Shown here: in pieces, positions 1-64,000 of the stretch
How positions within the stretch are numbered: position 1 is the stretch's first letter
Layout: every line of letters starts with the position of its first letter
Source: Bacteroidota bacterium
GTDB lineage: Bacteria > Bacteroidota > Bacteroidia > Flavobacteriales_E > Vicingaceae
Direction of reading: 5' to 3'
Assembly (NCBI GenBank): GCA_013112545.1
Contig: JABFGJ010000001.1
Location: 124,001 to 188,000, forward strand
DNA: 64,000 nucleotides
Notes under the pieces: generated by a model
What the model was told of the DNA's origin: nothing
Databases searched by the model: none
Seen by the model: the letters and a program-made list of their open reading frames with translations, nothing else
Program-made: the position numbers and the translations under genes

Positions 1-110
1 CCAAACAGTGCATTGGTTGTGGTAAACTGTGTTCCTGTCAATTGAATTCCATCTCCTGAATCTCCCGCAAACACTATAGTTACCTCATTTTTTTCTTCTA
101 CAATTTTCAT
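1..110 (-). CDS. 2-oxoacid:acceptor oxidoreductase subunit alpha (KorA-like), 5' end only
   Basis: The reverse strand from the ATG at 110 codes for 36 residues before the window ends. They include the stretch VTIVFAGDSGDGIQLTG, which is the typical start of the gamma domain fused to the N-terminus of the alpha subunit in 2-oxoglutarate/2-oxoacid:ferredoxin oxidoreductases of Bacteroidota. Such enzymes oxidise a 2-oxoacid with CoA and thiamine diphosphate and reduce ferredoxin. Only the N-terminus is visible, so the substrate cannot be judged. The gene is divergent from the FadL-like porin. The family call rests on one well conserved motif, GDSGDG. Confidence 0.72.
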   Translation of the reverse strand, partial: MKIVEEKNEVTIVFAGDSGDGIQLTGTQFTTTNALF

Positions 111-180
111 TATTCTTATCCGAAATTTTCAGTGGGTAAAGTTAATTAGTTATTCTCTAAACAAAGCACATTAAGAAGAG

Positions 181-211
181 TTGTATTTTCACAAAAAAAA
201 ATCTATTTTTA
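181..211 (+). promoter_or_regulatory. Predicted promoter of the FadL-like gene
   Basis: A TTG at 181-183 is followed 20 nt later by TATTTTTA at 204-211. This is one base off the Bacteroidota -7 consensus TAnnTTTG and has a usual -33/-7 spacing. Transcription would start near 218, giving a leader of about 20 nt. This is a prediction from sequence only. Confidence 0.4.
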
Positions 212-236
212 GCAGCTATTAAATTCAACTTTTATT

Positions 237-1490
237 ATGAAAAAAATCATACTCCCTCTATTAGGATTACTCCCGCTCTTGACTTTTGCAGGTGGTTTTC
301 AGGTTAACCTACAAGGCAACCAACAAACGGGCATGGGACACCTAGGAACAAGTTTCTATTTAGGAGCTTCTAGTGCCTATTTTAATCCAGCTATGTTAGG
401 GCATGGCGAAAGTAAAATCAGTGTAGAAGCAGGTGCAAATGGTATTACTTCTTATGTAATATACCAGAACCAAGAAACTGGGGCTACTGCTGAAACAGAC
501 AACCCTATGGGGACACCTTTTCATTTATATGGCTCTTACCGCATCAATGATCAAATAACGGCTGGTTTGGCTGTTTACACTCCATTTGGGAGTTCAGTTG
601 TTTGGGGAGATGATTGGGATGGAAAATATTTAATTCAAGACATTTCCTTAAGTGCTATCTTTATTCAACCTACTTTTTCTATAAAAGCAAGTGATAAAAT
701 TTCTGTTGGTTTAGGTTTAGTTTATGCGACAGGAGCATTCGAATTAAATCGTGCAATCGCATTTCAAAGTTCTCAAAGTGCTTATGGACAAACAAACTTG
801 AAAGGGAATGCTAGTGGTTTTGGCTATAATTTTGGATTTCATTACAAACCAACTGAAAAATTAAATGTTGGTGTTACTTATCGTTCTGGTATAAAAATGG
901 CTCTTAACGGTGGAGATGCAACTTTTACGGCACCTAAGTCAACAGCAACTAATTTGCCACCAACAAATAAATTTGACGCTGAGTTACCTTTACCAGGAAC
1001 CACAACAATTGGTTTAAGTTATGATGTATCCGAAAAATTAACTGTTGCTATTGAATACAGTAGAGTTGCATGGGATGTTTACCAATCACTTGATTTTGAT
1101 TTTGAAACAAATACCTCAGCTTTAAAAGACTCTAAAAATGCTAGAAAATATGAAGCATCTTCTATTTTCAGAGTTGGAGCTCAATACAAAGTGAATGAAA
1201 AAATAATTGCAAGAGCTGGTGCATATTACGATCAGTCTCCTGTGCAAGATGAATACTTCAATCCTGAGACACCAAACACAGACAACATTGGTTTGACTTG
1301 TGGTATTTCTTACGAAATTTCTGAGAAGCTATCAGTTGATGGTTCATTTTTATACATTGACGGACAAGAGAGAGAATCTTACTACACAGATCCAAATAAT
1401 AAAAGTGCTTCAGCAGGTGGACAAAATTTTGGAGGAAAATATAAAGCAAGAAGCTTTATTCCAGGAATTGGATTACGCTATAATTTTTAA
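237..1490 (+). CDS. OmpP1/FadL/TodX-family outer membrane transport protein
   Basis: The product has 417 residues and starts with a signal peptide (MKKIILPLLGLLPLLTFAGG), followed directly by GFQVNLQGNQQTGMGHLGT. That stretch is typical of the N-terminal plug of the FadL family. The rest is rich in alternating aromatic and polar beta strands and ends in LRYNF, with a terminal aromatic residue as in outer membrane barrels. FadL-type porins let hydrophobic substrates such as long-chain fatty acids pass the outer membrane. Length is normal for the family. The SGNH lipoprotein starts 19 nt downstream on the same strand, so the two are probably cotranscribed and may act together on lipids. The actual substrate is not known. 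Confidence 0.88.
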   Translation: MKKIILPLLGLLPLLTFAGGFQVNLQGNQQTGMGHLGTSFYLGASSAYFNPAMLGHGESKISVEAGANGITSYVIYQNQETGATAETDNPMGTPFHLYGSYRINDQITAGLAVYTPFGSSVVWGDDWDGKYLIQDISLSAIFIQPTFSIKASDKISVGLGLVYATGAFELNRAIAFQSSQSAYGQTNLKGNASGFGYNFGFHYKPTEKLNVGVTYRSGIKMALNGGDATFTAPKSTATNLPPTNKFDAELPLPGTTTIGLSYDVSEKLTVAIEYSRVAWDVYQSLDFDFETNTSALKDSKNARKYEASSIFRVGAQYKVNEKIIARAGAYYDQSPVQDEYFNPETPNTDNIGLTCGISYEISEKLSVDGSFLYIDGQERESYYTDPNNKSASAGGQNFGGKYKARSFIPGIGLRYNF

Positions 1491-1509
1491 GACTTAAAAA
1501 ATATTGAAC

Positions 1510-2934
1510 ATGAAAAATTTAAAAAATTTACTATATATCATTCCCTTAGGTCTTGCGGTTAGTTGTGCACCTGAGTTTGAAGATGAAATTACATTTACAA
1601 ATGGACAAGCCGACTTCACTACTTATGTAGCAGTTGGTAATTCATTAACAGCGGGTTTTCAAAGTTCTGCCCTTAGAAAGGTAAGACAAGAAAATAGTTT
1701 CCCTGCAATTTTAGCTGCACAATTTGCAGAAGTTGGTGGTGGCGCTTTTAAGCAACCCTTATTAGCTGATGGAGTTGGGATTGGCTCTTCTTTAAATGCA
1801 GAGTTAAAATTAGCCTATACAACGGATTGTAAAGGAAAAACAAGCATTGGCCCTGTTCCTTCCGCTGCTGCTGGACAAGCTGACCAATTTAGCCCAACTA
1901 CTTATATCGGAGCGAATGGACCTTATAATAATGTGGGTGTACCAGGTGCAAAAACATATCATTTAGTTGCATCAGGATATGGTAATCCTGCCAATATTGC
2001 AGCTGGACTTGCCAACCCATTTTATGCACGTTTTGCTAATCCTGCAAATTATGATGAATCTGTAGCTGCTGCTGTTGCAAGAACAAAACCGACATTCTTT
2101 ACCATGTGGATTGGCGCTAACGATGTGTTAGGTTATGGCTTACAAGGTGGTGAAGAGGGGTCGGATGTAATTACCGCTACTGCGACTTTTAATGCTACTT
2201 ATAACATGACTTTAGACTCACTATTAAAAAGTGGAGCAAAAGGTGTTTTAGCAAACATTCCAAACATTACTTCAGTTCCATATTTTAATGTAATTAGCAG
2301 AAATGGATTGGAGTTAGATGCTAATCAAGCAGCTCAATTAAATGCGGCTTACGCTCCTTATAATAGTGGAATAGATGCAGCTGTTGCAGGTTCTCTAATT
2401 ACTCCTGAGCAAGGGAATCGAAGAAAAATATCTTTTACAGCTGGTGCTAATAGATGGGTAATTACCGATGACAAATTAAATAGCATTCCAGGGTTACCAA
2501 AGAGTCGTCAAATGAGACATAATGAACATTTAATCATGGTTACTCCTCAAGATTCTTTAAAATGTGCTGGATGGGGTTCATCCAAAGGTATCCCAAGTAA
2601 TTATGTTTTAACATCTGATGAAGTCACTAAAATTAACACTGCTACGAATGAGTTTAATAATGTTATTAAAACTGCTGCAAGCAAACATAATTTAGGTTTC
2701 TTAGACGCTAATAAGTTAATGGCTGAAATGGAGTCAGGTTTAACTTATAATGGAGTTACTTACTCTGCCGATTTTGTTACTGGTGGCGCTTTCTCTTTAG
2801 ATGGTTTTCACCCAAGCACTAGAGGTTATGCAATTATCGCCAATGAATTTATTGATGTAATCAATGATAAATATGGTGCAAAAGTTAGAAAGATAGATCC
2901 AAATTCTTATGAAGGAATTTTGTTTCCTAACTAA
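1510..2934 (+). CDS. SGNH/GDSL-family hydrolase lipoprotein
   Basis: The ATG at 1510 is preferred over the in-frame TTG at 1504. It gives a 474-residue protein with a lipoprotein signal ending in GLAVSC (Cys19). Block I of the SGNH fold is VAVGNSLTAGF, where Asn replaces Asp of GDSL. WIGANDVLG matches block III, and DGFHPSTRGY near the C-terminus supplies the Asp/His pair of block V, so the Ser/Asp/His triad appears complete. The family includes lipases and esterases. The protein is probably anchored in the outer membrane. It follows the FadL-like porin, suggesting that esters are cleaved at the surface and products taken up by the porin; this coupling is inferred. A strong terminator follows. 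Confidence 0.85.
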   Translation: MKNLKNLLYIIPLGLAVSCAPEFEDEITFTNGQADFTTYVAVGNSLTAGFQSSALRKVRQENSFPAILAAQFAEVGGGAFKQPLLADGVGIGSSLNAELKLAYTTDCKGKTSIGPVPSAAAGQADQFSPTTYIGANGPYNNVGVPGAKTYHLVASGYGNPANIAAGLANPFYARFANPANYDESVAAAVARTKPTFFTMWIGANDVLGYGLQGGEEGSDVITATATFNATYNMTLDSLLKSGAKGVLANIPNITSVPYFNVISRNGLELDANQAAQLNAAYAPYNSGIDAAVAGSLITPEQGNRRKISFTAGANRWVITDDKLNSIPGLPKSRQMRHNEHLIMVTPQDSLKCAGWGSSKGIPSNYVLTSDEVTKINTATNEFNNVIKTAASKHNLGFLDANKLMAEMESGLTYNGVTYSADFVTGGAFSLDGFHPSTRGYAIIANEFIDVINDKYGAKVRKIDPNSYEGILFPN

Positions 2935-2958
2935 AACCTTATACAATTATATAACAAT

Positions 2959-2988
2959 AAAAAAGGCGAGCAATGCTCGCCTTTTTTT
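2959..2988. terminator. Bidirectional intrinsic terminator
   Basis: A 7-bp perfect stem GGCGAGC / GCTCGCC (2965-2971 / 2975-2981) has a 3-nt loop, six A upstream and seven T downstream. It lies between the convergent SGNH lipoprotein and gatC genes and can end both. Confidence 0.88.
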
Positions 2989-3010
2989 GTGCAACGTTTT
3001 TATAATACAC

Positions 3011-3304
3011 TCAGTTTCTTTCTATAACCTTAGGTACTTTTATAAAATCAGAATCTTTTTGAGGTGCGTTCTTAAGTGCTTCTTTCTGACTAATCTCTTG
3101 CTTTACAACGTCAGGTCGTAATGGAGTAGATTCATCCAACATATATACTAATGGTTCAACCCCATCAGTATTGACCTCACTCAGCTTGTCCACAAAATCA
3201 AGCATTTTGTTCATGTCGTTAGTAATCTCTTCTTTTTCTGCTTCATTAAACTCTAGTCGAGCTAATTCTGCAATTCGGTCCACTGTTTTTCTATCTACTC
3301 CCAT
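3011..3304 (-). CDS. gatC: Asp-tRNA(Asn)/Glu-tRNA(Gln) amidotransferase subunit C
   Basis: This 97-residue protein has the normal size and pattern of GatC. The N-terminal segment is TVDRIAELARLEFNEAEKE, the middle is MLDFVDKLSEVNTDGVEPL, and near the C-terminus are PLRPD and FIKVPKVIE. GatC stabilises the GatA-GatB amidotransferase, which converts Glu-tRNA(Gln) or Asp-tRNA(Asn) to the correct amide form in the cytoplasm. gatA and gatB are not in the window. The start overlaps the last 14 nt of plsC, so the two genes form an operon with plsC first. Confidence 0.92.
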   Translation of the reverse strand: MGVDRKTVDRIAELARLEFNEAEKEEITNDMNKMLDFVDKLSEVNTDGVEPLVYMLDESTPLRPDVVKQEISQKEALKNAPQKDSDFIKVPKVIERN

Positions 3305-4034
3305 CTAATAATTTGGATTGAATAATTTCTCTAGTTCTTTCGCGCAAAGTTATCAAATCTTGATAATCTTTTGAACTTGGCTCTATGGGTTTGTGAAAAT
3401 GAATTTCTGCAAGGCCTGGCCCACATTTGGAATCTATAGTCCAAGTATCTTGTAGCAAAAGGTAATTACGAGGAAAACTTATAGGTAAGATTGGAATTTT
3501 ATTTTCAATCGCCACTTTAAATGCGCCATTTTTAAAAGGTTTCATCACAGGAACTGTGTTTGAAATTGTTCCTTCTGGAAAAATAACCACACTACTGCCC
3601 TTTTCCATTTCTTGAATCGCCTTGTTTATAGCATTATGAGATGCTTTTGGATTTCCCCGATCGATTAAGATATTCATTCGTTTAAAATAAATATTAAATA
3701 AAGGAACACTGCCTAGTTCTTTCTTACCTAAAAAAACAAAATAACTTGAGATGCTAGCACTTAGCAATAAGATATCTAAATAAGAGCTGTGGTTAGAACA
3801 AATAATATAAGATCGGTTATCTTTGGGAAACTCACCAAATTCTATTCTTCGAATTCCAATAAGTAGCAATATAATTTTTGCTTGTAGGCGAACACATTTA
3901 AATCCAATGCTGAAATATTTCTCCTGCATTAAAACCACTAAAAAAATGGGATAAAATAAAATAATAGTAAATAAAACAATTAGAAAAAAGTAAGCTTTCC
4001 ATATATAACCGAGTATTCCTTTTATCATTTTCAT
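3291..4034 (-). CDS. 1-acyl-sn-glycerol-3-phosphate acyltransferase (PlsC family)
   Basis: The product has 247 residues. Hydrophobic segments at about 10-35 and 45-62 anchor it in the inner membrane. The catalytic HX4D motif is NHSSYLD (His82, Asp87) and the substrate-binding motif FPEGT is at about 152-156. PlsC enzymes acylate lysophosphatidic acid to phosphatidic acid in phospholipid synthesis. The start chosen is the ATG at 4034; a second ATG six nt later gives MIKGILG and is almost as plausible. A consensus -7 box (TATTTTTG on this strand, 4047-4040) ends 5 nt before the first ATG, which suggests a leaderless mRNA. gatC overlaps the 3' end. Confidence 0.88.
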   Translation of the reverse strand: MKMIKGILGYIWKAYFFLIVLFTIILFYPIFLVVLMQEKYFSIGFKCVRLQAKIILLLIGIRRIEFGEFPKDNRSYIICSNHSSYLDILLLSASISSYFVFLGKKELGSVPLFNIYFKRMNILIDRGNPKASHNAINKAIQEMEKGSSVVIFPEGTISNTVPVMKPFKNGAFKVAIENKIPILPISFPRNYLLLQDTWTIDSKCGPGLAEIHFHKPIEPSSKDYQDLITLRERTREIIQSKLLDGSR

Positions 4035-4039
4035 CGCTC

Positions 4040-4066
4040 CAAAAATAGGACAAATTTGTATTTTTG
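4040..4066. promoter_or_regulatory. Symmetric divergent promoter of plsC and trpS
   Basis: CAAAAATA at 4040-4047 and TATTTTTG at 4059-4066 form a perfect 8-bp inverted repeat. Read outward, each arm is a consensus TAnnTTTG -7 box, one facing plsC and one facing trpS. The 11-nt centre contains the palindrome CAAATTTG. The boxes end 5 nt before the plsC ATG and 4 nt before the trpS ATG. No clear -33 TTG is seen at the right distance on either side. Confidence 0.55.
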
Positions 4067-4070
4067 ATGC

Positions 4071-5057
4071 ATGGCAAGAATACTAACAGGAATACAAAGT
4101 TCGGGTAACAATGGAGAAGTTCATTTAGGTAATATTTTAGGTGCAATTCAACCTGGAATTGAATTATCTAAAAAAACTGAAAACGAAGCATTATTTTTTA
4201 TTGCAGACTTGCATTCTTTAACTACAGTTAAAGATGCAAAAACAAGAGAGGCCAATGTTTATGCAGTTGCTGCTGCTTGGTTAGCTTTCGGATTTGATAC
4301 GAATAAAAATGTTTTTTACCGTCAATCTGATGTACCTGAGGTTTGTGAGTTGGCTTGGTATTTAAGTTGCTTCACGCCTTATCCCATGTTGGCTAATGCC
4401 CATTCTTTTAAAGATAAAGCTGAGAATCTTTCCGATGTAAATGCAGGTTTGTTTAATTATCCAGTGCTTATGGCTTGCGATATTATTCTTTATGATGCTG
4501 AATTTGTTCCAGTAGGTAAAGATCAGAAACAGCATTTAGAAATAACCCGAGACATGGCCAGTTCATTTAACCATAAGTACGGAGAAACATTTGTGCTACC
4601 AGAACCTTTGATAGATGAACGAGTAATGGTGGTTCCTGGCACTGATGGAAGAAAAATGAGCAAATCTTATGACAATTACATCAACATTTTTTTGCCCGAC
4701 AAGCAATTACGCAAAGTGGTAATGAAAATTGAGACGGACAGTACGCCTATAGAAGAGCCAAAAAATCCTGAAACTTGCAATGTATTTGCTTTATACAGTC
4801 TTATCGCAAATGAAACTCAACTTGCAGAAATGCGAAAAAATTACTTGGGTGGAAACTATGGTTATGGTCATGCTAAACAAAGCCTATTTGAATTAATAAT
4901 ATCAAAATACAAAGAAGAACGAGAACGGTATTGGGCTTTGATGGAAAACAAAGAAGAAATAGATAAACTATTGGCGAATGGTGCTGAAAAGGCTTCAAGA
5001 ATAGCTCGCCCTGTATTAAATAAGGTTAGAGAGAAACTTGGATTCCGAATAAAATGA
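4071..5057 (+). CDS. trpS: Tryptophan--tRNA ligase
   Basis: The 328-residue product is of normal length for bacterial TrpRS, a class I synthetase charging tRNA(Trp) in the cytoplasm. The N-terminal GIQSSG and HLGN (about 18-21, equivalent to the HIGH motif) and the KMSKS motif in GRKMSKSYDNY (about 195-199) are present, as is the VGKDQKQHLEITRD segment that binds the substrate. The start is fixed by MARILTGIQ and by a -7 box ending 4 nt upstream, so the mRNA is probably leaderless. The stop overlaps the start of the next gene (ATGA). Confidence 0.95.
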   Translation: MARILTGIQSSGNNGEVHLGNILGAIQPGIELSKKTENEALFFIADLHSLTTVKDAKTREANVYAVAAAWLAFGFDTNKNVFYRQSDVPEVCELAWYLSCFTPYPMLANAHSFKDKAENLSDVNAGLFNYPVLMACDIILYDAEFVPVGKDQKQHLEITRDMASSFNHKYGETFVLPEPLIDERVMVVPGTDGRKMSKSYDNYINIFLPDKQLRKVVMKIETDSTPIEEPKNPETCNVFALYSLIANETQLAEMRKNYLGGNYGYGHAKQSLFELIISKYKEERERYWALMENKEEIDKLLANGAEKASRIARPVLNKVREKLGFRIK

Positions 5058-5452
5058 AACATTACCTCATCATCTTTTTAAGCTGTTTTTTCATTTCTTG
5101 TGATCCAGAAGAGAATGATTTAGGGCCAAATTTTATTGACCCAAATCCAAACGATGTAGAAATAAGAATTAAAAACAAAACGAGTTACCTTTTGGATAGC
5201 GTATATATTAATACTTCAGGTGGCGAGAGCTTATATGGAAATTTGAGTTTATTTGAAAGAAGCAGTTACAGCTCTTTTCGTTTTGCCTACCCTATTTTTA
5301 ACATCAAGTTTAAAGTTGCTGAAAAGAAATTCAGCTATACTCCTGCTAGTTATGATGGAGAAGAAAAAATAGCTAATGGGAAATACACCCTTGAAATTAG
5401 CGAAATTGACACTTCTGCTATTTCTTTTTCTTATTTCTTAAACGAAGATTAG
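5054..5452 (+). CDS. Small predicted lipoprotein of unknown function
   Basis: I do not recognise a family. The 132-residue product has a short lipoprotein signal with the lipobox FISC (Cys16), followed by an acidic, Pro/Asn-rich stretch and a beta-rich domain with many Tyr/Phe/Ser residues. It probably lies in the periplasm or outer membrane. The ATG overlaps the trpS stop codon (ATGA), so translation is likely coupled to trpS even though no functional link is apparent. Its stop codon overlaps the stop of the convergent amidohydrolase gene by 4 nt. Confidence 0.7.
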   Translation: MKHYLIIFLSCFFISCDPEENDLGPNFIDPNPNDVEIRIKNKTSYLLDSVYINTSGGESLYGNLSLFERSSYSSFRFAYPIFNIKFKVAEKKFSYTPASYDGEEKIANGKYTLEISEIDTSAISFSYFLNED

Positions 5453-6738
5453 TTCTCGTATTTCTTAGAGTATTTACGATAAAGTTGCTTTTGTGGGTTA
5501 TCTAAGTCTATTTTTTTCCCGTTTATAAAAGCAAAGATGATTTTGTTTGTACGCATGTCTAAAGCATCTCCTTCTGAAACAAATAAAGTAGCATTTTTGC
5601 CAACTTCTATGCTGCCAACCTGTTTGTCAACTCCAAGAATTTTAGCAGTATTCAAAGTTAACATAGCTATTGCTTTTTCGTACTCTAAACCATAAGCAAC
5701 TGCAGTGCCTGCATAAAAAGGTAAATTTCGTGTACCCATAGCTTCCATGCTTCCTGAATTTTGCAAAGCAACTAACAGTCCCGCTTTTTCTAATATCATG
5801 GGCAACTTATAAGACAGATGTATATCATCATCTTCATTTTTTGGCAAACTGTGAACTCGAGTCAGTAAAACTGGAATTTTTCGATCTGATAATAATTCAG
5901 GAACCAGCCATGCCTCATAACCGCCCACTATTACAACATTTAATTTGTATTTATCTAAAAGATATATAGCATCAGTAATTTCGTTTGCATCGTCAACATG
6001 CACATAAATATTAGCTTCTTGATTAAAGACTGCTCTCATCGATTCATATCGAATGTTTTTTTCTAAGTGAAAATCTAATTTTTGATACGCTAAAGCTTCC
6101 TCTAAGAATTGGCTTAGGTTGCTAAGCTTCTCTTGGTAATTCTTTTTCAACTCTTCAATCTTTTTCTTATCTGTTTCTCTAGGGTTTAAGCTATTCGGCC
6201 AATTCAAATGAATACCATCATCTTCTTTTAAGATGGCATCTTCCCAATTCCAGGCATCCAAGTTTACAATAGAAGAACTTCCAGAAATCAAGCCTCCTTT
6301 TGGTGTGATTTGAGCGAGTAATACCCCATTAGTTCTTACAGTTGATGTAATCTTAGATTCTGCATTATATGCTGTTATGCTACGAACATGAGGATTGAAT
6401 AAACCTACATCATCAAAATCTCGAGTGGCCCTAAGGGCATCAACTTCTACCAAGCCAAGTCTTGAGTTTGGCGCTATAAATCCAGGATAGATTTCTTTAC
6501 CCTTTAAATGAATAATGGTGTCGTAAGCTGTTGAGTCCATACGAATATCAAAAGCATCTAATACCATCTTTATTTTACCATTTTCAATTCCAATAGCAGC
6601 TCTCGGAATTACGGTGCCATTACCAACATGCACCTTAGCATCAATTAATAAAATTGATTTATTTTGTTTGCTTGCAGGGGTTTGAGAAGTAATATTTTCA
6701 CTCAAGACAAATAACATTAGTATTAAAAATATTCTCAT
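5449..6738 (-). CDS. Exported amidohydrolase-family protein with degenerate metal site
   Basis: The 429-residue product has a signal peptide and the outer beta-sandwich plus barrel pattern of the imidazolonepropionase-like amidohydrolase family. It shows GKEIYPGFIAPNSRLGL early, YVHVDDANEITDAI in the middle, and the C-terminal IGSIEVGKNATLFV. Active members carry HxH right after the PGFID-like turn; here this reads APNSRLG, so both His ligands are missing. The late catalytic Asp position reads LQNSGSMEAMG. An enzyme with the usual binuclear metal site is therefore unlikely, and a structural or binding partner role is more plausible. The start overlaps the stop of the 1011-residue gene by 4 nt, so the two are translationally coupled and may form a complex. 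Confidence 0.78.
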   Translation of the reverse strand: MRIFLILMLFVLSENITSQTPASKQNKSILLIDAKVHVGNGTVIPRAAIGIENGKIKMVLDAFDIRMDSTAYDTIIHLKGKEIYPGFIAPNSRLGLVEVDALRATRDFDDVGLFNPHVRSITAYNAESKITSTVRTNGVLLAQITPKGGLISGSSSIVNLDAWNWEDAILKEDDGIHLNWPNSLNPRETDKKKIEELKKNYQEKLSNLSQFLEEALAYQKLDFHLEKNIRYESMRAVFNQEANIYVHVDDANEITDAIYLLDKYKLNVVIVGGYEAWLVPELLSDRKIPVLLTRVHSLPKNEDDDIHLSYKLPMILEKAGLLVALQNSGSMEAMGTRNLPFYAGTAVAYGLEYEKAIAMLTLNTAKILGVDKQVGSIEVGKNATLFVSEGDALDMRTNKIIFAFINGKKIDLDNPQKQLYRKYSKKYEN

Positions 6739-9700
6739 AAGTCATTCAGCGTTTCACATTCATACAACAATTTTTCTTCTTTACTAATTTCTTGTTTGGG
6801 TTTGCCCTTCTTGTTTTCTAAAAGCATTAAATCGATGATTCGCTCTCGTTCTTTTAAATCTCTTACCTCTAGCTCTTTACTCTTTTGCAAATCAAAATAG
6901 AGTATTCCATCAATGTAAACTTGCTCAGCAATTGCATAAATAGACAATGGATTATGCGACCAAATCACAAGGTCTGCCACTTTACCTGCTTTTATACTTC
7001 CCAATCGATCATCTAAGTGAAGCATTTTTGCTGGGTTAAGTGTCACAAACTTCCAAGCTTCTACTTCGCTAACTCCACCGTATTTAACGGCTTTTGCAGC
7101 CTCTTGATTCAATCGACGACCCATTTCAGCGTCATCGGAGTTAAAGCCAGTTAAAACTCCTTGTTTATGCAGAATTGCGCCATTGTATGGTATAGCGTCA
7201 TTCACTTCAAATTTATAAGCCCACCAATCTGAAAAGGTACTTGCTGCAACACCATGTTTTTTCATTTTATCTGCTACTTTATACCCCTCCAAAATATGTG
7301 TAAATGTATTGACCCTAAATTTCATAGAATCGGCAACATGCATAAGCATATTAATTTCCGATTGAATATAAGAGTGACAAGTGATAAACCGATTGCTGTC
7401 TAATATTTCAGCTAAAGTATTTAACTCTAAATCATATCGTGGTGCAATTGCTTTTTTCTTGTCTTTTGCACTTTTTGCATTATACAATTGCCAATCGGCT
7501 TTATATTCTTTTGCTCTGTAGAATGCATCGTAAAAAACTTGTTCAACCCCCATTCTTGTTTGTGGAAACCTAACAGTATTATGATCTCCCCAATTGGATT
7601 GTTTCACATTTTCGCCCAATGCAAATTTTATAAAACCATCAACTCCTGCCACTTTCATGTCTTCAGGTGATTTTCCCCACCTAAGTTTAATGATGGCAGA
7701 TTGTCCACCAATTGGGTTTGCTGAACCATGCAACAATTGAGAAGTAGTTACACCTCCAGCCAATTGCCTATATATGTTAATATCATCCGAATTGACAACA
7801 TCGCCTATACTCACTTCAGCTGTAACAGCTTGCCCCGACTCGTTAACTCCTCTGCTAATAGCTATGTGAGAATGTTCGTCAATAATTCCTGAAGTTAGAT
7901 GCTTACCTTTTAGATCAATTTCTTGAACTTTATTTGCCAATTTAGGAAACATCACTTCCATGTTGATTTTATAACCCAACATCAAAATTTTTCCTTCATT
8001 TATTAAAAGGTCATAGTTTTTTACAATTCCATCCTTTTCGTTGGTCCAAATGGTGGCATTTCGAAACAAAAGTGCTTTTCCAGCTTTCGGAAAACTATCC
8101 GTTCCATAAGCCATGTTGGGAAAATTAATCGTTGGCATTATTCGAGGTTCTTTCACTTTAGCACTGTCAGATTGTTTTTCGAAATCAAGCTTTTTACGAA
8201 TTGCACCCCAACTCACCCATTCATTTTCAATCAGTGCTTTTCCAAACCAGATTCTGCTTTCGCGATCGTTTACAGAACCAATTAGTTCCATAGATTCATT
8301 CTTATCGTTTTGAAAATATAAATTAACCCGATTGCCTTGGAGCTTCACATTTAATTTTTTCTTTTCCGTTTCATTTTTTAATGCAATGGTCGATTTCAAA
8401 TGATTTAGTTCTCCCTTAATTTCTATATCGTATTGCAATGTTTTATTAATGTTTAGGCTGTAAACACCACGTATGTCAATTTCGGGCAATTCATTTATTA
8501 TATTCTGTTTTCCATCAACCCAATTTTCAAGTAATATACTTTTCGCAGTAAAAACTGTATCGGAAAAAATTAAAAAGTTTGCCAATTTGTTTTTTTCAAG
8601 CGAGCCTAATTCTTTTTCAATTCCTATAAAACTAGCCGGAATACTTGTTAAAGACTCAATGGCTTTTTTTCGGTTAAATCCATTTTCTATGGTTTTAGTT
8701 ATATTGCTGTAAAAGTCTTTTTCCGATTCTAAATCTTGGCTTGTAATTGTAAACGGAATGTATGCCTGTGCTAATAAACGCAAGTTAAAGGCTGCCATCT
8801 CCCATTCTTTTAACTTCGATAAGGGCAATTGTCGATTTAAGAATGGATCGCTGACATCATAAGCTATCGGGAAATTAATCGGCACAATCAGTCGCACACC
8901 AGTTTTTTGGATTTCTTTTATTCGTTTATATTCCTCTCCATTTCCTTTTATAATGAATGGAATATTGAACTCTTTGCCAATCTTTGCAGCTCTTAGAATC
9001 GAGAGTTCCGATTCTACATCAAAAAATTGAGGTAGTCCTTTGTAGTCATTTATAGCTTTTAAACTGGCATTAAAATCTGTTTTCAATGGATTTTCTTCAT
9101 ACCATTTTGCATCGTATAAAGTTTGTTTGATTAATGCAATTATTCCCATCAAAGATGAAGGATAGCTTTGTTGGGATGAACCCTTATAAAAAGAATAATG
9201 AAAACTTGCTTTTTCTTTAATCACCCTGCCTTTTTCTTGATCATCAAGATTTAGCAAAGATGATGTACCACGAATAATTCCATCCTTCTGATGAGTTAAG
9301 ATTGTTCCAAAACCCATTTTTCGATATTTCTCAGCCGCTTTTTGATCATATTGAAGTATTTCAAAGGCATTTACTTCCGGTTTTACCGCTTCATTCCAAT
9401 AATAGGGTCCAATTTTACTGCTTTCTATCTGAGGTTTACTAGAACGAGATTCAGCCTTTACTTTTGGAATAGAAAAATCTGCATGTAATTCAATAAAAGA
9501 AGGATATATAAATTTACCTTGTAAGTCAACGACAATGGTGTTTTTTGGCGCTTCAATTGTTTTAGATATTGCCTCAATCTTATTCTTTCGAATCAATAAT
9601 TGCCCATCTGACAAATAGGTGCCGTCAGCTTGGTAAATGTTTGCATTTTTAAATAAAGTATAATGGTTGCTGACATTTTTTGTTCCATTAACAGGCTTCC

Positions 9701-9770
9701 ATTCTTGCGAATACAATGTTCCAAAACTAAACGCAATGAAATAAAGCAATAAGAGTTTCAATTTTCTCAT
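6735..9770 (-). CDS. Exported double-domain amidohydrolase
   Basis: The 1011-residue product has a signal peptide (LYFIAFSFGTLYSQ). Two amidohydrolase-like modules are separated by a beta-rich linker (about 430-585). The N-terminal module (about 30-430) reads YPSFIELHADF in place of the HxH motif and looks inactive. The C-terminal module (about 590-1000) keeps GIIDEHSHIA (HxH), ITCHSYIQSE, FTHILEG and GFNSDDAEM, so it has a full set of His/His/His/Asp ligands, plus KFALGEN with a possible bridging Lys. Substrate is unknown; relatives act on peptides or N-acyl compounds in the periplasm. A -7 box (TATTTTTG, 9785-9778) ends 7 nt before the ATG. It heads a two-gene operon with the shorter homologue. 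Confidence 0.82.
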   Translation of the reverse strand: MRKLKLLLLYFIAFSFGTLYSQEWKPVNGTKNVSNHYTLFKNANIYQADGTYLSDGQLLIRKNKIEAISKTIEAPKNTIVVDLQGKFIYPSFIELHADFSIPKVKAESRSSKPQIESSKIGPYYWNEAVKPEVNAFEILQYDQKAAEKYRKMGFGTILTHQKDGIIRGTSSLLNLDDQEKGRVIKEKASFHYSFYKGSSQQSYPSSLMGIIALIKQTLYDAKWYEENPLKTDFNASLKAINDYKGLPQFFDVESELSILRAAKIGKEFNIPFIIKGNGEEYKRIKEIQKTGVRLIVPINFPIAYDVSDPFLNRQLPLSKLKEWEMAAFNLRLLAQAYIPFTITSQDLESEKDFYSNITKTIENGFNRKKAIESLTSIPASFIGIEKELGSLEKNKLANFLIFSDTVFTAKSILLENWVDGKQNIINELPEIDIRGVYSLNINKTLQYDIEIKGELNHLKSTIALKNETEKKKLNVKLQGNRVNLYFQNDKNESMELIGSVNDRESRIWFGKALIENEWVSWGAIRKKLDFEKQSDSAKVKEPRIMPTINFPNMAYGTDSFPKAGKALLFRNATIWTNEKDGIVKNYDLLINEGKILMLGYKINMEVMFPKLANKVQEIDLKGKHLTSGIIDEHSHIAISRGVNESGQAVTAEVSIGDVVNSDDINIYRQLAGGVTTSQLLHGSANPIGGQSAIIKLRWGKSPEDMKVAGVDGFIKFALGENVKQSNWGDHNTVRFPQTRMGVEQVFYDAFYRAKEYKADWQLYNAKSAKDKKKAIAPRYDLELNTLAEILDSNRFITCHSYIQSEINMLMHVADSMKFRVNTFTHILEGYKVADKMKKHGVAASTFSDWWAYKFEVNDAIPYNGAILHKQGVLTGFNSDDAEMGRRLNQEAAKAVKYGGVSEVEAWKFVTLNPAKMLHLDDRLGSIKAGKVADLVIWSHNPLSIYAIAEQVYIDGILYFDLQKSKELEVRDLKERERIIDLMLLENKKGKPKQEISKEEKLLYECETLNDL

Positions 9771-9935
9771 AGAAAATCAAAAATACCAAAACAAGATATC
9801 CTTTTAACCAAAATGTAATTTTCTATATCGTGATTAACCTTATTAAGGTAAAAAGGTCAAAGTAAAAAAGCATCTCCAATTACATAAATTAGGGCTTAAT
9901 CGCTTTCCTTTTTTATATCTTTACAAAAAAAAGAT

Positions 9936-10394
9936 ATGTTTACAGGATTACTACATTTACACAATTTGTTGCGCTATGCAATTGTTATTTTACTTGTGAT
10001 AGCATTGATAAAATCGTTTGCAGGCTGGTTTGGCAAAAAAGAATACACAGCAGCGGACAATAAAATTAGTTTGTTTCTTTTAATCTCGGCTCACTTACAA
10101 TTGTTGATTGGCTTAGGTTTGTATTTTATAAGCCCTGTTGTTAAGGAAGCCATGACTGATATGGGAGCAGCCATGAAAGATGCTGTCCTTAGATTTTGGG
10201 CAACGGAGCACCTTAGTGCTATGATTCTTGGTATTATTCTTATTACTTTGGGTAGAATAATGGGTAAAAAAGGAAAAAACGACACAGCAAAATTTAGAAG
10301 ACAAGCCATTTACTTTTTATTGGCAACAGTTCTTATCTTTTCAGCTATTCCTTGGCCATGGGCCGAAATGGGAATTGCTAGACCTTGGTTTTAA
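9936..10394 (+). CDS. Four-helix membrane protein, cytochrome b-like
   Basis: The 152-residue product has about four transmembrane helices (about 10-30, 45-66, 90-108, 125-143). Conserved-looking His residues sit in or near helices: LLHLHNLLRY (His7, His9), SAHLQLLIG (His53) and EHLSAMILG (His92). This spacing resembles small cytochrome b-like or CopD-like proteins that bind haem b between helices, and similar Bacteroidota proteins are often named 'cytochrome B'. Haem binding is an inference. The inverted repeat ATATCTTT / AAAGATAT (9915-9922 / 9930-9937) spans the likely -7 region and the ATG. hflX starts 12 nt downstream. Confidence 0.62.
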   Translation: MFTGLLHLHNLLRYAIVILLVIALIKSFAGWFGKKEYTAADNKISLFLLISAHLQLLIGLGLYFISPVVKEAMTDMGAAMKDAVLRFWATEHLSAMILGIILITLGRIMGKKGKNDTAKFRRQAIYFLLATVLIFSAIPWPWAEMGIARPWF

Positions 10395-10406
10395 TAACGA
10401 TTTACG

Positions 10407-11600
10407 ATGCATCACAACCTATCAATAGATAGTAAAATAGAAAAAGCTGTGCTTGTTGGTCTGATTACACAAGACCAAGACGAGGAAAAAGTTAAAGAGT
10501 ACTTAGATGAATTAGCATTTTTGGCTGAAACCGCTGGTGCTGAAACGGTAAAAAGATTTACTCAAAAAATAAGCACACCTAATCCAAAAACTTTTGTTGG
10601 AACAGGAAAACTACAAGAAATTATAGATTATGTTAACAAGCATGAAATCGGTATTGTAATTTTTGATGATGAACTAAGCCCTTCTCAAACAAGAAATATT
10701 GAGAATTCTTTTAAAGAAATAAAGGTCATCGATCGAAGCAACTTAATCCTAGACATTTTTGCAAAAAGGGCTCGGACTGCTGCTGCTAAAACTCAAGTTG
10801 AATTAGCTCAATACGAATATTTACTCCCTCGCTTAACGAGAATGTGGACTCACCTTTCTCGCCAAAAAGGGGGAATCGGAATGAGAGGTCCTGGGGAAAC
10901 TGAGATTGAAACAGACAGACGAATAATTCGCGATAAAATTGCTTTGCTTAAAACAAAGCTCGCTAAAATTGACAAGCAAAAAGAAACACAACGCAAAGGT
11001 CGTCAGCAAATGATTCGAGCGGCATTGGTAGGATACACCAATGTTGGAAAATCAACCTTGATGAATTTGATTTCAAAATCGGATGTTTTTGCAGAGAATA
11101 AATTATTTGCCACCCTTGACACCACAGTAAGAAAGATTGTCGTTGGAAACTTGCCATTCTTATTAACTGATACAGTAGGATTTATCAGAAAACTCCCACA
11201 TCATTTAGTCGATTCTTTTAAATCAACACTTGATGAGGTTAGAGAGGCTGACATCTTACTGCACGTTGTAGATATTGCGCATCCAAATTTTGAGGAACAA
11301 ATAGAAACAGTAAATAACACTTTAATTGATATCGGCGCAAAAGACAAACCAACCATAATGGTTTTCAATAAAATTGACGCTTATACTTACATCAAAAAAG
11401 AGGAAGACGATTTAACTCCAGAAACAAAGAAGAATTTGAGCTTGAACGATTTAGAAAAAACATGGATGGCCAAAGAAAACTATCCTTGCATATTTATCTC
11501 GGCCGAAAAGAAAATCAATATCGATGAGTTTAAAGATTTGTTATATGATGAAATCAAAGGGCTTCATGTTCGAATTTATCCGCATCGGATGTTGTATTAA
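10407..11600 (+). CDS. hflX: GTPase HflX
   Basis: The 397-residue product is a normal-length HflX, a ribosome-binding GTPase that splits stalled or hibernating 70S ribosomes under stress. The N-terminal HflX domain contains TFVGTGKLQEI and FDDELSPSQTRN. The linker has GGIGMRGPGETEIETDRR (155-172), a family signature. The G domain shows G1 GYTNVGKST (209-217), G3 DTVGFIRKLP and G4 VFNKID. The gene is close behind the small membrane protein and probably cotranscribed. The C-terminus is short and ends in HVRIYPHRMLY. Confidence 0.95.
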   Translation: MHHNLSIDSKIEKAVLVGLITQDQDEEKVKEYLDELAFLAETAGAETVKRFTQKISTPNPKTFVGTGKLQEIIDYVNKHEIGIVIFDDELSPSQTRNIENSFKEIKVIDRSNLILDIFAKRARTAAAKTQVELAQYEYLLPRLTRMWTHLSRQKGGIGMRGPGETEIETDRRIIRDKIALLKTKLAKIDKQKETQRKGRQQMIRAALVGYTNVGKSTLMNLISKSDVFAENKLFATLDTTVRKIVVGNLPFLLTDTVGFIRKLPHHLVDSFKSTLDEVREADILLHVVDIAHPNFEEQIETVNNTLIDIGAKDKPTIMVFNKIDAYTYIKKEEDDLTPETKKNLSLNDLEKTWMAKENYPCIFISAEKKINIDEFKDLLYDEIKGLHVRIYPHRMLY

Positions 11601-11676
11601 AAACATGAATATACTTAAGCAGAAACCGAATCCTAAGGGTACTCGGCTTTCAAAATTAGATAAAACCCACAATTTA

Positions 11677-11693
11677 CGACTCCAAAGGAGTCG
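11677..11693. repeat. Short perfect hairpin in the hflX/DUF4143 spacer
   Basis: CGACTCC and GGAGTCG form a perfect 7-bp stem with a 3-nt AAA loop. No T tract follows on the plus strand, so it is not a good intrinsic terminator. Compact GC-rich hairpins of this kind in AT-rich spacers of Bacteroidota are often copies of dispersed repeats, but only one copy was found here. Confidence 0.5.
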
Positions 11694-11773
11694 CACTTTA
11701 TTATACGTTTAATGCAGGGAATAGGTCTGCCTTAACGAAACTCAACTTGCAAGAACCAAGTTAAAACAGAACC

Positions 11774-11845
11774 TTTTGCGAATACAATCGCAAAATGTTT
11801 AGTCTTTTTGCGAACACAATCGCAAAAAGTGTAGTCTTATTGCGA
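11774..11845 (+). repeat. Tandem palindromic repeats upstream of the DUF4143 ATPase
   Basis: Two direct repeat units of about 32 nt and part of a third are present. Unit 1 carries TTTTGCGA (11774-11781) and TCGCAAAA (11788-11795) around a 6-nt spacer. Unit 2 carries TTTTTGCGA (11805-11813) and TCGCAAAAA (11820-11828) around a 6-nt spacer. Each palindrome is followed by a TAGTCT stretch. The third unit stops after TTATTGCGA (11837-11845). The array ends 10 nt before the ATPase -7 box, so it could be an operator. Confidence 0.7.
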
Positions 11846-11866
11846 TTTTATACTTATTTTTGGCTT

Positions 11867-12991
11867 ATGATTAAGCGCATTCTCTATAAAAATATTCTCG
11901 AAAGGCTAAAAACAAAAAAAGCAATTATTCTACTTGGGCCTAGACAAGTTGGCAAAACCACCATGCTTAAAGGTTTCATAAAAAAGAAGGAAGATACCCT
12001 ATGGCTTAATGCTGATCACCAAGACGTACGTGAGCTTTTCAACCAACCTAGTTCCATTGAATTTCAAAAAACATTTGCTAATTCGAAAACTGTAATCATT
12101 GATGAAGCACAACAAATTCCTAATATCGGTAGAAAACTTAAACTAATAACCGATGAATTACCAGATATACAATTAATCGTTACTGGTTCATCTGCATTTG
12201 AATTAGCCAATAAAGTAAACGAGCCACTGACTGGTAGAAAATGGGAGTTTCAGCTTTTCCCAATTTCTTTTCAAGAAATGATAAACCACCATGGAATCTT
12301 AGAAGAAAAACGACTTCTAAATCACAGATTAATTTACGGATACTACCCAGAAGTAGTAACCGCAAATGGCAACGAGAAGGAACTTTTAAAACAACTTTCT
12401 GACAGCTATTTGTATAAAGATATTTTAATATGGAATAAAATTAATAAAAGCGAGATGTTAACTAAATTGCTCCAATTGTTAGCGTTTCAAGTTGGGAGTC
12501 AAGTTTCATATAATGAGCTTGGAAAAACTTTAGGATTAGACAATGAAACCATCGAATCATACATCCAATTACTAGAGTATTCTTTTATTGTTTTTCGGTT
12601 AGGCTCGTTTAATAGAAATTTGAGAACTGAATTAAAAAAGAGCAGGAAAATTTACTTTTATGATAATGGAATCCGCAATGCTTTAATCGCCAATTTTCAA
12701 CAAGCTAATTTAAGAAATGACATTGGGGCATTGTGGGAAAACTTTTTAGTTTCTGAAAGAATGAAATTTAATGCATACAACAATCGTTGGGTTAATCGAT
12801 ATTTTTGGAGAACTAAAGCACAACAAGAAGTTGATTATTTGGAAGAAACAGATGGACAATTACACGCCTTCGAGTTTAAATGGAATACGAGTAAAAATGT
12901 AAAAATCACCAAAGCATTCACCAATGCATATCCCAATGCTATCACCAAAATAATAAGCCCAAACAATTACGTGGAATTTGTTGCGCAATAG
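11867..12991 (+). CDS. AAA-family ATPase with DUF4143 domain
   Basis: The ATG at 11867 gives 374 residues starting MIKRILYKNI. A longer reading from 11795 begins inside the upstream palindromic repeats and is rejected. The Walker A motif is GPRQVGKTT (24-32), Walker B is TVIIDEAQ, and TGSSAFEL is a sensor-like segment. The C-terminal DUF4143 region ends with QQEVDYLEE and HAFEFKW, the D-x(n)-E-x-K pattern of a PD-(D/E)xK nuclease-like fold. Function of the family is poorly known; members are scattered among bacteria and archaea and are thought to move between genomes. A TATTTTTG -7 box (11855-11862) ends 4 nt before the ATG, predicting a leaderless mRNA. Neighbours are unrelated housekeeping genes. 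Confidence 0.85.
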   Translation: MIKRILYKNILERLKTKKAIILLGPRQVGKTTMLKGFIKKKEDTLWLNADHQDVRELFNQPSSIEFQKTFANSKTVIIDEAQQIPNIGRKLKLITDELPDIQLIVTGSSAFELANKVNEPLTGRKWEFQLFPISFQEMINHHGILEEKRLLNHRLIYGYYPEVVTANGNEKELLKQLSDSYLYKDILIWNKINKSEMLTKLLQLLAFQVGSQVSYNELGKTLGLDNETIESYIQLLEYSFIVFRLGSFNRNLRTELKKSRKIYFYDNGIRNALIANFQQANLRNDIGALWENFLVSERMKFNAYNNRWVNRYFWRTKAQQEVDYLEETDGQLHAFEFKWNTSKNVKITKAFTNAYPNAITKIISPNNYVEFVAQ

Positions 12992-13011
12992 GTGCTAACC
13001 TGCTTATTTGC

Positions 13012-14832
13012 TTATGCGAAGGTCTGTAAGTCGGTCAACTTTTTATACACGCCATTTTGTGCAATTAAATCATCGTGGGTTCCGCGTTCAGCAATTTCAC
13101 CTTCGTGCATTACAATAATTTCATCGGCATGCTGAATGGTAGATAAACGGTGTGCAATAACTACAGAAGTTCTATTTTGCATCAGCTTATACAAGGCATC
13201 TTGAACTAATTTTTCCGACTCTGTATCCAAAGCAGAAGTAGCTTCATCTAAAATCATAATCGGAGGGTTTTTCAAGACTGCTCTTGCAATACTAATTCTT
13301 TGCCTTTGTCCTCCTGAGAGTTTGCCACCGCCATCGCCAATATTGGTTTCATATCCCTCTGGCATCTTTTCGATAAATTCATGTGCGTTGGCAATTTTTG
13401 CCGCTGCCACAACATCTTCCATTTTTGGATTTTCAACCCCTAAAGCAATGTTGTTAAAAATAGTATCATTAAACAAAATCGATTGCTGAGAAACAATACC
13501 CATTAAGGAACGAATGTCTTTCACTTTATAATCTGTCAGTGGTTTTCCATCCAATAAAATAGCTCCTTCAACCGGATCATAGAATCGTGGCAATAAGTCA
13601 ACCATAGTTGACTTTCCACCTCCTGATTGGCCGACCAAAGCAATGGTTTTCCCTTTTGGAATGCTCAGGTTTATATTTTTCAAAACAGTGGTTTCGCCAT
13701 AAGCAAAACTAACATTTTGATAAGTCAACTCAGACTGAAAAGTTGCAAGTGGCGCTGCATTTTCTTTTTCAATAATGTTGTTTTTAGCTTCAATGATTTC
13801 AGAAATACGCTCAGTTGAAGCAGCTCCTTTTTGTATGTTGTAGTATGCTGTTGATAGCGATTTAGCAGGACTCAATAATTGAGAGAAAATAATAATATAT
13901 CCGATGAATTCTCCACCACTGAAATTGGTATCTGCATCTATGACCATTTTACCACCATACCAAACTAGCGTAACCATTACTATAGATCCCAAAAACTCAC
14001 TCATGGGAGATGCCAAATCTCTCTTGCGCATCATTCGAAGCATGGTTTTATTATAAGTTTCGTTCATGTGGTTAAACTTATTATCACTTGATCTCTCAGC
14101 ATTAAAGGCTTTTATAATTCTCAAGCCAGTTAAGGTTTCTTCTACATTTGAAAGTAATTCACCCATTCTTATTTGTAGCTTAGAAGAGGTTCGTTTTAAA
14201 CTCTTACCCACCCTACCGATAAGCAAACCACTAAGTGGTAGTAGAATAAAAGAAAACAAAGTTAGACCAGCATTCATATTTAACATCACAAAAAGCGAAA
14301 GCACAATCGAAATGGGATCGCGGAAAAGCATTTCTAAAGAATTCATAACCGACCATTCTACCTCTTGTACATCTCCAGTAATTCTGCTGATGATATCTCC
14401 CTTTTTCTCTTCAGAATAAAATGATAGTGGCAGAACTAAAATTCGTGCATAGATATCTCTTCGCAAATCTCGAACGACATTGCTTCTAATATAGGCCATA
14501 AAGAAACGAGCCAAATAACCAAATAAGTTTTTCAAGAAAAATAAAGCTGCAACTGAAATGCAGATAAAAAACAAAGCTCCTTCTTGCCCATTTTCTTGGA
14601 TATAAGGAGACATTTTGTAATTGAATAGGCTTTCAAGGTAACTGACACTATAACTAAACTCGGGTTTCACAAGTATAGGCTCAGCATCTTCAAATAAGAG
14701 TTTCAAAAACGGAATAAAAATCAATAAAGAAAGTAAGTTAAAAATGATAGCGATAATGTTATTCCCTATGCTTAAAAAAGCATATAGTTTGTATGGTTTC
14801 ACATATCTGATTACTGTTAGTAAACTTTTCAT
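13012..14832 (-). CDS. ABC exporter, fused permease and ATPase (MsbA/MDR type)
   Basis: The 606-residue product has an N-terminal six-helix ABC transporter domain (about 15-330) and a C-terminal nucleotide-binding domain. Walker A is GQSGGGKST (401-409), the signature is LSGGQRQR (505-512), Walker B is MILDE (526-530) and the H-loop His is at 561 (IAHRLST). Such half-transporters act as homodimers and export lipids, lipid A precursors or drugs. The substrate is not shown by sequence. A GT2 glycosyltransferase starts the operon 4 nt upstream, which makes a role in envelope glycan or lipid export reasonable but unproven. Confidence 0.9.
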   Translation of the reverse strand: MKSLLTVIRYVKPYKLYAFLSIGNNIIAIIFNLLSLLIFIPFLKLLFEDAEPILVKPEFSYSVSYLESLFNYKMSPYIQENGQEGALFFICISVAALFFLKNLFGYLARFFMAYIRSNVVRDLRRDIYARILVLPLSFYSEEKKGDIISRITGDVQEVEWSVMNSLEMLFRDPISIVLSLFVMLNMNAGLTLFSFILLPLSGLLIGRVGKSLKRTSSKLQIRMGELLSNVEETLTGLRIIKAFNAERSSDNKFNHMNETYNKTMLRMMRKRDLASPMSEFLGSIVMVTLVWYGGKMVIDADTNFSGGEFIGYIIIFSQLLSPAKSLSTAYYNIQKGAASTERISEIIEAKNNIIEKENAAPLATFQSELTYQNVSFAYGETTVLKNINLSIPKGKTIALVGQSGGGKSTMVDLLPRFYDPVEGAILLDGKPLTDYKVKDIRSLMGIVSQQSILFNDTIFNNIALGVENPKMEDVVAAAKIANAHEFIEKMPEGYETNIGDGGGKLSGGQRQRISIARAVLKNPPIMILDEATSALDTESEKLVQDALYKLMQNRTSVVIAHRLSTIQHADEIIVMHEGEIAERGTHDDLIAQNGVYKKLTDLQTFA

Positions 14833-14836
14833 ATTT

Positions 14837-15784
14837 TTAATAATCTAATAATTCCCAACTTTTAAAAGGGAAAAAGTGTTTTCCACCATTGAAGTTACGC
14901 TCCAAAAAAGAAACAAATCTATACTTTAACTTCTCATGTTTAAACAAAGGACGATTGGGTTTTTTATTCGTAGTATAGTTTAATTGATCGCCCCAATTAA
15001 AATCTTTCATTTTTTCTTCCATCACCTTGGGATGAGTTCCCTCAAAAATAGGTAAATGTTGCAATGGTCCATAATCAAATGTTTCGGCGAGGTTTTGATA
15101 TATTTCAGCTACTTTTTCTTTTGATTTATAAGCAGAGTCCATGGCTTTTTTCTTGGATTGCATATACCAAGGTGGCCTAACCCAGCCATAATGATACATG
15201 CATGCATTTACGCTGGCTACTTTTATTGGAAAAACTGCTTTTGTTCGATAGTCTAAACCATCGAAATTTTCAATTCTTCTGAAACTTTGAGCATCTCCAT
15301 GAGAGTGAAGATTTGGTCGGTTTTTTATAATTCTAACTTCATGTTGATACCATCCATGATGGTTAATGTAGTGATTATAGTCCGCGTAAAAATGTTTGTA
15401 TTTAAACAAAAGCCCTTCTACTTCCTCAACATGATTTAACTCTTTACAACGATTTAAAACTACATCTAAGTATTTTTCATGCAATACTTCATCCGCTTGT
15501 ATATAAAATAGCCAATCTCCTGTGCAATGAGATTTTGCAATGTCTGTTTGATGAGCGTATTCTGTGCCATTTGGATATTTTTCTAAATCCCACTCCGTTT
15601 CTATAATTTTTATTTTAGGCGATTGAATGCTTTCAATTAATGCTCTAGTTGTATCATCTTCATCCCCTTTACCCAATGCAATAATAAATTCATCACAAAT
15701 GGGGAGAATCGACAAAATCGACTCCCGTATTGGATAATATAATTTAGTGACATTTCTAGTAAAAGTAAAACCGCTAATCTTCAT
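14837..15784 (-). CDS. Family 2 glycosyltransferase
   Basis: The 315-residue cytoplasmic protein begins MKISGFTFTRN, followed by CDEFIIALGKGDEDDTT, the nucleotide-sugar binding start of a GT-A fold. DWLFYIQADEVLH supplies the acidic metal-binding position. It has no membrane helices. The C-terminal half is rich in His/Tyr/Trp (YADYNHYINHHGWYQHEVR). The acceptor is unknown; the neighbouring ABC exporter suggests an envelope polysaccharide or lipid. It is the first gene of a two-gene unit. Confidence 0.8.
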   Translation of the reverse strand: MKISGFTFTRNVTKLYYPIRESILSILPICDEFIIALGKGDEDDTTRALIESIQSPKIKIIETEWDLEKYPNGTEYAHQTDIAKSHCTGDWLFYIQADEVLHEKYLDVVLNRCKELNHVEEVEGLLFKYKHFYADYNHYINHHGWYQHEVRIIKNRPNLHSHGDAQSFRRIENFDGLDYRTKAVFPIKVASVNACMYHYGWVRPPWYMQSKKKAMDSAYKSKEKVAEIYQNLAETFDYGPLQHLPIFEGTHPKVMEEKMKDFNWGDQLNYTTNKKPNRPLFKHEKLKYRFVSFLERNFNGGKHFFPFKSWELLDY

Positions 15785-15870
15785 TAAAAAAGAATTTAGG
15801 CGAAATTAGTTATTTTAAAAAGGCCTACACAATTACAAACACTACCCTAAGATGTTGTTTGATTAATGGA

Positions 15871-15878
15871 TAAATTTG
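15871..15878 (+). promoter_or_regulatory. -7 box of rbfA
   Basis: TAAATTTG matches the Bacteroidota -7 consensus TAnnTTTG and ends 6 nt before the ATG at 15885, so transcription should begin at or next to the start codon. Confidence 0.5.
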
Positions 15879-15884
15879 CATACT

Positions 15885-16220
15885 ATGGAAACTATAAGAC
15901 AACAAAAAGTAGCCAGGCTTCTACAGAAAGAAATAGGTGAAATTTTTAGTAAAAATGAAGTGTCAATTCCAGCTGGAATTATGCTTTCAATCACGCAAGT
16001 TAGAATGTCGCCAGATTTGGGTATTGCTAAAATATATGTCAGCTTATTCCCTGCTGAAAACAAAGCAGAGGCCTTAGAAAAAATCAAAAAGCAAGCAAAA
16101 GAAGTTCGATTTGTTCTAGGACAAAAGGTCAGAAGGCAATTGCGTCATATTCCTACATTAAACTTCTACCTTGATGATTCTTTTGATTATGCCGAAAAAA
16201 TTGATCAATTGTTAAATTAA
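15885..16220 (+). CDS. rbfA: 30S ribosome-binding factor A
   Basis: The ATG at 15885 gives 111 residues (METIRQQKVARLLQKEIGEIF). An earlier in-frame TTG at 15876 lies inside the -7 box and is unlikely. The KH-like pattern is complete: MLSITQVRMSPDLGIAKIYVS, then RFVLGQKVRRQLRHIPTLNF, and the C-terminal DDSFDYAEKIDQLL. RbfA binds the 30S subunit and helps 16S rRNA maturation, especially in the cold. The stop codon directly abuts the start of the downstream FtsX-like gene, so the two are coupled. Confidence 0.93.
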   Translation: METIRQQKVARLLQKEIGEIFSKNEVSIPAGIMLSITQVRMSPDLGIAKIYVSLFPAENKAEALEKIKKQAKEVRFVLGQKVRRQLRHIPTLNFYLDDSFDYAEKIDQLLN

Positions 16221-17426
16221 TTGAATGTCTCTTTATACATAGCTAAAAGATACCTCATTTCTAAAAAGAAGAGAAATGCAATAAACATTATTTCTTGGAT
16301 ATCTGTGCTAAGTATTGGCATTGGAACTTTTGCTTTAGTTGTAGTACTTTCTGCTTTTAATGGCCTTGAAGGCCTTGTTGAATCACTCTTTGAATCCTTT
16401 GATTCCGATATTAGAATAGAAGCCAAAGAAGGAAAAACGTTTCAAGTAACAGAAGACCAACTTGCCAACATTAAAAATATAGAAGGAGTTGCAAATTACA
16501 CACAAGTTTTGGAAGAGGTTTGTGGCGTTCGTTTCAAAAACCAGCAAACAATCGCAACAATTAAAGGTGTAGAAAATCAATTTATTGAAATGAGCAACCT
16601 AGATAGTTCATTAATAGAAGGAAGCTCAACATTAATAAGAAACAACATTAATTTTGCCATTTCGGGTTATGGAATTGCTGCAAGTTTGGGCATGTATTTA
16701 AATTCTTCACCAGATAACATGACTATTTATGCTCCCAAAAGAGGGAAAATTTTTAGTGCAAATCCGTTAGATGCTGTGACTAAAAAAATAATAGCACCTG
16801 GTGGTGTTTTTTACATCAGTCCCGATTATGACGAAAAATACATATTGGTTCCCTTGCGCTTTGCTCAGGATTTGTTAAACTATAGCAATGAAATAACCGC
16901 AATTGAAGTAAAAGCAGGGCCTAAAGTAGATTTAGATGATTTGAAGCAAGACCTTACTGAACTACTTGGAAATCAATTTAAAATTAGCACTCGTTACGAA
17001 TTTAATGAACTTATTTACAAAACAAATAAAACTGAAAAGTGGGTTACTTTCCTCATTTTGGTTTTTATATTAATCATTGCAGCTTTTAATATTTTGAGCT
17101 CCTTAAGCATGTTGATTATTGATAAAAAGGACGATATAGAAACCCTAAAAAGCATAGGAGCCAATAATGCTTTAATTCGTCGTATTTTTTTTACTGAAGG
17201 CATTTTAATAAACCTAACAGGTGCGCTTAGTGGATTAATATTAGGTGTTATGGTTTGCCTGCTACAAGAACACGTCGGTTTACTACGCTTGGAAGGCGGA
17301 ATTGTAGAATATTATCCAGTTAAACTGAACCCCGTTGAATTACTTTATATCCTTGCAACCGTAATAGTAATTGGGTTTCTATGCTCTTGGTATCCGGTTC
17401 GAAATTTAACAAAGGTCAAATTATAG
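16221..17426 (+). CDS. FtsX/LolE-family ABC transporter permease
   Basis: The 401-residue product has the typical layout of Lol/MacB-type permeases. One helix is near the N-terminus (about 23-45), a large periplasmic domain covers about 50-265, and three helices form the C-terminal FtsX domain (about 270-395). The N-terminal pattern AKRYLISKKKRNAINIISWISV is characteristic. LolCE-type proteins extract lipoproteins from the inner membrane, powered by an ATPase that is not encoded here. The start is a TTG at 16221, directly after the rbfA stop codon. No ATG fits, and MNVSLYIAKRY matches family N-termini well. Confidence 0.85.
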   Translation: MNVSLYIAKRYLISKKKRNAINIISWISVLSIGIGTFALVVVLSAFNGLEGLVESLFESFDSDIRIEAKEGKTFQVTEDQLANIKNIEGVANYTQVLEEVCGVRFKNQQTIATIKGVENQFIEMSNLDSSLIEGSSTLIRNNINFAISGYGIAASLGMYLNSSPDNMTIYAPKRGKIFSANPLDAVTKKIIAPGGVFYISPDYDEKYILVPLRFAQDLLNYSNEITAIEVKAGPKVDLDDLKQDLTELLGNQFKISTRYEFNELIYKTNKTEKWVTFLILVFILIIAAFNILSSLSMLIIDKKDDIETLKSIGANNALIRRIFFTEGILINLTGALSGLILGVMVCLLQEHVGLLRLEGGIVEYYPVKLNPVELLYILATVIVIGFLCSWYPVRNLTKVKL

Positions 17427-17462
17427 CAGTTTTGCAACTTGGTTTTTGAGCCTTTAAGTATG

Positions 17463-18455
17463 CTATGCCATTTCCACAGAACTAAAATTAGCTCGTATTT
17501 CTTCAAATGTTTGAGCTAGCTCCTCAGCATTGTCTTGAGTTACCAATTTAATTCTATGCTCTTTAAAATGTGGAATCCCTTTAAAGTAATTGGTGTAATG
17601 TCTTCGCATTTCAACAATACCCAATTTTTCACCTTTCCATTTAATCGACATTTCCAAATGTCGTTTCGCTGCTGTCAAACGCTCTTCAAAAGTAGGTGGA
17701 GATAGGTGTTCTCCAGTAGCTAAAAAGTGTTTTATTTCTCTAAAAATCCAAGGATAACCGATGCTCGCTCTCCCAATCATTATCCCATCTAGTCCATAAC
17801 GATCTTTGCGTTCTTTGGCTATTTCAGGTGTTGATACATCTCCATTTCCAAAAACTGGAATGTGCATTCTTGGGTTATGCTTAACATCACCGATTAAGGT
17901 CCAATCTGCTTCTCCTTTATACATCTGTTTCCTAGTTCTTCCATGGATGGAAATCGCTTGAATTCCGACATCTTGTAAGCGTTCGGCAACCTCTACAATG
18001 TATTTTGAGTTTTCATCCCAACCTAGCCTTGTTTTTACAGTTACAGGTAAATGCGTTGACTTGACAATCTCAGCAGTCATTTTTACCATTTTAGGAATGT
18101 CTTGTAAAATACCTGCGCCCGAACCTTTGCAGGCTACTTTTTTAACCGGACAACCATAATTAATGTCTATAATGTCTGGTTTAGCCGCTTGAGTAACTTC
18201 AGTTGCCATTTTCATGGATTCGATATCGTTTCCAAAAATTTGAATACCGATAGGTCGTTCATATTCAAAAATATCAAGCTTTTGAACACTTTTAGCTGCA
18301 TCTCGAATTAAGCCTTCAGAAGAAATAAACTCTGTGTACATGAGATCTGCACCATTTTCTTTGCATAAAGCCCGAAAAGGAGGGTCACTAACATCCTCCA
18401 TGGGTGCAAGCAATAACGAGAAGTCTTCAAGTTCTATATTTCCTATCTTTGGCAA
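17463..18455 (-). CDS. dusB: tRNA-dihydrouridine synthase (DusB-like)
   Basis: The product starts near LLLAPMEDVSDPPFRALC and contains INYGCPVKKVACKGSGAG with the catalytic Cys of GCP, then VTVKTRLGWDE, ISIHGRTRKQMYKG and IGRASIGYPWIF. All are typical FMN-binding and catalytic motifs of Dus enzymes, which reduce uridines in tRNA. The start is uncertain. The TTG at 18455 (giving MPKIGNIELEDF, 330 residues) fits family N-termini better than the TTG at 18482. A consensus -7 box (TAATTTTG, 18478-18471) lies 15 nt before it. The CPBP protease gene diverges from the same few bases. Confidence 0.9.
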   Translation of the reverse strand: MPKIGNIELEDFSLLLAPMEDVSDPPFRALCKENGADLMYTEFISSEGLIRDAAKSVQKLDIFEYERPIGIQIFGNDIESMKMATEVTQAAKPDIIDINYGCPVKKVACKGSGAGILQDIPKMVKMTAEIVKSTHLPVTVKTRLGWDENSKYIVEVAERLQDVGIQAISIHGRTRKQMYKGEADWTLIGDVKHNPRMHIPVFGNGDVSTPEIAKERKDRYGLDGIMIGRASIGYPWIFREIKHFLATGEHLSPPTFEERLTAAKRHLEMSIKWKGEKLGIVEMRRHYTNYFKGIPHFKEHRIKLVTQDNAEELAQTFEEIRANFSSVEMA

Positions 18456-18478
18456 AGCATTTATTTTTGACAAAATTA
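18444..18478. promoter_or_regulatory. Interlocked divergent promoters of dusB and the CPBP gene
   Basis: TATCTTTG at 18444-18451 is a -7 box reading right, and CAAAATTA at 18471-18478 is TAATTTTG reading left. Each box ends 15 nt before the start codon chosen for its gene (18467 and 18455). Each box lies inside the first codons of the opposite gene, so the 5' ends of the two transcripts would overlap. Confidence 0.45.
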
Positions 18479-19426
18479 CCAATTAATCATTCGCTTAAAT
18501 TGATTCCACTCGAAAGCAAATCTTCAAAAATTCTCTCTTTAGTTGTCCTATGCCTTTTATCCGGAGGAATTTTCTCATTAATTGGAACAGGTTTAGCCAG
18601 TTTATTCTTCCATATTCCCTTTGAGGAGATGAGCAATGTTTTTCAAAACATGGAAGATGCTAACAATGTTGCAGTATTAAAATTTCTACAGTTTTTTAAT
18701 ACTCTCGGCTTGTTTATTATTCCTGGAATTATATTTAGCTATTTCAATTACACTAACAGACAAGAAGAATTGAAAATCAATAGAATCGGCAAGTTAAATG
18801 ATTATAGCTTAATCATATTGCTTTTTATTTTGCTCATTCCAATAGTTAATTATACTGTTAAATTGAATGAATTAATTGTTTTGCCAGACTTCCTTAAATC
18901 TCTTGAAGATTGGATGAAAAATTCTGAAGAAAATGCCAAGCAGCTAACCACTGTCTTTCTCACTATGACAAGTATTCCTCAACTTTTATTTAACTTATTT
19001 CTTATTGCAGTACTTCCTGCAATTGGAGAAGAACTTATTTTCAGAGGAATCCTACAACAAACCATTAATCAAAATTTAAAAAACTATCACATTGGGATTT
19101 GGATTTCTGCTGCCCTATTTAGTGCTATACACTTTCAGTTTTATGGCTTCTTCCCAAGAATTTTACTGGGTGCATTCTTTGGCTATTTACTTGCTTGGTC
19201 AGGAAATTTATGGCTTCCTATCTTTGCTCATTTTATAAACAATGCTACTGGAGTTCTAACAGCTTACTTCATGGGGTCAGAAACCATTGAGTCAGAATTA
19301 GACCAAATAGGCACCCAAGAGGGTTCTGAGTACTTTACATTAATTGCTCTTTTGCTCTTTGCTGTGTTATTTAATCAATTCAAAAAGGCACAAAAAAATC
19401 CCGCACAAGGCGGGATTTCATTTTAA
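18467..19426 (+). CDS. CPBP-family intramembrane metalloprotease
   Basis: Starting at the TTG at 18467 gives 319 residues beginning MTKLPINHSLKL; the upstream GTG at 18404 would run far into dusB and is less likely. The protein has about seven to eight membrane helices. Motif 1 is IGEELIFRGILQ (EExxxR), motif 2 is FSAIHFQF and motif 3 is FAHFINNATG, so the Glu/His metal site of CAAX-prenyl-protease-like (Abi) enzymes is complete. Bacterial members serve in immunity to bacteriocins, regulated proteolysis or unknown roles. The last codons lie inside a hairpin that acts as terminator for the opposing exb operon. Confidence 0.86.
   Translation: MTKLPINHSLKLIPLESKSSKILSLVVLCLLSGGIFSLIGTGLASLFFHIPFEEMSNVFQNMEDANNVAVLKFLQFFNTLGLFIIPGIIFSYFNYTNRQEELKINRIGKLNDYSLIILLFILLIPIVNYTVKLNELIVLPDFLKSLEDWMKNSEENAKQLTTVFLTMTSIPQLLFNLFLIAVLPAIGEELIFRGILQQTINQNLKNYHIGIWISAALFSAIHFQFYGFFPRILLGAFFGYLLAWSGNLWLPIFAHFINNATGVLTAYFMGSETIESELDQIGTQEGSEYFTLIALLLFAVLFNQFKKAQKNPAQGGISF
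19396..19418. terminator. Intrinsic terminator overlapping the 3' end of the CPBP gene
   Basis: AAATCCCGC (19396-19404) pairs with GCGGGATTT (19410-19418) across a 5-nt loop. On the minus strand it is followed by a run of T and lies just after the last exbD stop codon, so it mainly ends the exb operon. On the plus strand the T tract is weaker. It codes for the last residues of the CPBP protein. Confidence 0.82.
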
Positions 19427-19437
19427 AGATTAATGTT

Positions 19438-19914
19438 CTAATCTACAATCTTATCTGTTTTACCAGTCGAATAATTTATTTTCAAAGCATTTGCTTTTCG
19501 AAGTTCTTGTTTCACATCGGTTACAATACCCATTTCAGCTGCTTTATCTACTTTCATAGAAAAAGTCATTAATGGTACCTCTACTGGGTTTGTTTGCTCT
19601 CGCTCTGATTCAACAAATGCAATTATATCCTTTTCGGTAGCAAAAGCATCATTCAATTGAATTCGATCAGCGGTTCCAAACTGGCTTTGTAATGATTTAA
19701 TTGGAGCTCCTATGTAAATATAACTTACCAAAGATTTCCGTTCCAATTTATTAACTTCTGTTGCTTTTGGCGTTTTTACCTCAACTTTTAAAGTTACTTC
19801 TCTCATAACTGTTGTTACCATAAAAAAGAACAACAACATAAAAACAATATCTGGTAAAGAAGCTGTAGAGATGGCTGGTTGACCGCCACTTTTTTTCTTT
19901 TTAAATTTTGACAT
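19438..19914 (-). CDS. exbD: ExbD/TolR-family protein (second copy)
   Basis: The 158-residue product has a basic cytoplasmic N-terminus (KFKKKK), one transmembrane helix (about 20-40) with the essential Asp in TASLPDIVFMLLFFF, and a periplasmic domain. ExbD/TolR subunits sit with ExbB/TolQ in a proton-driven motor of the inner membrane. It directly follows the first exbD copy with no spacer (stop at 19915-19917, start at 19914) and is the last gene of the operon. Two non-identical ExbD proteins may form a mixed rotor, as is common in Bacteroidota. Confidence 0.88.
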   Translation of the reverse strand: MSKFKKKKSGGQPAISTASLPDIVFMLLFFFMVTTVMREVTLKVEVKTPKATEVNKLERKSLVSYIYIGAPIKSLQSQFGTADRIQLNDAFATEKDIIAFVESEREQTNPVEVPLMTFSMKVDKAAEMGIVTDVKQELRKANALKINYSTGKTDKIVD

Positions 19915-20517
19915 TTATTTTCCTCCTTTATCTTTTGGTTCTGCTTCTGAGATTCGTTGTGGGTAAACTGCTTTTACAGCTTCTAATTGCTCTTCTGCCT
20001 TTTTAGAAAGTTCAGCTTTCTTCTCCAATTCTTTCATGGTAGAGCCAAACTTTTCTTTAGCATATTCATCCCTCACTTCATTATAAGCAGCAACTAATTC
20101 ATTCTGTACTTTAATATACATTTCATACGAAGTTCCTCTATCATTTTGTAGAGAAACAATTTGCTTAGAAACTGGTATTCTACCAAAAATTGGAACTTCT
20201 GTAATCTTAAACTCAGGCATAGATTCATCGCTTGCATCTCCGATGATAAACTTTTTTGCTTCTTCTCTAAGGTTACTTACCAACATCACTTCTCCTTCAA
20301 CCAATAAATCATCATTAGCATTCACCAATACTTGAAAAACGTTTCTTTGTTTAACTTCTGGTGGTGGCTCATTGGTATCTTCAATTGGCGGTGGCAATTT
20401 TCTGGTCAATCCAGTATCCACGTCCATTGTAGTAGTAACCAAGAAGAAGATCAAGAGTAGAAAGGCGATGTCAGCCATCGACCCTGCATTAATTTCTGGT
20501 GCTTCTCTTCTTGCCAT
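19915..20517 (-). CDS. exbD: ExbD/TolR-family protein (first copy, longer)
   Basis: The 200-residue product begins with a cytoplasmic stretch, then one helix carrying the motor Asp in GSMADIAFLLLIFFLVTTT. The periplasmic part starts with a Pro/Glu-rich linker (KLPPPIEDTNEPPPEV) and has a folded domain plus a charged, probably helical C-terminus (about 150-200, KELEKKAELSKKAEEQLEA). It is longer than usual ExbD (about 140-150 residues) because of this tail. Middle gene of the ExbB-type operon. Confidence 0.88.
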   Translation of the reverse strand: MARREAPEINAGSMADIAFLLLIFFLVTTTMDVDTGLTRKLPPPIEDTNEPPPEVKQRNVFQVLVNANDDLLVEGEVMLVSNLREEAKKFIIGDASDESMPEFKITEVPIFGRIPVSKQIVSLQNDRGTSYEMYIKVQNELVAAYNEVRDEYAKEKFGSTMKELEKKAELSKKAEEQLEAVKAVYPQRISEAEPKDKGGK

Positions 20518-20523
20518 TTTATT

Positions 20524-20937
20524 TTATTTAAACATTTTACTTACTCCTGAATATACAGTAGCTACAATAGCCGCAACAGCTAGAATGTAAAAACTAATTA
20601 ATCCTGTGCTTACACGTTTAGATGCTTCAGGCCCTGAAATGAATCCAGCGTATTTGTCAGACATTTCGTCTCCTGCAAGGGCATAAGAAATGCCAAACAC
20701 AATTACCAAAGCTCCTACTCCAATCAAAGCAGATTTTGCTCCTTTTGGGTTCTTTGCCATTTGCAAAATTGGAAACACAATTGCAGCTATGGCTCCTAAG
20801 GCAAATAAAGCATAACACCAATAAATTAAAATTTCAGAGTCAACAGTGCCCGTATAAAACAGCACACCTAACAATGCACTAACACCCATAAGAGCATAAA
20901 GTACAATTGTCAACATTTTTGAAAGTCCTTCAGACAT
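20524..20937 (-). CDS. Membrane protein of the exb operon, unknown function
   Basis: The 137-residue product has about four transmembrane helices (about 10-28, 32-56, 64-84, 108-130) and a short charged loop (AGDEMSDKYAGF). I do not recognise a named family, but its position between exbB and two exbD genes suggests a fixed accessory subunit of the motor. Spacing is 5 nt to the preceding exbB and 6 nt to the following exbD, so all four genes are one transcript. The function as motor accessory is inferred from context only. Confidence 0.75.
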   Translation of the reverse strand: MSEGLSKMLTIVLYALMGVSALLGVLFYTGTVDSEILIYWCYALFALGAIAAIVFPILQMAKNPKGAKSALIGVGALVIVFGISYALAGDEMSDKYAGFISGPEASKRVSTGLISFYILAVAAIVATVYSGVSKMFK

Positions 20938-20942
20938 AATTC

Positions 20943-21773
20943 TTAAGCTTTTTTGTTAGCAACTTCATGCTTCACCAAAATATCAACTAAGCTGATAGAA
21001 GCATTTTCCATATCATTTACAATACTATCTACTTTTGCAACAATATAGTTGTAAAAAATTTGTAAGATAATTGCAACGATCAATCCGAATACAGTAGTTA
21101 AAAGAGCGACTTTAATACCACCTGCAACCAATGATGGAGAAATATCTCCTGCTGCTTCTATCGCATCAAAGGCTCCAATCATACCGATCACTGTTCCCAT
21201 GAAACCAAGCATTGGCGCCAATGCAATAAACAATGAAATCCAAGAAATCCCTTTCTCTAATAATCCCATTTGTACGCTACCATATGAAATGACAGATTTC
21301 TCAACCATTTCAATACCTTCATCACTTCGGTCTAAACCTTGATAAAAGATACTTGCCACTGGCCCAGGAGTATTTCTACATACTTCTTTTGCAGATTCTA
21401 CACCACCCGAATTTAAAGCATCTTCAACATTTGCTAATAATTTTTTAGTATTGGTAGTTGACATGTTTAAGTAGATAATTCTTTCGATTACAATTGCAAG
21501 ACCTAAAATCAAACAAAGCAATACAATTCCCATAAATTCAGGACCACCTTCAATGAACTTTTCTTTTAAAATCTGGTGGAATGATTTTTCCACTTCTACA
21601 GTTTCTTGTACTGGCTCTTCAACTTCTTCTTCTATAACTGGCGTATCTTCTACTACTTCTTCAGTTACGGTTGAGTCAGCCATACTTGATGTTTCTTCTT
21701 GTGCAAATGAAGCATTACTAACTCCAAATGTGAAGAAAGCGGCAATTGCGAATAAAGTAAATAACTTTTTCAT
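20943..21773 (-). CDS. exbB: MotA/TolQ/ExbB proton channel family protein
   Basis: The 276-residue product starts with an apparent cleavable signal peptide (about 1-25), unusual for classical ExbB, followed by a very acidic Glu/Val/Thr-rich segment (about 26-60) exposed to the periplasm. Three helices follow (about 80-100, 175-200, 215-245), with the conserved PMLGFMGTVIGMIGAFD segment and a TTVFGLIVAI helix. The family forms the stator-like pentamer around ExbD and uses the proton gradient to power TonB-dependent uptake or related work at the outer membrane. It is first in the operon. No tonB is next to it. Confidence 0.9.
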   Translation of the reverse strand: MKKLFTLFAIAAFFTFGVSNASFAQEETSSMADSTVTEEVVEDTPVIEEEVEEPVQETVEVEKSFHQILKEKFIEGGPEFMGIVLLCLILGLAIVIERIIYLNMSTTNTKKLLANVEDALNSGGVESAKEVCRNTPGPVASIFYQGLDRSDEGIEMVEKSVISYGSVQMGLLEKGISWISLFIALAPMLGFMGTVIGMIGAFDAIEAAGDISPSLVAGGIKVALLTTVFGLIVAIILQIFYNYIVAKVDSIVNDMENASISLVDILVKHEVANKKA

Positions 21774-21982
21774 AATGTGTTTATTAATTATCTAGTTTAA
21801 GGATTAACTTGTTTATTTATTAAATTATTGTGTGGCGAATTTAACGCTCTTTTATTAAATCTTCTAATTATTTTAAAAAACTAATGTCAAATATATTTTT
21901 TTAATCTCAGAAAACATGAGGGCAGCCAAAAATAATTTATTTCTAATCATTTTAATTAGAAATATTTTCTAACCAAAGATAT

Positions 21983-22024
21983 TAAAAGAACGACCTCTCA
22001 TTATTTGCGGAGAGGAAGGGATTA
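21983..22024 (-). repeat. Duplicated tRNA-Ser 3' end plus downstream flank, copy 1
   Basis: These 42 bases match 22148-22189 at 41 of 42 positions, 165 nt apart. On the minus strand the copy has the last 16 nt of tRNA-Ser followed by 26 nt of flank. In both copies CCTCTC can pair with GAGAGG 10 nt later and is followed by a T-rich stretch, so the unit looks like a tRNA 3' end overlapping a terminator. Confidence 0.8.
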
Positions 22025-22108
22025 TTTCGCTTTGCTTCATTGTTCGACCCGCTATCGCGTGTCTCGGAACGAACCCGATTTGTTTATTTCGGGGCTTCTC
22101 ATCCCTTC
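22016..22108. repeat. Palindromic element with 8-bp terminal inverted repeats
   Basis: GAAGGGAT (22016-22023) and ATCCCTTC (22101-22108) are perfect inverted repeats at the ends of a 93-bp segment. Inside are GTTCG (22043-22047) with CGAAC (22071-22075), and CCCGA (22075-22079) with TCGGG (22089-22093). The segment is more GC-rich than its surroundings. It could be a miniature non-autonomous element or a structured RNA; no target duplication was identified. Confidence 0.5.
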
Positions 22109-22147
22109 ATAAATGCATAGTCTCAAATATCAATTTCTGCTTAAATT

Positions 22148-22189
22148 TTAAAAGAACGACCTCTCATTAATTGCGGAGAGGAAGGGATT
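22148..22189 (-). repeat. tRNA-Ser 3' end plus downstream flank, copy 2
   Basis: This is the copy attached to the intact tRNA-Ser gene; see 21983-22024. The minus-strand hairpin CCTCTC / GAGAGG followed by TCGTTCTTTT is a likely terminator for the tRNA transcript, overlapping the acceptor stem. Confidence 0.8.
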
Positions 22190-22260
22190 CGAACCCCCGA
22201 TGCGGTCACCCGCATACACGCTTTCCAAGCGTGCGCCTTCAGCCACTCGGCCACCTCTCC
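22174..22260 (-). tRNA. tRNA-Ser(GGA)
   Basis: The 87-nt cloverleaf has acceptor arms GGAGAGG / CCTCTCC with discriminator G, a D arm with GAGTGG, an anticodon stem CACGC / GCGTG closing the loop TTGGAAA (anticodon GGA), a long variable arm typical of tRNA-Ser (ATGCGG...CCGCAT) and the T arm GGGGGTTCGAATCCC. It reads UCC and UCU codons. CCA is not encoded. Confidence 0.97.
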
Positions 22261-22338
22261 TATTTTTCTCCGTCTATGCTTGTAGTTTTACGGCACGCCA
22301 AATTACAAAAAAATACTTCCTTTAATTCATTCACCAGT

Positions 22339-23370
22339 TTAATTATTGCTCATTTCTCCACGTATATTCCGCTCCATGTATATTTTTCGTTCCTCAAACG
22401 ACAATTCATCACATGCTAATAGATACATTAATTTCAAAATCGCTGCTTCAAAAGTAATATCCCTTCCACTTAATACTCCTGCTCGCTCTAAATGCACACC
22501 TGTTTCATATTTTCCTTGAGAAACAGCGCCTGTAGTACATTGTGTTACATTAACAACAATTACTTCTCGTTGGTTTAAGTGCATAATTTCTTCTGAAAGC
22601 CATGCATGCGTAGGGGTGTTACCTGAACCAAAAGTTTCTATTATCAATCCTTTTAATTGAGGCAATCGAGAAATTGCCTGAAAAACTTCTCGTTGCAAAC
22701 CAGGGAATATGCGTATGCTTGCGACATGTGTACAAATTTTCTGACGGACAAAAAATGTGTGCTCTGTTACCTTATTAATTGCAAAACGATTATACTTAAT
22801 GTGAACCCCAGCCTCAGCCAACAAAGGGTAATTGGGAGACTGAAATGCCTCAAAATTTTCTGAACTCACTTTGGTTGTTCTATTTCCTCGATATAGTGAA
22901 TATTCAAAATAAATAGCCACTTCAGGAACAATAGGATGTCCATTTTCTTTTGCAGCTGCAATTTCTATAGCAGTTATCAAATTCTCTTTGCCATCAGTTC
23001 TTATTTTACCAATTGGCAATTGACTTCCTGTAAAAATAATAGGTTTGTTTACATGTTCTAATAAAAAACTCAAAGCTGATGCCGAATAAGCCATTGTGTC
23101 TGAACCGTGAAGTATGACAAAGCCATCAAATATTTCATAATATTCACCTATAATTGTTACTAATTGGAACCACGTATCAGGAGAAACGTTTGATGAGTCT
23201 ATGGGGTGTTCAATCGATACAACGGTTAAGTCAACATCTAGTTTATTTAATTCAGGAATATGGTCTTGTAGGTGATCAAAGTCAAAAGGGTTTAAAGCTC
23301 CAGTAATTGGATCTTCAATCATTCCAATGGTTCCACCAGTATAAATGATTAAAATTTTCGATTTTTCCAT
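22339..23370 (-). CDS. ansA: Type I (cytoplasmic) L-asparaginase
   Basis: The 343-residue product has no signal peptide, in line with a cytoplasmic enzyme hydrolysing L-asparagine to aspartate and ammonia. It begins KILIIYTGGTIGMIEDP with the first catalytic Thr in the TGGTIG motif. The second signature LHGSDTMAYSASALSF supplies the second Thr and the Asp, and FTGSQLPIGKIRTDGKEN follows. Length fits the family. The ATG overlaps the last base of the tatD stop codon (TAATG), so both genes form an operon with tatD first. Confidence 0.93.
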   Translation of the reverse strand: MEKSKILIIYTGGTIGMIEDPITGALNPFDFDHLQDHIPELNKLDVDLTVVSIEHPIDSSNVSPDTWFQLVTIIGEYYEIFDGFVILHGSDTMAYSASALSFLLEHVNKPIIFTGSQLPIGKIRTDGKENLITAIEIAAAKENGHPIVPEVAIYFEYSLYRGNRTTKVSSENFEAFQSPNYPLLAEAGVHIKYNRFAINKVTEHTFFVRQKICTHVASIRIFPGLQREVFQAISRLPQLKGLIIETFGSGNTPTHAWLSEEIMHLNQREVIVVNVTQCTTGAVSQGKYETGVHLERAGVLSGRDITFEAAILKLMYLLACDELSFEERKIYMERNIRGEMSNN

Positions 23371-24143
23371 TAGGCTATATTAAATATTTCTAAAGCATTC
23401 TGACTTGTTTTCTCCGCAATTTCTTCAATTGGCACTTGATATAAATCGGCTAATTTCTCTGCAATATGTATTAAGTAAGCACTTTCGTTGCGCTTGCCTC
23501 GATAAGGAATTGGAGCTAAGTAGGGCGAATCCGTTTCTAAAACCAAATCATTTAATTCTAATTGCTGTACTACTCGATCTAGCCCAGAATTTTTAAAAGT
23601 AACAACCCCTCCTATACCCAACTTAAATTTGCCGTAATCTAAAATGTGTTTTGCTTGTTCAATAGTTCCCGTAAAGCAATGAAAAACACCAAAAAGCTTG
23701 TCATCATTTACTTCATCTATTATACTTAATATTTCATCAAAAGCATCTCGGCAGTGAATTACAATTGGAAGTTCTCTCTCTTTTGCCCAATTAATTTGAG
23801 TCCTAAATGCAATTTCTTGTTGCGCTAAAAAAGTTTTATCCCAGTATAAATCAATACCAACTTCTCCAATTGCAATGTATTTATATTCAGCTAATTTAGA
23901 TTCCATCAGGAGCAGTTCTTTTTCAAAGTTTTTATCGACCGAACAAGGGTGCAAACCCATCATCGGATAACAATGATTAGGAAATTCAGTTTGTAAAGCA
24001 TGCATTCCTTCAATTGAACTAGAATCTATATTGGGTAAAAAGAATTTATCAAGTCCTAGCTCAATTGCTTTTTGAATAACCTTAGTCCGGTCTTCATTAA
24101 ATTGCTCTGAATAAAGATGCGTATGTGTGTCTATAAATTGCAT
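23370..24143 (-). CDS. tatD: TatD-family metal-dependent DNase
   Basis: The 257-residue product shows all family motifs: DTHTHLY at the N-terminus, IGEVGIDLYWD, PIVIHCRDAFDE, FGVFHCFTG and LETDSPYLAP. These His, Glu and Asp residues bind two metal ions in the TIM barrel. TatD enzymes act as 3'-5' exonucleases in DNA repair or as D-aminoacyl-tRNA deacylases. A TATTTTTG -7 box (24155-24148) ends 4 nt before the ATG, so the mRNA is probably leaderless. Asparaginase follows with a 1-nt overlap. Confidence 0.93.
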   Translation of the reverse strand: MQFIDTHTHLYSEQFNEDRTKVIQKAIELGLDKFFLPNIDSSSIEGMHALQTEFPNHCYPMMGLHPCSVDKNFEKELLLMESKLAEYKYIAIGEVGIDLYWDKTFLAQQEIAFRTQINWAKERELPIVIHCRDAFDEILSIIDEVNDDKLFGVFHCFTGTIEQAKHILDYGKFKLGIGGVVTFKNSGLDRVVQQLELNDLVLETDSPYLAPIPYRGKRNESAYLIHIAEKLADLYQVPIEEIAEKTSQNALEIFNIA

Positions 24144-24229
24144 GTGGCAAAAATAGGCTTTCGAAGTTTCAACTTTAAATCGAATTTCAATATTTTTATT
24201 AATTCAGCTTTCATTAACTTTGACAAAGA

Positions 24230-24529
24230 ATGATGACAATTCAAGCTAACAAACAACTTTTTGTTTTACAAAAACTAGGCTATACTATAACAGAATTACC
24301 CATCGAAGTGATTCAAAGCAAACAAAATATTTCAATTAAAATTTCTCCTGAACATGAGATTGAAATAATAACTAGATTTAATCCAAACAAAACTTTTGAT
24401 GAAGCCTTTTCCGAGAGTAATATCATGCAAGTTAAAGGTATGTTGTTTAAAAAAATGAAAGTCAAAAGTCTGAACGACCAAATCACAAGCAAAGCTAAAT
24501 CAAAAAATGACAAAAAATATGCTTGTTAA
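24230..24529 (+). CDS. Small hypothetical protein
   Basis: I do not recognise this 99-residue protein. It lacks signal peptide and membrane helices. The first half has short alternating hydrophobic strands (FVLQKLGYTITELPIEVI), and the last 30 residues are very Lys-rich. Two ATG codons in tandem start it; a TAACTTTG -7 box (24215-24222) ends 7 nt upstream, which supports a real gene with little or no leader. It lies between tatD (divergent) and a GT9 gene on the same strand. Confidence 0.55.
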   Translation: MMTIQANKQLFVLQKLGYTITELPIEVIQSKQNISIKISPEHEIEIITRFNPNKTFDEAFSESNIMQVKGMLFKKMKVKSLNDQITSKAKSKNDKKYAC

Positions 24530-24579
24530 TATTGAATTAAAACGAATTAACAAATGCTAGTTTCTTTAATTTGCCAACT

Positions 24580-25563
24580 GTGAAACACCAAGTAAAAGTT
24601 TTAATTATCCGTTTTAGTTCAATAGGTGATATTGTACTAACAACTCCTGTGATCCGTTGCCTCAAAAACCAATTAGAAGGAGATGTAGAAATACATTATG
24701 TCACCAAAAAAAGTTATGCCTCCTTGCTAACAAACAATCCTCATATCTCGAAAGTGCACACAATAGAAAAAAGCACAAATGAGATTATCAAGGAACTTCA
24801 AAGCGAAAATTTTGATTATATCGTTGATTTACATAAAAATTTGAGATCAGCTCGCCTAAAAAAGAAACTCCCTGCATTCTCCTTTTCTTTTGAGAAGTTA
24901 AATTGGGAAAAGTGGTTGTTGGTAAATCTTAAAATAAATAGATTGCCTGAAATTCACATCGTTGACCGGTATTTAAAAGCAGTAAAAGCCTTGGGTATAA
25001 AAAATGATGGCCTTGGTTTAGACTATTTCTTACCTGATGGAATAGAAAAAGAAATTACAATTCCTGAAACACATCAAAACGGGTTTATTGCTTTAGTATT
25101 AGGAGCAAATCATGCTACTAAAAGAATTCCAAAAGTCAAACTAATTGAACTCATCGAATCTTCCAATAAAGCCTTTATTTTAATTGGAGGCAAAGAAGAT
25201 CAAGAATTGGGAGTAGCACTTGAAAAAATGTATCCCGATCAAATATATAATGCAGCAGGGGAAACAAATTTGAATCAATCTGCATATTTAATAAAACAAG
25301 CCCAGATAGTAATTAGTCCAGATACTGGAATGATGCACATTGCTGCTGCATTTCAAAAAGAAATAATATCTGTGTGGGGAAATACCGTGCCTGAATTTGG
25401 AATGTATCCCTATTACAAAAAAGGAAATGAGTTCAATTCAACCATCGTTGAGAACAAAAACATTAAATGTCGCCCATGTTCAAAAATTGGTTTTAATAAA
25501 TGTCCAAAGGGTCATTTTAAATGTATGATGGAATTGGATTTAAAAATAGGTGCAAGATTATAA
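24580..25563 (+). CDS. Family 9 glycosyltransferase (heptosyltransferase-like)
   Basis: The GTG at 24580 gives 327 residues beginning MKHQVKVLIIRFSSIGDIVLTTPV, the classical N-terminus of GT9 enzymes. The in-frame TTG at 24571 is another possible start. The C-terminal nucleotide-sugar domain contains FIALVLGANHATKRIP, AFILIGGKEDQ and ISPDTGMMHIAAAF, all GT9 hallmarks. Such enzymes transfer heptose or other sugars to the lipopolysaccharide core. The C-terminus is Cys-rich (CRPCSKIGFNKCPKGHFKCM), as in other GT9 proteins. A near-consensus -7 box TTAATTTG lies just upstream. Confidence 0.88.
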   Translation: MKHQVKVLIIRFSSIGDIVLTTPVIRCLKNQLEGDVEIHYVTKKSYASLLTNNPHISKVHTIEKSTNEIIKELQSENFDYIVDLHKNLRSARLKKKLPAFSFSFEKLNWEKWLLVNLKINRLPEIHIVDRYLKAVKALGIKNDGLGLDYFLPDGIEKEITIPETHQNGFIALVLGANHATKRIPKVKLIELIESSNKAFILIGGKEDQELGVALEKMYPDQIYNAAGETNLNQSAYLIKQAQIVISPDTGMMHIAAAFQKEIISVWGNTVPEFGMYPYYKKGNEFNSTIVENKNIKCRPCSKIGFNKCPKGHFKCMMELDLKIGARL

Positions 25564-25587
25564 ATACTTAAGAAGACTTAAAGCAAA

Positions 25588-25618
25588 AAAAAGTCTTTAA
25601 CAATGTTAAAGACTTTTT
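25588..25618. terminator. Bidirectional terminator between GT9 gene and coxA
   Basis: AAAAAGTCTTTAAC (25588-25601) and GTTAAAGACTTTTT (25605-25618) form a 14-bp perfect stem with a 3-nt loop and T tracts in both directions. It ends the GT9 transcript and the long act-cox operon. Confidence 0.88.
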
Positions 25619-25626
25619 AGTATCAT

Positions 25627-27411
25627 TTAATGACCTTCGTCACGTTCATTTTCTCCCAATGGTACTGTTTGAGGAATAAAATCTGCTCCTCCTATATAAT
25701 CACCATTTTCATCTACTTTACTGTAGTCATAAGGCCATCTATGTACCTCTGGAATTTCACCAGGCCAGTTTCCATGAATGTGCTCTACTGGGGTTGTCCA
25801 TTCTAAGGTATTAGAATCCCATGGGTTTTGAGGAGCTTTAGGTCCTTTAAACATACTGTATAACACATTGAACAAGAACAATACTTGAGCAAATGCTGCT
25901 AAAATAGCAAACCATGTTACAATCTCATTTAAATCATATAAATTGTCAAACATTGGAAATTCAGTATTAGAATAATATCTTCTTGGCAAACCTGCTAACC
26001 CAAGGAAATGCATCGGAAAGAAAATTCCATAAGATGAAATTAGGGTTAACCAAAAATGAGCATATCCCATATTTTTATTAAGCATTCTACCATACATTTT
26101 AGGGAACCAGTGATAAATTCCACAGAACATACCAAAGGCACCAGAAAGACCCATAACAATATGGAAGTGACCTACCACAAAATATGTATCATGTACATTA
26201 ATATCAAGAGTAGAATCTCCTAAAATAATTCCTGTTAAGCCACCTGTAATAAAAGTTGATACAAGACCGATAGCAAATAACATGGCAGGAGTAAACTTGA
26301 TATTTCCTTTCCATAAAGTTGTCAGGTAGTTGAATACTTTAACAGCTGATGGTATTGCAACCAATAAAGTTGTAAAAGTAAAGACAGCACCCAAGAATGG
26401 GTTCATTCCTGTAACAAACATGTGGTGACCCCAAACTAAGAAGGATATAAAAGCAATGGCTAAGATTGAACCAATCATAGCTCTATAGCCAAAAATTGGT
26501 TTCCTAGAGCTTGTGGCTACAACTTCTGATGTTATTCCAAGTGAAGGCAATAAAATAATATATACTTCAGGGTGTCCTAAAAACCAGAATAAATGTTCAA
26601 ATAGTATTGGGCTACCTCCATCAACTTCTAGTGCAGAACCTGCAATATATATATCAGATAAATAAAAACTAGTTCCTAAGCTTCTATCAAAAAACAACAA
26701 TAAAACCGCCGCAAATAAAACAGGAAATGAAAGTACACCAATTACAGCAGTAGTTAAGAATGCCCAGATAGTCAAAGGCAATCTTGTCATTGACATCCCT
26801 TTAGTTCTAAGATTGAAGACAGTTACAATATAATTTAAACTACCTAACAATGAAGACACTATAAAAAGAGCCATTGATACTATCCACAAAGTCATTCCAA
26901 AACCTGAACCAGGTATTGCTTGTGGTAATGCGCTAAGTGGAGGATAAATTGTCCATCCACCAGAAGCAGGTCCTCCTTCAACAAAGATTGAAGCAATCAT
27001 GATACAAGATGAAATAAAGAAGAACCAATATGACAACATATTTAAGAATCCAGAAGCCATATCTCTTGCTCCAATTTGAAGTGGAATCAATAAATTACTA
27101 AATGTACCACTTAATCCAGCAGTTAAAAGGAAGAAAACCATTATGGTTCCATGCATTGTAACTAAAGCTAGGTATTTATCAGGCGATAAAATACCATCGG
27201 GAGCCCAATTACCCATAAAACTTTCTAAGAATGGAAAACTTTCCCCAGGAAATCCAAGCTGCAACCTAAAAATAGTTGACATGAACATTCCTATAAGTCC
27301 CATAAAAGAACCTGTAATAAAAAATTGTTTAGAGATCATTTTATGATCAGTACTAAAAATGTACTTAAACAAAAAGTCGTTATCTTGATGATGATGTGCT
27401 GCTCCTGACAT
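25627..27411 (-). CDS. coxA: Cytochrome c oxidase subunit I
   Basis: The 594-residue product has about 12 membrane helices and the His ligands of the haem-copper oxidase core: TMHGTIMVFF, GHPEVYIILLP, WGHHMFVTGM and HDTYFVVGHFHIVMG. The Glu in GHPEVY is the proton-pumping residue of A1-type oxidases. The enzyme reduces oxygen to water and pumps protons across the inner membrane. It is the last gene of the operon that encodes alternative complex III, pointing to a physical supercomplex. Subunits III and IV are not in the window. Confidence 0.96.
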   Translation of the reverse strand: MSGAAHHHQDNDFLFKYIFSTDHKMISKQFFITGSFMGLIGMFMSTIFRLQLGFPGESFPFLESFMGNWAPDGILSPDKYLALVTMHGTIMVFFLLTAGLSGTFSNLLIPLQIGARDMASGFLNMLSYWFFFISSCIMIASIFVEGGPASGGWTIYPPLSALPQAIPGSGFGMTLWIVSMALFIVSSLLGSLNYIVTVFNLRTKGMSMTRLPLTIWAFLTTAVIGVLSFPVLFAAVLLLFFDRSLGTSFYLSDIYIAGSALEVDGGSPILFEHLFWFLGHPEVYIILLPSLGITSEVVATSSRKPIFGYRAMIGSILAIAFISFLVWGHHMFVTGMNPFLGAVFTFTTLLVAIPSAVKVFNYLTTLWKGNIKFTPAMLFAIGLVSTFITGGLTGIILGDSTLDINVHDTYFVVGHFHIVMGLSGAFGMFCGIYHWFPKMYGRMLNKNMGYAHFWLTLISSYGIFFPMHFLGLAGLPRRYYSNTEFPMFDNLYDLNEIVTWFAILAAFAQVLFLFNVLYSMFKGPKAPQNPWDSNTLEWTTPVEHIHGNWPGEIPEVHRWPYDYSKVDENGDYIGGADFIPQTVPLGENERDEGH

Positions 27412-27437
27412 TATCCTATTATTTTGTTCTTAAATTA

Positions 27438-28502
27438 TTAAAGTGCTGAATTTTTTGTTTCAGCTTCAGTTGATTTTGCTAATACTTCTTTATTGATATC
27501 ATTCTTTTCATTTGAAAAGCTATATTTACCATACTCCATGAACTCTTTTTGTTCATTCATCCAATTATTGTAGTCTTCTTCGCTCTCAACGATTATTTCC
27601 ATCTTCATATTATAATGAGCTGCTCCACAGACCTTATTACACAATAAATAATAGGCAAATTCAGGATTTCCTGTAATTTCTCTCATTTCTGCAGTTGTAA
27701 TTGTTGGCTTAAAATTAAACTGAGTAATCATACCTGGTACACAGTTCATTTGGGCTCTAAAGTGAGGCATATATGCACTGTGAATTACATCCTGAGATCT
27801 GAAATAAAACTGTACTGATCTGTTTACAGGTATATGAAATTCCGCTTTCACATATTTATCGTCCCACGCATTTTCGTCTGTAGAATCAAGTCCTAGCATG
27901 TTAACACCCGCAATTAAACGAACATCTGATTTTCCAAATACACCATCTTCACCTGGGTATCTAGCAGTCCAATCAAATTGTCTTGAATATAATTCTATTT
28001 CAATTGGATCATCCTCTTCTGTTAATGGTGCCATAACATCTCCCCATACGCTTAAACCATAAAGAATTAGAATTAATAATACGAGTGCTGGAATAGATGT
28101 CCAAAGCATCTCCAATTTGCTATTATGAGCGTAAAATTGAGCTTTTCTATTTTTATCATAGGCATATTTCCATGCGAAGTAGAATAAGGCAATATGTGTT
28201 AAAATAAATACAGGAATGATAATCATCCACGTTATGTTCATCAATTGATCGATAACAACTCCGTGTTCAGATGCTGACACCGGTAACATTTCATCACCCC
28301 ATTTAACTACTTGCCATATAATAAAGGCAAAATAAGAAATAAGAAACACAGGCATTAACCTTGCTTGAGTTCTATTATCCTTTTCAGAAACTATATATGA
28401 ACTAGTTCCTTTAACATTATTCGCTAGTTCAAGAACTTGTATAACCTTTGCAATGGCTATAAGTCCTAAAATAACTGCTACTAAAATTAACAAATCAAAC
28501 AT
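27438..28502 (-). CDS. coxB: Cytochrome c oxidase subunit II
   Basis: The 354-residue product has membrane helices (including about 2-20, 45-63, 90-110, 135-155), more than the usual two. A periplasmic cupredoxin domain carries the CuA site, with one His in DVIHSAYMPHF and the ligands in LCNKVCGAAHYNMKMEI (two Cys, His, Met). The position usually Glu between the Cys residues is Lys. It receives electrons from the cytochrome c of the complex and passes them to CoxA. The charged C-terminal tail extends past the cupredoxin domain. Start is 14 nt after the actF stop. Confidence 0.94.
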   Translation of the reverse strand: MFDLLILVAVILGLIAIAKVIQVLELANNVKGTSSYIVSEKDNRTQARLMPVFLISYFAFIIWQVVKWGDEMLPVSASEHGVVIDQLMNITWMIIIPVFILTHIALFYFAWKYAYDKNRKAQFYAHNSKLEMLWTSIPALVLLILILYGLSVWGDVMAPLTEEDDPIEIELYSRQFDWTARYPGEDGVFGKSDVRLIAGVNMLGLDSTDENAWDDKYVKAEFHIPVNRSVQFYFRSQDVIHSAYMPHFRAQMNCVPGMITQFNFKPTITTAEMREITGNPEFAYYLLCNKVCGAAHYNMKMEIIVESEEDYNNWMNEQKEFMEYGKYSFSNEKNDINKEVLAKSTEAETKNSAL

Positions 28503-28516
28503 TTTTCTTTCTTATT

Positions 28517-29725
28517 TTAGATATGTAAATGTTCACTTTCTTCTAAGAATGGGTGATTTTTCACCGTCATCGGAGCTTTAGTAAACGCATTAAATACAAC
28601 ATAAAGGAAAAGCCCTAAGAAGCCCAAGAACATTCCTATTTCAATAAATCCAAACTCTAAATGACCGAGTGAACCTGGAGTAATCATTAAGTAAACATCT
28701 AGCCAGTGACCAATGAAAATGATGACTCCAACAGTGATTAAATAACCTATTGATCGTTTAGTGTCTCTTGACATTAAAATTATCATAGGGAATAAGAAAT
28801 TCACAAAGAAAACACCAAAGAACAAGCCTTTATAGTGTTCTATTCTAGTAATGTAATAAGTAACTTCTTCAGGAATATTAGAATACCATATTAACATAAA
28901 CTGAGAAAACCATAAATAAGTCCACAAGAAACTAATGGCAAACATCCATTTTCCTACATCATGAATATGACTGTCATTTACACTTGGCAAATAGCCTTTG
29001 TTTTTTAGATATATAGTTATTAATACTAAAAATATCATTGCACTAACCCAAATTCCTGAGAATACATACCAACCAAACAATGTACTAAACCAGTGTGTAT
29101 CAATAGACATAATCCAATCCCAAGATGCAGTTGAAGAAGTGAAGGCAAAGAATACTAAAAATATAGCTGCAGAAGTCATGTTTTTAAAATGAAGTTTAGT
29201 TCCACCTTGAGCATCTTCTAATAAAGACCTTTTTCTGAATAAATATGCAAAATAAGACCAAACTCCAAGATAAAGTATAGTTCTTATCCAGAAAAAAGGT
29301 TGATTTAAATAAGCTTGTTTGCCTGTAATTATTGAGTCATACAATGGATTTGCAGATCCATCTTCTAGAAATTCAATATATACCATAGGATCCATCCAAT
29401 GATAGATATGGTGTAAATGAAAAGTTCCTGCTGCGAAGAAAACAATAAGTATTCCTGAGCCAATAAATATAAATTGAGTAATGCCCTCAATGACTCTTTT
29501 TAAGACAATCATATAACTTGCTTCCGTTGCATATTGAAGCGCTAAGAAGAACAATGCTCCAATGCTAATTGCAAAGAAGAAAAAACCATTAACAAAAATA
29601 TTTGCCCACAATCGATTATGACCATGTTCGCCACCATTAAAAATACCATATATAATGGCTAGTACTCCAATTAGCATTAATGCTACGAAGGTAATTTTGG
29701 CTCTTTTACTGAAAATAAACTCCAT
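28517..29725 (-). CDS. actF: Alternative complex III subunit ActF (integral membrane)
   Basis: The 402-residue product is almost entirely membrane-embedded, with about ten helices. It belongs with the quinol:cytochrome c oxidoreductase membrane subunits related to ActC/NrfD, as judged by its place after actE and before coxB and by segments such as FHLHHIYHWMDPM and ASWDWIMSIDTHWFST. In the complex it contributes to quinol binding and probably proton transfer. Gap to actE is 25 nt. Confidence 0.87.
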   Translation of the reverse strand: MEFIFSKRAKITFVALMLIGVLAIIYGIFNGGEHGHNRLWANIFVNGFFFFAISIGALFFLALQYATEASYMIVLKRVIEGITQFIFIGSGILIVFFAAGTFHLHHIYHWMDPMVYIEFLEDGSANPLYDSIITGKQAYLNQPFFWIRTILYLGVWSYFAYLFRKRSLLEDAQGGTKLHFKNMTSAAIFLVFFAFTSSTASWDWIMSIDTHWFSTLFGWYVFSGIWVSAMIFLVLITIYLKNKGYLPSVNDSHIHDVGKWMFAISFLWTYLWFSQFMLIWYSNIPEEVTYYITRIEHYKGLFFGVFFVNFLFPMIILMSRDTKRSIGYLITVGVIIFIGHWLDVYLMITPGSLGHLEFGFIEIGMFLGFLGLFLYVVFNAFTKAPMTVKNHPFLEESEHLHI

Positions 29726-29750
29726 TATCTCTTTTTTTACTTTCTAATTT

Positions 29751-30389
29751 CTATTTCAAACTATCAGCTTCTATAACTACGTCAGTAGCTTTAGCAACAT
29801 TCATTGGGTCTTTCCCTTGCAAAATTTGCACATAGGCAACAATTTTCCACCTGTCCTGCTCTCTAATTTGGCTTGAATGAGGTCCCATTGCGTTAAGGCC
29901 ATACATTATAGTATGATAAATATGTCCTTCATTTAAGTCAACCATTGCTCGATTTCCTCTTCTATTAGGAATTTTATCTAAATAAGAAGGAACTGAACCA
30001 TAAATTGGATTTGTAATTGTGCCTTCACCTTTTCCTTTTTTACCGTGACAATGTGAACACATATTATTATATAATAGCTTCCCTTCTTCAATAGTTTTCT
30101 CAGTTAATTGAAGTGGGTTTTTTAAATTCTGACCAGCTAATTCAAACCCTTCAATTGTATTCTCATATGGATAAGGTGTGTAGCCTCTTGGAATAGAATT
30201 TTCAGGCGATTGCAATGTAGTTGCAGAATCTGGAAAATTATAATCCACATAAGGTTCGATTGCTGAAGATCGATACATATCTGGCATGAATTCAACCCCC
30301 GGGCTTTGCGAATCTGCACAAGACACCAACAATACTGAAAGTAATGTTCCTGTAAAAAGTGCAGTAATTGTATTTTTAATTGTTTTCAT
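29751..30389 (-). CDS. actE: Alternative complex III subunit ActE, monohaem cytochrome c lipoprotein
   Basis: The 212-residue product has a lipoprotein signal with lipobox LVSC (Cys24). One class I cytochrome c domain has the haem motif CSHCH (111-115) and a probable distal Met in GLNAMGPHS. ActE hands electrons from the multihaem ActA to the terminal oxidase. It is anchored at the periplasmic face of the inner membrane. Operon position between actD and actF is the conserved one. Confidence 0.92.
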   Translation of the reverse strand: MKTIKNTITALFTGTLLSVLLVSCADSQSPGVEFMPDMYRSSAIEPYVDYNFPDSATTLQSPENSIPRGYTPYPYENTIEGFELAGQNLKNPLQLTEKTIEEGKLLYNNMCSHCHGKKGKGEGTITNPIYGSVPSYLDKIPNRRGNRAMVDLNEGHIYHTIMYGLNAMGPHSSQIREQDRWKIVAYVQILQGKDPMNVAKATDVVIEADSLK

Positions 30390-30405
30390 CTAAATAAATT
30401 CCGAT

Positions 30406-30930
30406 TTATCTTTCTTCAATATTAATGGTTCCTGTTTCGCTTAAGTGCTGAGCTAATTCATCAGCCGTCATGTTATTGTCATGAGGGTGAATTTCCATTA
30501 CAAAACGATCATCAGTTGTTTCAGGGTAAGGGTTTCTAGCTTGAATACCTGGTAAAGTCCAGTTTCTTATAAAATAAGTCAAAGCCATACCGTGTGCTGC
30601 TAATAAAACCGTGAATTCAAATGCAATTGGAACAAAAGCAGGTAAATTCTGATAAAAGAATTCATTTGGCTTTCCACCAATATTCATTGGCCAATCAACA
30701 ATCATGAAATAATACATTCCATATAATGCTAACAAAAGTCCTATTAATCCATATATAAAAGCACAAATTGCTAATCTTGTTTGTTTTATCCCGATTACAG
30801 GGTCAATTCCGTGAATAGGGAATGGTGAAAATACATCTCTGATGTAAATTCCTTTAGACACAAGTTGTTTAGCTCCAGCTAATAAAACTTGATCGTCGTC
30901 GTACATTGCGTATATTACCTTATCTGCCAT
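30406..30930 (-). CDS. actD: Alternative complex III subunit ActD (DUF3341)
   Basis: The 174-residue product begins with a soluble domain (VIYAMYDDDQVLLAGAK, YIRDVFSPFPIHGID) typical of DUF3341. Two membrane helices follow (about 55-78 and 103-122), then a cytoplasmic tail containing HPHDNNMTADELAQHL. ActD is a structural subunit of the quinol:cytochrome c oxidoreductase. It lies 11 nt after actC. Confidence 0.92.
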   Translation of the reverse strand: MADKVIYAMYDDDQVLLAGAKQLVSKGIYIRDVFSPFPIHGIDPVIGIKQTRLAICAFIYGLIGLLLALYGMYYFMIVDWPMNIGGKPNEFFYQNLPAFVPIAFEFTVLLAAHGMALTYFIRNWTLPGIQARNPYPETTDDRFVMEIHPHDNNMTADELAQHLSETGTINIEER

Positions 30931-30941
30931 TTCAGAATATA

Positions 30942-32321
30942 TTAATGCTCTTCAGCTTTAGATTTGTATTGCTCTCCTGATGATTTTAAAATAGTTTTCA
31001 ATTCATTTAGTGGTAACACTGGGAAGAATCTTGCGAATAGTAAAAACAACACAAAGAAAATTCCTATCGTTCCAATAAAACATCCTATATCAATAAATGT
31101 AGGGTGGAACATCGTCCAACTTGATGGTAAATAATCTCTATGCAATGAGGTTACAATAATCACAAATCGTTCAAACCACATCCCAATATTTACTACTATA
31201 GACATAAAGAATGTAAAGCCAATGTTTGTTCTAAGTTTCTTAAACCAGAAAACTTGTGGTGAAATAACATTACATGTCATCATAGCCCAATATGCCCACC
31301 AATATGGCCCTGTTGCTCTATTAATAAAAGCATAAGATTCATATTCAACACCTGAATACCAAGAAATAAATAACTCGGTTAAATAAGCTACACCAACAAT
31401 AGAACCTGTAACGATAATTACAATGTTCATGTATTCAATGTGTTTAATCGTGATATAACTCTCTAGGTTCATTACTTTACGCATGATAATCAAAAGTGTT
31501 AAAACCATAGCAAAACCAGAGAAAACAGCTCCAGAAACAAAGTAAGGAGGAAAAATTGTTGTATGCCAACCAGGAATAACTGAGGTTGCAAAATCCATGG
31601 ATACAATAGAGTGAACAGAGAAAACCAGTGGAGTTGCTAATCCTGCAAGCACCAATGAAATTTCCTCAAATCTGTTCCATGCTTTTGCGTTTCCTGTCCA
31701 ACCAAATGCTAGCAAACCATAAATTTGTTTTGGAACAGCCTTAGTCATTCGATCTCTAATGGTAGCAAAATCTGGAATTAATCCAATATACCAAAACACT
31801 AAAGAAACAGAGAAATAGGTGCTTATCGCAAAAACATCCCATAATAAAGGAGAGTTAAAGTTTACCCATAATGAACCAAAATGATTTGGTAAAGGGAATA
31901 CAAAATAAGCCAACCAAATTCTACCCATGTGGATACCAGGCCAAACAGCTGCCATCATTACGGCAAATATGGTCATTGCTTCAGCAGAACGGTTAATTGC
32001 CATTCTCCATTTCTGTCTAAACAATAACAATACAGCTGAAATTAATGTACCAGCATGACCGATACCAACCCACCATACAAAGTTGGTAATATCCCACGCC
32101 CAACCTACGGTTTTATTTAATCCCCAAGTACCGATTCCAACTCCTATCAAATATAGGATACAACCGATTCCCCAAAGTGCCATTACGGAAGCTATTCCGA
32201 ATGCAATCCACCATTGTTTGTTAGCTTTTCCTGTTACAGAGGCCAATACGTCATCAGTGATTTCTCCGTATGTCTTTTCGCCAAGTATTAATGGCTTTCT
32301 TATTGCTGCTTCTTGATGCAT
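30942..32321 (-). CDS. actC: Alternative complex III subunit ActC (NrfD/PsrC-like)
   Basis: The 459-residue product has about ten membrane helices and the NrfD/PsrC pattern, including WWVGIGHAGTLISAVLLLFRQKWR and GIHMGRIWLAYFVFPLPN. This subunit forms the main quinol-binding site next to ActB and was proposed to take part in proton translocation. It directly follows actB, 12 nt apart. Confidence 0.94.
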   Translation of the reverse strand: MHQEAAIRKPLILGEKTYGEITDDVLASVTGKANKQWWIAFGIASVMALWGIGCILYLIGVGIGTWGLNKTVGWAWDITNFVWWVGIGHAGTLISAVLLLFRQKWRMAINRSAEAMTIFAVMMAAVWPGIHMGRIWLAYFVFPLPNHFGSLWVNFNSPLLWDVFAISTYFSVSLVFWYIGLIPDFATIRDRMTKAVPKQIYGLLAFGWTGNAKAWNRFEEISLVLAGLATPLVFSVHSIVSMDFATSVIPGWHTTIFPPYFVSGAVFSGFAMVLTLLIIMRKVMNLESYITIKHIEYMNIVIIVTGSIVGVAYLTELFISWYSGVEYESYAFINRATGPYWWAYWAMMTCNVISPQVFWFKKLRTNIGFTFFMSIVVNIGMWFERFVIIVTSLHRDYLPSSWTMFHPTFIDIGCFIGTIGIFFVLFLLFARFFPVLPLNELKTILKSSGEQYKSKAEEH

Positions 32322-32333
32322 TCTATAATTATT

Positions 32334-35300
32334 TTAAGCAATATTAGTTTCTGTATTTCTAACTTTTACCTGATAATAAATATTAGGCTGTGTTCCAACT
32401 TCTTCAATAACTCGATATGATCTATTACTTTCAGAAGCTTTTCTTACTAAACTAGATTCATCATTTAAATCCCCAAAAGTGATAGCGTGAGTTGGACAAG
32501 CTGAAGCACATGCTGTTTCAATTTCTCCATCTATAACTTTTCTACCTTCTTTTTTAGCTTCCAGTTTACCAGTTTGTATGATTTGTACACAAAGGCTACA
32601 CTTCTCCATCACCCCTCTAGCTCTAACGGTAACATCTGGGTTTAAAACCATTCTTCCTAAATCGTCTTGAGATGGATTTAAGGCCTCAAATCTATTTAGG
32701 TTTTGATAACTAAACCAGTTAAATCTTCTTACTTTATATGGACAGTTATTAGCACAGTATCTAGTCCCAATACATCTGTTATAAGTCATTTGATTAATTC
32801 CTTCATCACTGTGTGTAGTAGCTGCTACAGGACAAACGGTTTCACAAGGTGCATGATTACAATGCTGACACATCATTGGTTGATGAACAACCTGAGGATT
32901 CTCTTCTGGAGTCTCCATTGATGTATAATTTCGTTGTTCAACGTCCTCAGGATTACTGCTAAAATACCTGTCGATACGCATCCAATGCATTTCTCTAGAC
33001 CTTCTAACTTCATCTTTACCAACTACAGGTACATTGTTTTCAGAATTACATGAAGTAACACAAGACCCACAACCAATACAAGCATTTAAGTCAATACTCA
33101 TACCCCAGTGATGTCCTACTTTTTTAACAGGATGCTCAGCCCATAAATCAATTTCGCTTACATCCTTTGGACCATCGCCAGTTGATAAAATGTGCGCTGG
33201 GTTGTAATCATCTTTAGATCCGTTTTTAAAAGTATCTAAATTGGTTTCCCTTACAACTGAAGTTCTCCCCATTACCGTATGGTGAGTTTGAGTTGTTGCG
33301 ATTTGATAATCTTCGCCTGTTGCAACAAATGAAACGTCGGTGCTATATTTTGCAATTGATCCATTATTCATAGCCATTGCTGGATAAGCATTAAAACCAA
33401 TCACTTCATTTTTCTTTCCTATTGCCTGACCGTAACCTAAAGCAACACCTAGAGTTCCTTTTGTTTGTCCCGGTTGGGCAATAACAGGAATGTTTTCAAA
33501 GCTGTAGCCGTTAACAGTTAAATTAACTGTATCTGCATTCTTTTGCTCACCATATTCAGTTGCAAATCCATTTTCCCTAGCGTCAGATGGGTTCATAACT
33601 AAATAGTTGTCCCATGTAATTTTAGAAATTGGATCTGGCAATTCTTGTAACCAAGGATTGCTGGCTTGATTTCCACTTCCTATTCCAACTTTCTCATAAA
33701 ATTCAATTTCCCAATCACTAGAAACAATTTTTGAAGCTTGAGAAGCTGCTGAGCTTACATTGCCTGCAAATACAATTGGCTCTAATACTTCAGGCTTAGA
33801 TATATATAAACCATCATGTAATTTCTTATTCCAGAAATCTCCAAAAAATACAGATTCTGTTTGGTTCGCAAACAAAGTTGACTCCCAAGTCGCTCTTATA
33901 TAATCATAGTATGATTCTGACTTATCCATCCATGATAACAAGCAGTCCTCAAATTGCTTCGTGTCAAACAATGGATTAATTGTTGGCTGAATTAAGGCAT
34001 AGTATCCTGTTTTAGGATTTGCATCGCCCCATGATTCTAAATAGTTAGGGGTTGCAGCAATATACTTTGTATTTGTTGTTGTTTCGTTTGGTCTTGACGC
34101 AAAAGATATAGCAAGCTTTACTTTTCCTAGCGCCTCATTAAAATTAATCGAAGAAGGCATAGTTAATGAAGGATTAACACCTACCATCATTAAAGCATCT
34201 ACAGAACCTGCAGACATCTCTTTCACCAATGAAGAGACTTCTCCATCTATTCCTTTTCGTTCGTTTGAATGATTTGCAATATCAATGGTAGAACCATAGT
34301 TTCCAAGCATATCGTTAATTCCATTAACCAAAACTTGAATGGATTTATCATTTGAACCTGATAAAACTATGGAAGCACCCTTATTTGCAAGTAAGTGTTC
34401 TCCAGCTTTCTCGATGCGTTCCTGTATTTCAATATTAGCAGCAGAGACAGAAGATGCGCCAACTTTCTTAGCTATATAATTATATAAATTGGCAACGACT
34501 GCACCGTGTAAAGATGTTTTAACTGGCACTCTAACATCTGCATTTGAACCTGTTAAAGACATGGATGATTCAAACTGAAAATGCTTGGACATCCATCCAT
34601 TTTCAGGTTTCCTTCCGCTTGCATACTGGTGCGTTAATTCAATTGAAGAAGGAAAGCTAGACATAAAGTCTGCCCCTATAGAAACAATTGACTTTGCTTT
34701 TGATAAATTATAACTAGGTAAAACAGCTTTACCAAATGATTCAAGGTTTGCTTCAAGCATTCCACTATAAGAAATGGCATCATAAGTTACCTGTTTGATG
34801 TCAGCTTCTGGATAGTTCGATTTAAATTCAGCAATTAGTCTTAAAGTTGAAGGGCTATGAATTGTATTAGTTAACAACCTCACTTTCCCACCTTTTGATA
34901 AAATGGCTGATAATTCTTTTTTAATTGAATCGTTGAATGTAGTCCAAGAAACAGCTGAACCATCAATCATAGGCGACTTAAACCTATTGCCATCATATAG
35001 CGATAAAACTGATGAGTTTATTCTAGCGTTAACTCCTCCTTTTGTAAGAGGGGACATTTTATTTCCTTCGATTTTTATAGGACGCCCTTCTCTTGTTTTG
35101 ACAAGAATGTCACAATAATCGTTTCCATCAAAATAACTTGTTGCAAAATAATTGGCAACTCCTGGACTCGTTTTATCTGTTTTTACAACGTAAGGAATAA
35201 CTTTATTAACTGGTGTCTCACACGCTGCTAACGATGCAGCTGTAACTCCAAATCCAAGATACTTCAAAAAGTCTCTTCTAGTTGTTTGAGAATTTTCTAA

Positions 35301-35429
35301 CAGATTTGCATCTCCTAAAAAATCTTCAACTGGAATCAACTCACTAAATTCTTTATTTTTTGATTCCTGAAATGACGGAGTTTCGTTTAATTCTTCAACT
35401 CCTTTCCAATATTTTTTATTATTTGACAT
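32334..35429 (-). CDS. actB: Alternative complex III subunit ActB (molybdopterin-like and FeS domains)
   Basis: The 1031-residue product has a Tat-like signal with TRRDFLKYLG and then SLAACE, a lipobox-like Cys, at about 50-70. The central part resembles a molybdopterin oxidoreductase large subunit but in this family lacks the cofactor. The C-terminal quarter has four Cys clusters for iron-sulfur centres: CIGCGSCVTSCNSEN, CQHCNHAPCETVCP, CIGTRYCANNCP, and CSLC with CASACP. It conducts electrons from quinol at ActC toward ActA. Length matches fused ActB of Bacteroidota. Confidence 0.95.
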   Translation of the reverse strand: MSNNKKYWKGVEELNETPSFQESKNKEFSELIPVEDFLGDANLLENSQTTRRDFLKYLGFGVTAASLAACETPVNKVIPYVVKTDKTSPGVANYFATSYFDGNDYCDILVKTREGRPIKIEGNKMSPLTKGGVNARINSSVLSLYDGNRFKSPMIDGSAVSWTTFNDSIKKELSAILSKGGKVRLLTNTIHSPSTLRLIAEFKSNYPEADIKQVTYDAISYSGMLEANLESFGKAVLPSYNLSKAKSIVSIGADFMSSFPSSIELTHQYASGRKPENGWMSKHFQFESSMSLTGSNADVRVPVKTSLHGAVVANLYNYIAKKVGASSVSAANIEIQERIEKAGEHLLANKGASIVLSGSNDKSIQVLVNGINDMLGNYGSTIDIANHSNERKGIDGEVSSLVKEMSAGSVDALMMVGVNPSLTMPSSINFNEALGKVKLAISFASRPNETTTNTKYIAATPNYLESWGDANPKTGYYALIQPTINPLFDTKQFEDCLLSWMDKSESYYDYIRATWESTLFANQTESVFFGDFWNKKLHDGLYISKPEVLEPIVFAGNVSSAASQASKIVSSDWEIEFYEKVGIGSGNQASNPWLQELPDPISKITWDNYLVMNPSDARENGFATEYGEQKNADTVNLTVNGYSFENIPVIAQPGQTKGTLGVALGYGQAIGKKNEVIGFNAYPAMAMNNGSIAKYSTDVSFVATGEDYQIATTQTHHTVMGRTSVVRETNLDTFKNGSKDDYNPAHILSTGDGPKDVSEIDLWAEHPVKKVGHHWGMSIDLNACIGCGSCVTSCNSENNVPVVGKDEVRRSREMHWMRIDRYFSSNPEDVEQRNYTSMETPEENPQVVHQPMMCQHCNHAPCETVCPVAATTHSDEGINQMTYNRCIGTRYCANNCPYKVRRFNWFSYQNLNRFEALNPSQDDLGRMVLNPDVTVRARGVMEKCSLCVQIIQTGKLEAKKEGRKVIDGEIETACASACPTHAITFGDLNDESSLVRKASESNRSYRVIEEVGTQPNIYYQVKVRNTETNIA

Positions 35430-35455
35430 AAGCTTATGCTAATCTATAAAAATTC

Positions 35456-36727
35456 TTAATAATGACATTTAGCACACTCAATTCCCCCTAATTCAGAAAC
35501 TGTAATTGTACCATCTTCTAAATATTGTGCTTTTAATTTTTCGGGTAATCGTTTATGAATTTCATCGTAATAACCATTATCTGTCATTTGAACTTTAGTT
35601 TCACGATGACAGTCAATACACCAACCCATAGTTAAAGATTCATGTTGTTTTCCAACAGTAAACTCTTCTACTGGCCCATGGCACTTTTGGCAAGCAATTT
35701 TTCCAACAGTTACGTGTTGAGAATGGTTAAAATAAACATGGTCAGGTAAATTATGCACTTTCACCCATTTAATAGGCTTTTGATTTGTACCATACTTTTT
35801 GGTCACTGGGTCAAAATCAAGTGCTGCATAGATTTTTGCAATTTCTTCCTTACCATATTGTGGCCCTTCTTGAATATAAGTATGACAATTCATACACAAA
35901 TTTGGAGAAGGAATTCCAGCCGACTTGCTAAAACTAGCACTACTGTGACAGTAATTACAGTCAATACCATTAGTCCCTGCATGTAATTTATGTGAGAATT
36001 TAATTGGCTGCTCAGGTTGGTATCCAGTATATATCCCAATATCAACAGCAGCATCCCATCCAAGTTTTGCCACAAAGGACAAAATCACTATTGATATTAA
36101 AGCAACAATAGTTTTGTTTGCGTTTATCCAGTCAAAAAATGCCTGTAACATTGTTCTTTCTTCTGGATTTTGCGCTCCAATTTGTTCTGCTCTAACAGTT
36201 TGAATAGAGTGAGAAACTCCTCTTAGAATCGATATTACTATCAAAAACAAGATAATCAATCCCAAGACAACAAACAAACCGCCATCACTTGAACCATCTC
36301 CAGAAGTAGATTCGGAAGTAGTTTCTGCAACAACTACCTCAGCTGCAGGTGCAGCAGCTTCTGACGCTTTTATAAAATCTAAAATAGCATCTATCTGCTC
36401 ATTATTTACAGGCTGAGCCGGCATTGGGATTTTATTAAATTCCTCGAAAATAGCTACAGCATCTGCATCACCAGAAGCAATTAAACCTTGTGAATCTTTT
36501 ATCCAGTTATACAACCATTCTCGTTCATACTTATCACTAACCCCAGCTAAACCAGGCCCAACAAGCTGGTTAGAACCTGTACTATGACATGAGGCACAAT
36601 AACTCTTAAACAACTTCTCTCCATCTTCCTGCGCAACAAGTTTTGTAGTTGAAAACGCAAACAAAAAAAGAAAAACAAACAAAGCTTGAAAATGAACTTT
36701 GGACTTCGTAAATAGTAATAATTTCAT
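35456..36727 (-). CDS. actA: Alternative complex III subunit ActA, multihaem cytochrome c fused to a monohaem domain
   Basis: The 423-residue product carries six CxxCH motifs. The first (CASCH, 44-48) is in an N-terminal class I cytochrome domain after the signal peptide. Two membrane helices follow (about 150-170 and 205-228, the latter preceding the haem-rich part). The C-terminal multihaem domain contains CNYCH, CMNCH, CQKCH, CIDCH and CAKCH. The pentahaem part corresponds to classical ActA, so the N-terminal domain adds a sixth haem. First gene of the act-cox operon; a TAAATTTG box (minus strand, 36797-36790) lies about 60 nt upstream. Confidence 0.92.
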   Translation of the reverse strand: MKLLLFTKSKVHFQALFVFLFLFAFSTTKLVAQEDGEKLFKSYCASCHSTGSNQLVGPGLAGVSDKYEREWLYNWIKDSQGLIASGDADAVAIFEEFNKIPMPAQPVNNEQIDAILDFIKASEAAAPAAEVVVAETTSESTSGDGSSDGGLFVVLGLIILFLIVISILRGVSHSIQTVRAEQIGAQNPEERTMLQAFFDWINANKTIVALISIVILSFVAKLGWDAAVDIGIYTGYQPEQPIKFSHKLHAGTNGIDCNYCHSSASFSKSAGIPSPNLCMNCHTYIQEGPQYGKEEIAKIYAALDFDPVTKKYGTNQKPIKWVKVHNLPDHVYFNHSQHVTVGKIACQKCHGPVEEFTVGKQHESLTMGWCIDCHRETKVQMTDNGYYDEIHKRLPEKLKAQYLEDGTITVSELGGIECAKCHY

Positions 36728-36789
36728 ACTTAGCTAATTAGGCCGTTACCTTAAAAGAGTACAATAATAAACCCTTTTTTTAATGTCCG

Positions 36790-36797
36790 CAAATTTA
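36790..36797 (-). promoter_or_regulatory. -7 box of the act-cox operon
   Basis: TAAATTTG on the minus strand matches TAnnTTTG. Transcription would begin near 36783 and give a leader of about 55 nt before the actA ATG. It is the only consensus box seen ahead of the eight-gene operon. No matching -33 TTG is obvious. Confidence 0.45.
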
Positions 36798-36941
36798 ACA
36801 ACTGAATATATTTAAGTCATTAGATTAAATTAAAATTAATTGAATATATAGCAATTTAGAATGATTCTAAATAATCTTAACAAATGTTAATTCTATAAAA
36901 ACCAATTAAACAACATCTAACCATTTATGGCACAGCTTATG

Positions 36942-36949
36942 TATCTTTG
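36942..36949 (+). promoter_or_regulatory. -7 box of the SPOR-domain gene
   Basis: TATCTTTG matches the TAnnTTTG consensus and ends 15 nt before the ATG at 36965. It also shows why the upstream TTG at 36947 is not the start codon: that triplet is part of the box. Confidence 0.5.
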
Positions 36950-36964
36950 GCGCAAAATTTATTT

Positions 36965-37435
36965 ATGAAAGCCCTTTATACAATTTTACTGTTTTTGTTT
37001 TCAATGATTTGTTTTTCTCAATCGATAGAAAACGCCCAATATAAAAACAAAGAAAAAATATCTGCTTTAGAAAAAGACACTATCAACCATTTTGCGAATC
37101 CTGAAATCAATAACGACACCAATAATTTTATTTTGGAAGTAGATGAGCATTTTGATATACTGCTACAAGCCTATGCAAGCCAGAAAAAGGTTCAAGGCTT
37201 TAAGATACAGTTGTATGCAGGTAGCCGAAAAATGGATGCTTTAAAAATGAAAGCAGATTTTATGAAGAAATATGTGAATCAAGATTCGCCTACTATAATA
37301 TATCAACAACCCAACTTTAAAGTAAGAGTAGGTAATTATAGAGATCGCTTAGAGGCTACAAAATACCTTGAATTATATAAAATTGACTTTCCAAGTGCTT
37401 TCTTAGTGAAGGATGCTATTGAAATAAAAAATTAA
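36965..37435 (+). CDS. Exported SPOR-domain protein
   Basis: The ATG at 36965 gives 156 residues with a signal peptide (LLFLFSMICFSQ). After a polar linker, the C-terminal 80 residues form a SPOR domain: GFKIQLYAGSRKMDALKMKA, then PNFKVRVGNYRDRLEATKYL and FPSAFLVKDAIEI. SPOR domains bind denuded glycan strands of septal peptidoglycan, so the protein probably acts in the periplasm at the division site. It is followed by a GH113-like lipoprotein gene 57 nt downstream. A short palindrome (37452-37466) lies in between. Confidence 0.87.
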   Translation: MKALYTILLFLFSMICFSQSIENAQYKNKEKISALEKDTINHFANPEINNDTNNFILEVDEHFDILLQAYASQKKVQGFKIQLYAGSRKMDALKMKADFMKKYVNQDSPTIIYQQPNFKVRVGNYRDRLEATKYLELYKIDFPSAFLVKDAIEIKN

Positions 37436-37451
37436 TCCTAGCTTCAGCATT

Positions 37452-37466
37452 CAGCTTGTCAAGCTG
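37452..37466. repeat. Short palindrome before the GH113-like gene
   Basis: CAGCTTG and CAAGCTG are perfect inverted repeats around one T, able to form a 5-bp stem with a 5-nt loop. It precedes the next gene by about 26 nt. It is not followed by a T tract. Confidence 0.4.
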
Positions 37467-37492
37467 CATATCAATTTTTTAGCCTATCGCCC

Positions 37493-38551
37493 ATGTTGAA
37501 ATCTGTAATAGCATTTTTTATCGTATTACTTTTTTCTAGTTGCGAACCAGTTAAGAACTATTCAGGCCATCAAAAAGATTCTACTATTAACAATGAAGAT
37601 TATTCTTCTAAAATCAACGGTCTTAGCTTCGTATCTCCACCTAAACAATTAAAGGAGGATTCTTATACCTTACCCAAAACTATAGTAGCAGCAGATTGGT
37701 TATGCTTCATGCCCTTTGGGTTTATAGAATCAAACTCAAACAAAGTGCAATACAACACAGATTGGCAATGGTGGGGCGAAAAAAGAAGTGGAATAATTGA
37801 AATGCTTGTTTTGGCTAAAAAACTTGGATATAAATCCATGCTTAAACCTCAATTGTGGAGAGACCACAGCTCTTATACTGGTCATCATCAATACAATACA
37901 GAGAATGATTGGGAGTCATTTGAATTTTCTTATCGTAAATTTATACTTGAATTTGCCATACTTGCTGACAGTTTAGAGGTAGAAATATTTTGCATCGGAA
38001 CTGAATTAGAAAAATTTGTGATCAATAGGCCTGAATATTGGAAAAGTCTTATCGCAGATGTAAGGGACGAATATCGAGGCAAAATCACCTATGCTGCAAA
38101 TTGGGATGAATTTAAAAGAACTCCGTTCTGGAAGGAATTAGACTTTATAGGAATAGATGCATATTTCCCATTAAGCGATGCTCAAAGCCCAAGTGTAGAT
38201 GAATTAAAAGCCGCATGGATGCCGCATCAAAACCTATTGAAATTTTATTCTGATTCGATAAAGAAACCCATTTTATTTACCGAGTACGGTTATAGAAGTA
38301 GGGATTTTGCAACTAAAAGTCCCTGGGAACACGACCGTGGTGGTATAGTAAATCTTCAAATCCAAGTTAATGCTTACGAAGCTTTATTTCAAGAATTCTG
38401 GGATAGACCATACTTCGCTGGTGGTTTTCTGTGGAAATGGTTTCCGGATTACTCAAACTCTGGTGGGATTGAGAATAGTGGGTTCACACCACAAAGAAAA
38501 CCTGTAGAGCAAACAATAGCTAAATACTACGGATTAAATTCGAGCGATTAG
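37493..38551 (+). CDS. GH113-like glycoside hydrolase lipoprotein
   Basis: The 352-residue product has a lipoprotein signal (LLFSSCEPV). The rest looks like a TIM-barrel glycosidase of the GH113/clan A type. IFCIGTELEKFV carries a likely acid/base Glu, FIGIDAYFPLS follows a beta strand, and ILFTEYGYRSRD has the likely nucleophile Glu. Family members include beta-mannanases, but many Bacteroidota relatives have unknown substrates. The last 18 nt overlap the end of the convergent nucleoside phosphorylase gene. Confidence 0.75.
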   Translation: MLKSVIAFFIVLLFSSCEPVKNYSGHQKDSTINNEDYSSKINGLSFVSPPKQLKEDSYTLPKTIVAADWLCFMPFGFIESNSNKVQYNTDWQWWGEKRSGIIEMLVLAKKLGYKSMLKPQLWRDHSSYTGHHQYNTENDWESFEFSYRKFILEFAILADSLEVEIFCIGTELEKFVINRPEYWKSLIADVRDEYRGKITYAANWDEFKRTPFWKELDFIGIDAYFPLSDAQSPSVDELKAAWMPHQNLLKFYSDSIKKPILFTEYGYRSRDFATKSPWEHDRGGIVNLQIQVNAYEALFQEFWDRPYFAGGFLWKWFPDYSNSGGIENSGFTPQRKPVEQTIAKYYGLNSSD

Positions 38552-39349
38552 CTCAACATATAGTTTCGTTAAATCCTTTTCTGCTCTTCCAGCAATTTCC
38601 AAAATTTCATCTAAAGAAACTGGCTTTAGGTTGTCGGGGTCACATTCATCAGTTAAAACCGAAATAGCTACACAAGGTAATCCCATGTGATTTGCAACAA
38701 TAACTTCAGGAACTGTTGACATACCAACAGCGTCAGAACCAATTCTTCTTAAATAGCGATACTCTGCTCGAGTTTCAAGATTTGGACCTGCAACAGGAGT
38801 ATAAACTCCTTCATGTAAAACAACTCCTAATTCTTTAGCTATTTCTTTAAGCATGGTGTTCATTGCTATATCATAAGGCTGACTCATATCAGGAAAACGC
38901 GGCCCTAACTGATCTAAGTTTTTTCCCCTTAAAGGATTGTCGGGAATCATATTAATATGATCGTCTATTAACATCAAGCTCCCCTTTTTAAAATCAGGAT
39001 TAACTGTTCCGGCAGCATTTGATATGAGTAATTTTTGAACTCCTAAAGCATGCATTACTCGTATAGGAAAAGTGATTTCTGCTCCAGAATATCCTTCATA
39101 ATAATGAAAACGTCCTTGCATTGCCAATACTTTTTTACCACTCAAAGTGCCATAGATTAACTTTCCGCTATGTGATTCTACAGTAGATACTGGAAAATGT
39201 GGAATATCGCCGTACTCAATTATCTTTTCTGCATTTATTTGCTTCGCTAGATTTCCCAATCCAGTACCTAAAACAATCCCAACCAATGGTTCATTTACTC
39301 CTTGACTTGTAATATATTCGCTTGCTTCTTTTATTTGTTCTAACATCAT
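38534..39349 (-). CDS. Purine-nucleoside phosphorylase (trimeric type)
   Basis: The 271-residue product has GIVLGTGLGNLA at the phosphate-binding start, QGRFHYYEGYSGAEITFP, LLISNAAGTVNPDFKKGSLM and DAVGMSTVPEVIVANHMGLP. This is the pattern of low-mass trimeric phosphorylases acting on inosine and guanosine. It cleaves nucleosides with phosphate in the cytoplasm. It is the last gene of a cluster that resembles arsenosugar synthesis loci, starting 1 nt after the TIGR04282-like gene. There it may remove the base from an arsenic-substituted nucleoside; this is inferred. A role in ordinary purine salvage is equally possible. Confidence 0.9.
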   Translation of the reverse strand: MMLEQIKEASEYITSQGVNEPLVGIVLGTGLGNLAKQINAEKIIEYGDIPHFPVSTVESHSGKLIYGTLSGKKVLAMQGRFHYYEGYSGAEITFPIRVMHALGVQKLLISNAAGTVNPDFKKGSLMLIDDHINMIPDNPLRGKNLDQLGPRFPDMSQPYDIAMNTMLKEIAKELGVVLHEGVYTPVAGPNLETRAEYRYLRRIGSDAVGMSTVPEVIVANHMGLPCVAISVLTDECDPDNLKPVSLDEILEIAGRAEKDLTKLYVELIARI

Positions 39350-39350
39350 T

Positions 39351-39956
39351 CTAGTGTTTTGGAAATCCTGATTTTTCTAAGTCTTCAAAAGTATCTAAAT
39401 CTATTAACTCTTGAAGTATAGTATAAGTCATTTTTTTTTGCTGCACGATTTCCATTGTTTGTCGAAATACTTTCTCTGTACTCCAGTCTATCCCTTTGAA
39501 TAAATCAGAATCTGGATGATTTAAGCCTAACAAATAATATCCGCCATCATTAGCTGGCCCAATCACTAAATCACATTTTTCTAATGCTTCAAATGCTTGT
39601 TCTATTATGTTTGCTGTTAAATCATAACAATCGCACCCTATAATTATAATTGGTCCTTTTTTATTTTCACCAATTTCTTGAAATGCTGTCTGCATTCGCT
39701 CTCCTAAATCACCTTGAAATTGTAACCGTTTTTGAAAAACCATTCCATTCCATAGGTCTGTTGTTTCAATACTTTTAGAATAATACAAAAAGCGATTTGC
39801 TTTTACTTGCTGGGTTTCCAACTTACATTTCTCTACTAATTGCAAGTAAATATCCAAGGCCTTTTTATCTCCTACAGTTCTAGCTAAGCGAGTTTTGACA
39901 AACCCAAGTTGAGGGTTTTTCATGAAAATTATTAGATTTTTACCCATTTTATGCAA
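39351..39956 (-). CDS. Arsenosugar-cluster glycosyltransferase-like protein (TIGR04282/DUF2064)
   Basis: The 201-residue product begins NLIIFMKNPQLGFVKTRLARTVG, the family's nucleotidyl/glycosyl-transferase-like start. It has IIIGCDCYDLTANIIEQAFEAL and LVIGPANDGGYYLLGLNHPD in the centre. Such proteins occur beside ArsS-type radical SAM enzymes and are proposed to add the sugar-like or aglycone part of an arsenosugar. Its start overlaps the end of the arsS-like gene by 8 nt. Confidence 0.85.
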   Translation of the reverse strand: MHKMGKNLIIFMKNPQLGFVKTRLARTVGDKKALDIYLQLVEKCKLETQQVKANRFLYYSKSIETTDLWNGMVFQKRLQFQGDLGERMQTAFQEIGENKKGPIIIIGCDCYDLTANIIEQAFEALEKCDLVIGPANDGGYYLLGLNHPDSDLFKGIDWSTEKVFRQTMEIVQQKKMTYTILQELIDLDTFEDLEKSGFPKH

Positions 39957-41001
39957 CTGTCCCTTGACAACTTGAACCAGCCCCCGCAGTACAGCCGTAG
40001 CAATGCTGGTTGGTTAGTATACTGCGTTGTTCTAATTTTTGCAAATTAAAATCTTTAATGTGCTGTGTGCTTTTATCGGCAACTTTCATATCCAGCATTT
40101 GGTTAAAGTCACAATCATAAATGTGGCCGTCCCAATCAACAGAAATGGTATTTCTACACATCACACCATTTACGGCACTTGGATTAAAAGCTGTCACAAG
40201 CTTTTCCATGTAGTCTTCATAATTATCGCTCTTCAATAAATAATCTAAAAAACGACTAATAGGAATGTTTGTTATTGTAAACAGCTTGTTGAATTTAATA
40301 CCGAAATTCTTATTTAAATTAAATTTAAAGTCCTTTTCAAGTTGGGATTGATTTCCTGGTAAGAATGCACCAGTTGGATTATAAACCAAATCCAATATTA
40401 AGTTAGAATTCTCTATTCCATAACCAACTCCATTAAGTGATTTCAAGGCTTCAATTGATGCACTAAAAACACCAGACCCTCTTTGAGAGTCGGTTTTTCC
40501 TTCTTGAAAATAAGGTAAAGATGAAATGACATGCACTTTGTGTTTTTTGAAGAACTCAGGCAAGTCATTATACTTTTTGTTGGCTCGAATGATTGTTAAA
40601 TTAGAACGAACAATTATTTCTTTAAGTCCTAATTTAGAAGCCGACTCTACGAACCATCTAAAATGAGGGTTCATTTCTGGAGCACCACCAGTGATATCTA
40701 ATGTAGAAATTTTAGTTTCATCCAATATATCTAAGCATAACTGTAAATACGCTTTAGACATTATTTCCTTACGATCAGGACCCGCATCAACGTGGCAATG
40801 TTTGCAAACTTGGTTGCACATATATCCTACATTAACTTGAAAAATTTCAATTTTTGAAGGTTTTAAAGGAAACTGATTAAGTGGTTCAAGCTTATCTTTA
40901 AACTTGGGTAAATCACCATTAAAAGGATATCCGCTTAGAATCTGTAATTGATTATTAATTTCCGAGAGCTTATTCCCGCTAGACTTGAGAGATTTTATCA
41001 T
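39949..41001 (-). CDS. arsS: ArsS-like radical SAM protein
   Basis: The 350-residue product has the radical SAM motif CNQVCKHC (Cys62, Cys66, Cys69) and LDITGGAPEMNPHF. The C-terminal SPASM-like Cys-rich part includes DWDGHIYDCDFNQML and CYGCTAGAGSSCQG. This fits the family named for arsenosugar synthesis, in which ArsS transfers an adenosyl-derived group to dimethylarsenite. The gene is linked to the TIGR04282-like gene (8-nt overlap) and to an AhpD-like protein upstream. The methyltransferase ArsM is not in the window. Confidence 0.9.
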   Translation of the reverse strand: MIKSLKSSGNKLSEINNQLQILSGYPFNGDLPKFKDKLEPLNQFPLKPSKIEIFQVNVGYMCNQVCKHCHVDAGPDRKEIMSKAYLQLCLDILDETKISTLDITGGAPEMNPHFRWFVESASKLGLKEIIVRSNLTIIRANKKYNDLPEFFKKHKVHVISSLPYFQEGKTDSQRGSGVFSASIEALKSLNGVGYGIENSNLILDLVYNPTGAFLPGNQSQLEKDFKFNLNKNFGIKFNKLFTITNIPISRFLDYLLKSDNYEDYMEKLVTAFNPSAVNGVMCRNTISVDWDGHIYDCDFNQMLDMKVADKSTQHIKDFNLQKLEQRSILTNQHCYGCTAGAGSSCQGTVA

Positions 41002-41014
41002 TATAAATACTCGA

Positions 41015-41350
41015 TTACATCGATAATTTCTTCGCTTTGTTCATCATTTGTACTCCATGAACCAATACAGCTCCTCCTGCAATCGCACCAGCAATATGAA
41101 CAGCTTCCATCATCATGGCTTCACTAGCTCCTTTTTGCAAAGAATCTTCAGTGTATGCATCAATACAATAAGGGCATTTAACTGCATGCGAAACTGCTAA
41201 TGCTATGAGCGATTTCTCTCTTTCACTCAATTCTCCTTCTTTAAAAACATCTCCATACCAATTAAAAAACTTTTTAGCTAAATTGGGTTCAAATTCGGAT
41301 ATGTCTCCAAACTTTTTAAGATCCTTGGGATCGTAATATGATTTTTCCAT
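41015..41350 (-). CDS. Arsenosugar-cluster peroxidase-like protein (AhpD-like, CxxC)
   Basis: The 111-residue product has the carboxymuconolactone decarboxylase/AhpD fold pattern with VKCPYCIDAYTEDSLQKGAS, containing the redox pair CPYC, followed by MMMEAVHIAGAIAGGAVLVHG. In Bacteroidota this small protein regularly accompanies ArsS-like enzymes. It may reduce or protect arsenic intermediates in the cytoplasm. It starts 14 nt upstream of arsS, after the DUF547 gene. Confidence 0.88.
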   Translation of the reverse strand: MEKSYYDPKDLKKFGDISEFEPNLAKKFFNWYGDVFKEGELSEREKSLIALAVSHAVKCPYCIDAYTEDSLQKGASEAMMMEAVHIAGAIAGGAVLVHGVQMMNKAKKLSM

Positions 41351-41359
41351 TTAATCGTT

Positions 41360-42082
41360 TTAATTATTCAAGTTCCAATTATAATCTATAAAAGTAATAT
41401 CAGCTGTTGAACTAATATTAATTGTAGTGTATCTATTTAAGAAATCAATCAAGCTTTCTCCTTTTGTAAAATCTTCTTGATACCACTCGAATATTTTTGA
41501 AATTTTTATACTGTTTTTCGTAATCAAATTAAATTCAGAATTATTAATGAATGATTTGGTCAGTTTATTCAATTTACTTTCTAAATCAGAAGCCGTAAAT
41601 GCTGAATTATACAATCTTGGGCAAGAAATAGACGCACAGTTTACAGCAAAATGAATTCTTGCATCAGAATATTTAGCTCTAAGTATGTCATGTTCTATAT
41701 TGTTCAAGGACAAAGTTTTTTCACCGATTTTTATAAATTTTATATCCCACGCTTGCCCGTTGTTAATTTCCATTATTGACTTTAAAGGCCAGTTTTCAAT
41801 TATCAATTTTATTGTAAAAGCATTGTATGCATTTATCCAAAAAGCCATCTTTTCATTCTTACTCCATGACGCTGAAGGTTCGTTTTTTGAAAGCAAATTG
41901 AGGTAACTATAAAATTGTTCTTGGTTATTAATAAATCCCTGGTAATCAACTCGACCAGATTCAGAAACATTGCTTTTTAATAGCTTGTTCCAAATTTGAT
42001 GGTCTATCGTTAAGGGTTCTGACTTTATTTGGAATATCACTCCAAATATCAATAAGTTCACAAATAGCACTTTTATTTTCAT
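41360..42082 (-). CDS. Exported DUF547-domain protein
   Basis: The 240-residue product has a signal peptide and the DUF547 pattern: KMAFWINAYNAFTIKLIIENWPL, LSLNNIEHDILRAKYSDARIHFAVNCASISCPRL and IFEWYQEDF. The function of this domain is not known; the conserved His, Cys and Asn residues suggest an enzymatic or cysteine-protease-like role. It is the first gene of the arsenosugar-like cluster, separated from the AhpD-like gene by only 9 nt. Confidence 0.85.
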   Translation of the reverse strand: MKIKVLFVNLLIFGVIFQIKSEPLTIDHQIWNKLLKSNVSESGRVDYQGFINNQEQFYSYLNLLSKNEPSASWSKNEKMAFWINAYNAFTIKLIIENWPLKSIMEINNGQAWDIKFIKIGEKTLSLNNIEHDILRAKYSDARIHFAVNCASISCPRLYNSAFTASDLESKLNKLTKSFINNSEFNLITKNSIKISKIFEWYQEDFTKGESLIDFLNRYTTINISSTADITFIDYNWNLNN

Positions 42083-42174
42083 CGAAGAATAAAATTAAAA
42101 AAATAGATAGACTTGTTTTTTTGCAAGAATACAATATAAGACAATTAACGTAGTAGAAGGTTTTTAATAATCAG

Positions 42175-42182
42175 TATATTTG
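42175..42182 (+). promoter_or_regulatory. -7 box of the TPR/SpoIIE gene
   Basis: TATATTTG fits the consensus and ends 6 nt before the ATG at 42189. The in-frame TTG at 42180 lies in the box and is rejected as start codon. Confidence 0.5.
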
Positions 42183-42188
42183 AAACGT

Positions 42189-44594
42189 ATGAAAAGAATC
42201 ATATTAATATTATTAACTATAGTATACTTTCAATTGGCTTTCAGTCAAAAGAAGGATATTGATTCATTACTTCAAGTTATAAATACAACTACAAATGACA
42301 GCATAAAAGCTACAACATTAAACAGCTTGGCTTGGAAATTTATGTTTACTAACCCAGATACTACTCGAATTATTTCTAATAGTTCTATAGCATTGTCTAA
42401 AAAAATAAATCAACAAACAATCTTAATAAATGCCATTAATAATCTTGCCACCTCATTTGCCGTGCAAGGAAATATGGATGAAGCCTTAATTCACTTTAAA
42501 AAAGCTGAAGCCAAAGCTCTTGAAATAAACAATACGAATGAGTTGGCAATGATTCAGAATAACATCGGGCTAGTGCTTTGGAATCAAGGAAAATTAAAAT
42601 TGGCTATAGAAACATATAGAAAAGCATTAAGCAATTATAGCTTACAAGATAAACTGGTCGTTGGATCTGCTAATTTGTATAATAACATTGGGTTAATATA
42701 TAATGACCTTGGTAAAAAAGACAGTGCTATCACTCACTACAAATTAGCCTTAGCTATTTTTGATTCTTTAAAAACTAAATCTAGAGGAGTTGCCAATACC
42801 TATAATAACATTGGAATAATCTACAAAGAGCAAGGGAATTTGCCCAGTGCTTTGGATTATTATTTAAAAGCTCTTAAAAAACATGAAGAGATTAATGACA
42901 AATCAGATGGCTATGCCAATGTTTTATCCAACATCGGGATTATTTACAAAGAGCAAAAGGAATACGAGAAGGCTTTAGAGTATTACTTTAAATCAAAAAG
43001 CACATTTGAGAAGCTTTCAAATCAATCAATTGGCTTAGCAAATACACTAAACAATATTGGTATTATATATCATTTAAAAGATGAAGATGACCTAGCTCTT
43101 GAATATTATAAAACTGCACTGAAAATGCAAGAAGAGATTGGAGAACAATCAATAGGTATGGCAAGTTCTTTAACCAACATTGGAACGATAAAAGAGGTAC
43201 ATGGTTTACATGATGAGGCAAGTCAATATTTTGAAAAAGCAAAAAAAATACAAGAGTCAATTGGAGACAAAAAAGGAATGGCAAATTCACTTTTTTTCTT
43301 GGGTAACTTACATGTTGAAACCAATCGTGTAAATGAAGGAATCGTTTTATGCAAACAAAGTCTTGAATTAGCTATTGAGTTAGAACTACTTGAACTAAAA
43401 ATGAATTCTTGCGATTGTCTAGCTGATGCTTATCAAAGATTAAATAATGCTTCTAAAGCTTTTGAATATTTTAAGAAATATATTTCTTATCGCGATAGTT
43501 TATTAAACCAAGAAAACACAAGAGAAATCACTCAAAAAGCCATGAAATTTGAGTTTGAGAAAACGCAATATCAAGATAGCTTAATACGTGCAGAAGCCGA
43601 AGCCAAAAGAATGTTGGCTCAAAAAGAAAAAGATTTAATAAAGGAAACACAAATCAGACGGCAGCGAATTTATACAACTGCAGGTGGGGCTGGTTTTTTA
43701 TTAATGATGGGTTTAGCAGTTGTACTTTTTAGAGGCTATAAAAACAAACAAAAAGCAAATGAAATAATTACAGCTCAAAAAGAAGAAGTAGAACTACAAA
43801 AACAAGCCGTTGAATTTCAAAAAGAAATTATAGAAGAGAAAAACAAAGAAATTGTTGACAGTATCAGTTATGCCAAAAGAATACAAACCGCTATTCTTCC
43901 ATCTGATAAGGCTCTAAGCTCAATATTACCCGACTCTTTTATTTATTTTCAACCAAAAGATATTGTCAGTGGTGATTTCTATTGGGTTGATAAAAAAGGA
44001 GATGAAGTATTTTTTGCTGCAGTTGATTGCACGGGGCATGGAGTTCCTGGTGCTATGGTGAGCGTTGTTGGTCACAATGGTTTAAATAGAGTTTTAAAAG
44101 AGTTTGGTATTACTAAGCCAAACGCTATGCTTGATAAACTAAATCTAATAGTAGAAGAAACTTTTGAGAAATCGGATGAATCAGTAAAAGATGGGATGGA
44201 CATTGCTTTGTGTTGCTGGAATAAAAAAACCAACATATTAAATTATTCTGGGGCAAATAATCCGCTCTATTTAATTCGAAACAACGAACTAATCGAATAC
44301 AAGCCTGACAAACAACCCATAGGAAAATTTGATTACAGAAAAGCATTTACAAACCATGAAATTCAACTAGAAAAAGGAGATTCTATTTATATCTTCTCCG
44401 ACGGATTTGCCGATCAATTCGGTGGACCAAAAGGTAAAAAATTCATGTATAAACCTTTTAAAAGATTGCTTACTGAGATTTCTAATTTTGCTATTGCAAA
44501 GCAAAAAGAAATTTTAATGACTCATTTTCAAGATTGGAAAGGAGAAATGGAACAGATAGATGATGTATGTGTGATGCACGTTAAAATTGCTTAG
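42189..44594 (+). CDS. TPR-repeat membrane receptor with SpoIIE-type PP2C phosphatase
   Basis: The ATG at 42189 gives 801 residues. There is a signal peptide (about 1-19), then a periplasmic array of about nine TPR repeats (about 20-440) with recurring NNIGIIYKEQG-like units, a single helix (about 498-518), a coiled coil (about 520-560), and a cytoplasmic SpoIIE/PP2C domain beginning SISYAKRIQTAILPS. The phosphatase shows SGDFYWVDKKGDE, AAVDCTGHGVPGAMVS and YIFSDGFADQFGG, with the metal-binding Asp residues in place. Such proteins link extracytoplasmic signals to dephosphorylation of anti-sigma-factor antagonists or other partners. The ligand and partner are not known. Confidence 0.9.
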   Translation: MKRIILILLTIVYFQLAFSQKKDIDSLLQVINTTTNDSIKATTLNSLAWKFMFTNPDTTRIISNSSIALSKKINQQTILINAINNLATSFAVQGNMDEALIHFKKAEAKALEINNTNELAMIQNNIGLVLWNQGKLKLAIETYRKALSNYSLQDKLVVGSANLYNNIGLIYNDLGKKDSAITHYKLALAIFDSLKTKSRGVANTYNNIGIIYKEQGNLPSALDYYLKALKKHEEINDKSDGYANVLSNIGIIYKEQKEYEKALEYYFKSKSTFEKLSNQSIGLANTLNNIGIIYHLKDEDDLALEYYKTALKMQEEIGEQSIGMASSLTNIGTIKEVHGLHDEASQYFEKAKKIQESIGDKKGMANSLFFLGNLHVETNRVNEGIVLCKQSLELAIELELLELKMNSCDCLADAYQRLNNASKAFEYFKKYISYRDSLLNQENTREITQKAMKFEFEKTQYQDSLIRAEAEAKRMLAQKEKDLIKETQIRRQRIYTTAGGAGFLLMMGLAVVLFRGYKNKQKANEIITAQKEEVELQKQAVEFQKEIIEEKNKEIVDSISYAKRIQTAILPSDKALSSILPDSFIYFQPKDIVSGDFYWVDKKGDEVFFAAVDCTGHGVPGAMVSVVGHNGLNRVLKEFGITKPNAMLDKLNLIVEETFEKSDESVKDGMDIALCCWNKKTNILNYSGANNPLYLIRNNELIEYKPDKQPIGKFDYRKAFTNHEIQLEKGDSIYIFSDGFADQFGGPKGKKFMYKPFKRLLTEISNFAIAKQKEILMTHFQDWKGEMEQIDDVCVMHVKIA

Positions 44595-44616
44595 AATTAA
44601 CACTTAAATATCAAAT

Positions 44617-44652
44617 AAAAAAGGGCTTTACTTTGCTGTAAAGCCCTTTTTT
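44617..44652. terminator. Shared bidirectional terminator
   Basis: AAAAAAGGGCTTTAC (44617-44631) and GTAAAGCCCTTTTTT (44638-44652) form a 15-bp perfect stem with a 6-nt loop and T tracts both ways, between the TPR/SpoIIE gene and the convergent T9SS cargo gene. Confidence 0.9.
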
Positions 44653-44666
44653 GAAAGTGATTTTAT

Positions 44667-46595
44667 CTATTTAAGCACAATTTTCTTTGTCATTCTATCA
44701 GCCCCATTTTGAATGCTTATAAAATAGATCCCTTTCTCTTCACTAGATAAGTCTATACTCTTTGTTTGTTCACCTTTAACTTGCCATTGGTCTGTATAAA
44801 TCACTTGCCCTAGCACATTTCTAATGCTCAGTGAATATTTATTAGATATTGACGAAGTCACATTCATTTTTAATTCCCCGTTACTTGGGTTGGGGAAGAC
44901 GTGTATGTTGGAAAGGGATTCGGAATTCGAGTTAATTGAGGTAAAACAACCTAAATTCATTCGCACAGCTGCAACCTGCCTAACCCAACCCCACGTACCA
45001 CCAACGTTAATCAAATTTGTGTAGTCTGGTTGCTTAGCTTCTGTACTAATACTTCTGGCGGCTGAAAACTCAGCACCAACGGAAGCACCACCAGTTTGTT
45101 CCCACCCAACTAAGTACTGCTCATTTGGACTTAAATTGGCTGCAGGAATTAATGGAATTGTTACCCAATTTCCTAGCATCGTGGTATCAATAATTGTAAA
45201 AAAAGGTGACGAACCAACCAGGTTGCCAACCAAACCTGATAAAGAACTTGCCTGATCATCAAATATCCATAATCTAGGTTCAATTTTAGAACCGACAACA
45301 GTCTGAGTGTTTGGAATTAAAATTGAAATCGAGTTACAAATGTTTGGAATACAAGGACCAGTAGTCATCAAAGAAGCCCACATATCCCCATCCATACCTC
45401 CACCAACAAAATTCCCTGTGCCTGCTACTCCAATATAAGGCGCTTTGTCTTTAGCTAAAACTGAATCACTTACAATAAAGCTTTGAGAGCCTGTTGCAGC
45501 ACTTGGGTTTTGATTTGGGGCAGTTGAAAGCACATTAAATACAGCTCTATAGTATCCAAAGCTATTACTGTTATGTGTACCAACACCAATAGTATCTCTT
45601 TGTAAGCTTGGAACTGAACTACCAAGCATTGTTGTTTTCAAATCAACAACACCTGCACCTGGCATTCCAGAATAAGTGCTGTCTTGAACTATTGCAACTT
45701 CTAAACCAACACCAGTTTGAGTATTAGATCCTGCATTAAAAGTTTGACCAGTAAACGTTAATGGATATAATGATGTGAAGGGTACTATTGTGTGTGATGG
45801 ATTAAAAGTCAAGTTAGAAAAGTTTATCGAATAATCTGTTAATTCCATTGCATTAGTAGCACCTTCAATAAGCATTACATCATCAATCATCCAGTAATAA
45901 TGCGTGGCTCCGGTCATTCTAAAACGAATATATACAGTTGTTTGGTTAGCAAGCTGGGAACTTACTGTTAAACGGACTATTTCTGCTGGATTAGATGTTG
46001 GGCTTGGAACCGAAACACTTGCTCCTCTCCCCATTTTTGCGTCATAGCTAGTCCAAGTTTGATTATTTGTACTTATTTCCACTACTAATTCATCGCTAGC
46101 TAAGCAACAATACCTGTAGGATTGCTCCCATTGTAGAACTACTGAAGCGGATGCTGGAATAGTAATAGCTGGTGAGCTTATAGTTGCATCCATACCAATT
46201 GGAGTTCCACTAGGAAATGGAGTATTATATAAATCTGCAGGCATCAACATAAAACCATTACTTGCCGTAGTTGAATTAATAGCAGAAGCTAATGTAGAAT
46301 ATTGCCCACCCGGTGCAGAGTTTGACCATACCCAATTGTTTGAATTGCCTGTATTATTCGCTGCCACCCAGCCTGATGGAATTTGATTGGCAAAGGTTTC
46401 ACGATATAAAGTATCACCTAGTGCCTTAAGTTTAGTTTGTTTTTTTTGAATGAATGAAACCGGATTAGTTATAATCGGATTGTCTTTTGTAATTTTTGCT
46501 TTTGCTTCACTTTTTAAGCCGTCGGTAATTCCTTGTGAAAAACCAAGACTTGTTGTTAAAATAAAAACGATTGTTAGGGTGTAATTTTTTTTCAT
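44667..46595 (-). CDS. T9SS-exported cargo protein (choice-of-anchor J type), paralogue A
   Basis: The 642-residue product has a signal peptide (LTIVFILTTSLGFSQG). A beta-rich N-terminal domain around TFANQIPSGWVAANN resembles the choice-of-anchor J or MAM-like domain, with ATHYYWMIDDVML. A long middle part follows, and the C-terminal type A T9SS sorting domain has VFPNPSNGELKM and GIYFISIQNGADRMTKKIVLK. It is exported across the outer membrane and probably attached to the surface or released. Function unknown. It is very similar to the product at 59718-61658, sharing its leader and terminator style. Confidence 0.86.
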   Translation of the reverse strand: MKKNYTLTIVFILTTSLGFSQGITDGLKSEAKAKITKDNPIITNPVSFIQKKQTKLKALGDTLYRETFANQIPSGWVAANNTGNSNNWVWSNSAPGGQYSTLASAINSTTASNGFMLMPADLYNTPFPSGTPIGMDATISSPAITIPASASVVLQWEQSYRYCCLASDELVVEISTNNQTWTSYDAKMGRGASVSVPSPTSNPAEIVRLTVSSQLANQTTVYIRFRMTGATHYYWMIDDVMLIEGATNAMELTDYSINFSNLTFNPSHTIVPFTSLYPLTFTGQTFNAGSNTQTGVGLEVAIVQDSTYSGMPGAGVVDLKTTMLGSSVPSLQRDTIGVGTHNSNSFGYYRAVFNVLSTAPNQNPSAATGSQSFIVSDSVLAKDKAPYIGVAGTGNFVGGGMDGDMWASLMTTGPCIPNICNSISILIPNTQTVVGSKIEPRLWIFDDQASSLSGLVGNLVGSSPFFTIIDTTMLGNWVTIPLIPAANLSPNEQYLVGWEQTGGASVGAEFSAARSISTEAKQPDYTNLINVGGTWGWVRQVAAVRMNLGCFTSINSNSESLSNIHVFPNPSNGELKMNVTSSISNKYSLSIRNVLGQVIYTDQWQVKGEQTKSIDLSSEEKGIYFISIQNGADRMTKKIVLK

Positions 46596-46636
46596 GGCGT
46601 TAGTTTTTGGTTAAACAGTTTTAAGTTAGGTGCTTA

Positions 46637-46644
46637 TAAAGTTA
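46637..46644 (-). promoter_or_regulatory. Probable -7 box of T9SS paralogue A
   Basis: TAACTTTA on the minus strand, 41 nt before the ATG, is one base off TAnnTTTG. The same octamer sits at 59671-59678, 39 nt before the ATG of paralogue B. Confidence 0.42.
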
Positions 46645-46736
46645 AGCTTTTCTGTTTAAAAAACGTAGTGCTATATGAAAAATACAGAATTCACAAGAAG
46701 AGTAATTTTAAAAAGTCGTGTCTAATCTAAACCTTG

Positions 46737-47927
46737 CTATTTTAAACCATGCTTAATAGCAAGAAAAGCCATTAAGCCAACTCCATGCTTTATGGCACTT
46801 TCATCAACATCAAACTCTGGGTGATGAACACTTTGCGTTATGTTCCTCTTTTTATTCCCAACTCCTAAGCGATAAAAACATGTAGCTGCTTTTTGCGAAT
46901 AATAAGCAAAATCTTCAGCGGTCATTCTTAAGTCAAGGTTTTCAACCTGCTCTTTACCCAAGTATTCGTGAGCAAATTCTATGGTTTTTTTAGTTAGTAG
47001 TTCTTCGTTTATTAAAAAAGGATAGCCTTTTCTAATGTCACAATCGCAAGTTCCTCCATAAGATGATGCGATAGATTCTGAAATTGCTTTTATTTTATCA
47101 TGATAAATGCTTCTCCATGATTCGTCCATGGTGCGAAGGGTGCCTTCAATTCTTACAATATCAGGTATCACATTGGTAGCTCCAAGTCCTTCAATTTTGC
47201 CAAAAGAAAGTACGGTTGGTATAGTTGGAGGAGCGACTCTACTGCTTATTTGTTGAAGCTCAACAATTATACTGGATGCAATAACAATAGGGTCAATGTT
47301 TTTATGAGGCAATGCAGCGTGGCCTCCTTTTCCGTGAATGGTTAAATAAATTTCATCGGCAGAAGCCATATACATCCCAGCTTTAAAACCCACTTTGCCA
47401 GCTTCCATCTCTGGATACACATGTTGCGCAATGATTGCATCAAATGGATAGGTTTCTAGTAATCCTTCTTCTATCATCAAAGAAGCTCCACCTGGCAATT
47501 TCTCTTCGCCAGGCTGAAAAATCAAAACAATTTTTCCTAGAAATTCAATAGTATTGGAGGCTAAAATTTTGGCAACTCCCATTAAACATGCCGCATGAAC
47601 ATCGTGCCCGCAAGCGTGCATAATTCCATCATTATTAGATTTAAAAGGAACGTTTGTTTTTTCAAAAATTGGCAGTGCATCTAAGTCAGCTCTCAACCCG
47701 ATACATGGTCCTGGATTTTTAGAATCGAAACAAACGGTAAATCCAGTATTCACCCATGTTTTATCAATTTCAACGCCCCAAGATTTTAACTTATCTTTTA
47801 AATATTTAGAAGTGTTATATTCTTGAAAAGACAGTTCAGGATTTTGATGTAGGTGTCTTCTTATTTCAAGAATCTCATCGTGAATCGTATCGGCAATCTG
47901 TTGAATCTGAGTTTTTAAATCCATCAT
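46737..47927 (-). CDS. M20-family amidohydrolase (HipO-like)
   Basis: The 396-residue cytoplasmic product starts LHQNPELSFQEYNTSKYL. Metal ligands are in HACGHDVHAACLMG and in FQPGEEKLPGGA. The dimerisation/lid domain contains GKGGHAALPHKNIDP. Members hydrolyse N-acyl amino acids or peptides such as hippurate or N-acetyl-diaminopimelate; the substrate here is unknown. Two ATG codons in tandem start the gene at 47927, and the start overlaps the end of the upstream TSUP gene by 4 nt. Probable three-gene operon with the propeller/barrel gene first. Confidence 0.9.
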   Translation of the reverse strand: MMDLKTQIQQIADTIHDEILEIRRHLHQNPELSFQEYNTSKYLKDKLKSWGVEIDKTWVNTGFTVCFDSKNPGPCIGLRADLDALPIFEKTNVPFKSNNDGIMHACGHDVHAACLMGVAKILASNTIEFLGKIVLIFQPGEEKLPGGASLMIEEGLLETYPFDAIIAQHVYPEMEAGKVGFKAGMYMASADEIYLTIHGKGGHAALPHKNIDPIVIASSIIVELQQISSRVAPPTIPTVLSFGKIEGLGATNVIPDIVRIEGTLRTMDESWRSIYHDKIKAISESIASSYGGTCDCDIRKGYPFLINEELLTKKTIEFAHEYLGKEQVENLDLRMTAEDFAYYSQKAATCFYRLGVGNKKRNITQSVHHPEFDVDESAIKHGVGLMAFLAIKHGLK

Positions 47928-48298
47928 TTGCTAAAAAAAAGTATTTTAATTGCGGTCACTAAAAGTATTATTCCAAATAATTTTTTCATTAGTGTTTCAC
48001 TGATTACATCTATCGAAATTTTTGACCCAAAATAACCTCCAACAATAAAAGCTAAAGCAATTACAATAGCATACTTAACATTGAGTTCGCCTGCTTTGTA
48101 ATAATTCATTGCGGCTAAAATGCCTATTGGAGGTAACATTAAAGCTAAACTTGTTCCTTGTGCCATGTGTTGGCTTAAACCAAGAAAATAAACTAATGCA
48201 GGCACGATAATTATACCTCCTCCTACGCCAATTAACCCACTAAGCAATCCGGCTAACAAGCCAATTACGATTAAAATTAATAAAGTTGATAAATCCAT
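47924..48298 (-). CDS. Half-size TSUP (TauE/SafE) family permease
   Basis: The 124-residue product has about four membrane helices and one copy of the TSUP repeat, beginning GLLAGLLSGLIGVGGGIIIVP. Full-length members have about 250 residues with two such repeats, so this one would have to dimerise to make a transporter. Known members export sulfite, taurine-derived sulfonates or other organic anions. The gene starts 3 nt after the upstream 1070-residue gene and overlaps the M20 gene. Confidence 0.83.
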   Translation of the reverse strand: MDLSTLLILIVIGLLAGLLSGLIGVGGGIIIVPALVYFLGLSQHMAQGTSLALMLPPIGILAAMNYYKAGELNVKYAIVIALAFIVGGYFGSKISIDVISETLMKKLFGIILLVTAIKILFFSK

Positions 48299-48301
48299 AT
48301 T

Positions 48302-51300
48302 TTATATATCTAAGCTTAAAGAAAAGATAAACATTGGTTTGTCAGTTATTACTCCATTTTCAACGCCCCATGCGCAATCAAACCTTGCAAAATAACCCAA
48401 TAATTTGGTTCTAACTCCTGTTCCAAATCCACCGACAATTGGGTCGTTTATATTTTCGTAAGTCACCGTAATGCTGCCCGTTGTTTTAGATTCATTGTTT
48501 ATTGGGTTGTCATCCGAAAAAGGGCTACTTCCAATCCAAGCAGTACCTATATCTCCGAAACCTATAATTTGAAAATTTCTAACAAAATCAGATTGAATCG
48601 GACGATTGATTAAATAAGAAAAAATAGGAATTCGAATTTCATTATTTATAACCACAAAATTATTTCCATTTCTAATGTTTTGTAAAAAGCCTCTCATATT
48701 GGCTGCTAATGCCTGAAAACCATAATTTTGAGTATTATCAATTGGAGTGCTTTCATCAAACAAGTCAGACTTCCACCATTCGTCAACTCCACCTAAATAG
48801 TAAACAAGCGGATTAGTACCAAATGATTTACTTCCGGCAATACGCCCAACATAAATAATCTCTTTGTGTAATTTTTGATAATGTCTTGCATCAAAACCTA
48901 CCACGCTTAAATCAGAAGAGTTTGTTTCAACTTCGCTATATGCTAATTGATACTGTTCAGCATAAATCTTAAACCGAGTTCCATATTTAATGTTTAAAGA
49001 AACATCTCTAGTATTATCAAATATATAAGCTGCTTTTATAGCCGCCCAGTATTCGTTAGAAGTTGGCGCCTCTAATGCAAAGCGATCACTAGCCAAGAGC
49101 ACAATTTTGTCATTCCTCGCTTGAAAAGTAGTTCTTAAACTCGTTATTTCACTAAAAGGCCAGATTAAACTTACACTTGCTTGCAAAGTTTTTATATCAA
49201 AAGGGATTGGAGTATTTGTAGAACGTTGTTTTCTTCTCGTAAAACTATACTCCTTATCCATTCTTCTTTTCAGGTTCTGATAGTTTAAAGAATATTCGCT
49301 CATGCTGCCACCCAATCTAAAGCCTCCATAAACACGATGGTCTTCCATTAAATCAACAATCCCTATTTTAGTATTTATCCCAACACCAGGATTTGTAAAT
49401 GGGCCGCCGTTGTATAGTTGATATTGTCCATTTGCAAAAGAATTATTCAATTGTATAATCGAATTATCAGGTCTGAAATTTAATCGATATATCCTTTGAG
49501 TTGGGAAATCTAATTCGATATCAGCTATACGATTGTCAATTTGTTCTACCTTTTCTTTTGTTTTTTGTATGCTAGGATTTGTACCTGTAAATTTAAAATC
49601 AAATATATTTATGTCTTTTTCTACTGTAATTGGCTTTATCTTTTTTAAGCGAATTGCCTCAGGAGAGATTTGTGTTTGAGATTTGTTTTCGGTAGAAGCT
49701 GGAATTGATGAGGATAAATCAGATTCACTTTCTTCCTTTGTAAAAGATGTACCATAATTTAAGTGATACTTTCCGCTATGATAGTTTATTTGAGAAAAAG
49801 TATTACTCCTTTTATTGGTATTAATTTCTAAGTCATTCCATTCTGAAGTACCCAATTCATTTAAATTGTAGAAATAATTATAATGAACAGTAGTGTCTAT
49901 GTGACTAACTGAACTATCAAAGGCTGCTGAATATCTATAAATCTTCCCTCCTTTATTAGTATGAAAATAAATACCATCTTGGAAAACTAGTGGCATAAAT
50001 TCATCTTGGTCTCTACTGTTTGTTATGGCTTGTATTGGCTTAGAACTGTTTAAGCGATATAAAAAAATATCTTTATCGCTTTCAAAACTAGATTTTTGAT
50101 GATCTAAATTTAAACTATCATTTCTTCGATTCGAAGTAAATATAATTTCATTCGAGTTAATATATGTAGGTTCCAAATCATCATAAATATCATTCGTCAA
50201 ATTCTTTTGAGTATTTCCCATAATATTATAGGTAAATATGTCTGACTGCCCATTTGCAACTGCCGAGAAAATAATTTCTTTACCATTGGGAGCATATTCA
50301 AAACTCAAAACCTTCTCTATTTTGAAAATGGGTTTGTGATACATAGACTCATCTTCAGTATTGTAACTATACAATAAAACCAATCCTTTTTTCTCAATAA
50401 TAAAACTGACAATTTTGCCATTTGGGTGCCATGCTGTAATGGGATAGGAGTAATCTTGAATTCGTTCTAATTTATGGTCCCCTTTAAAAATTCTCTTCTT
50501 TTTTCTCGTTTCAAAATCATAAACATAAACCTTATATTGACCGAGCTTATTGGTGTTAAATACGGCTAAATTATTCTCGTTGTTAATCTTGAAATTTTGA
50601 TAAACTCGATCTTTTCGAATTTTCAAATCCAATGGTTCGCCAGTATTTAATTTGTTATTTTGGTTTTCGGTGTTATAGGCATTTTGATAATGATTTAACC
50701 AGTTTGTATATAAGTCTTCAAAAGAAACGCCCAATACATACAAAAAGCCATCTTCTATATTTCTACTAATTCTAGTCATGTATAGAATGTTAGAAATTAC
50801 ATTTTTGCCATAACTGTCAGCAATGTATTTCCACATAGCATGCCCAGCAATTTCTGAGTCTCGAGTATTTAAAGCATTAAATTTCTTAAACTTATCGTTT
50901 ATAATCCCATCTTTTATTTGTGAGTTGATCAGTGCATTGTTTGGATTAGAAAGGTAGGAAACTAATCCGCTGATATACCAATCAGGTAAATGAAGCAAGG
51001 CAGAATTTCTAAGCAACTCTCTCCAATTTCCCCCATAAATCATTTGGTAAATCATCACCTTATATATTCCTGCTTCTATCTGCTGATTAAATTTTTCGTA
51101 ATCTCCTTCAAAATAGATAAATACTTTAGACCCAACTATATTTGTAACCCCTCCAATATTATAACTTTCGTTAGAAGCAAGTCCAATATTGCTTTGCCTA
51201 AAGTGAGATTGTTTGTTGTAAATCACAAACTGAATGCGTTCATCATTATAGAAATCTAAAAATTTTTCTATAGCTCCAATTCGTTGCGATGCTAACTTAG

Positions 51301-51514
51301 CTGTGTGTACTGCTAGTTCTTTTCCGCCAGTATAAAAATAAGTTTCGAAATTTTGAAATCGATAAAATTGCCATTCAAAGTCATCGTATTGAACTCTATT
51401 TTTACCAAAATCAGTCTGGGTACCATTGTAAAATTGAGCCTGCAATTCTTGACCAAAAAGCAAGCAAAAGCTAACAGATAAAAAAGATAAAATATGCCGA
51501 GTCGCTCTTGTCAA
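48302..51514 (-). CDS. Large exported protein with peptidase-MA-like, TolB-propeller and barrel parts
   Basis: The 1070-residue product starts at a TTG (51514), giving a signal peptide (LSFLSVSFCLLFGQELQAQ). Residues about 30-260 resemble peptidase-MA/gluzincin-like domains (FYNDERIQFVIYNKQSHF, then WKYIADSYGK). The usual HExxH zinc motif is replaced by GIYKVMIYQMIYGG, so it is likely inactive. Residues about 300-560 are repeats typical of a TolB-like beta-propeller (FEYAPNGKEIIFSAVANGQSD). The C-terminal 380 residues are barrel-like with the end LSLDI, similar to Omp85/surface-antigen folds. It probably resides in the outer membrane. Function unknown. Confidence 0.74.
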   Translation of the reverse strand: MTRATRHILSFLSVSFCLLFGQELQAQFYNGTQTDFGKNRVQYDDFEWQFYRFQNFETYFYTGGKELAVHTAKLASQRIGAIEKFLDFYNDERIQFVIYNKQSHFRQSNIGLASNESYNIGGVTNIVGSKVFIYFEGDYEKFNQQIEAGIYKVMIYQMIYGGNWRELLRNSALLHLPDWYISGLVSYLSNPNNALINSQIKDGIINDKFKKFNALNTRDSEIAGHAMWKYIADSYGKNVISNILYMTRISRNIEDGFLYVLGVSFEDLYTNWLNHYQNAYNTENQNNKLNTGEPLDLKIRKDRVYQNFKINNENNLAVFNTNKLGQYKVYVYDFETRKKKRIFKGDHKLERIQDYSYPITAWHPNGKIVSFIIEKKGLVLLYSYNTEDESMYHKPIFKIEKVLSFEYAPNGKEIIFSAVANGQSDIFTYNIMGNTQKNLTNDIYDDLEPTYINSNEIIFTSNRRNDSLNLDHQKSSFESDKDIFLYRLNSSKPIQAITNSRDQDEFMPLVFQDGIYFHTNKGGKIYRYSAAFDSSVSHIDTTVHYNYFYNLNELGTSEWNDLEINTNKRSNTFSQINYHSGKYHLNYGTSFTKEESESDLSSSIPASTENKSQTQISPEAIRLKKIKPITVEKDINIFDFKFTGTNPSIQKTKEKVEQIDNRIADIELDFPTQRIYRLNFRPDNSIIQLNNSFANGQYQLYNGGPFTNPGVGINTKIGIVDLMEDHRVYGGFRLGGSMSEYSLNYQNLKRRMDKEYSFTRRKQRSTNTPIPFDIKTLQASVSLIWPFSEITSLRTTFQARNDKIVLLASDRFALEAPTSNEYWAAIKAAYIFDNTRDVSLNIKYGTRFKIYAEQYQLAYSEVETNSSDLSVVGFDARHYQKLHKEIIYVGRIAGSKSFGTNPLVYYLGGVDEWWKSDLFDESTPIDNTQNYGFQALAANMRGFLQNIRNGNNFVVINNEIRIPIFSYLINRPIQSDFVRNFQIIGFGDIGTAWIGSSPFSDDNPINNESKTTGSITVTYENINDPIVGGFGTGVRTKLLGYFARFDCAWGVENGVITDKPMFIFSLSLDI

Positions 51515-51556
51515 ACTGATTTTTAATAAGGAAAATAAAAGTAAGAATTTATAGGC

Positions 51557-51564
51557 TAAGTTTG
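51557..51564 (+). promoter_or_regulatory. -7 box of the MBL hydrolase gene
   Basis: TAAGTTTG matches TAnnTTTG, 31 nt before the ATG. It lies in the short spacer shared with the divergent 1070-residue gene. Confidence 0.42.
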
Positions 51565-51595
51565 TATTTTGTAATCTTATAGTAAATCGAATATC

Positions 51596-52228
51596 ATGTT
51601 AGTTAAGTCTTTTACATTTAATCCCTTTCAAGAAAACACTTATGTTTTATCTGATGACACAAAAAACTGTGTAATTGTTGACCCTGGATGTTATAATAAT
51701 CAAGAACAAAACGAATTGTTAGAATACATCAAAAGAAACAACTTAACACCTCAGCGATTACTTAACACTCATGCTCATATAGACCATGTATTTGGGAACC
51801 GATTTGTTTCCAATCATTTTAATTTAGACTTAGAATTACACGATTTAGATTTGCCAGTGTTAGCTGCTGCATCCTATTCTGCCAAGCAATATGGACTTGA
51901 CTATACCACTTCTCCCTTGCCTAAAAAATCGCTAAAAGAAGGAAATCAAATAAAATTTGGCAATACCGTTTTAGATATTTTACATATTCCTGGACATGCA
52001 CCAGGCCATGTTGTTTTTTACAATAAAGCTGCAAAAATAATTATCGGTGGCGATGTTTTATTTCGCGGTAGTATCGGAAGAACTGACCTGCCTGGCGGAA
52101 ATCACCAAGATTTAATAAAGAATATTAAAAGTAAACTCTTCACCCTAGAAGATGATATAGTAGTTTATAGCGGCCATGGTCCATCAACTACAATTGGTTA
52201 TGAGCGCAAAACCAATCCTTTCTTTTAA
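51596..52228 (+). CDS. MBL-fold metallo-hydrolase (glyoxalase II-like)
   Basis: The 210-residue product has the complete metallo-beta-lactamase motif set: NTHAHIDHVFGN (HxHxDH), HIPGHAPGH, GGDVLFRGSIGRTDLPGG and YSGHGPST. The two-metal site should be intact. The family includes hydroxyacylglutathione hydrolases and many related thioesterases; the exact substrate is unknown. It is monocistronic, with its own promoter. Its last 4 nt overlap the end of the convergent barrel gene. Confidence 0.9.
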   Translation: MLVKSFTFNPFQENTYVLSDDTKNCVIVDPGCYNNQEQNELLEYIKRNNLTPQRLLNTHAHIDHVFGNRFVSNHFNLDLELHDLDLPVLAAASYSAKQYGLDYTTSPLPKKSLKEGNQIKFGNTVLDILHIPGHAPGHVVFYNKAAKIIIGGDVLFRGSIGRTDLPGGNHQDLIKNIKSKLFTLEDDIVVYSGHGPSTTIGYERKTNPFF

Positions 52229-53076
52229 AAACCAGGCTGAGGCCCATCAAATCTAGGAGCGTTGCAGTTCACTGGGTCTTCTTGTAAAAGCAGAAATCGA
52301 ATTTTAAAGATCAAGGGTTGATAACCGTGGCTAAAGAATTTGAATCCAGTTTTTACACCATCGAAAGGAATTACATCAAATAGTGGTGTTTCTACTGATG
52401 GAATAACTAATAGCTTATTGCTAACTCTGAATCCTATCCCAATTTGATAATGAATTTGAAGATTTGGACTTTCGATAAAACTCTCGAATCTTAATGGATA
52501 AGGGTTAGAGCGAATGTATTTTTCTGAAAAGAAATAATTAAAGTTTAAACCAAATGAATTCGTCCAAAAACTATGCTTTCCCAATTGCCTAACATTTGTT
52601 GCTCGAATGCTTGCTACAACTAATGGTAGTCCAAGGGTGTTTTCCGAGTAAAAATTTGAAGTATCATTTAACGTTCCTTTATGAGTGGCTGCTCCATTGA
52701 ATTTTCGATAGCCAATACCAGCTTCGATATAGTCTATAAAAACTAAATTTGAAAAGTTGTAAAAACCTCCTAGTTCAATTCCATAACCTAGTTTACCAGA
52801 CCCTTCTGTTTCAAAATTATAATTCCCTGTTTTATCAGTTAAGTGATGTGATGTTTTTGCAGATGGAATCAAATAATTGAGTTCTGGAGCTGCATAAAAT
52901 CCCCACTTTTTAAATTGCCTATCGAGTGGAAAAATATCTTTGTTTAATTGAGCATGTAGTAAGTTTCCGAAATTCAAAAAAAGCACTAAAAGCAAACTGC
53001 ACAACAATTTAAAATTGAGCTTGAAAATTTGCTTATTCCAGAAACACTTATTGAATCTACTTCCTTTATTTTTCAT
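52225..53076 (-). CDS. Predicted outer membrane beta-barrel protein
   Basis: The 283-residue product has an unusually long N-region before the hydrophobic core of the signal peptide (about 23-43, LLCSLLLVLFLNFGNLLHAQ). The rest is barrel-like with repeated aromatic strand ends such as KLGYGIELGGFYNFSNLVFI and IHYQIGIGFRVSNKLLVIP. I do not recognise a named family, though its size fits Bacteroidota barrel proteins of about 250 residues. Its start overlaps kmo by 11 nt, so it belongs to the kynurenine operon by expression. Any link to tryptophan breakdown is unknown. Confidence 0.68.
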   Translation of the reverse strand: MKNKGSRFNKCFWNKQIFKLNFKLLCSLLLVLFLNFGNLLHAQLNKDIFPLDRQFKKWGFYAAPELNYLIPSAKTSHHLTDKTGNYNFETEGSGKLGYGIELGGFYNFSNLVFIDYIEAGIGYRKFNGAATHKGTLNDTSNFYSENTLGLPLVVASIRATNVRQLGKHSFWTNSFGLNFNYFFSEKYIRSNPYPLRFESFIESPNLQIHYQIGIGFRVSNKLLVIPSVETPLFDVIPFDGVKTGFKFFSHGYQPLIFKIRFLLLQEDPVNCNAPRFDGPQPGF

Positions 53077-54409
53077 CGACTAATCTTAAAATCTCTTGTT
53101 CAATTTCTAAAGTATCCCAGTTTTGTTGAATGTTTTCTTTTGCCATTATTTGATCCATTATTTTTTCTTGTCGTTTTCCATTTGCAAGGGCTTCAGAATA
53201 TGGTATGTGACTAAATGTAACTTGAGAGTATAAAGGCATCCATTTCTGAGGATGTTTTTTATATATCTTCTTTTCAATTTTTTTGCGCAACAAGAAACTT
53301 TCATCGGCAACTAAATCCCTCATTTCTACAAAGTTTTGTATAGCTAAATTGCTAATCGCATCAGCATCTTTTTTTCTTGTTTTTGAGAATTCTTGAAATG
53401 AAATATTCCAATTGCGATTGTGTTTTTCAAATATTTCATTAAAAATACTGCAATCTTCAAAGCCAGAATTCATTCCTTGCCCATAAAATGGAACAATCGC
53501 ATGCGATGCATCGCCCATCATTAAAATTTTATCAGCGTGATTCCAAGGCGAACACCTTACGGTAACAAGCGAAGAAGTAGGATTTGTAAAATAATCATCT
53601 ATTAAACTAGGCATTAATGCTATGGCATCGGGAAATATTTCACTAAAAAATGCTTGCACATCTGCTTTTGTTTTTAACGATTCAAATGACTTTTCTCCCT
53701 CAAATGGGAAAAACAAAGTACAAGTAAAACTGCCATCTTCGTTAGCTAATGCTATCAACATATAATTTCCTCTAGGCCAAATATGCAAGGCATTTTTATC
53801 AATTTGATAAACTCCAGTTTCTGTTGCTGGGATATACAATTCCTTATAACCATGTTCCAGATACATTTGCTCATAATTAAAGCGATCTGTCTTTTGAAGT
53901 TTCGATCTTATGGCTGAAAAAGCGCCATCTGTTGCAAATATTCGATCTGGTTTATGTTTAATTATTTCATCCGTTTTAGTATTTAAAAATTCTACTTCAT
54001 TTGTCTCTAAATCAACATCTAGACAAAACATATCAAAATGAAAATCAACGTTTTCAAGTGCTTCTGCAGAATTCATCAATTGTTGATTTAAACCACCTCG
54101 ACTCACCGAATAAATAGCTTCCCCATCTTTTCCATACTGCTGAAAAAAAGTTTCACCTTCTATTGGATGCATCATCCTTCCATACATAGGAATAGCCATT
54201 TTCATAATTTCATCTGTTATACCTGCTAATTCTATGGCTTTCCAACCACGATTAGACAAGGCTAAGTTGATTGATCTACCAGCCGAAATATCAGCTTTAC
54301 GCATATCCATTCTTCGTTCATATACGTCAACTTTATACCCTTTTTTTGCCAAAATTATAGCTTGTAATGAGCCAACTAATCCTGCTCCGATTATTGCAAT
54401 TTTTTCCAT
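53066..54409 (-). CDS. kmo: Kynurenine 3-monooxygenase
   Basis: The 447-residue product begins IAIIGAGLVGSLQAIILAKKG, the FAD-binding Rossmann start, with DVYERRMDMRK after it. It has GRSINLALSNRGW, which is characteristic of KMO, and the second FAD motif MMGDASHAIVPFYGQGMNSGFEDC. It hydroxylates L-kynurenine to 3-hydroxykynurenine using NADPH and oxygen. It starts 3 nt after the kynureninase gene. Together the two enzymes lead to 3-hydroxyanthranilate, a precursor in de novo NAD synthesis. Confidence 0.95.
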   Translation of the reverse strand: MEKIAIIGAGLVGSLQAIILAKKGYKVDVYERRMDMRKADISAGRSINLALSNRGWKAIELAGITDEIMKMAIPMYGRMMHPIEGETFFQQYGKDGEAIYSVSRGGLNQQLMNSAEALENVDFHFDMFCLDVDLETNEVEFLNTKTDEIIKHKPDRIFATDGAFSAIRSKLQKTDRFNYEQMYLEHGYKELYIPATETGVYQIDKNALHIWPRGNYMLIALANEDGSFTCTLFFPFEGEKSFESLKTKADVQAFFSEIFPDAIALMPSLIDDYFTNPTSSLVTVRCSPWNHADKILMMGDASHAIVPFYGQGMNSGFEDCSIFNEIFEKHNRNWNISFQEFSKTRKKDADAISNLAIQNFVEMRDLVADESFLLRKKIEKKIYKKHPQKWMPLYSQVTFSHIPYSEALANGKRQEKIMDQIMAKENIQQNWDTLEIEQEILRLVDEK

Positions 54410-54412
54410 GAT

Positions 54413-55687
54413 TTAAGCTAATTCTTTAATTGATTCCTTTATAATACTTCCAAATCGAAATACATCCATATATGAATTGTAAAGTGGTACTGGAGCGACT
54501 CGAATAACATTTGGCTCTCTCCAATCTGCAATAACTCCTTTTTTTGTCATTAAATCAAATAATGGTTTTCCACCGCCATGAGTTAATATAGAAAGCTGTG
54601 ATCCCCTTTCTTTAGGAGTAATAATTTCAAATTTAATTTTGGAGTCATCGTTTGAAATTTCATTTAACACAAAAGCTAAATAACCTGTTAAAGTTTTTTG
54701 TTTCTCTCTTAGGTTCTCAAGTCCTGCCTCAAGATGTATTTCCAATGCAATTTTATGAATAGCCATAGACAAAACTGGAGCATTACTCAATTGCCAGCCA
54801 TCAGAACCTATGGCAGGTTTAAATCCTTTTTCCATTTTAAAACGGCCTTCGCTAGGCGTTCCCCACCAACCTGCAAATCTTGGCAAATTTTCATTTTCCC
54901 CATGTCTCTCATGCACGTAAATTCCAGCAACGCTTCCAGGGCCAGAATTTAGGTATTTGTAAGAACACCATGCAGCAAAATCAACTCCCCATTCATGCAA
55001 TTTTAATTCTATATTTCCAAAAGCATGAGCTAAGTCGAAGCCCACAATAGCACCAAGCTCATGCCCAGCTTTAGTAATTTCTTTCATTGGCATAACTTGA
55101 CCAGTGTAATAATTTACGCCACCTATCATTATCAAACTTATTTCTGGACCATGCTCTTCAATTGCGCTTAAAATATCCTCTTTTCGTAGATGATGTTCCC
55201 CTTCCCTTGGGTTTAACTCAACTATAGCATCTTCAGCTCTATATCCGTGAAACTTCACTTGGCTTTCTAATGCATATTGGTCTGAGGGAAACGCCTTTCC
55301 CTCACAAAGTATTTTATATCTCTTTGGTGTTGGTCTATAAAAAGAAACCATCAATAAATGTAAATTTCCGGTTAAACCACCCAGAGCAGTTACTTCATGG
55401 TTCTTTGCGCCCACAACTTTAGAAAGTAATGGCTTAAATTGTTCATGATAAGAATACCATGGGTTTTTAGCCTCAAAATGCCCTTCAACACCAAGTTTTC
55501 CCCAATCATTCAGTTCTTGATTTATAGCTTCTCTTCCTTTAGTGGGAAGCAAACCCAATGAGTTTCCTGTAAAATATACCGTTTCAACATCATTCAATCG
55601 TGGAATCTCAAACTGATTCCTGAATTTTTTCAATGGGTCTTTGTTGTCTTGCTCTGTAGCAAACTCTTTTGTGTTTTTGTAATCCAT
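54413..55687 (-). CDS. kynU: Kynureninase
   Basis: The 424-residue PLP enzyme shows VYFTGNSLGLLPTKG at the N-terminus, FDLAHAFGNIELKLHEWGVDFAAW and the PLP-binding Lys in WCSYKYLNSGPGS, plus RFAGWWGTPSEGRF. It cleaves 3-hydroxykynurenine or kynurenine to (3-hydroxy)anthranilate and alanine. It is first in the operon kynU-kmo-barrel gene. A TATATTTG -7 box (55712-55705 on the minus strand) precedes it by 17 nt. Tryptophan dioxygenase and the later enzymes are not in the window. Confidence 0.95.
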   Translation of the reverse strand: MDYKNTKEFATEQDNKDPLKKFRNQFEIPRLNDVETVYFTGNSLGLLPTKGREAINQELNDWGKLGVEGHFEAKNPWYSYHEQFKPLLSKVVGAKNHEVTALGGLTGNLHLLMVSFYRPTPKRYKILCEGKAFPSDQYALESQVKFHGYRAEDAIVELNPREGEHHLRKEDILSAIEEHGPEISLIMIGGVNYYTGQVMPMKEITKAGHELGAIVGFDLAHAFGNIELKLHEWGVDFAAWCSYKYLNSGPGSVAGIYVHERHGENENLPRFAGWWGTPSEGRFKMEKGFKPAIGSDGWQLSNAPVLSMAIHKIALEIHLEAGLENLREKQKTLTGYLAFVLNEISNDDSKIKFEIITPKERGSQLSILTHGGGKPLFDLMTKKGVIADWREPNVIRVAPVPLYNSYMDVFRFGSIIKESIKELA

Positions 55688-55704
55688 AAATTAAAAATCT
55701 TGCT

Positions 55705-55712
55705 CAAATATA
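55705..55712 (-). promoter_or_regulatory. -7 box of the kynurenine operon
   Basis: TATATTTG on the minus strand matches the consensus exactly and ends 17 nt before the kynU ATG at 55687. Confidence 0.48.
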
Positions 55713-55733
55713 CATGAAGCTTTTGCTTTGGTC

Positions 55734-56597
55734 TTAAAAAAAAGCTAAAAACTTAAAGCAGATTAAAGGTAAAGCCAAACTACTTTCATGTAAAAGCGAG
55801 AAGTGCAAATCTGATTTCTGACTCGATAACTTCCATATAATAACCATAGAAATAATAAAAGCACTTGCTAAAGCAACCAGCTGATAATCTATATGTTTAC
55901 TAACTATATACACAAACACCAAAGCAAGGCCATAAGCCGAAATGCTGATCAACTTAGTTATTCCATTTCCTAAAGCATGTGGTAAGGTCTTCAAATTTGA
56001 TTTCTTGTCAATTTCATAATCCCTAATATCAAAAGGAATGGTTTGCCCAAACACAAACAGTCCCATAGCTATAGCATATATATGATATTTTAGTTCGAAA
56101 AACGCTTCCATCCCACCATTGATAATCAATGGTAAAAAAGATGCAATACCACCCCATACAAAAGCAATTAAAAATGGTTTTAAGAATGGAATTAGCCTTA
56201 AACTAGTTGACTTTCCAAAAAAATTTAATTTAATAACATACAGCAAAGAAATAAGGATTAGAGGAAAAAGGATAACAATAGTTGCTTTTGGAAGTTGGTA
56301 GTAAAAATAAAAAGACCCAACAAAGGACATAATCAATAACCAACTATAAAGCCTATCGTGTTGTTTTATCCAATTATCTTGTGGAGTTAAGAATCTATTT
56401 CCATAATATAAGTGATCCACTTTACGATGAAAGATATAAGTAAATTGAGTAGAAAAGAAAACGAACAAAACCGTTTCAAGTAAATAAAGCTCTAAGCTAA
56501 AAAAAAGAATGGTAAAATAGCAGAGGCTGCTAGCACAAAGTGCAATGACAAAGTTGCCATACACAAGAGTATTGACGATGTTTTTAAATTGATTCAA
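55734..56597 (-). CDS. UbiA-like membrane protein lacking the first Asp motif
   Basis: The 287-residue product has about eight to nine membrane helices and resembles UbiA-type prenyltransferases. The second acidic motif is present in FGQTIPFDIRDYEIDKKSNLKTLPHALG. The first motif, normally NDxxDxxxD after helix 2, is replaced by FHRKVDHLYYGNRFL, which lacks the Asp series. It may bind polyprenyl compounds without the usual chemistry, or have changed activity. The start is a TTG at 56597, with a consensus TAGCTTTG box ending 5 nt before it. No later ATG fits the length as well. Confidence 0.68.
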   Translation of the reverse strand: MNQFKNIVNTLVYGNFVIALCASSLCYFTILFFSLELYLLETVLFVFFSTQFTYIFHRKVDHLYYGNRFLTPQDNWIKQHDRLYSWLLIMSFVGSFYFYYQLPKATIVILFPLILISLLYVIKLNFFGKSTSLRLIPFLKPFLIAFVWGGIASFLPLIINGGMEAFFELKYHIYAIAMGLFVFGQTIPFDIRDYEIDKKSNLKTLPHALGNGITKLISISAYGLALVFVYIVSKHIDYQLVALASAFIISMVIIWKLSSQKSDLHFSLLHESSLALPLICFKFLAFF

Positions 56598-56713
56598 GCG
56601 AACAAAGCTAGAAATTAAAATTGTAAAAAATGATACATTAACACTTGTTAAATCAATTGAAATTAAAGCAATATAAATCCTCGTTTAAAGTACTTCAAAA
56701 TAGAGGATTCGAT

Positions 56714-56721
56714 TATATTTG
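56714..56721 (+). promoter_or_regulatory. -7 box of gcvP
   Basis: TATATTTG matches the consensus and lies 26 nt before the ATG. A TTC at 56694-56696 sits 17 nt upstream in place of the TTG -33 element. Confidence 0.5.
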
Positions 56722-56747
56722 CAGCCCATTAAAAAATTCATATAAGA

Positions 56748-59615
56748 ATGACATCAGCACCATTTAGTTCAAGACATATTGGCCCAGATGAAGAAGAAAT
56801 TCAAATCATGTTAAAGGCCATTAAGGAAACTAGCATTGAAAACTTAATAGCTAAAACTGTCCCTGCTTCAATTAGGCTTAAATCCCCTTTGAAGCTAGAC
56901 CCTGCGATGAGTGAATATCAATATTTAAATCATTTAAAAGAATTAGCATCTAAGAACAAAGTATTTAGAAGTTATATCGGTCAAGGATATTATAACACTA
57001 AGGTTCCCGCTGTAATACAAAGAAATATTTTAGAAAATCCAGGTTGGTACACCGCCTATACTCCATATCAAGCAGAAATAGCTCAAGGTCGATTAGAAGC
57101 ATTGCTTAATTTTCAAACAATGATTACAGACCTTACAGGTTTAGAAATCGCCAATGCTTCATTACTAGATGAAGGTACAGCTGCTGCCGAAGCTATGATT
57201 TTAATGTTTGCTGCAAGATCTAGAGATGCTAAAAAAAATAATGTCAATAAATTATTTGTTTCCGATACTTGTTTTGCTCAAACCATCGATGTTTTAAAAA
57301 CCAGAAGTGAACCATTGGGTATCGAATTAGTCATCGGGCAAATGGATGAAATTAATATTGATTCAACTTTTTTTGGAGCTATAATTCAGTACCCAGATAA
57401 GAATGGTGAAGTAATAGATTATGCAACTTTTGTAGAAAAAGCTCATTCTTTTGAGGTATTAGTTGGCGTAGCTGCAGACATATTAAGTTTAGCAATTTTA
57501 ACCCCTCCAGGAGAATGGGGTGCGGATTTTGTTTTTGGAACTACTCAGCGTTTTGGAATACCATTAGGATTCGGTGGGCCACATGCAGCCTATTTTGCAA
57601 CAAAAGACCAATTTAAAAGGAATATTCCTGGTAGAATTATTGGATTATCACAGGATGTTGATGGAAAACCAGCATTAAGAATGGCTCTTCAAACTAGAGA
57701 GCAACACATTAAAAGAGATAAAGCAACTTCAAATATATGTACTGCTCAAGTACTTCTAGCTGTTATGGCTGGAATGTATGCTGTTTACCATGGAAAAAGC
57801 GGTATAAAAAGTATCGCCATAGGAATTCATAGCTACACTCATCAACTAAAAGTTAGCCTTGAAAAATTAGGATATCATGTTTTAAGTAAAAACTATTTTG
57901 ATACTTTATTAGTAAAAACTGGAAACTCCAATGCCGATGAAGTAATCGCTTTTTTAGCAAAACAGCGATTTAATGTTTTTAAAGTTGATGACTCTCATAT
58001 TTCAATTAGCTTGAACGAAGCCGTTGAATTACACGAACTCAATGAGTTAACTCAAACTTTTGCTTCCTTTAAAAACAATTCGATTCCAAAAATAGAATCT
58101 GTTGAAAAAGACATCTTTATTGCAGAATCTTTAATTCGAAAATCTGCTTACTTAACACACAGTGTATTTAATAAGTATCATTCTGAAACAGAAATGATGC
58201 GCTATATTAAACATTTAGAAAATAAAGACTTTTCACTTGTTCACGGTATGATTCCATTAGGTTCATGCACTATGAAACTAAATGCTGCAACAGAATTAAT
58301 GCCTTTAACTTGGCCTGAATTTGCTAACATACATCCTTTTGCACCAAAAGACCAAACATTGGGTTTCATGGAAGTATTAAATGGCCTAGAAAGAGATTTA
58401 TCTGAAATTACAGGATTTTATAAAACCAGTTTACAACCAAACTCGGGTGCCCAGGGAGAATACGCTGGTTTAATGGTAATTCGTGCATATCATCTAAGTA
58501 GAGGCGATGCGCACAGAGACATTGCCTTAATACCTTCTTCTGCACATGGAACCAACCCTGCAAGTGCTGTAATGGCTGGCATGAAAGTTATCGTTGTAAA
58601 GTGTGATGATAAAGGAAATATTGATATTGAAGACCTACATGCAAAAGTAGAGGAACACAAAGAGAACCTGGCAACTTTAATGATTACATACCCTTCTACA
58701 CATGGTGTTTATGAAGAAGGAGTTATGGAAATTACGGAGTTGATTCACAAACACGGTGGGCAAGTTTATATGGATGGAGCGAATATGAATGCTCAAGTTG
58801 GATTAACTAATCCGGCTAGAATTGGAGCAGACGTGTGTCATTTGAATCTACATAAAACCTTTGCTATTCCTCATGGTGGTGGTGGACCAGGAATGGGGCC
58901 AATTGGAGTTGCTAAACATTTAGCACCATTTTTACCTTCTAATCCACATTTAAAAACAGGCGGAGATCAAGCTATTTCGGCAATATCTGCTGCCCCTTTT
59001 GGTAGCGCTTTAGTATTGTTAATTTCTTATGCATACATAAAAATGCTAGGAGAGCAAGGACTTACTGATTCAACACGTATTGCAATATTGTCTGCAAACT
59101 ATATCAAAGCAAAGCTAGAAGATAAATTTGAAGTCCTTTATCAAGGTAAAAACAACACAGTCGCTCATGAAATGATTTTAGATTGCCGTGGCTTTAAACA
59201 AAGTTCTGGAGTTGAAGTTGTAGATATTGCTAAGCGTTTAATGGATTATGGATTCCATGCTCCAACAGTCTCATTTCCTGTAAGTGGCACTTTAATGGTA
59301 GAACCAACTGAGAGTGAAAGTTTAGATGAATTAGATCGATTTATAGAAGCAATGAATTCAATTAAAAATGAAATTGACGAAATAGAATCTAATAAATATA
59401 CTAGAGAAGACAATGTGTTGAAGAATGCTCCGCATACAGAAGAAATGTTGACCGCAGATGAGTGGACACTGTCCTATCCTAGACAAAAAGCTGCCTATCC
59501 TGTAACTCAAATAAAAGGACGAAAATTTTGGCCAGCTGTTCGAAGGGTTGACGATGCTTTTGGCGATCGAAATTTAGTTTGTAGTTGCCCTCCCATCGAA
59601 AATTACATAATTTAA
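56748..59615 (+). CDS. gcvP: Glycine dehydrogenase (decarboxylating), P protein
   Basis: The 955-residue product is the fused alpha-beta form of the glycine cleavage P protein. The N-terminus [17 protein letters not shown] is typical. The first half contains [20 protein letters not shown] and the second half [20 protein letters not shown], with the PLP Lys in [21 protein letters not shown]. It decarboxylates glycine and passes the aminomethyl group to the H protein. The gene is transcribed alone; gcvH and gcvT are not next to it. Confidence 0.97.
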
Positions 59616-59646
59616 CACTAATATTGAATGAATATTTTAATCGAAA

Positions 59647-59683
59647 AAAGATAAATCGTTAAAAATTTGTTAACTTTATCTTT
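59647..59683 (+). terminator. AT-rich hairpin between gcvP and T9SS paralogue B
   Basis: AAAGATAAA (59647-59655) pairs with TTTATCTTT (59675-59683), and inner GTTAA (59658-59662) with TTAAC (59670-59674), around a 7-nt loop with a 2-nt bulge. The T tract is poor. It overlaps the probable -7 box TAACTTTA (59671-59678) of the next gene, so it could be a weak gcvP terminator or a regulatory hairpin. Confidence 0.42.
59671..59678 (+). promoter_or_regulatory. Probable -7 box of T9SS paralogue B
   Basis: TAACTTTA, one base off TAnnTTTG, at the same distance from the ATG as in paralogue A. It is followed in both by a GTTTAACnAAAAA stretch. Confidence 0.42.
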
Positions 59684-59717
59684 CAAATTAAAATTGTTTA
59701 ACTAAAAAATTAAAAAC

Positions 59718-61658
59718 ATGAAAAAAAATTACGCCTTATTATCAGGTTTGATTCTTGCTTCAAGTATTGGATTCGCTCAAGGGGTTTCCAATAAAACAGA
59801 AGAAGTAAAGGCCAAACTAACAGAAGATGTATCTAGTACAATCGGTTTTGTTTCTACAAAAAACACAAAAGATGTTCAGTTAAAAGCTATTGGAGATACA
59901 CTTTACAGACAAACATTTACTAATCAAATACCTGCTGGATGGGTTGCTGCTAACAATGCAGGTGGATCTAACAACTGGATTTGGTCTAATTCAGCTCCAG
60001 GTGGACAGTATTCATCAACAATTGCACCTATTAACTCAACTACAAAGAGTGATGGATTTATGGTATTACCTTCCGATTTGTACAACACTCCATTTCCTGG
60101 TGGAACCCCAGTTGGTATGGATGCAACTATCACTTCCCCAGCTATTTCTATTCCAGCAACTGCTTCAGTAATTCTACAATGGGAGCAATCTTCTAGATAC
60201 TGTTGTTCTGGTGCAGACGAACTAGTAGTTGAAGTAAGTACAGATAACTTAACTTGGACAACTTATGATGCGGTATTTGGTAGAGGTGCTAACACTGCAG
60301 TACCTAGCCCATCTTCTGCTGCTGCTGAAATTGCTCGACTTAATGTTTCTGCTCAATTTGCTAATCAAACTACTGTTTATGTTAGATGGAGACAAACTGG
60401 AGCAACTCATTACTATTGGATGATTGATGATGTTATGCTATTAGAAGGAGCAGGTGACGCTATGGAATTAACAGATTACACGATTAATTTTGCAGATACT
60501 AGTGCTGAATACAACCCAGTACACACTATTGTTCCTCAGCTAGCAATGAATGAATTGTCATTTATTGGTAATACTTTCAATGCAGGATCTAACACTCAAA
60601 CAGGTGTTGGTTTAGAAGTTGCAATAGTTCAAGATAGCACTTATTTTGGAATGCCAGGTGCAGGTGTTGTTGATTTAAAATCAACAATGTTAAGTGGTTC
60701 TGTTCCATCTTTACAGAGAGATGAAATTTACGTAGGTAAATATTTAAATACTGGAGATGGATACTATACTGCAAACTTTAGAGTGCTTTCAGCTGCTCAA
60801 AATCAAAATCCTTCTGCAGCCATTGGTTCTCAAAGCTTTATTGTAAGTGACTCAATCTTAGGAAAAGATAGAGCTCCTTATACTGGTATTGCTGGACCTG
60901 GAAACTTTGTAGGTGGTGGACTTGATGGAGACATGTGGGCAACTATGATGACAGTTGGAAATAATCCAACCGTAGGTGCTATTACCTGTAATTCAATTTC
61001 TATATTAGTACCAAACACTCAATTGGTTGTAGGTTCTTCAATTCAACCAAGAATTTGGTTCGCAAATGATACCTCAGCTTCACTTGCAGGTTTAGTTGGC
61101 ACTTTGGTAGGTTCTTCTCCTTTTTCAACTACTATTGATACTACTATGTTAGGAAAATGGTTGGTTGTACCGATAATCCCTAGCATTACAATTACTCCTG
61201 GAGAGGCGTATTATGTTGGTTGGGAACAAACAGGAGGTGCTTCAATTGGTGCTGAATTTTCAGCAGCTAGAAGCGTATCTATGGAAGCAGTTCAACCTGA
61301 TTACACGACTCTACTTTTTGTAGGTGGCTCATGGGGTTGGGTAAGACAACTTGCTGCAGTAAGAATGAATTTAGATTTAACCATCGGAGTTGATTCTAAG
61401 GATGCTGTTGAGTCTAACTTCTCTGTTTATCCAAATCCAAGTAATGGAGATTTAAAAATCAATGTTATTTCGCCAAAAGCTAGTAACTACACAGTAAACG
61501 TAAGAAACGTTTTAGGTCAAGTAGTTTACACTAACACACTAAGTGTTAACGGAACAAAAACTATGAATTTAGATTTATCAGGCGCTGATAAAGGAGTTTA
61601 TTTTGTTACACTTCAAAATGGTTCTGAAAGATTAGTTAAGAAAGTTATTCTTAAGTAA
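59718..61658 (+). CDS. T9SS-exported cargo protein (choice-of-anchor J type), paralogue B
   Basis: The 646-residue product has the same plan as the protein at 44667-46595: signal peptide (ALLSGLILASSIGFAQG), an N-terminal beta domain with TFTNQIPAGWVAANN, CCSGADELVVEVSTD and ATHYYWMIDDVML, a long middle region, and a C-terminal type A T9SS domain with YPNPSNGDLKI and GVYFVTLQNGSERLVKKVILK. The two proteins share most residues over their full length. Export is by the type IX pathway to the surface or medium. Function unknown. Confidence 0.86.
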   Translation: MKKNYALLSGLILASSIGFAQGVSNKTEEVKAKLTEDVSSTIGFVSTKNTKDVQLKAIGDTLYRQTFTNQIPAGWVAANNAGGSNNWIWSNSAPGGQYSSTIAPINSTTKSDGFMVLPSDLYNTPFPGGTPVGMDATITSPAISIPATASVILQWEQSSRYCCSGADELVVEVSTDNLTWTTYDAVFGRGANTAVPSPSSAAAEIARLNVSAQFANQTTVYVRWRQTGATHYYWMIDDVMLLEGAGDAMELTDYTINFADTSAEYNPVHTIVPQLAMNELSFIGNTFNAGSNTQTGVGLEVAIVQDSTYFGMPGAGVVDLKSTMLSGSVPSLQRDEIYVGKYLNTGDGYYTANFRVLSAAQNQNPSAAIGSQSFIVSDSILGKDRAPYTGIAGPGNFVGGGLDGDMWATMMTVGNNPTVGAITCNSISILVPNTQLVVGSSIQPRIWFANDTSASLAGLVGTLVGSSPFSTTIDTTMLGKWLVVPIIPSITITPGEAYYVGWEQTGGASIGAEFSAARSVSMEAVQPDYTTLLFVGGSWGWVRQLAAVRMNLDLTIGVDSKDAVESNFSVYPNPSNGDLKINVISPKASNYTVNVRNVLGQVVYTNTLSVNGTKTMNLDLSGADKGVYFVTLQNGSERLVKKVILK

Positions 61659-61682
61659 TACTAAGAGTTATTAATATTTTTA

Positions 61683-61715
61683 AAAAGGGGCTTTGCAAAT
61701 TGCAAAGCCCCTTTT
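61683..61715. terminator. Intrinsic terminator after T9SS paralogue B
   Basis: AAAAGGGGCTTTGCA (61683-61697) and TGCAAAGCCCCTTTT (61701-61715) form a 15-bp perfect stem with a 3-nt loop. Its stem is similar to the terminator behind paralogue A. Confidence 0.9.
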
Positions 61716-61865
61716 GTTGTTATGTAAACTAAAGATTAAAAAAATGTGATTAACCCTTATGCATAGAATTAATAGTTTTATAAACTGTGTGTTAAAGTTT
61801 ATTTATCTAGATTGCCAGTTTGGTATTATTGAATAAACTATAGTCATGTTCATTATATGACACTT

Positions 61866-61883
61866 TCCTTCATCTTTGAAGGA
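61866..61883. repeat. Small hairpin downstream of the Mla-type operon
   Basis: TCCTTCA and TGAAGGA form a perfect 7-bp stem with a 4-nt loop, 28 nt beyond the stop of the ATPase gene on the minus strand. It lacks a T tract on that strand, so terminator function is doubtful. The rest of 61716-61910 is AT-rich and shows nothing else. Confidence 0.38.
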
Positions 61884-61910
61884 GTTGTTGATAGCTAAAT
61901 CACAATACGT

Positions 61911-62663
61911 TTATGAAGTAGATTTAATCTTCTTCATTAACCTCGAAGCGAAAACTAAGTCAGAAAGTTCTTTGTTGGTCGTTTGCAAAATAGTGTCTTT
62001 AGTGCCTTCCCAGAATTTTTCTCCTTTATATATAAAAATTACTTTATCGCCAATTTCCATTACAGAATTCATATCGTGGGTAACAACAATGGTCGTAATT
62101 TGGTATTCCTCCGTAATCTCTTTAATTAAGTTGTCTATCAAAATAGAAGTGCTAGGATCTAGTCCTGAGTTAGGTTCATCACAAAATAGATATTTTGGGT
62201 TTAAACTTATTGCACGTGCAATCCCTACTCTTTTTTGCATACCTCCACTAATTTCAGCTGGAAATTTCATGTTCACTCCTTTCATATCAACTCGGTCAAG
62301 ACAAAAGTTTACACGTTCTTTCATTTCTTCTTCATTCATGTTAGTATGCATTCTTAATGGGAACTTAATGTTTTCTTCTACAGTCATAGAATCAAACAAA
62401 GCGCTTCCTTGAAAAAGCATTCCAATCTCTTTTCTTATTTCTTGTTTTTCGTCAATTTTTAATTTGGTAAAATCTTTCCCATCAAATAATACACTCCCGC
62501 TGTCAGGTTCAATTAGTCCAACAGTGCATTTCGTTAAGACGCTTTTTCCAGAACCACTTGCCCCAATTATTAAGTTTGTCTTGCCTCTTTGGTAGGTAAT
62601 CGAAATATCTTTCAACACTTCTACCCCATTAAATGATTTTGATATATTTTTTAGCTCAATCAT
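61911..62663 (-). CDS. ABC transporter ATPase, MlaF-type
   Basis: The 250-residue product has Walker A in IIGASGSGKSVLTKC, signature ISGGMQKRVGIARA, Walker B YLFCDEPNSGLDP and the H-loop IVVTHDMNSVMEIGD. The signature variant SGGM-KRV and the partner gene fit the MlaF/Ttg2A group, which powers phospholipid (or resistance-related) transport between the membranes. Its ATG overlaps the stop codon of the permease gene by 1 nt. The MCE substrate-binding protein (MlaD) is not in the window; it may lie elsewhere. Confidence 0.92.
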   Translation of the reverse strand: MIELKNISKSFNGVEVLKDISITYQRGKTNLIIGASGSGKSVLTKCTVGLIEPDSGSVLFDGKDFTKLKIDEKQEIRKEIGMLFQGSALFDSMTVEENIKFPLRMHTNMNEEEMKERVNFCLDRVDMKGVNMKFPAEISGGMQKRVGIARAISLNPKYLFCDEPNSGLDPSTSILIDNLIKEITEEYQITTIVVTHDMNSVMEIGDKVIFIYKGEKFWEGTKDTILQTTNKELSDLVFASRLMKKIKSTS

Positions 62664-63406
62664 TATATTAGAAGAAGTTGAGTTATAACGTAATTTACTA
62701 TTAAGATAACAATACTACTAGAAACAACTCCCTTTGTACTTGCGGATCCAACAGCGATAGCTCCGCCTTTAACATAATAACCATAATAAGCAGGAATAGA
62801 AGTAATAATGTATGCAAAAAATACTGTTTTTATCATAGCATAAACAATACTAAATGGTTTAAAAGCATATTGAATTCCATATATGTACTCATCAGTACTA
62901 ACTACACCCGAAAACTGAGCAACTAAGTATCCGCCAATAATACCTATAAACATACTCCAAATAACTAAAAATGGATTAATGAATACTGCAGCAATAATCT
63001 TCGGAACTATTAAATAAGATGCAGAATTTACTCCCATAATTTCTAATGCATCAATCTGTTCAGTAACTCTCATTAACCCAATTTCAGAAGTAATATTCGA
63101 ACCAACTTTTCCAGCTAATATTAAAGCAATTATAGTCGGTGAAAACTCAAGTATCATTGATTGTCTAGCAGTAAATCCAACCGTATAAGCAGGAATTAAA
63201 GCACTATCAATATTAGAAGCAGTTTGCAATGTAATTACAGCCCCTATAAAAACAGAAATAATAGAAATGATACCAAAAGAACCTAAGCCAAGTGAATTAA
63301 TCTCATAAATAATTTGCTTACGATAAAGTTTAATCTTCTTAGGGCGTTGAAATACCCTAGCCATTAACATAAAATACTGTCCTATATGGTAGAATGTGTT
63401 CATCAT
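62663..63406 (-). CDS. ABC transporter permease, MlaE-type
   Basis: The 247-residue product has about five to six membrane helices and the MlaE pattern: GLGSFGIISIISVFIGAVITLQ, SMILEFSPTIIALILAGKVGSN and VTEQIDALEIMGVNSASYL. With the ATPase it forms a lipid transporter of the inner membrane that keeps outer-membrane asymmetry. It is the first gene of the pair and starts 200 nt left of the initiator tRNA, on the opposite strand. Confidence 0.92.
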   Translation of the reverse strand: MMNTFYHIGQYFMLMARVFQRPKKIKLYRKQIIYEINSLGLGSFGIISIISVFIGAVITLQTASNIDSALIPAYTVGFTARQSMILEFSPTIIALILAGKVGSNITSEIGLMRVTEQIDALEIMGVNSASYLIVPKIIAAVFINPFLVIWSMFIGIIGGYLVAQFSGVVSTDEYIYGIQYAFKPFSIVYAMIKTVFFAYIITSIPAYYGYYVKGGAIAVGSASTKGVVSSSIVILIVNYVITQLLLI

Positions 63407-63503
63407 TTAATTGGCTAAAGTAACTATTAATACAACTCCATTTTTAAAAATCAAAGCATCTTAATTAACAGAAAAGCGGTAAAATATATTTTATCAATTT
63501 CAC

Positions 63504-63533
63504 TTGCTGTAACGGTTATTTATAGTAAATTTG
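63504..63533 (+). promoter_or_regulatory. Promoter of initiator tRNA
   Basis: TTG at 63504-63506, a 19-nt spacer and TAAATTTG at 63526-63533 match the full Bacteroidota -33/-7 consensus. This is the best two-part promoter in the window. Transcription would start near 63539, about 68 nt before the tRNA. Confidence 0.65.
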
Positions 63534-63606
63534 TCAACCCAAATAGAGAACATAAATTATTTGTTTTTTTTGGAGAAAAGATATAAAGAGCAATACAAAA
63601 ATATAT

Positions 63607-63679
<73 letters not shown>

Positions 63680-63681
63680 CT

Positions 63682-63709
63682 AAAAAGAGCTGATTTTTCA
63701 GCTCTTTTT
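63682..63709 (+). terminator. Terminator of the initiator tRNA gene
   Basis: AAAAAGAGCTGA (63682-63693) pairs with TCAGCTCTTTTT (63698-63709) across a 4-nt loop, ending in a T tract. It starts 3 nt after the tRNA. Confidence 0.9.
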
Positions 63710-63722
63710 TCATTTAATTTTT

Positions 63723-64000
63723 ATGGAAGAATTTGTAGTTTATATTTTATACTCTGAACAATATTCAAAATCTTATATCGGTTTTACTTCTAATTTAATC
63801 GAAAGATTCAAGTCTCATAATGCCCTCTCTAAAAAAGGCTGGACAATAAAATATAGACCTTGGTATATTATCCATGTTGAGTTTTATTCATTTAAAAAAG
63901 AGGCAATGCAAAGAGAAAAATTCCTCAAAACTGGCGCCGGTAGAGACTGGATTAAAATAAATGTCATGAATAAGGAGGGCTCATATTCGCCGCGGCGAAC
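63723..64000 (+). CDS. GIY-YIG endonuclease-domain protein, 3' end missing
   Basis: The ATG at 63723 opens a frame of 92 codons that reaches the window edge without a stop. It has the GIY-YIG pattern: FVVYILYSEQYSKSYIGFTSN (written in part), the catalytic Arg in LIERFKSHN, WTIKYRPWYIIHVEF and the Glu-containing EAMQREKFLKTG. Small single-domain proteins of this UvrC/URI type are common in Bacteroidota, often beside tRNA genes, and their role is unclear. The terminator of the tRNA lies 13 nt upstream. Confidence 0.86.
   Translation, partial: MEEFVVYILYSEQYSKSYIGFTSNLIERFKSHNALSKKGWTIKYRPWYIIHVEFYSFKKEAMQREKFLKTGAGRDWIKINVMNKEGSYSPRR

Follow-up and report, generated by a model that had tools for sequence, protein, structure and literature searches.

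The ATPase genes of the DUF4143 family, one of which lies in the 64,000-nucleotide stretch of Bacteroidota DNA analysed here (the window), commonly carry palindromic or direct repeats shortly before their start codons, and the letters of these repeats vary together with three residues of the encoded protein. We consider it probable, at roughly three chances in four, that the repeats serve the ATPase gene as its own operator, meaning that this ATPase-nuclease binds its own array and represses its own gene. Physical binding, the dimer stoichiometry and repression are what we infer.

In the window, two direct repeats of 32 nt each (91% alike, 11774-11837) lie upstream of an AAA_14/DUF4143 ATPase gene. 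The array, the promoter and the gene comprise the following features:

11774-11805, plus strand: array unit 1, palindrome TTTTGCGA-N6-TCGCAAAA and a 10-nt linker, together 32 nt; the exact site is unique to units 1 and 2
11806-11837, plus strand: array unit 2, same palindrome TTTTGCGA-N6-TCGCAAAA, 32 nt; the exact site is unique to units 1 and 2
11838-11852, plus strand: half unit 3, TTATTGCGATTTTAT, with one half-site TTGCGA, adjoining the -7 box upstream (inverted pairs I1, I5; 32 nt after unit 2)
11855-11862, plus strand: -7-like promoter box TATTTTTG (TAnnTTTG), assigned by sequence; the same box is enriched before homologues
11867-12991, plus strand: AAA_14 + DUF4143 ATPase gene, 374 aa, PADLOC PDC-S01 (Pfam, PADLOC, starts of homologues)
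11936-11959, plus strand: Walker A, residues 24-31 (G24, R26 and G29 invariant in 163 rows, K30 invariant in 75)
12539-12547, plus strand: codons of D225, N226 and E227, candidate specificity residues at the start of the predicted recognition helix (covariation, held-out test, AlphaFold2)
12542-12580, plus strand: predicted recognition helix of the winged helix-turn-helix, residues 226-238 (AlphaFold2 model)
12737-12880, plus strand: PD-(D/E)XK-like nuclease motif E291, E321xD323, E336xK338 (near-invariant residues, secondary structure)

The box TATTTTTG, which we take to be a -7 box of the Bacteroidota type, is separated by four bases from the ATG at 11867; no clear -33 element was found at the usual distance from it in the window. 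The mechanical ORF call begins at 11795, within the array. Because the homologues begin at the position corresponding to 11867 and the longer reading frame would begin inside the array, the start of the ATPase was placed at 11867. The array lies upstream of the -7 box and adjoins it, i.e. it forms a site over the gene's own promoter, as is characteristic of autoregulatory operators. The sequence-only reading of this DNA had described palindromic units of about 32 nt that end just before the -7 box, and this description was borne out (11774-11852, box at 11855-11862).

With up to three mismatches, the palindrome has four matches in the window, namely the two sites read on both strands (shuffle mean 0.61), a number reached by none of 100 shuffles of the window. 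The exact site TTGCGAN6TCGCAA occurs in the whole 3.27-Mb genome only in array units 1 and 2 (reversed control 0), and at up to three mismatches there are 40 matches per strand vs 33 for the reversed control, so that no additional sites stand out. The earlier reading had asked whether the same repeats recur elsewhere in this genome; the exact site is confined to this array, and dispersal of the repeats over the genome is thereby ruled out. At the gathering threshold, Rfam gave no match at the array (10001-14000 searched), i.e. no structured RNA family was recognised there. Two paralogues are encoded on contig C2 or C5 of the same genome: the start of a distant one (L007) is preceded by palindromic repeats of a different sequence (GATAAGTCAACTTATC), and another (L004) is interrupted by a stop codon.

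For a view across the family, DUF4143 genes and their upstream DNA were taken from 199 relatives, a GTDB scan (43 loci, 39 used) and 395 genomes of the phylum. A region was scored as repeat-bearing if the 130 nt before the start held an inverted repeat of at least 9 or a direct repeat of at least 13. By this score 82% of 128 homologues (90%-identical copies removed) have palindromes or direct repeats, and about 18% do not, compared with 7% of 144 control upstream regions from the same loci and 6% of 1280 dinucleotide shuffles; the control regions precede ORFs called mechanically from an ATG over 120 codons or more, some of which are not real genes, and some of the control regions are coding. 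The set of 128 excludes five genes that were too short or had too little upstream sequence (L049, L004, L025, L143, L150), three copies of others (L117, L118 and L146, copies of L008, L010 and L035) and then 15 genes at 90% identity. In a distant branch (L007, L084-L116; 27-38% identity), 28 of 34 genes pass the score. The check for palindromes before homologous genes that the earlier reading had proposed thus came out positive. The single TGCGA...TCGCA motif that it expected there did not appear, and one common motif for the whole family is ruled out, as the letters vary while the architecture stays.

What the close family does share is position and period. Among its genes the lag of the direct repeat is 32 nt in 75, 33 nt in 6, 64 nt in 3 and 66 nt in 1, that is, 32-33 nt or the double in all 85 genes with a measurable direct repeat (of 156 with the repeat masked). 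Outside the close family the period is not fixed, with lags from 22 to 51; the group labelled remote in this wider analysis mixes redundant close genes with truly remote ones, and only its lags were used. Of 156 homologues, 101 have a TAnnTTTG box within 80 nt of the start (mononucleotide shuffles: 12 of 156), and in 87 of the 101 box-bearing genes 10 or more of the 27 nt that precede the box belong to repeats. The locked lag and the overlap with the box, together with differing letters, mean that the close family keeps position and period but not letters. The claim that ATPases of this kind are linked to such repeats is, taken together, strongly supported (82% vs 7%, the locked period, and 11 of 14 arrays in the reverse search described below).

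Plasmid members passed the repeat score in 8 of 19 cases, two from Bacteroides (L279, L280) and 6 of 17 from other phyla (L277, L278, L281, L319, L322, L327); in this sample, L280 has the same upstream region as L071, and the two Thermus records have a single upstream sequence in common. Imperfect palindromes touching the ATG were seen by eye in other plasmid members and were left out of the count. On Pseudomonadota plasmids (L281, L319-L324, L330) a palindrome of about 36 nt, CCTTGCAA...TTGCAAGG, often imperfect, ends at the start codon; by eye, its outer arms look constant and its inner core variable. For proteobacterial plasmid members with a palindrome touching the ATG, a role at the RNA level is also possible. 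A Moraxella bovis plasmid has a nearly perfect palindrome of 45 nt (L327:545-589) 5 nt before its DUF4143 ATPase gene, which is followed by another AAA ATPase gene. A search for a conserved partner gene found a same-strand ORF of at least 100 codons closely downstream in 45 of 197 genes.

The protein of the window can be described as a STAND-like ATPase with a winged helix-turn-helix and a predicted PD-(D/E)XK-type nuclease domain. Both Pfam models, PF13635 (DUF4143) and PF13173 (AAA_14), score above their gathering values (143.3 bits vs 28.1 and 105 vs 27), and residues 1-372 match positions 1-373 of the 375 in the PADLOC model for PDC-S01 (PDLC04789, E 1.2e-167), a family that we presume to be identical with COG1373. 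The AlphaFold2 model (75 sequences) has a mean pLDDT of 92.9 and a pTM of 0.91, and contains helices at 195-207, 215-222 and 226-238 and strands at 242-247 and 260-264. Residues 195-264 accordingly form a winged helix-turn-helix in the model, the assignment of helix and wing being our own, and given this order of helices and strands, residues 225-227 would open its recognition helix. The fold of residues 1-275 matches best the archaeal AAA+/STAND-like ATPases PABY2304 (2qen; Z 16.6, rmsd 3.4, 255 aligned) and SSO1545 (2fna; Z 16.0, rmsd 3.3, 253 aligned), followed by the NB-ARC domains of NLR proteins and CED-4. These structure matches point to a STAND-type NTPase, with an AAA+ fold followed by helical and winged-helix domains. 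In the Foldseek and VIA-align comparisons, the C-terminal nuclease domain lay outside the aligned range of the best matches. Its catalytic-type residues are conserved throughout the family (E291 in 159, D323 in 159, E336 in 158 and K338 in 156 of 163 rows), in the E...D...ExK order of PD-(D/E)XK enzymes, which makes it a putative nuclease. Since ATPase and nuclease residues alike are near-invariant, the protein must do more than regulate itself.

Which part of the protein goes with the letters of the array was addressed by a sliding-window scan over 93 close homologues, using the partial correlation of local identity with repeat similarity at constant overall identity. This unbiased scan peaks at residues 221-231, and 4 of 200 permutations of the site labels reach its maximum; restricted to pairs below 50% identity, the top window is 340-350 and 221-231 comes fifth. 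A second scan took in 157 of 163 genes and compared the sites more strictly; among its 374 single columns, E227 and D225 rank first and second whether all pairs are used or those below 50% or below 45% identity. The three-residue window 225-227 is best for all pairs and for those below 50%; below 45% it ranks lower than eighth, and the observed maximum is equalled or exceeded in 21 of 100 permutations. At comparable overall identity, proteins with the same residues 225-227 have alike sites more often than those with different ones: 61 of 248 vs 86 of 4129 pairs at 45-55% identity, 47 of 135 vs 30 of 643 at 55-70%, and 9 of 127 vs 73 of 6894 below 45%.

Common descent was taken into account with a FastTree tree built without the helix-turn-helix columns, on which phylogenetically independent pairs were scored for changes in residue class and motif. 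Pairs changing in the same vs the opposite sense numbered 7.0 vs 0.0 for the class D225-K226-N227 (DKN, R3; median p 0.016), 5.8 vs 0.1 for K227 (R2; median p 0.03) and 5.5 vs 0.5 for S or N225 with K226 (S/N-K, R4; median p 0.07); two smaller classes gave 3.1 vs 0.0 and 1.3 vs 0.1, too few to test. The covariation suggests that the protein's own winged helix probably reads the array by binding it. The earlier reading had considered a recognition site for the nuclease-like C-terminal part; the covariation points instead to the winged helix-turn-helix at residues 195-264. Paralogues within a genome share residues 225-227 in 2 of 56 pairs, where about 3 would be expected from between-genome pairs of the same identity, so there is no evidence for an avoidance of shared specificity among them.

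Rules connecting residues to words were read by eye from the first 93 genes and recorded before new genes were fetched. According to these rules, N226 with E or Q227 goes with GCGA or GCGG, K227 with GGATT or GGAAT, DKN with (G/A)GTGA and S/N-K with GTCA; three further classes are smaller. Among the new genes, 35 of 43 that could be classified have the predicted words, while 2000 label shuffles gave a mean of 15.3 (sd 2.7, maximum 25). By class, the words were found in 11 of 14 K227 genes (9 of 55 others), 7 of 7 DKN genes (12 of 62 others) and 15 of 20 S/N-K genes (9 of 49 others), and two single-gene classes both match (9 of 68 and 6 of 68 others). The eight misses belong to K227 (L222, L225, L226) and S/N-K (L169, L170, L172, L176, L217). 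A further 26 of the 69 held-out genes fall into no rule class; several of these have a word of their own by eye, e.g. SRN with GTTCA (L187, L188, L193).

All held-out proteins stay below 80% identity to the earlier ones, and 6 of 69 reach 70% or more; three held-out pairs are more than 90% identical to each other. Agreement persists at low identity, with 18 of 22 matching below 60% (shuffle mean 8.2, maximum 16) and 10 of 14 below 55% (mean 4.8, maximum 10). The training genes match in 64 of 76 cases under the same rules, a figure that is circular; the training rows are 93 of 94 close genes (L082 has no repeat), and all 69 held-out genes were taken, with or without repeats. A single script, run once after the rules had been recorded, set the 130-nt window and the thresholds for counting motifs; its words for R5 and R6 differ slightly from the recorded rules, and no held-out gene belongs to either. 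From these comparisons of sequences, the repeat core appears to be set mainly by residues 225-227, in a largely predictable code.

The reverse search started from the site alone. The tandem GGAWT-type pattern (GGAWTNNAWTCC twice, 32 apart) was found in 395 genomes of the class as 14 distinct arrays in 14 genomes (reversed control 0), and 11 of these lie 6-40 nt before a match to the DUF4143 ATPase, all 11 proteins having the predicted K227. Five of the 11 loci were in the earlier sets and six are new; five of the 11 (two known, three new) come from one genus (g44). Of the remaining arrays, one (L292) follows the end of an ATPase gene, one (L294) is a palindrome with no DUF4143 ATPase gene near, and one (L287) has no ATPase and a flank that matches the array flank of G665, so that it looks, from its sequence, like the relic of a lost ATPase gene. 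Downstream of this orphan array, parts of L287:1670-1895 (G646) recur at about 20 further places in the genome as a dispersed repeat. A GCGATT-type tandem pattern had no match in the 395 genomes and was too strict to inform. The single site TTTGGAWTNNATTCCRAA was also searched for in seven genomes that encode K227 proteins and has 16 distinct positions there (reversed control 0): 13 at ATPase promoters, one at a relic-like promoter and two inside unrelated ORFs. With the patterns tried, no regulon beyond the own promoter was found in these seven genomes.

An autoregulatory operator best accounts for a site that covaries with the product of the gene behind it, overlies that gene's promoter and is almost absent elsewhere. 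Self-regulation, one of the options in the sequence-only reading, is thereby favoured on the grounds of covariation, position and rarity as far as the self-operator goes; repression itself is judged from position, and activation is possible but less likely. Several facts weigh against the operator: 26 of 69 held-out genes are unclassified, 8 of 43 miss, the scans at low identity are weaker, and about 18% of homologues have no repeat. The constant 32-bp period, kept regardless of letters, suggests protein assemblies on one face of the DNA. We propose that the two winged helices of one dimer would read both halves of each palindrome, and that dimers or larger assemblies, spaced at 32 bp, or about three turns of the helix, along the promoter, would block RNA polymerase, by which the gene would keep itself at a low level. 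Half-site words differ and seem to depend chiefly on residues 225-227, so cross-regulation between paralogues would be rare. A plausible scheme is that of a self-limiting ATPase-nuclease that would be freed once its array is lost, titrated or remodelled; as a guess, the nucleotide state might release the protein from the array and arm its nuclease, which would resemble a defence or selfish system made of one gene.

A bolder form of this scheme, which we hold to be doubtful, would make the PDC-S01/DUF4143 proteins a large set of largely orthogonal, sequence-addressed ATPase-nucleases, each directed by a simple winged-helix code to the array of its own gene. At rest the protein would stay bound there, the occupied array acting as the switch; an ATP-driven nuclease would be freed when invading or replicating DNA, or recombination between flanking arrays, removes or titrates the array. 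The array itself would combine the parts of sensor, operator and, in bracketed copies, element end.

That the array is first of all the end of a minimal mobile or selfish element, whose ATPase and nuclease excise, integrate or convert sites with promoter control being secondary, we regard as unlikely. This proposal draws on genes that have the same site also about 4-120 nt behind the stop codon, which is the case for 9 of 201 (near-identical copies kept), 7 of the 9 in direct orientation and with a reversed-site control of 0 of 201; in six of the nine there are further copies upstream. Such downstream copies are not needed by simple repression; they could mark the end of an element, allow the DNA to loop from one operator to another, or have arisen by tandem duplication with loss. 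Yet 192 of the 201 genes have no downstream copy in the flank at hand, the exact site of the window lies only upstream, and recognised repeats at both ends, as in an insertion sequence or transposon, are therefore not a general feature of the family. Also in favour of an element are the array without a gene (L287), the relic-like promoter (L267:1999) and the patchy distribution of the ATPase (100 of 199 genomes) and its presence in 550 plasmid records, as well as the entry of COG1373 among the most prevalent transferred COGs, according to the available part of that study (PMC10782964). Against it, no target duplication was noticed in the loci read, which was done non-systematically, and the locked period of the repeats and their coverage of the DNA in front of the -7 box point to the promoter.

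The history of the locus itself bears on the same question. In the window the ATPase gene lies between hflX and an ABC transporter gene. Among 30 hflX loci examined in the bacterial family of the window (46 genomes searched), four have the ATPase there (G000, G011, G025, G026) and three have hflX next to the ABC gene without it (G019, G009, G014). The other three ATPases at hflX are 72-76% identical to that of the window and have the same kind of site upstream (L008, L010, L011), and their spacers to hflX measure 71, 108 and 367 nt vs 267 in the window. The same place in four genomes of one family is unlike an active element; a homologue in G037, 72% identical, that lies on another contig than its hflX speaks for one. 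Four loci with and three without the ATPase fit inheritance with loss as well as insertion, and the empty sites are too diverged to place an insertion boundary. A trace of transfer, another suggestion of the sequence-only reading, therefore finds no support at this locus.

Several arrangements were seen in individual loci. In L098, L134 and L188, near-identical long palindromes or arrays bracket the gene in direct orientation, at most about 110 nt from the stop codon. In L267 of G073 (around positions 1999 and 3751-3800), two DUF4143 ATPase genes stand head to head; about 150 nt behind one of them the site of its partner appears again, and after it comes the apparent start of a lost third copy. 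On the Pseudomonadota plasmids L281, L320 and L323 the ATPase gene has repC or repA replication/partition genes as neighbours, and in L281 and L323 an integrase or recombinase flanks it on the opposite side; in L324 a tyrosine recombinase gene comes after it.

We think it very unlikely that the array is a target or licence tag, by which the nuclease would cut or spare DNA, e.g. in defence or exclusion against elements with the same word. The near-invariant PD-(D/E)XK residues would suit such a role, as would the PADLOC class of the protein: PDC-S01, a candidate for phage defence in PADLOC, is one of the defence candidates from a guilt-by-embedding approach, and the accessible part of the source places it fourth by frequency among prokaryotic defences (9,986 copies in archaea, 29,494 in bacteria), still as a candidate and with no mechanism given there (PMC12988326). 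Against this role, both site types tried are rare in viral contigs, with three matches of the tandem GGAWT pattern (one beside a DUF4143-like ATPase) and one match of the window's site, the latter without an ATPase; with 3 + 1 matches, one of the four beside such an ATPase, viral contigs were rejected as carriers of target arrays. A nuclease cutting its only chromosomal site would, moreover, presumably be suicidal. A reading of the palindromes as hairpins in RNA (terminators or attenuators), or as generic repeats near promoters that have nothing to do with the protein, is scarcely credible, for although some precede a T tract or touch the ATG (L098, L281), transcription from the -7 box in the window would leave out the array, which precedes that box, the letters covary with the recognition helix, Rfam has nothing at 10001-14000, and control regions pass the repeat score in 7%.

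Autoregulatory palindromic operators as such are a known kind. Restriction-modification C proteins, toxin-antitoxin systems and phage repressors have phased palindromes over their own promoters, with one specificity per system; here the putative regulator would be the ATPase-nuclease itself and not a small dedicated repressor. The winged helix of the Orc1/Cdc6 initiators binds specific origin DNA. Like the window protein these initiators combine AAA+ with a winged helix (2qby_B, Z 11.9, rmsd 8.9, 207 aligned), whereas the DUF4143 repeats lie in the own promoter with letters that vary between genes, and nuclease residues are present in the protein. SSO1545 and PABY2304 share the fold of residues 1-275, with the C-terminal nuclease domain of the window protein outside the aligned range, and we know of no operator for either of them. 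In the mycobacterial signal-transduction ATPase IniR, a SSO1545-like ATPase domain is part of a transcription regulator, which differs in that its predicted DNA-binding domain is C-terminal and LuxR-like and that it regulates another operon, as far as the available text of that paper goes (PMC5760070). The NB-ARC domain of the plant NLR Rx1, with homology to Cdc6/Orc1, binds DNA, and an array in its own promoter is not mentioned in the portion of the article at hand (PMC4599002). PDC-S01, which the window protein matches over its full length, is described as an ATPase fused to PD-(D/E)XK (PMC12988326, in part), and the accessible sections of the PDC-S01 literature make no mention of an upstream array, a DNA-reading helix-turn-helix or autoregulation. 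Nor were arrays of this kind found described in the open-licence literature, as far as its text was available, on DUF4143, PF13635/PF13173/COG1373, the archaeal structures or PDC-S01. To our knowledge, what is new is a family of STAND-like ATPase-nucleases whose members have their own phased arrays, together with a largely predictable winged-helix code.

Because the DNA address lies beside the gene and the residue code is short, the DNA ligand of such a protein is often predictable from sequence. Binding, regulation, orthogonality of paralogues and triggering of the nuclease thus become directly testable for a domain of unknown function, and the finding suggests that the winged helices of bacterial STAND-like ATPases can be sequence-specific readers of DNA.
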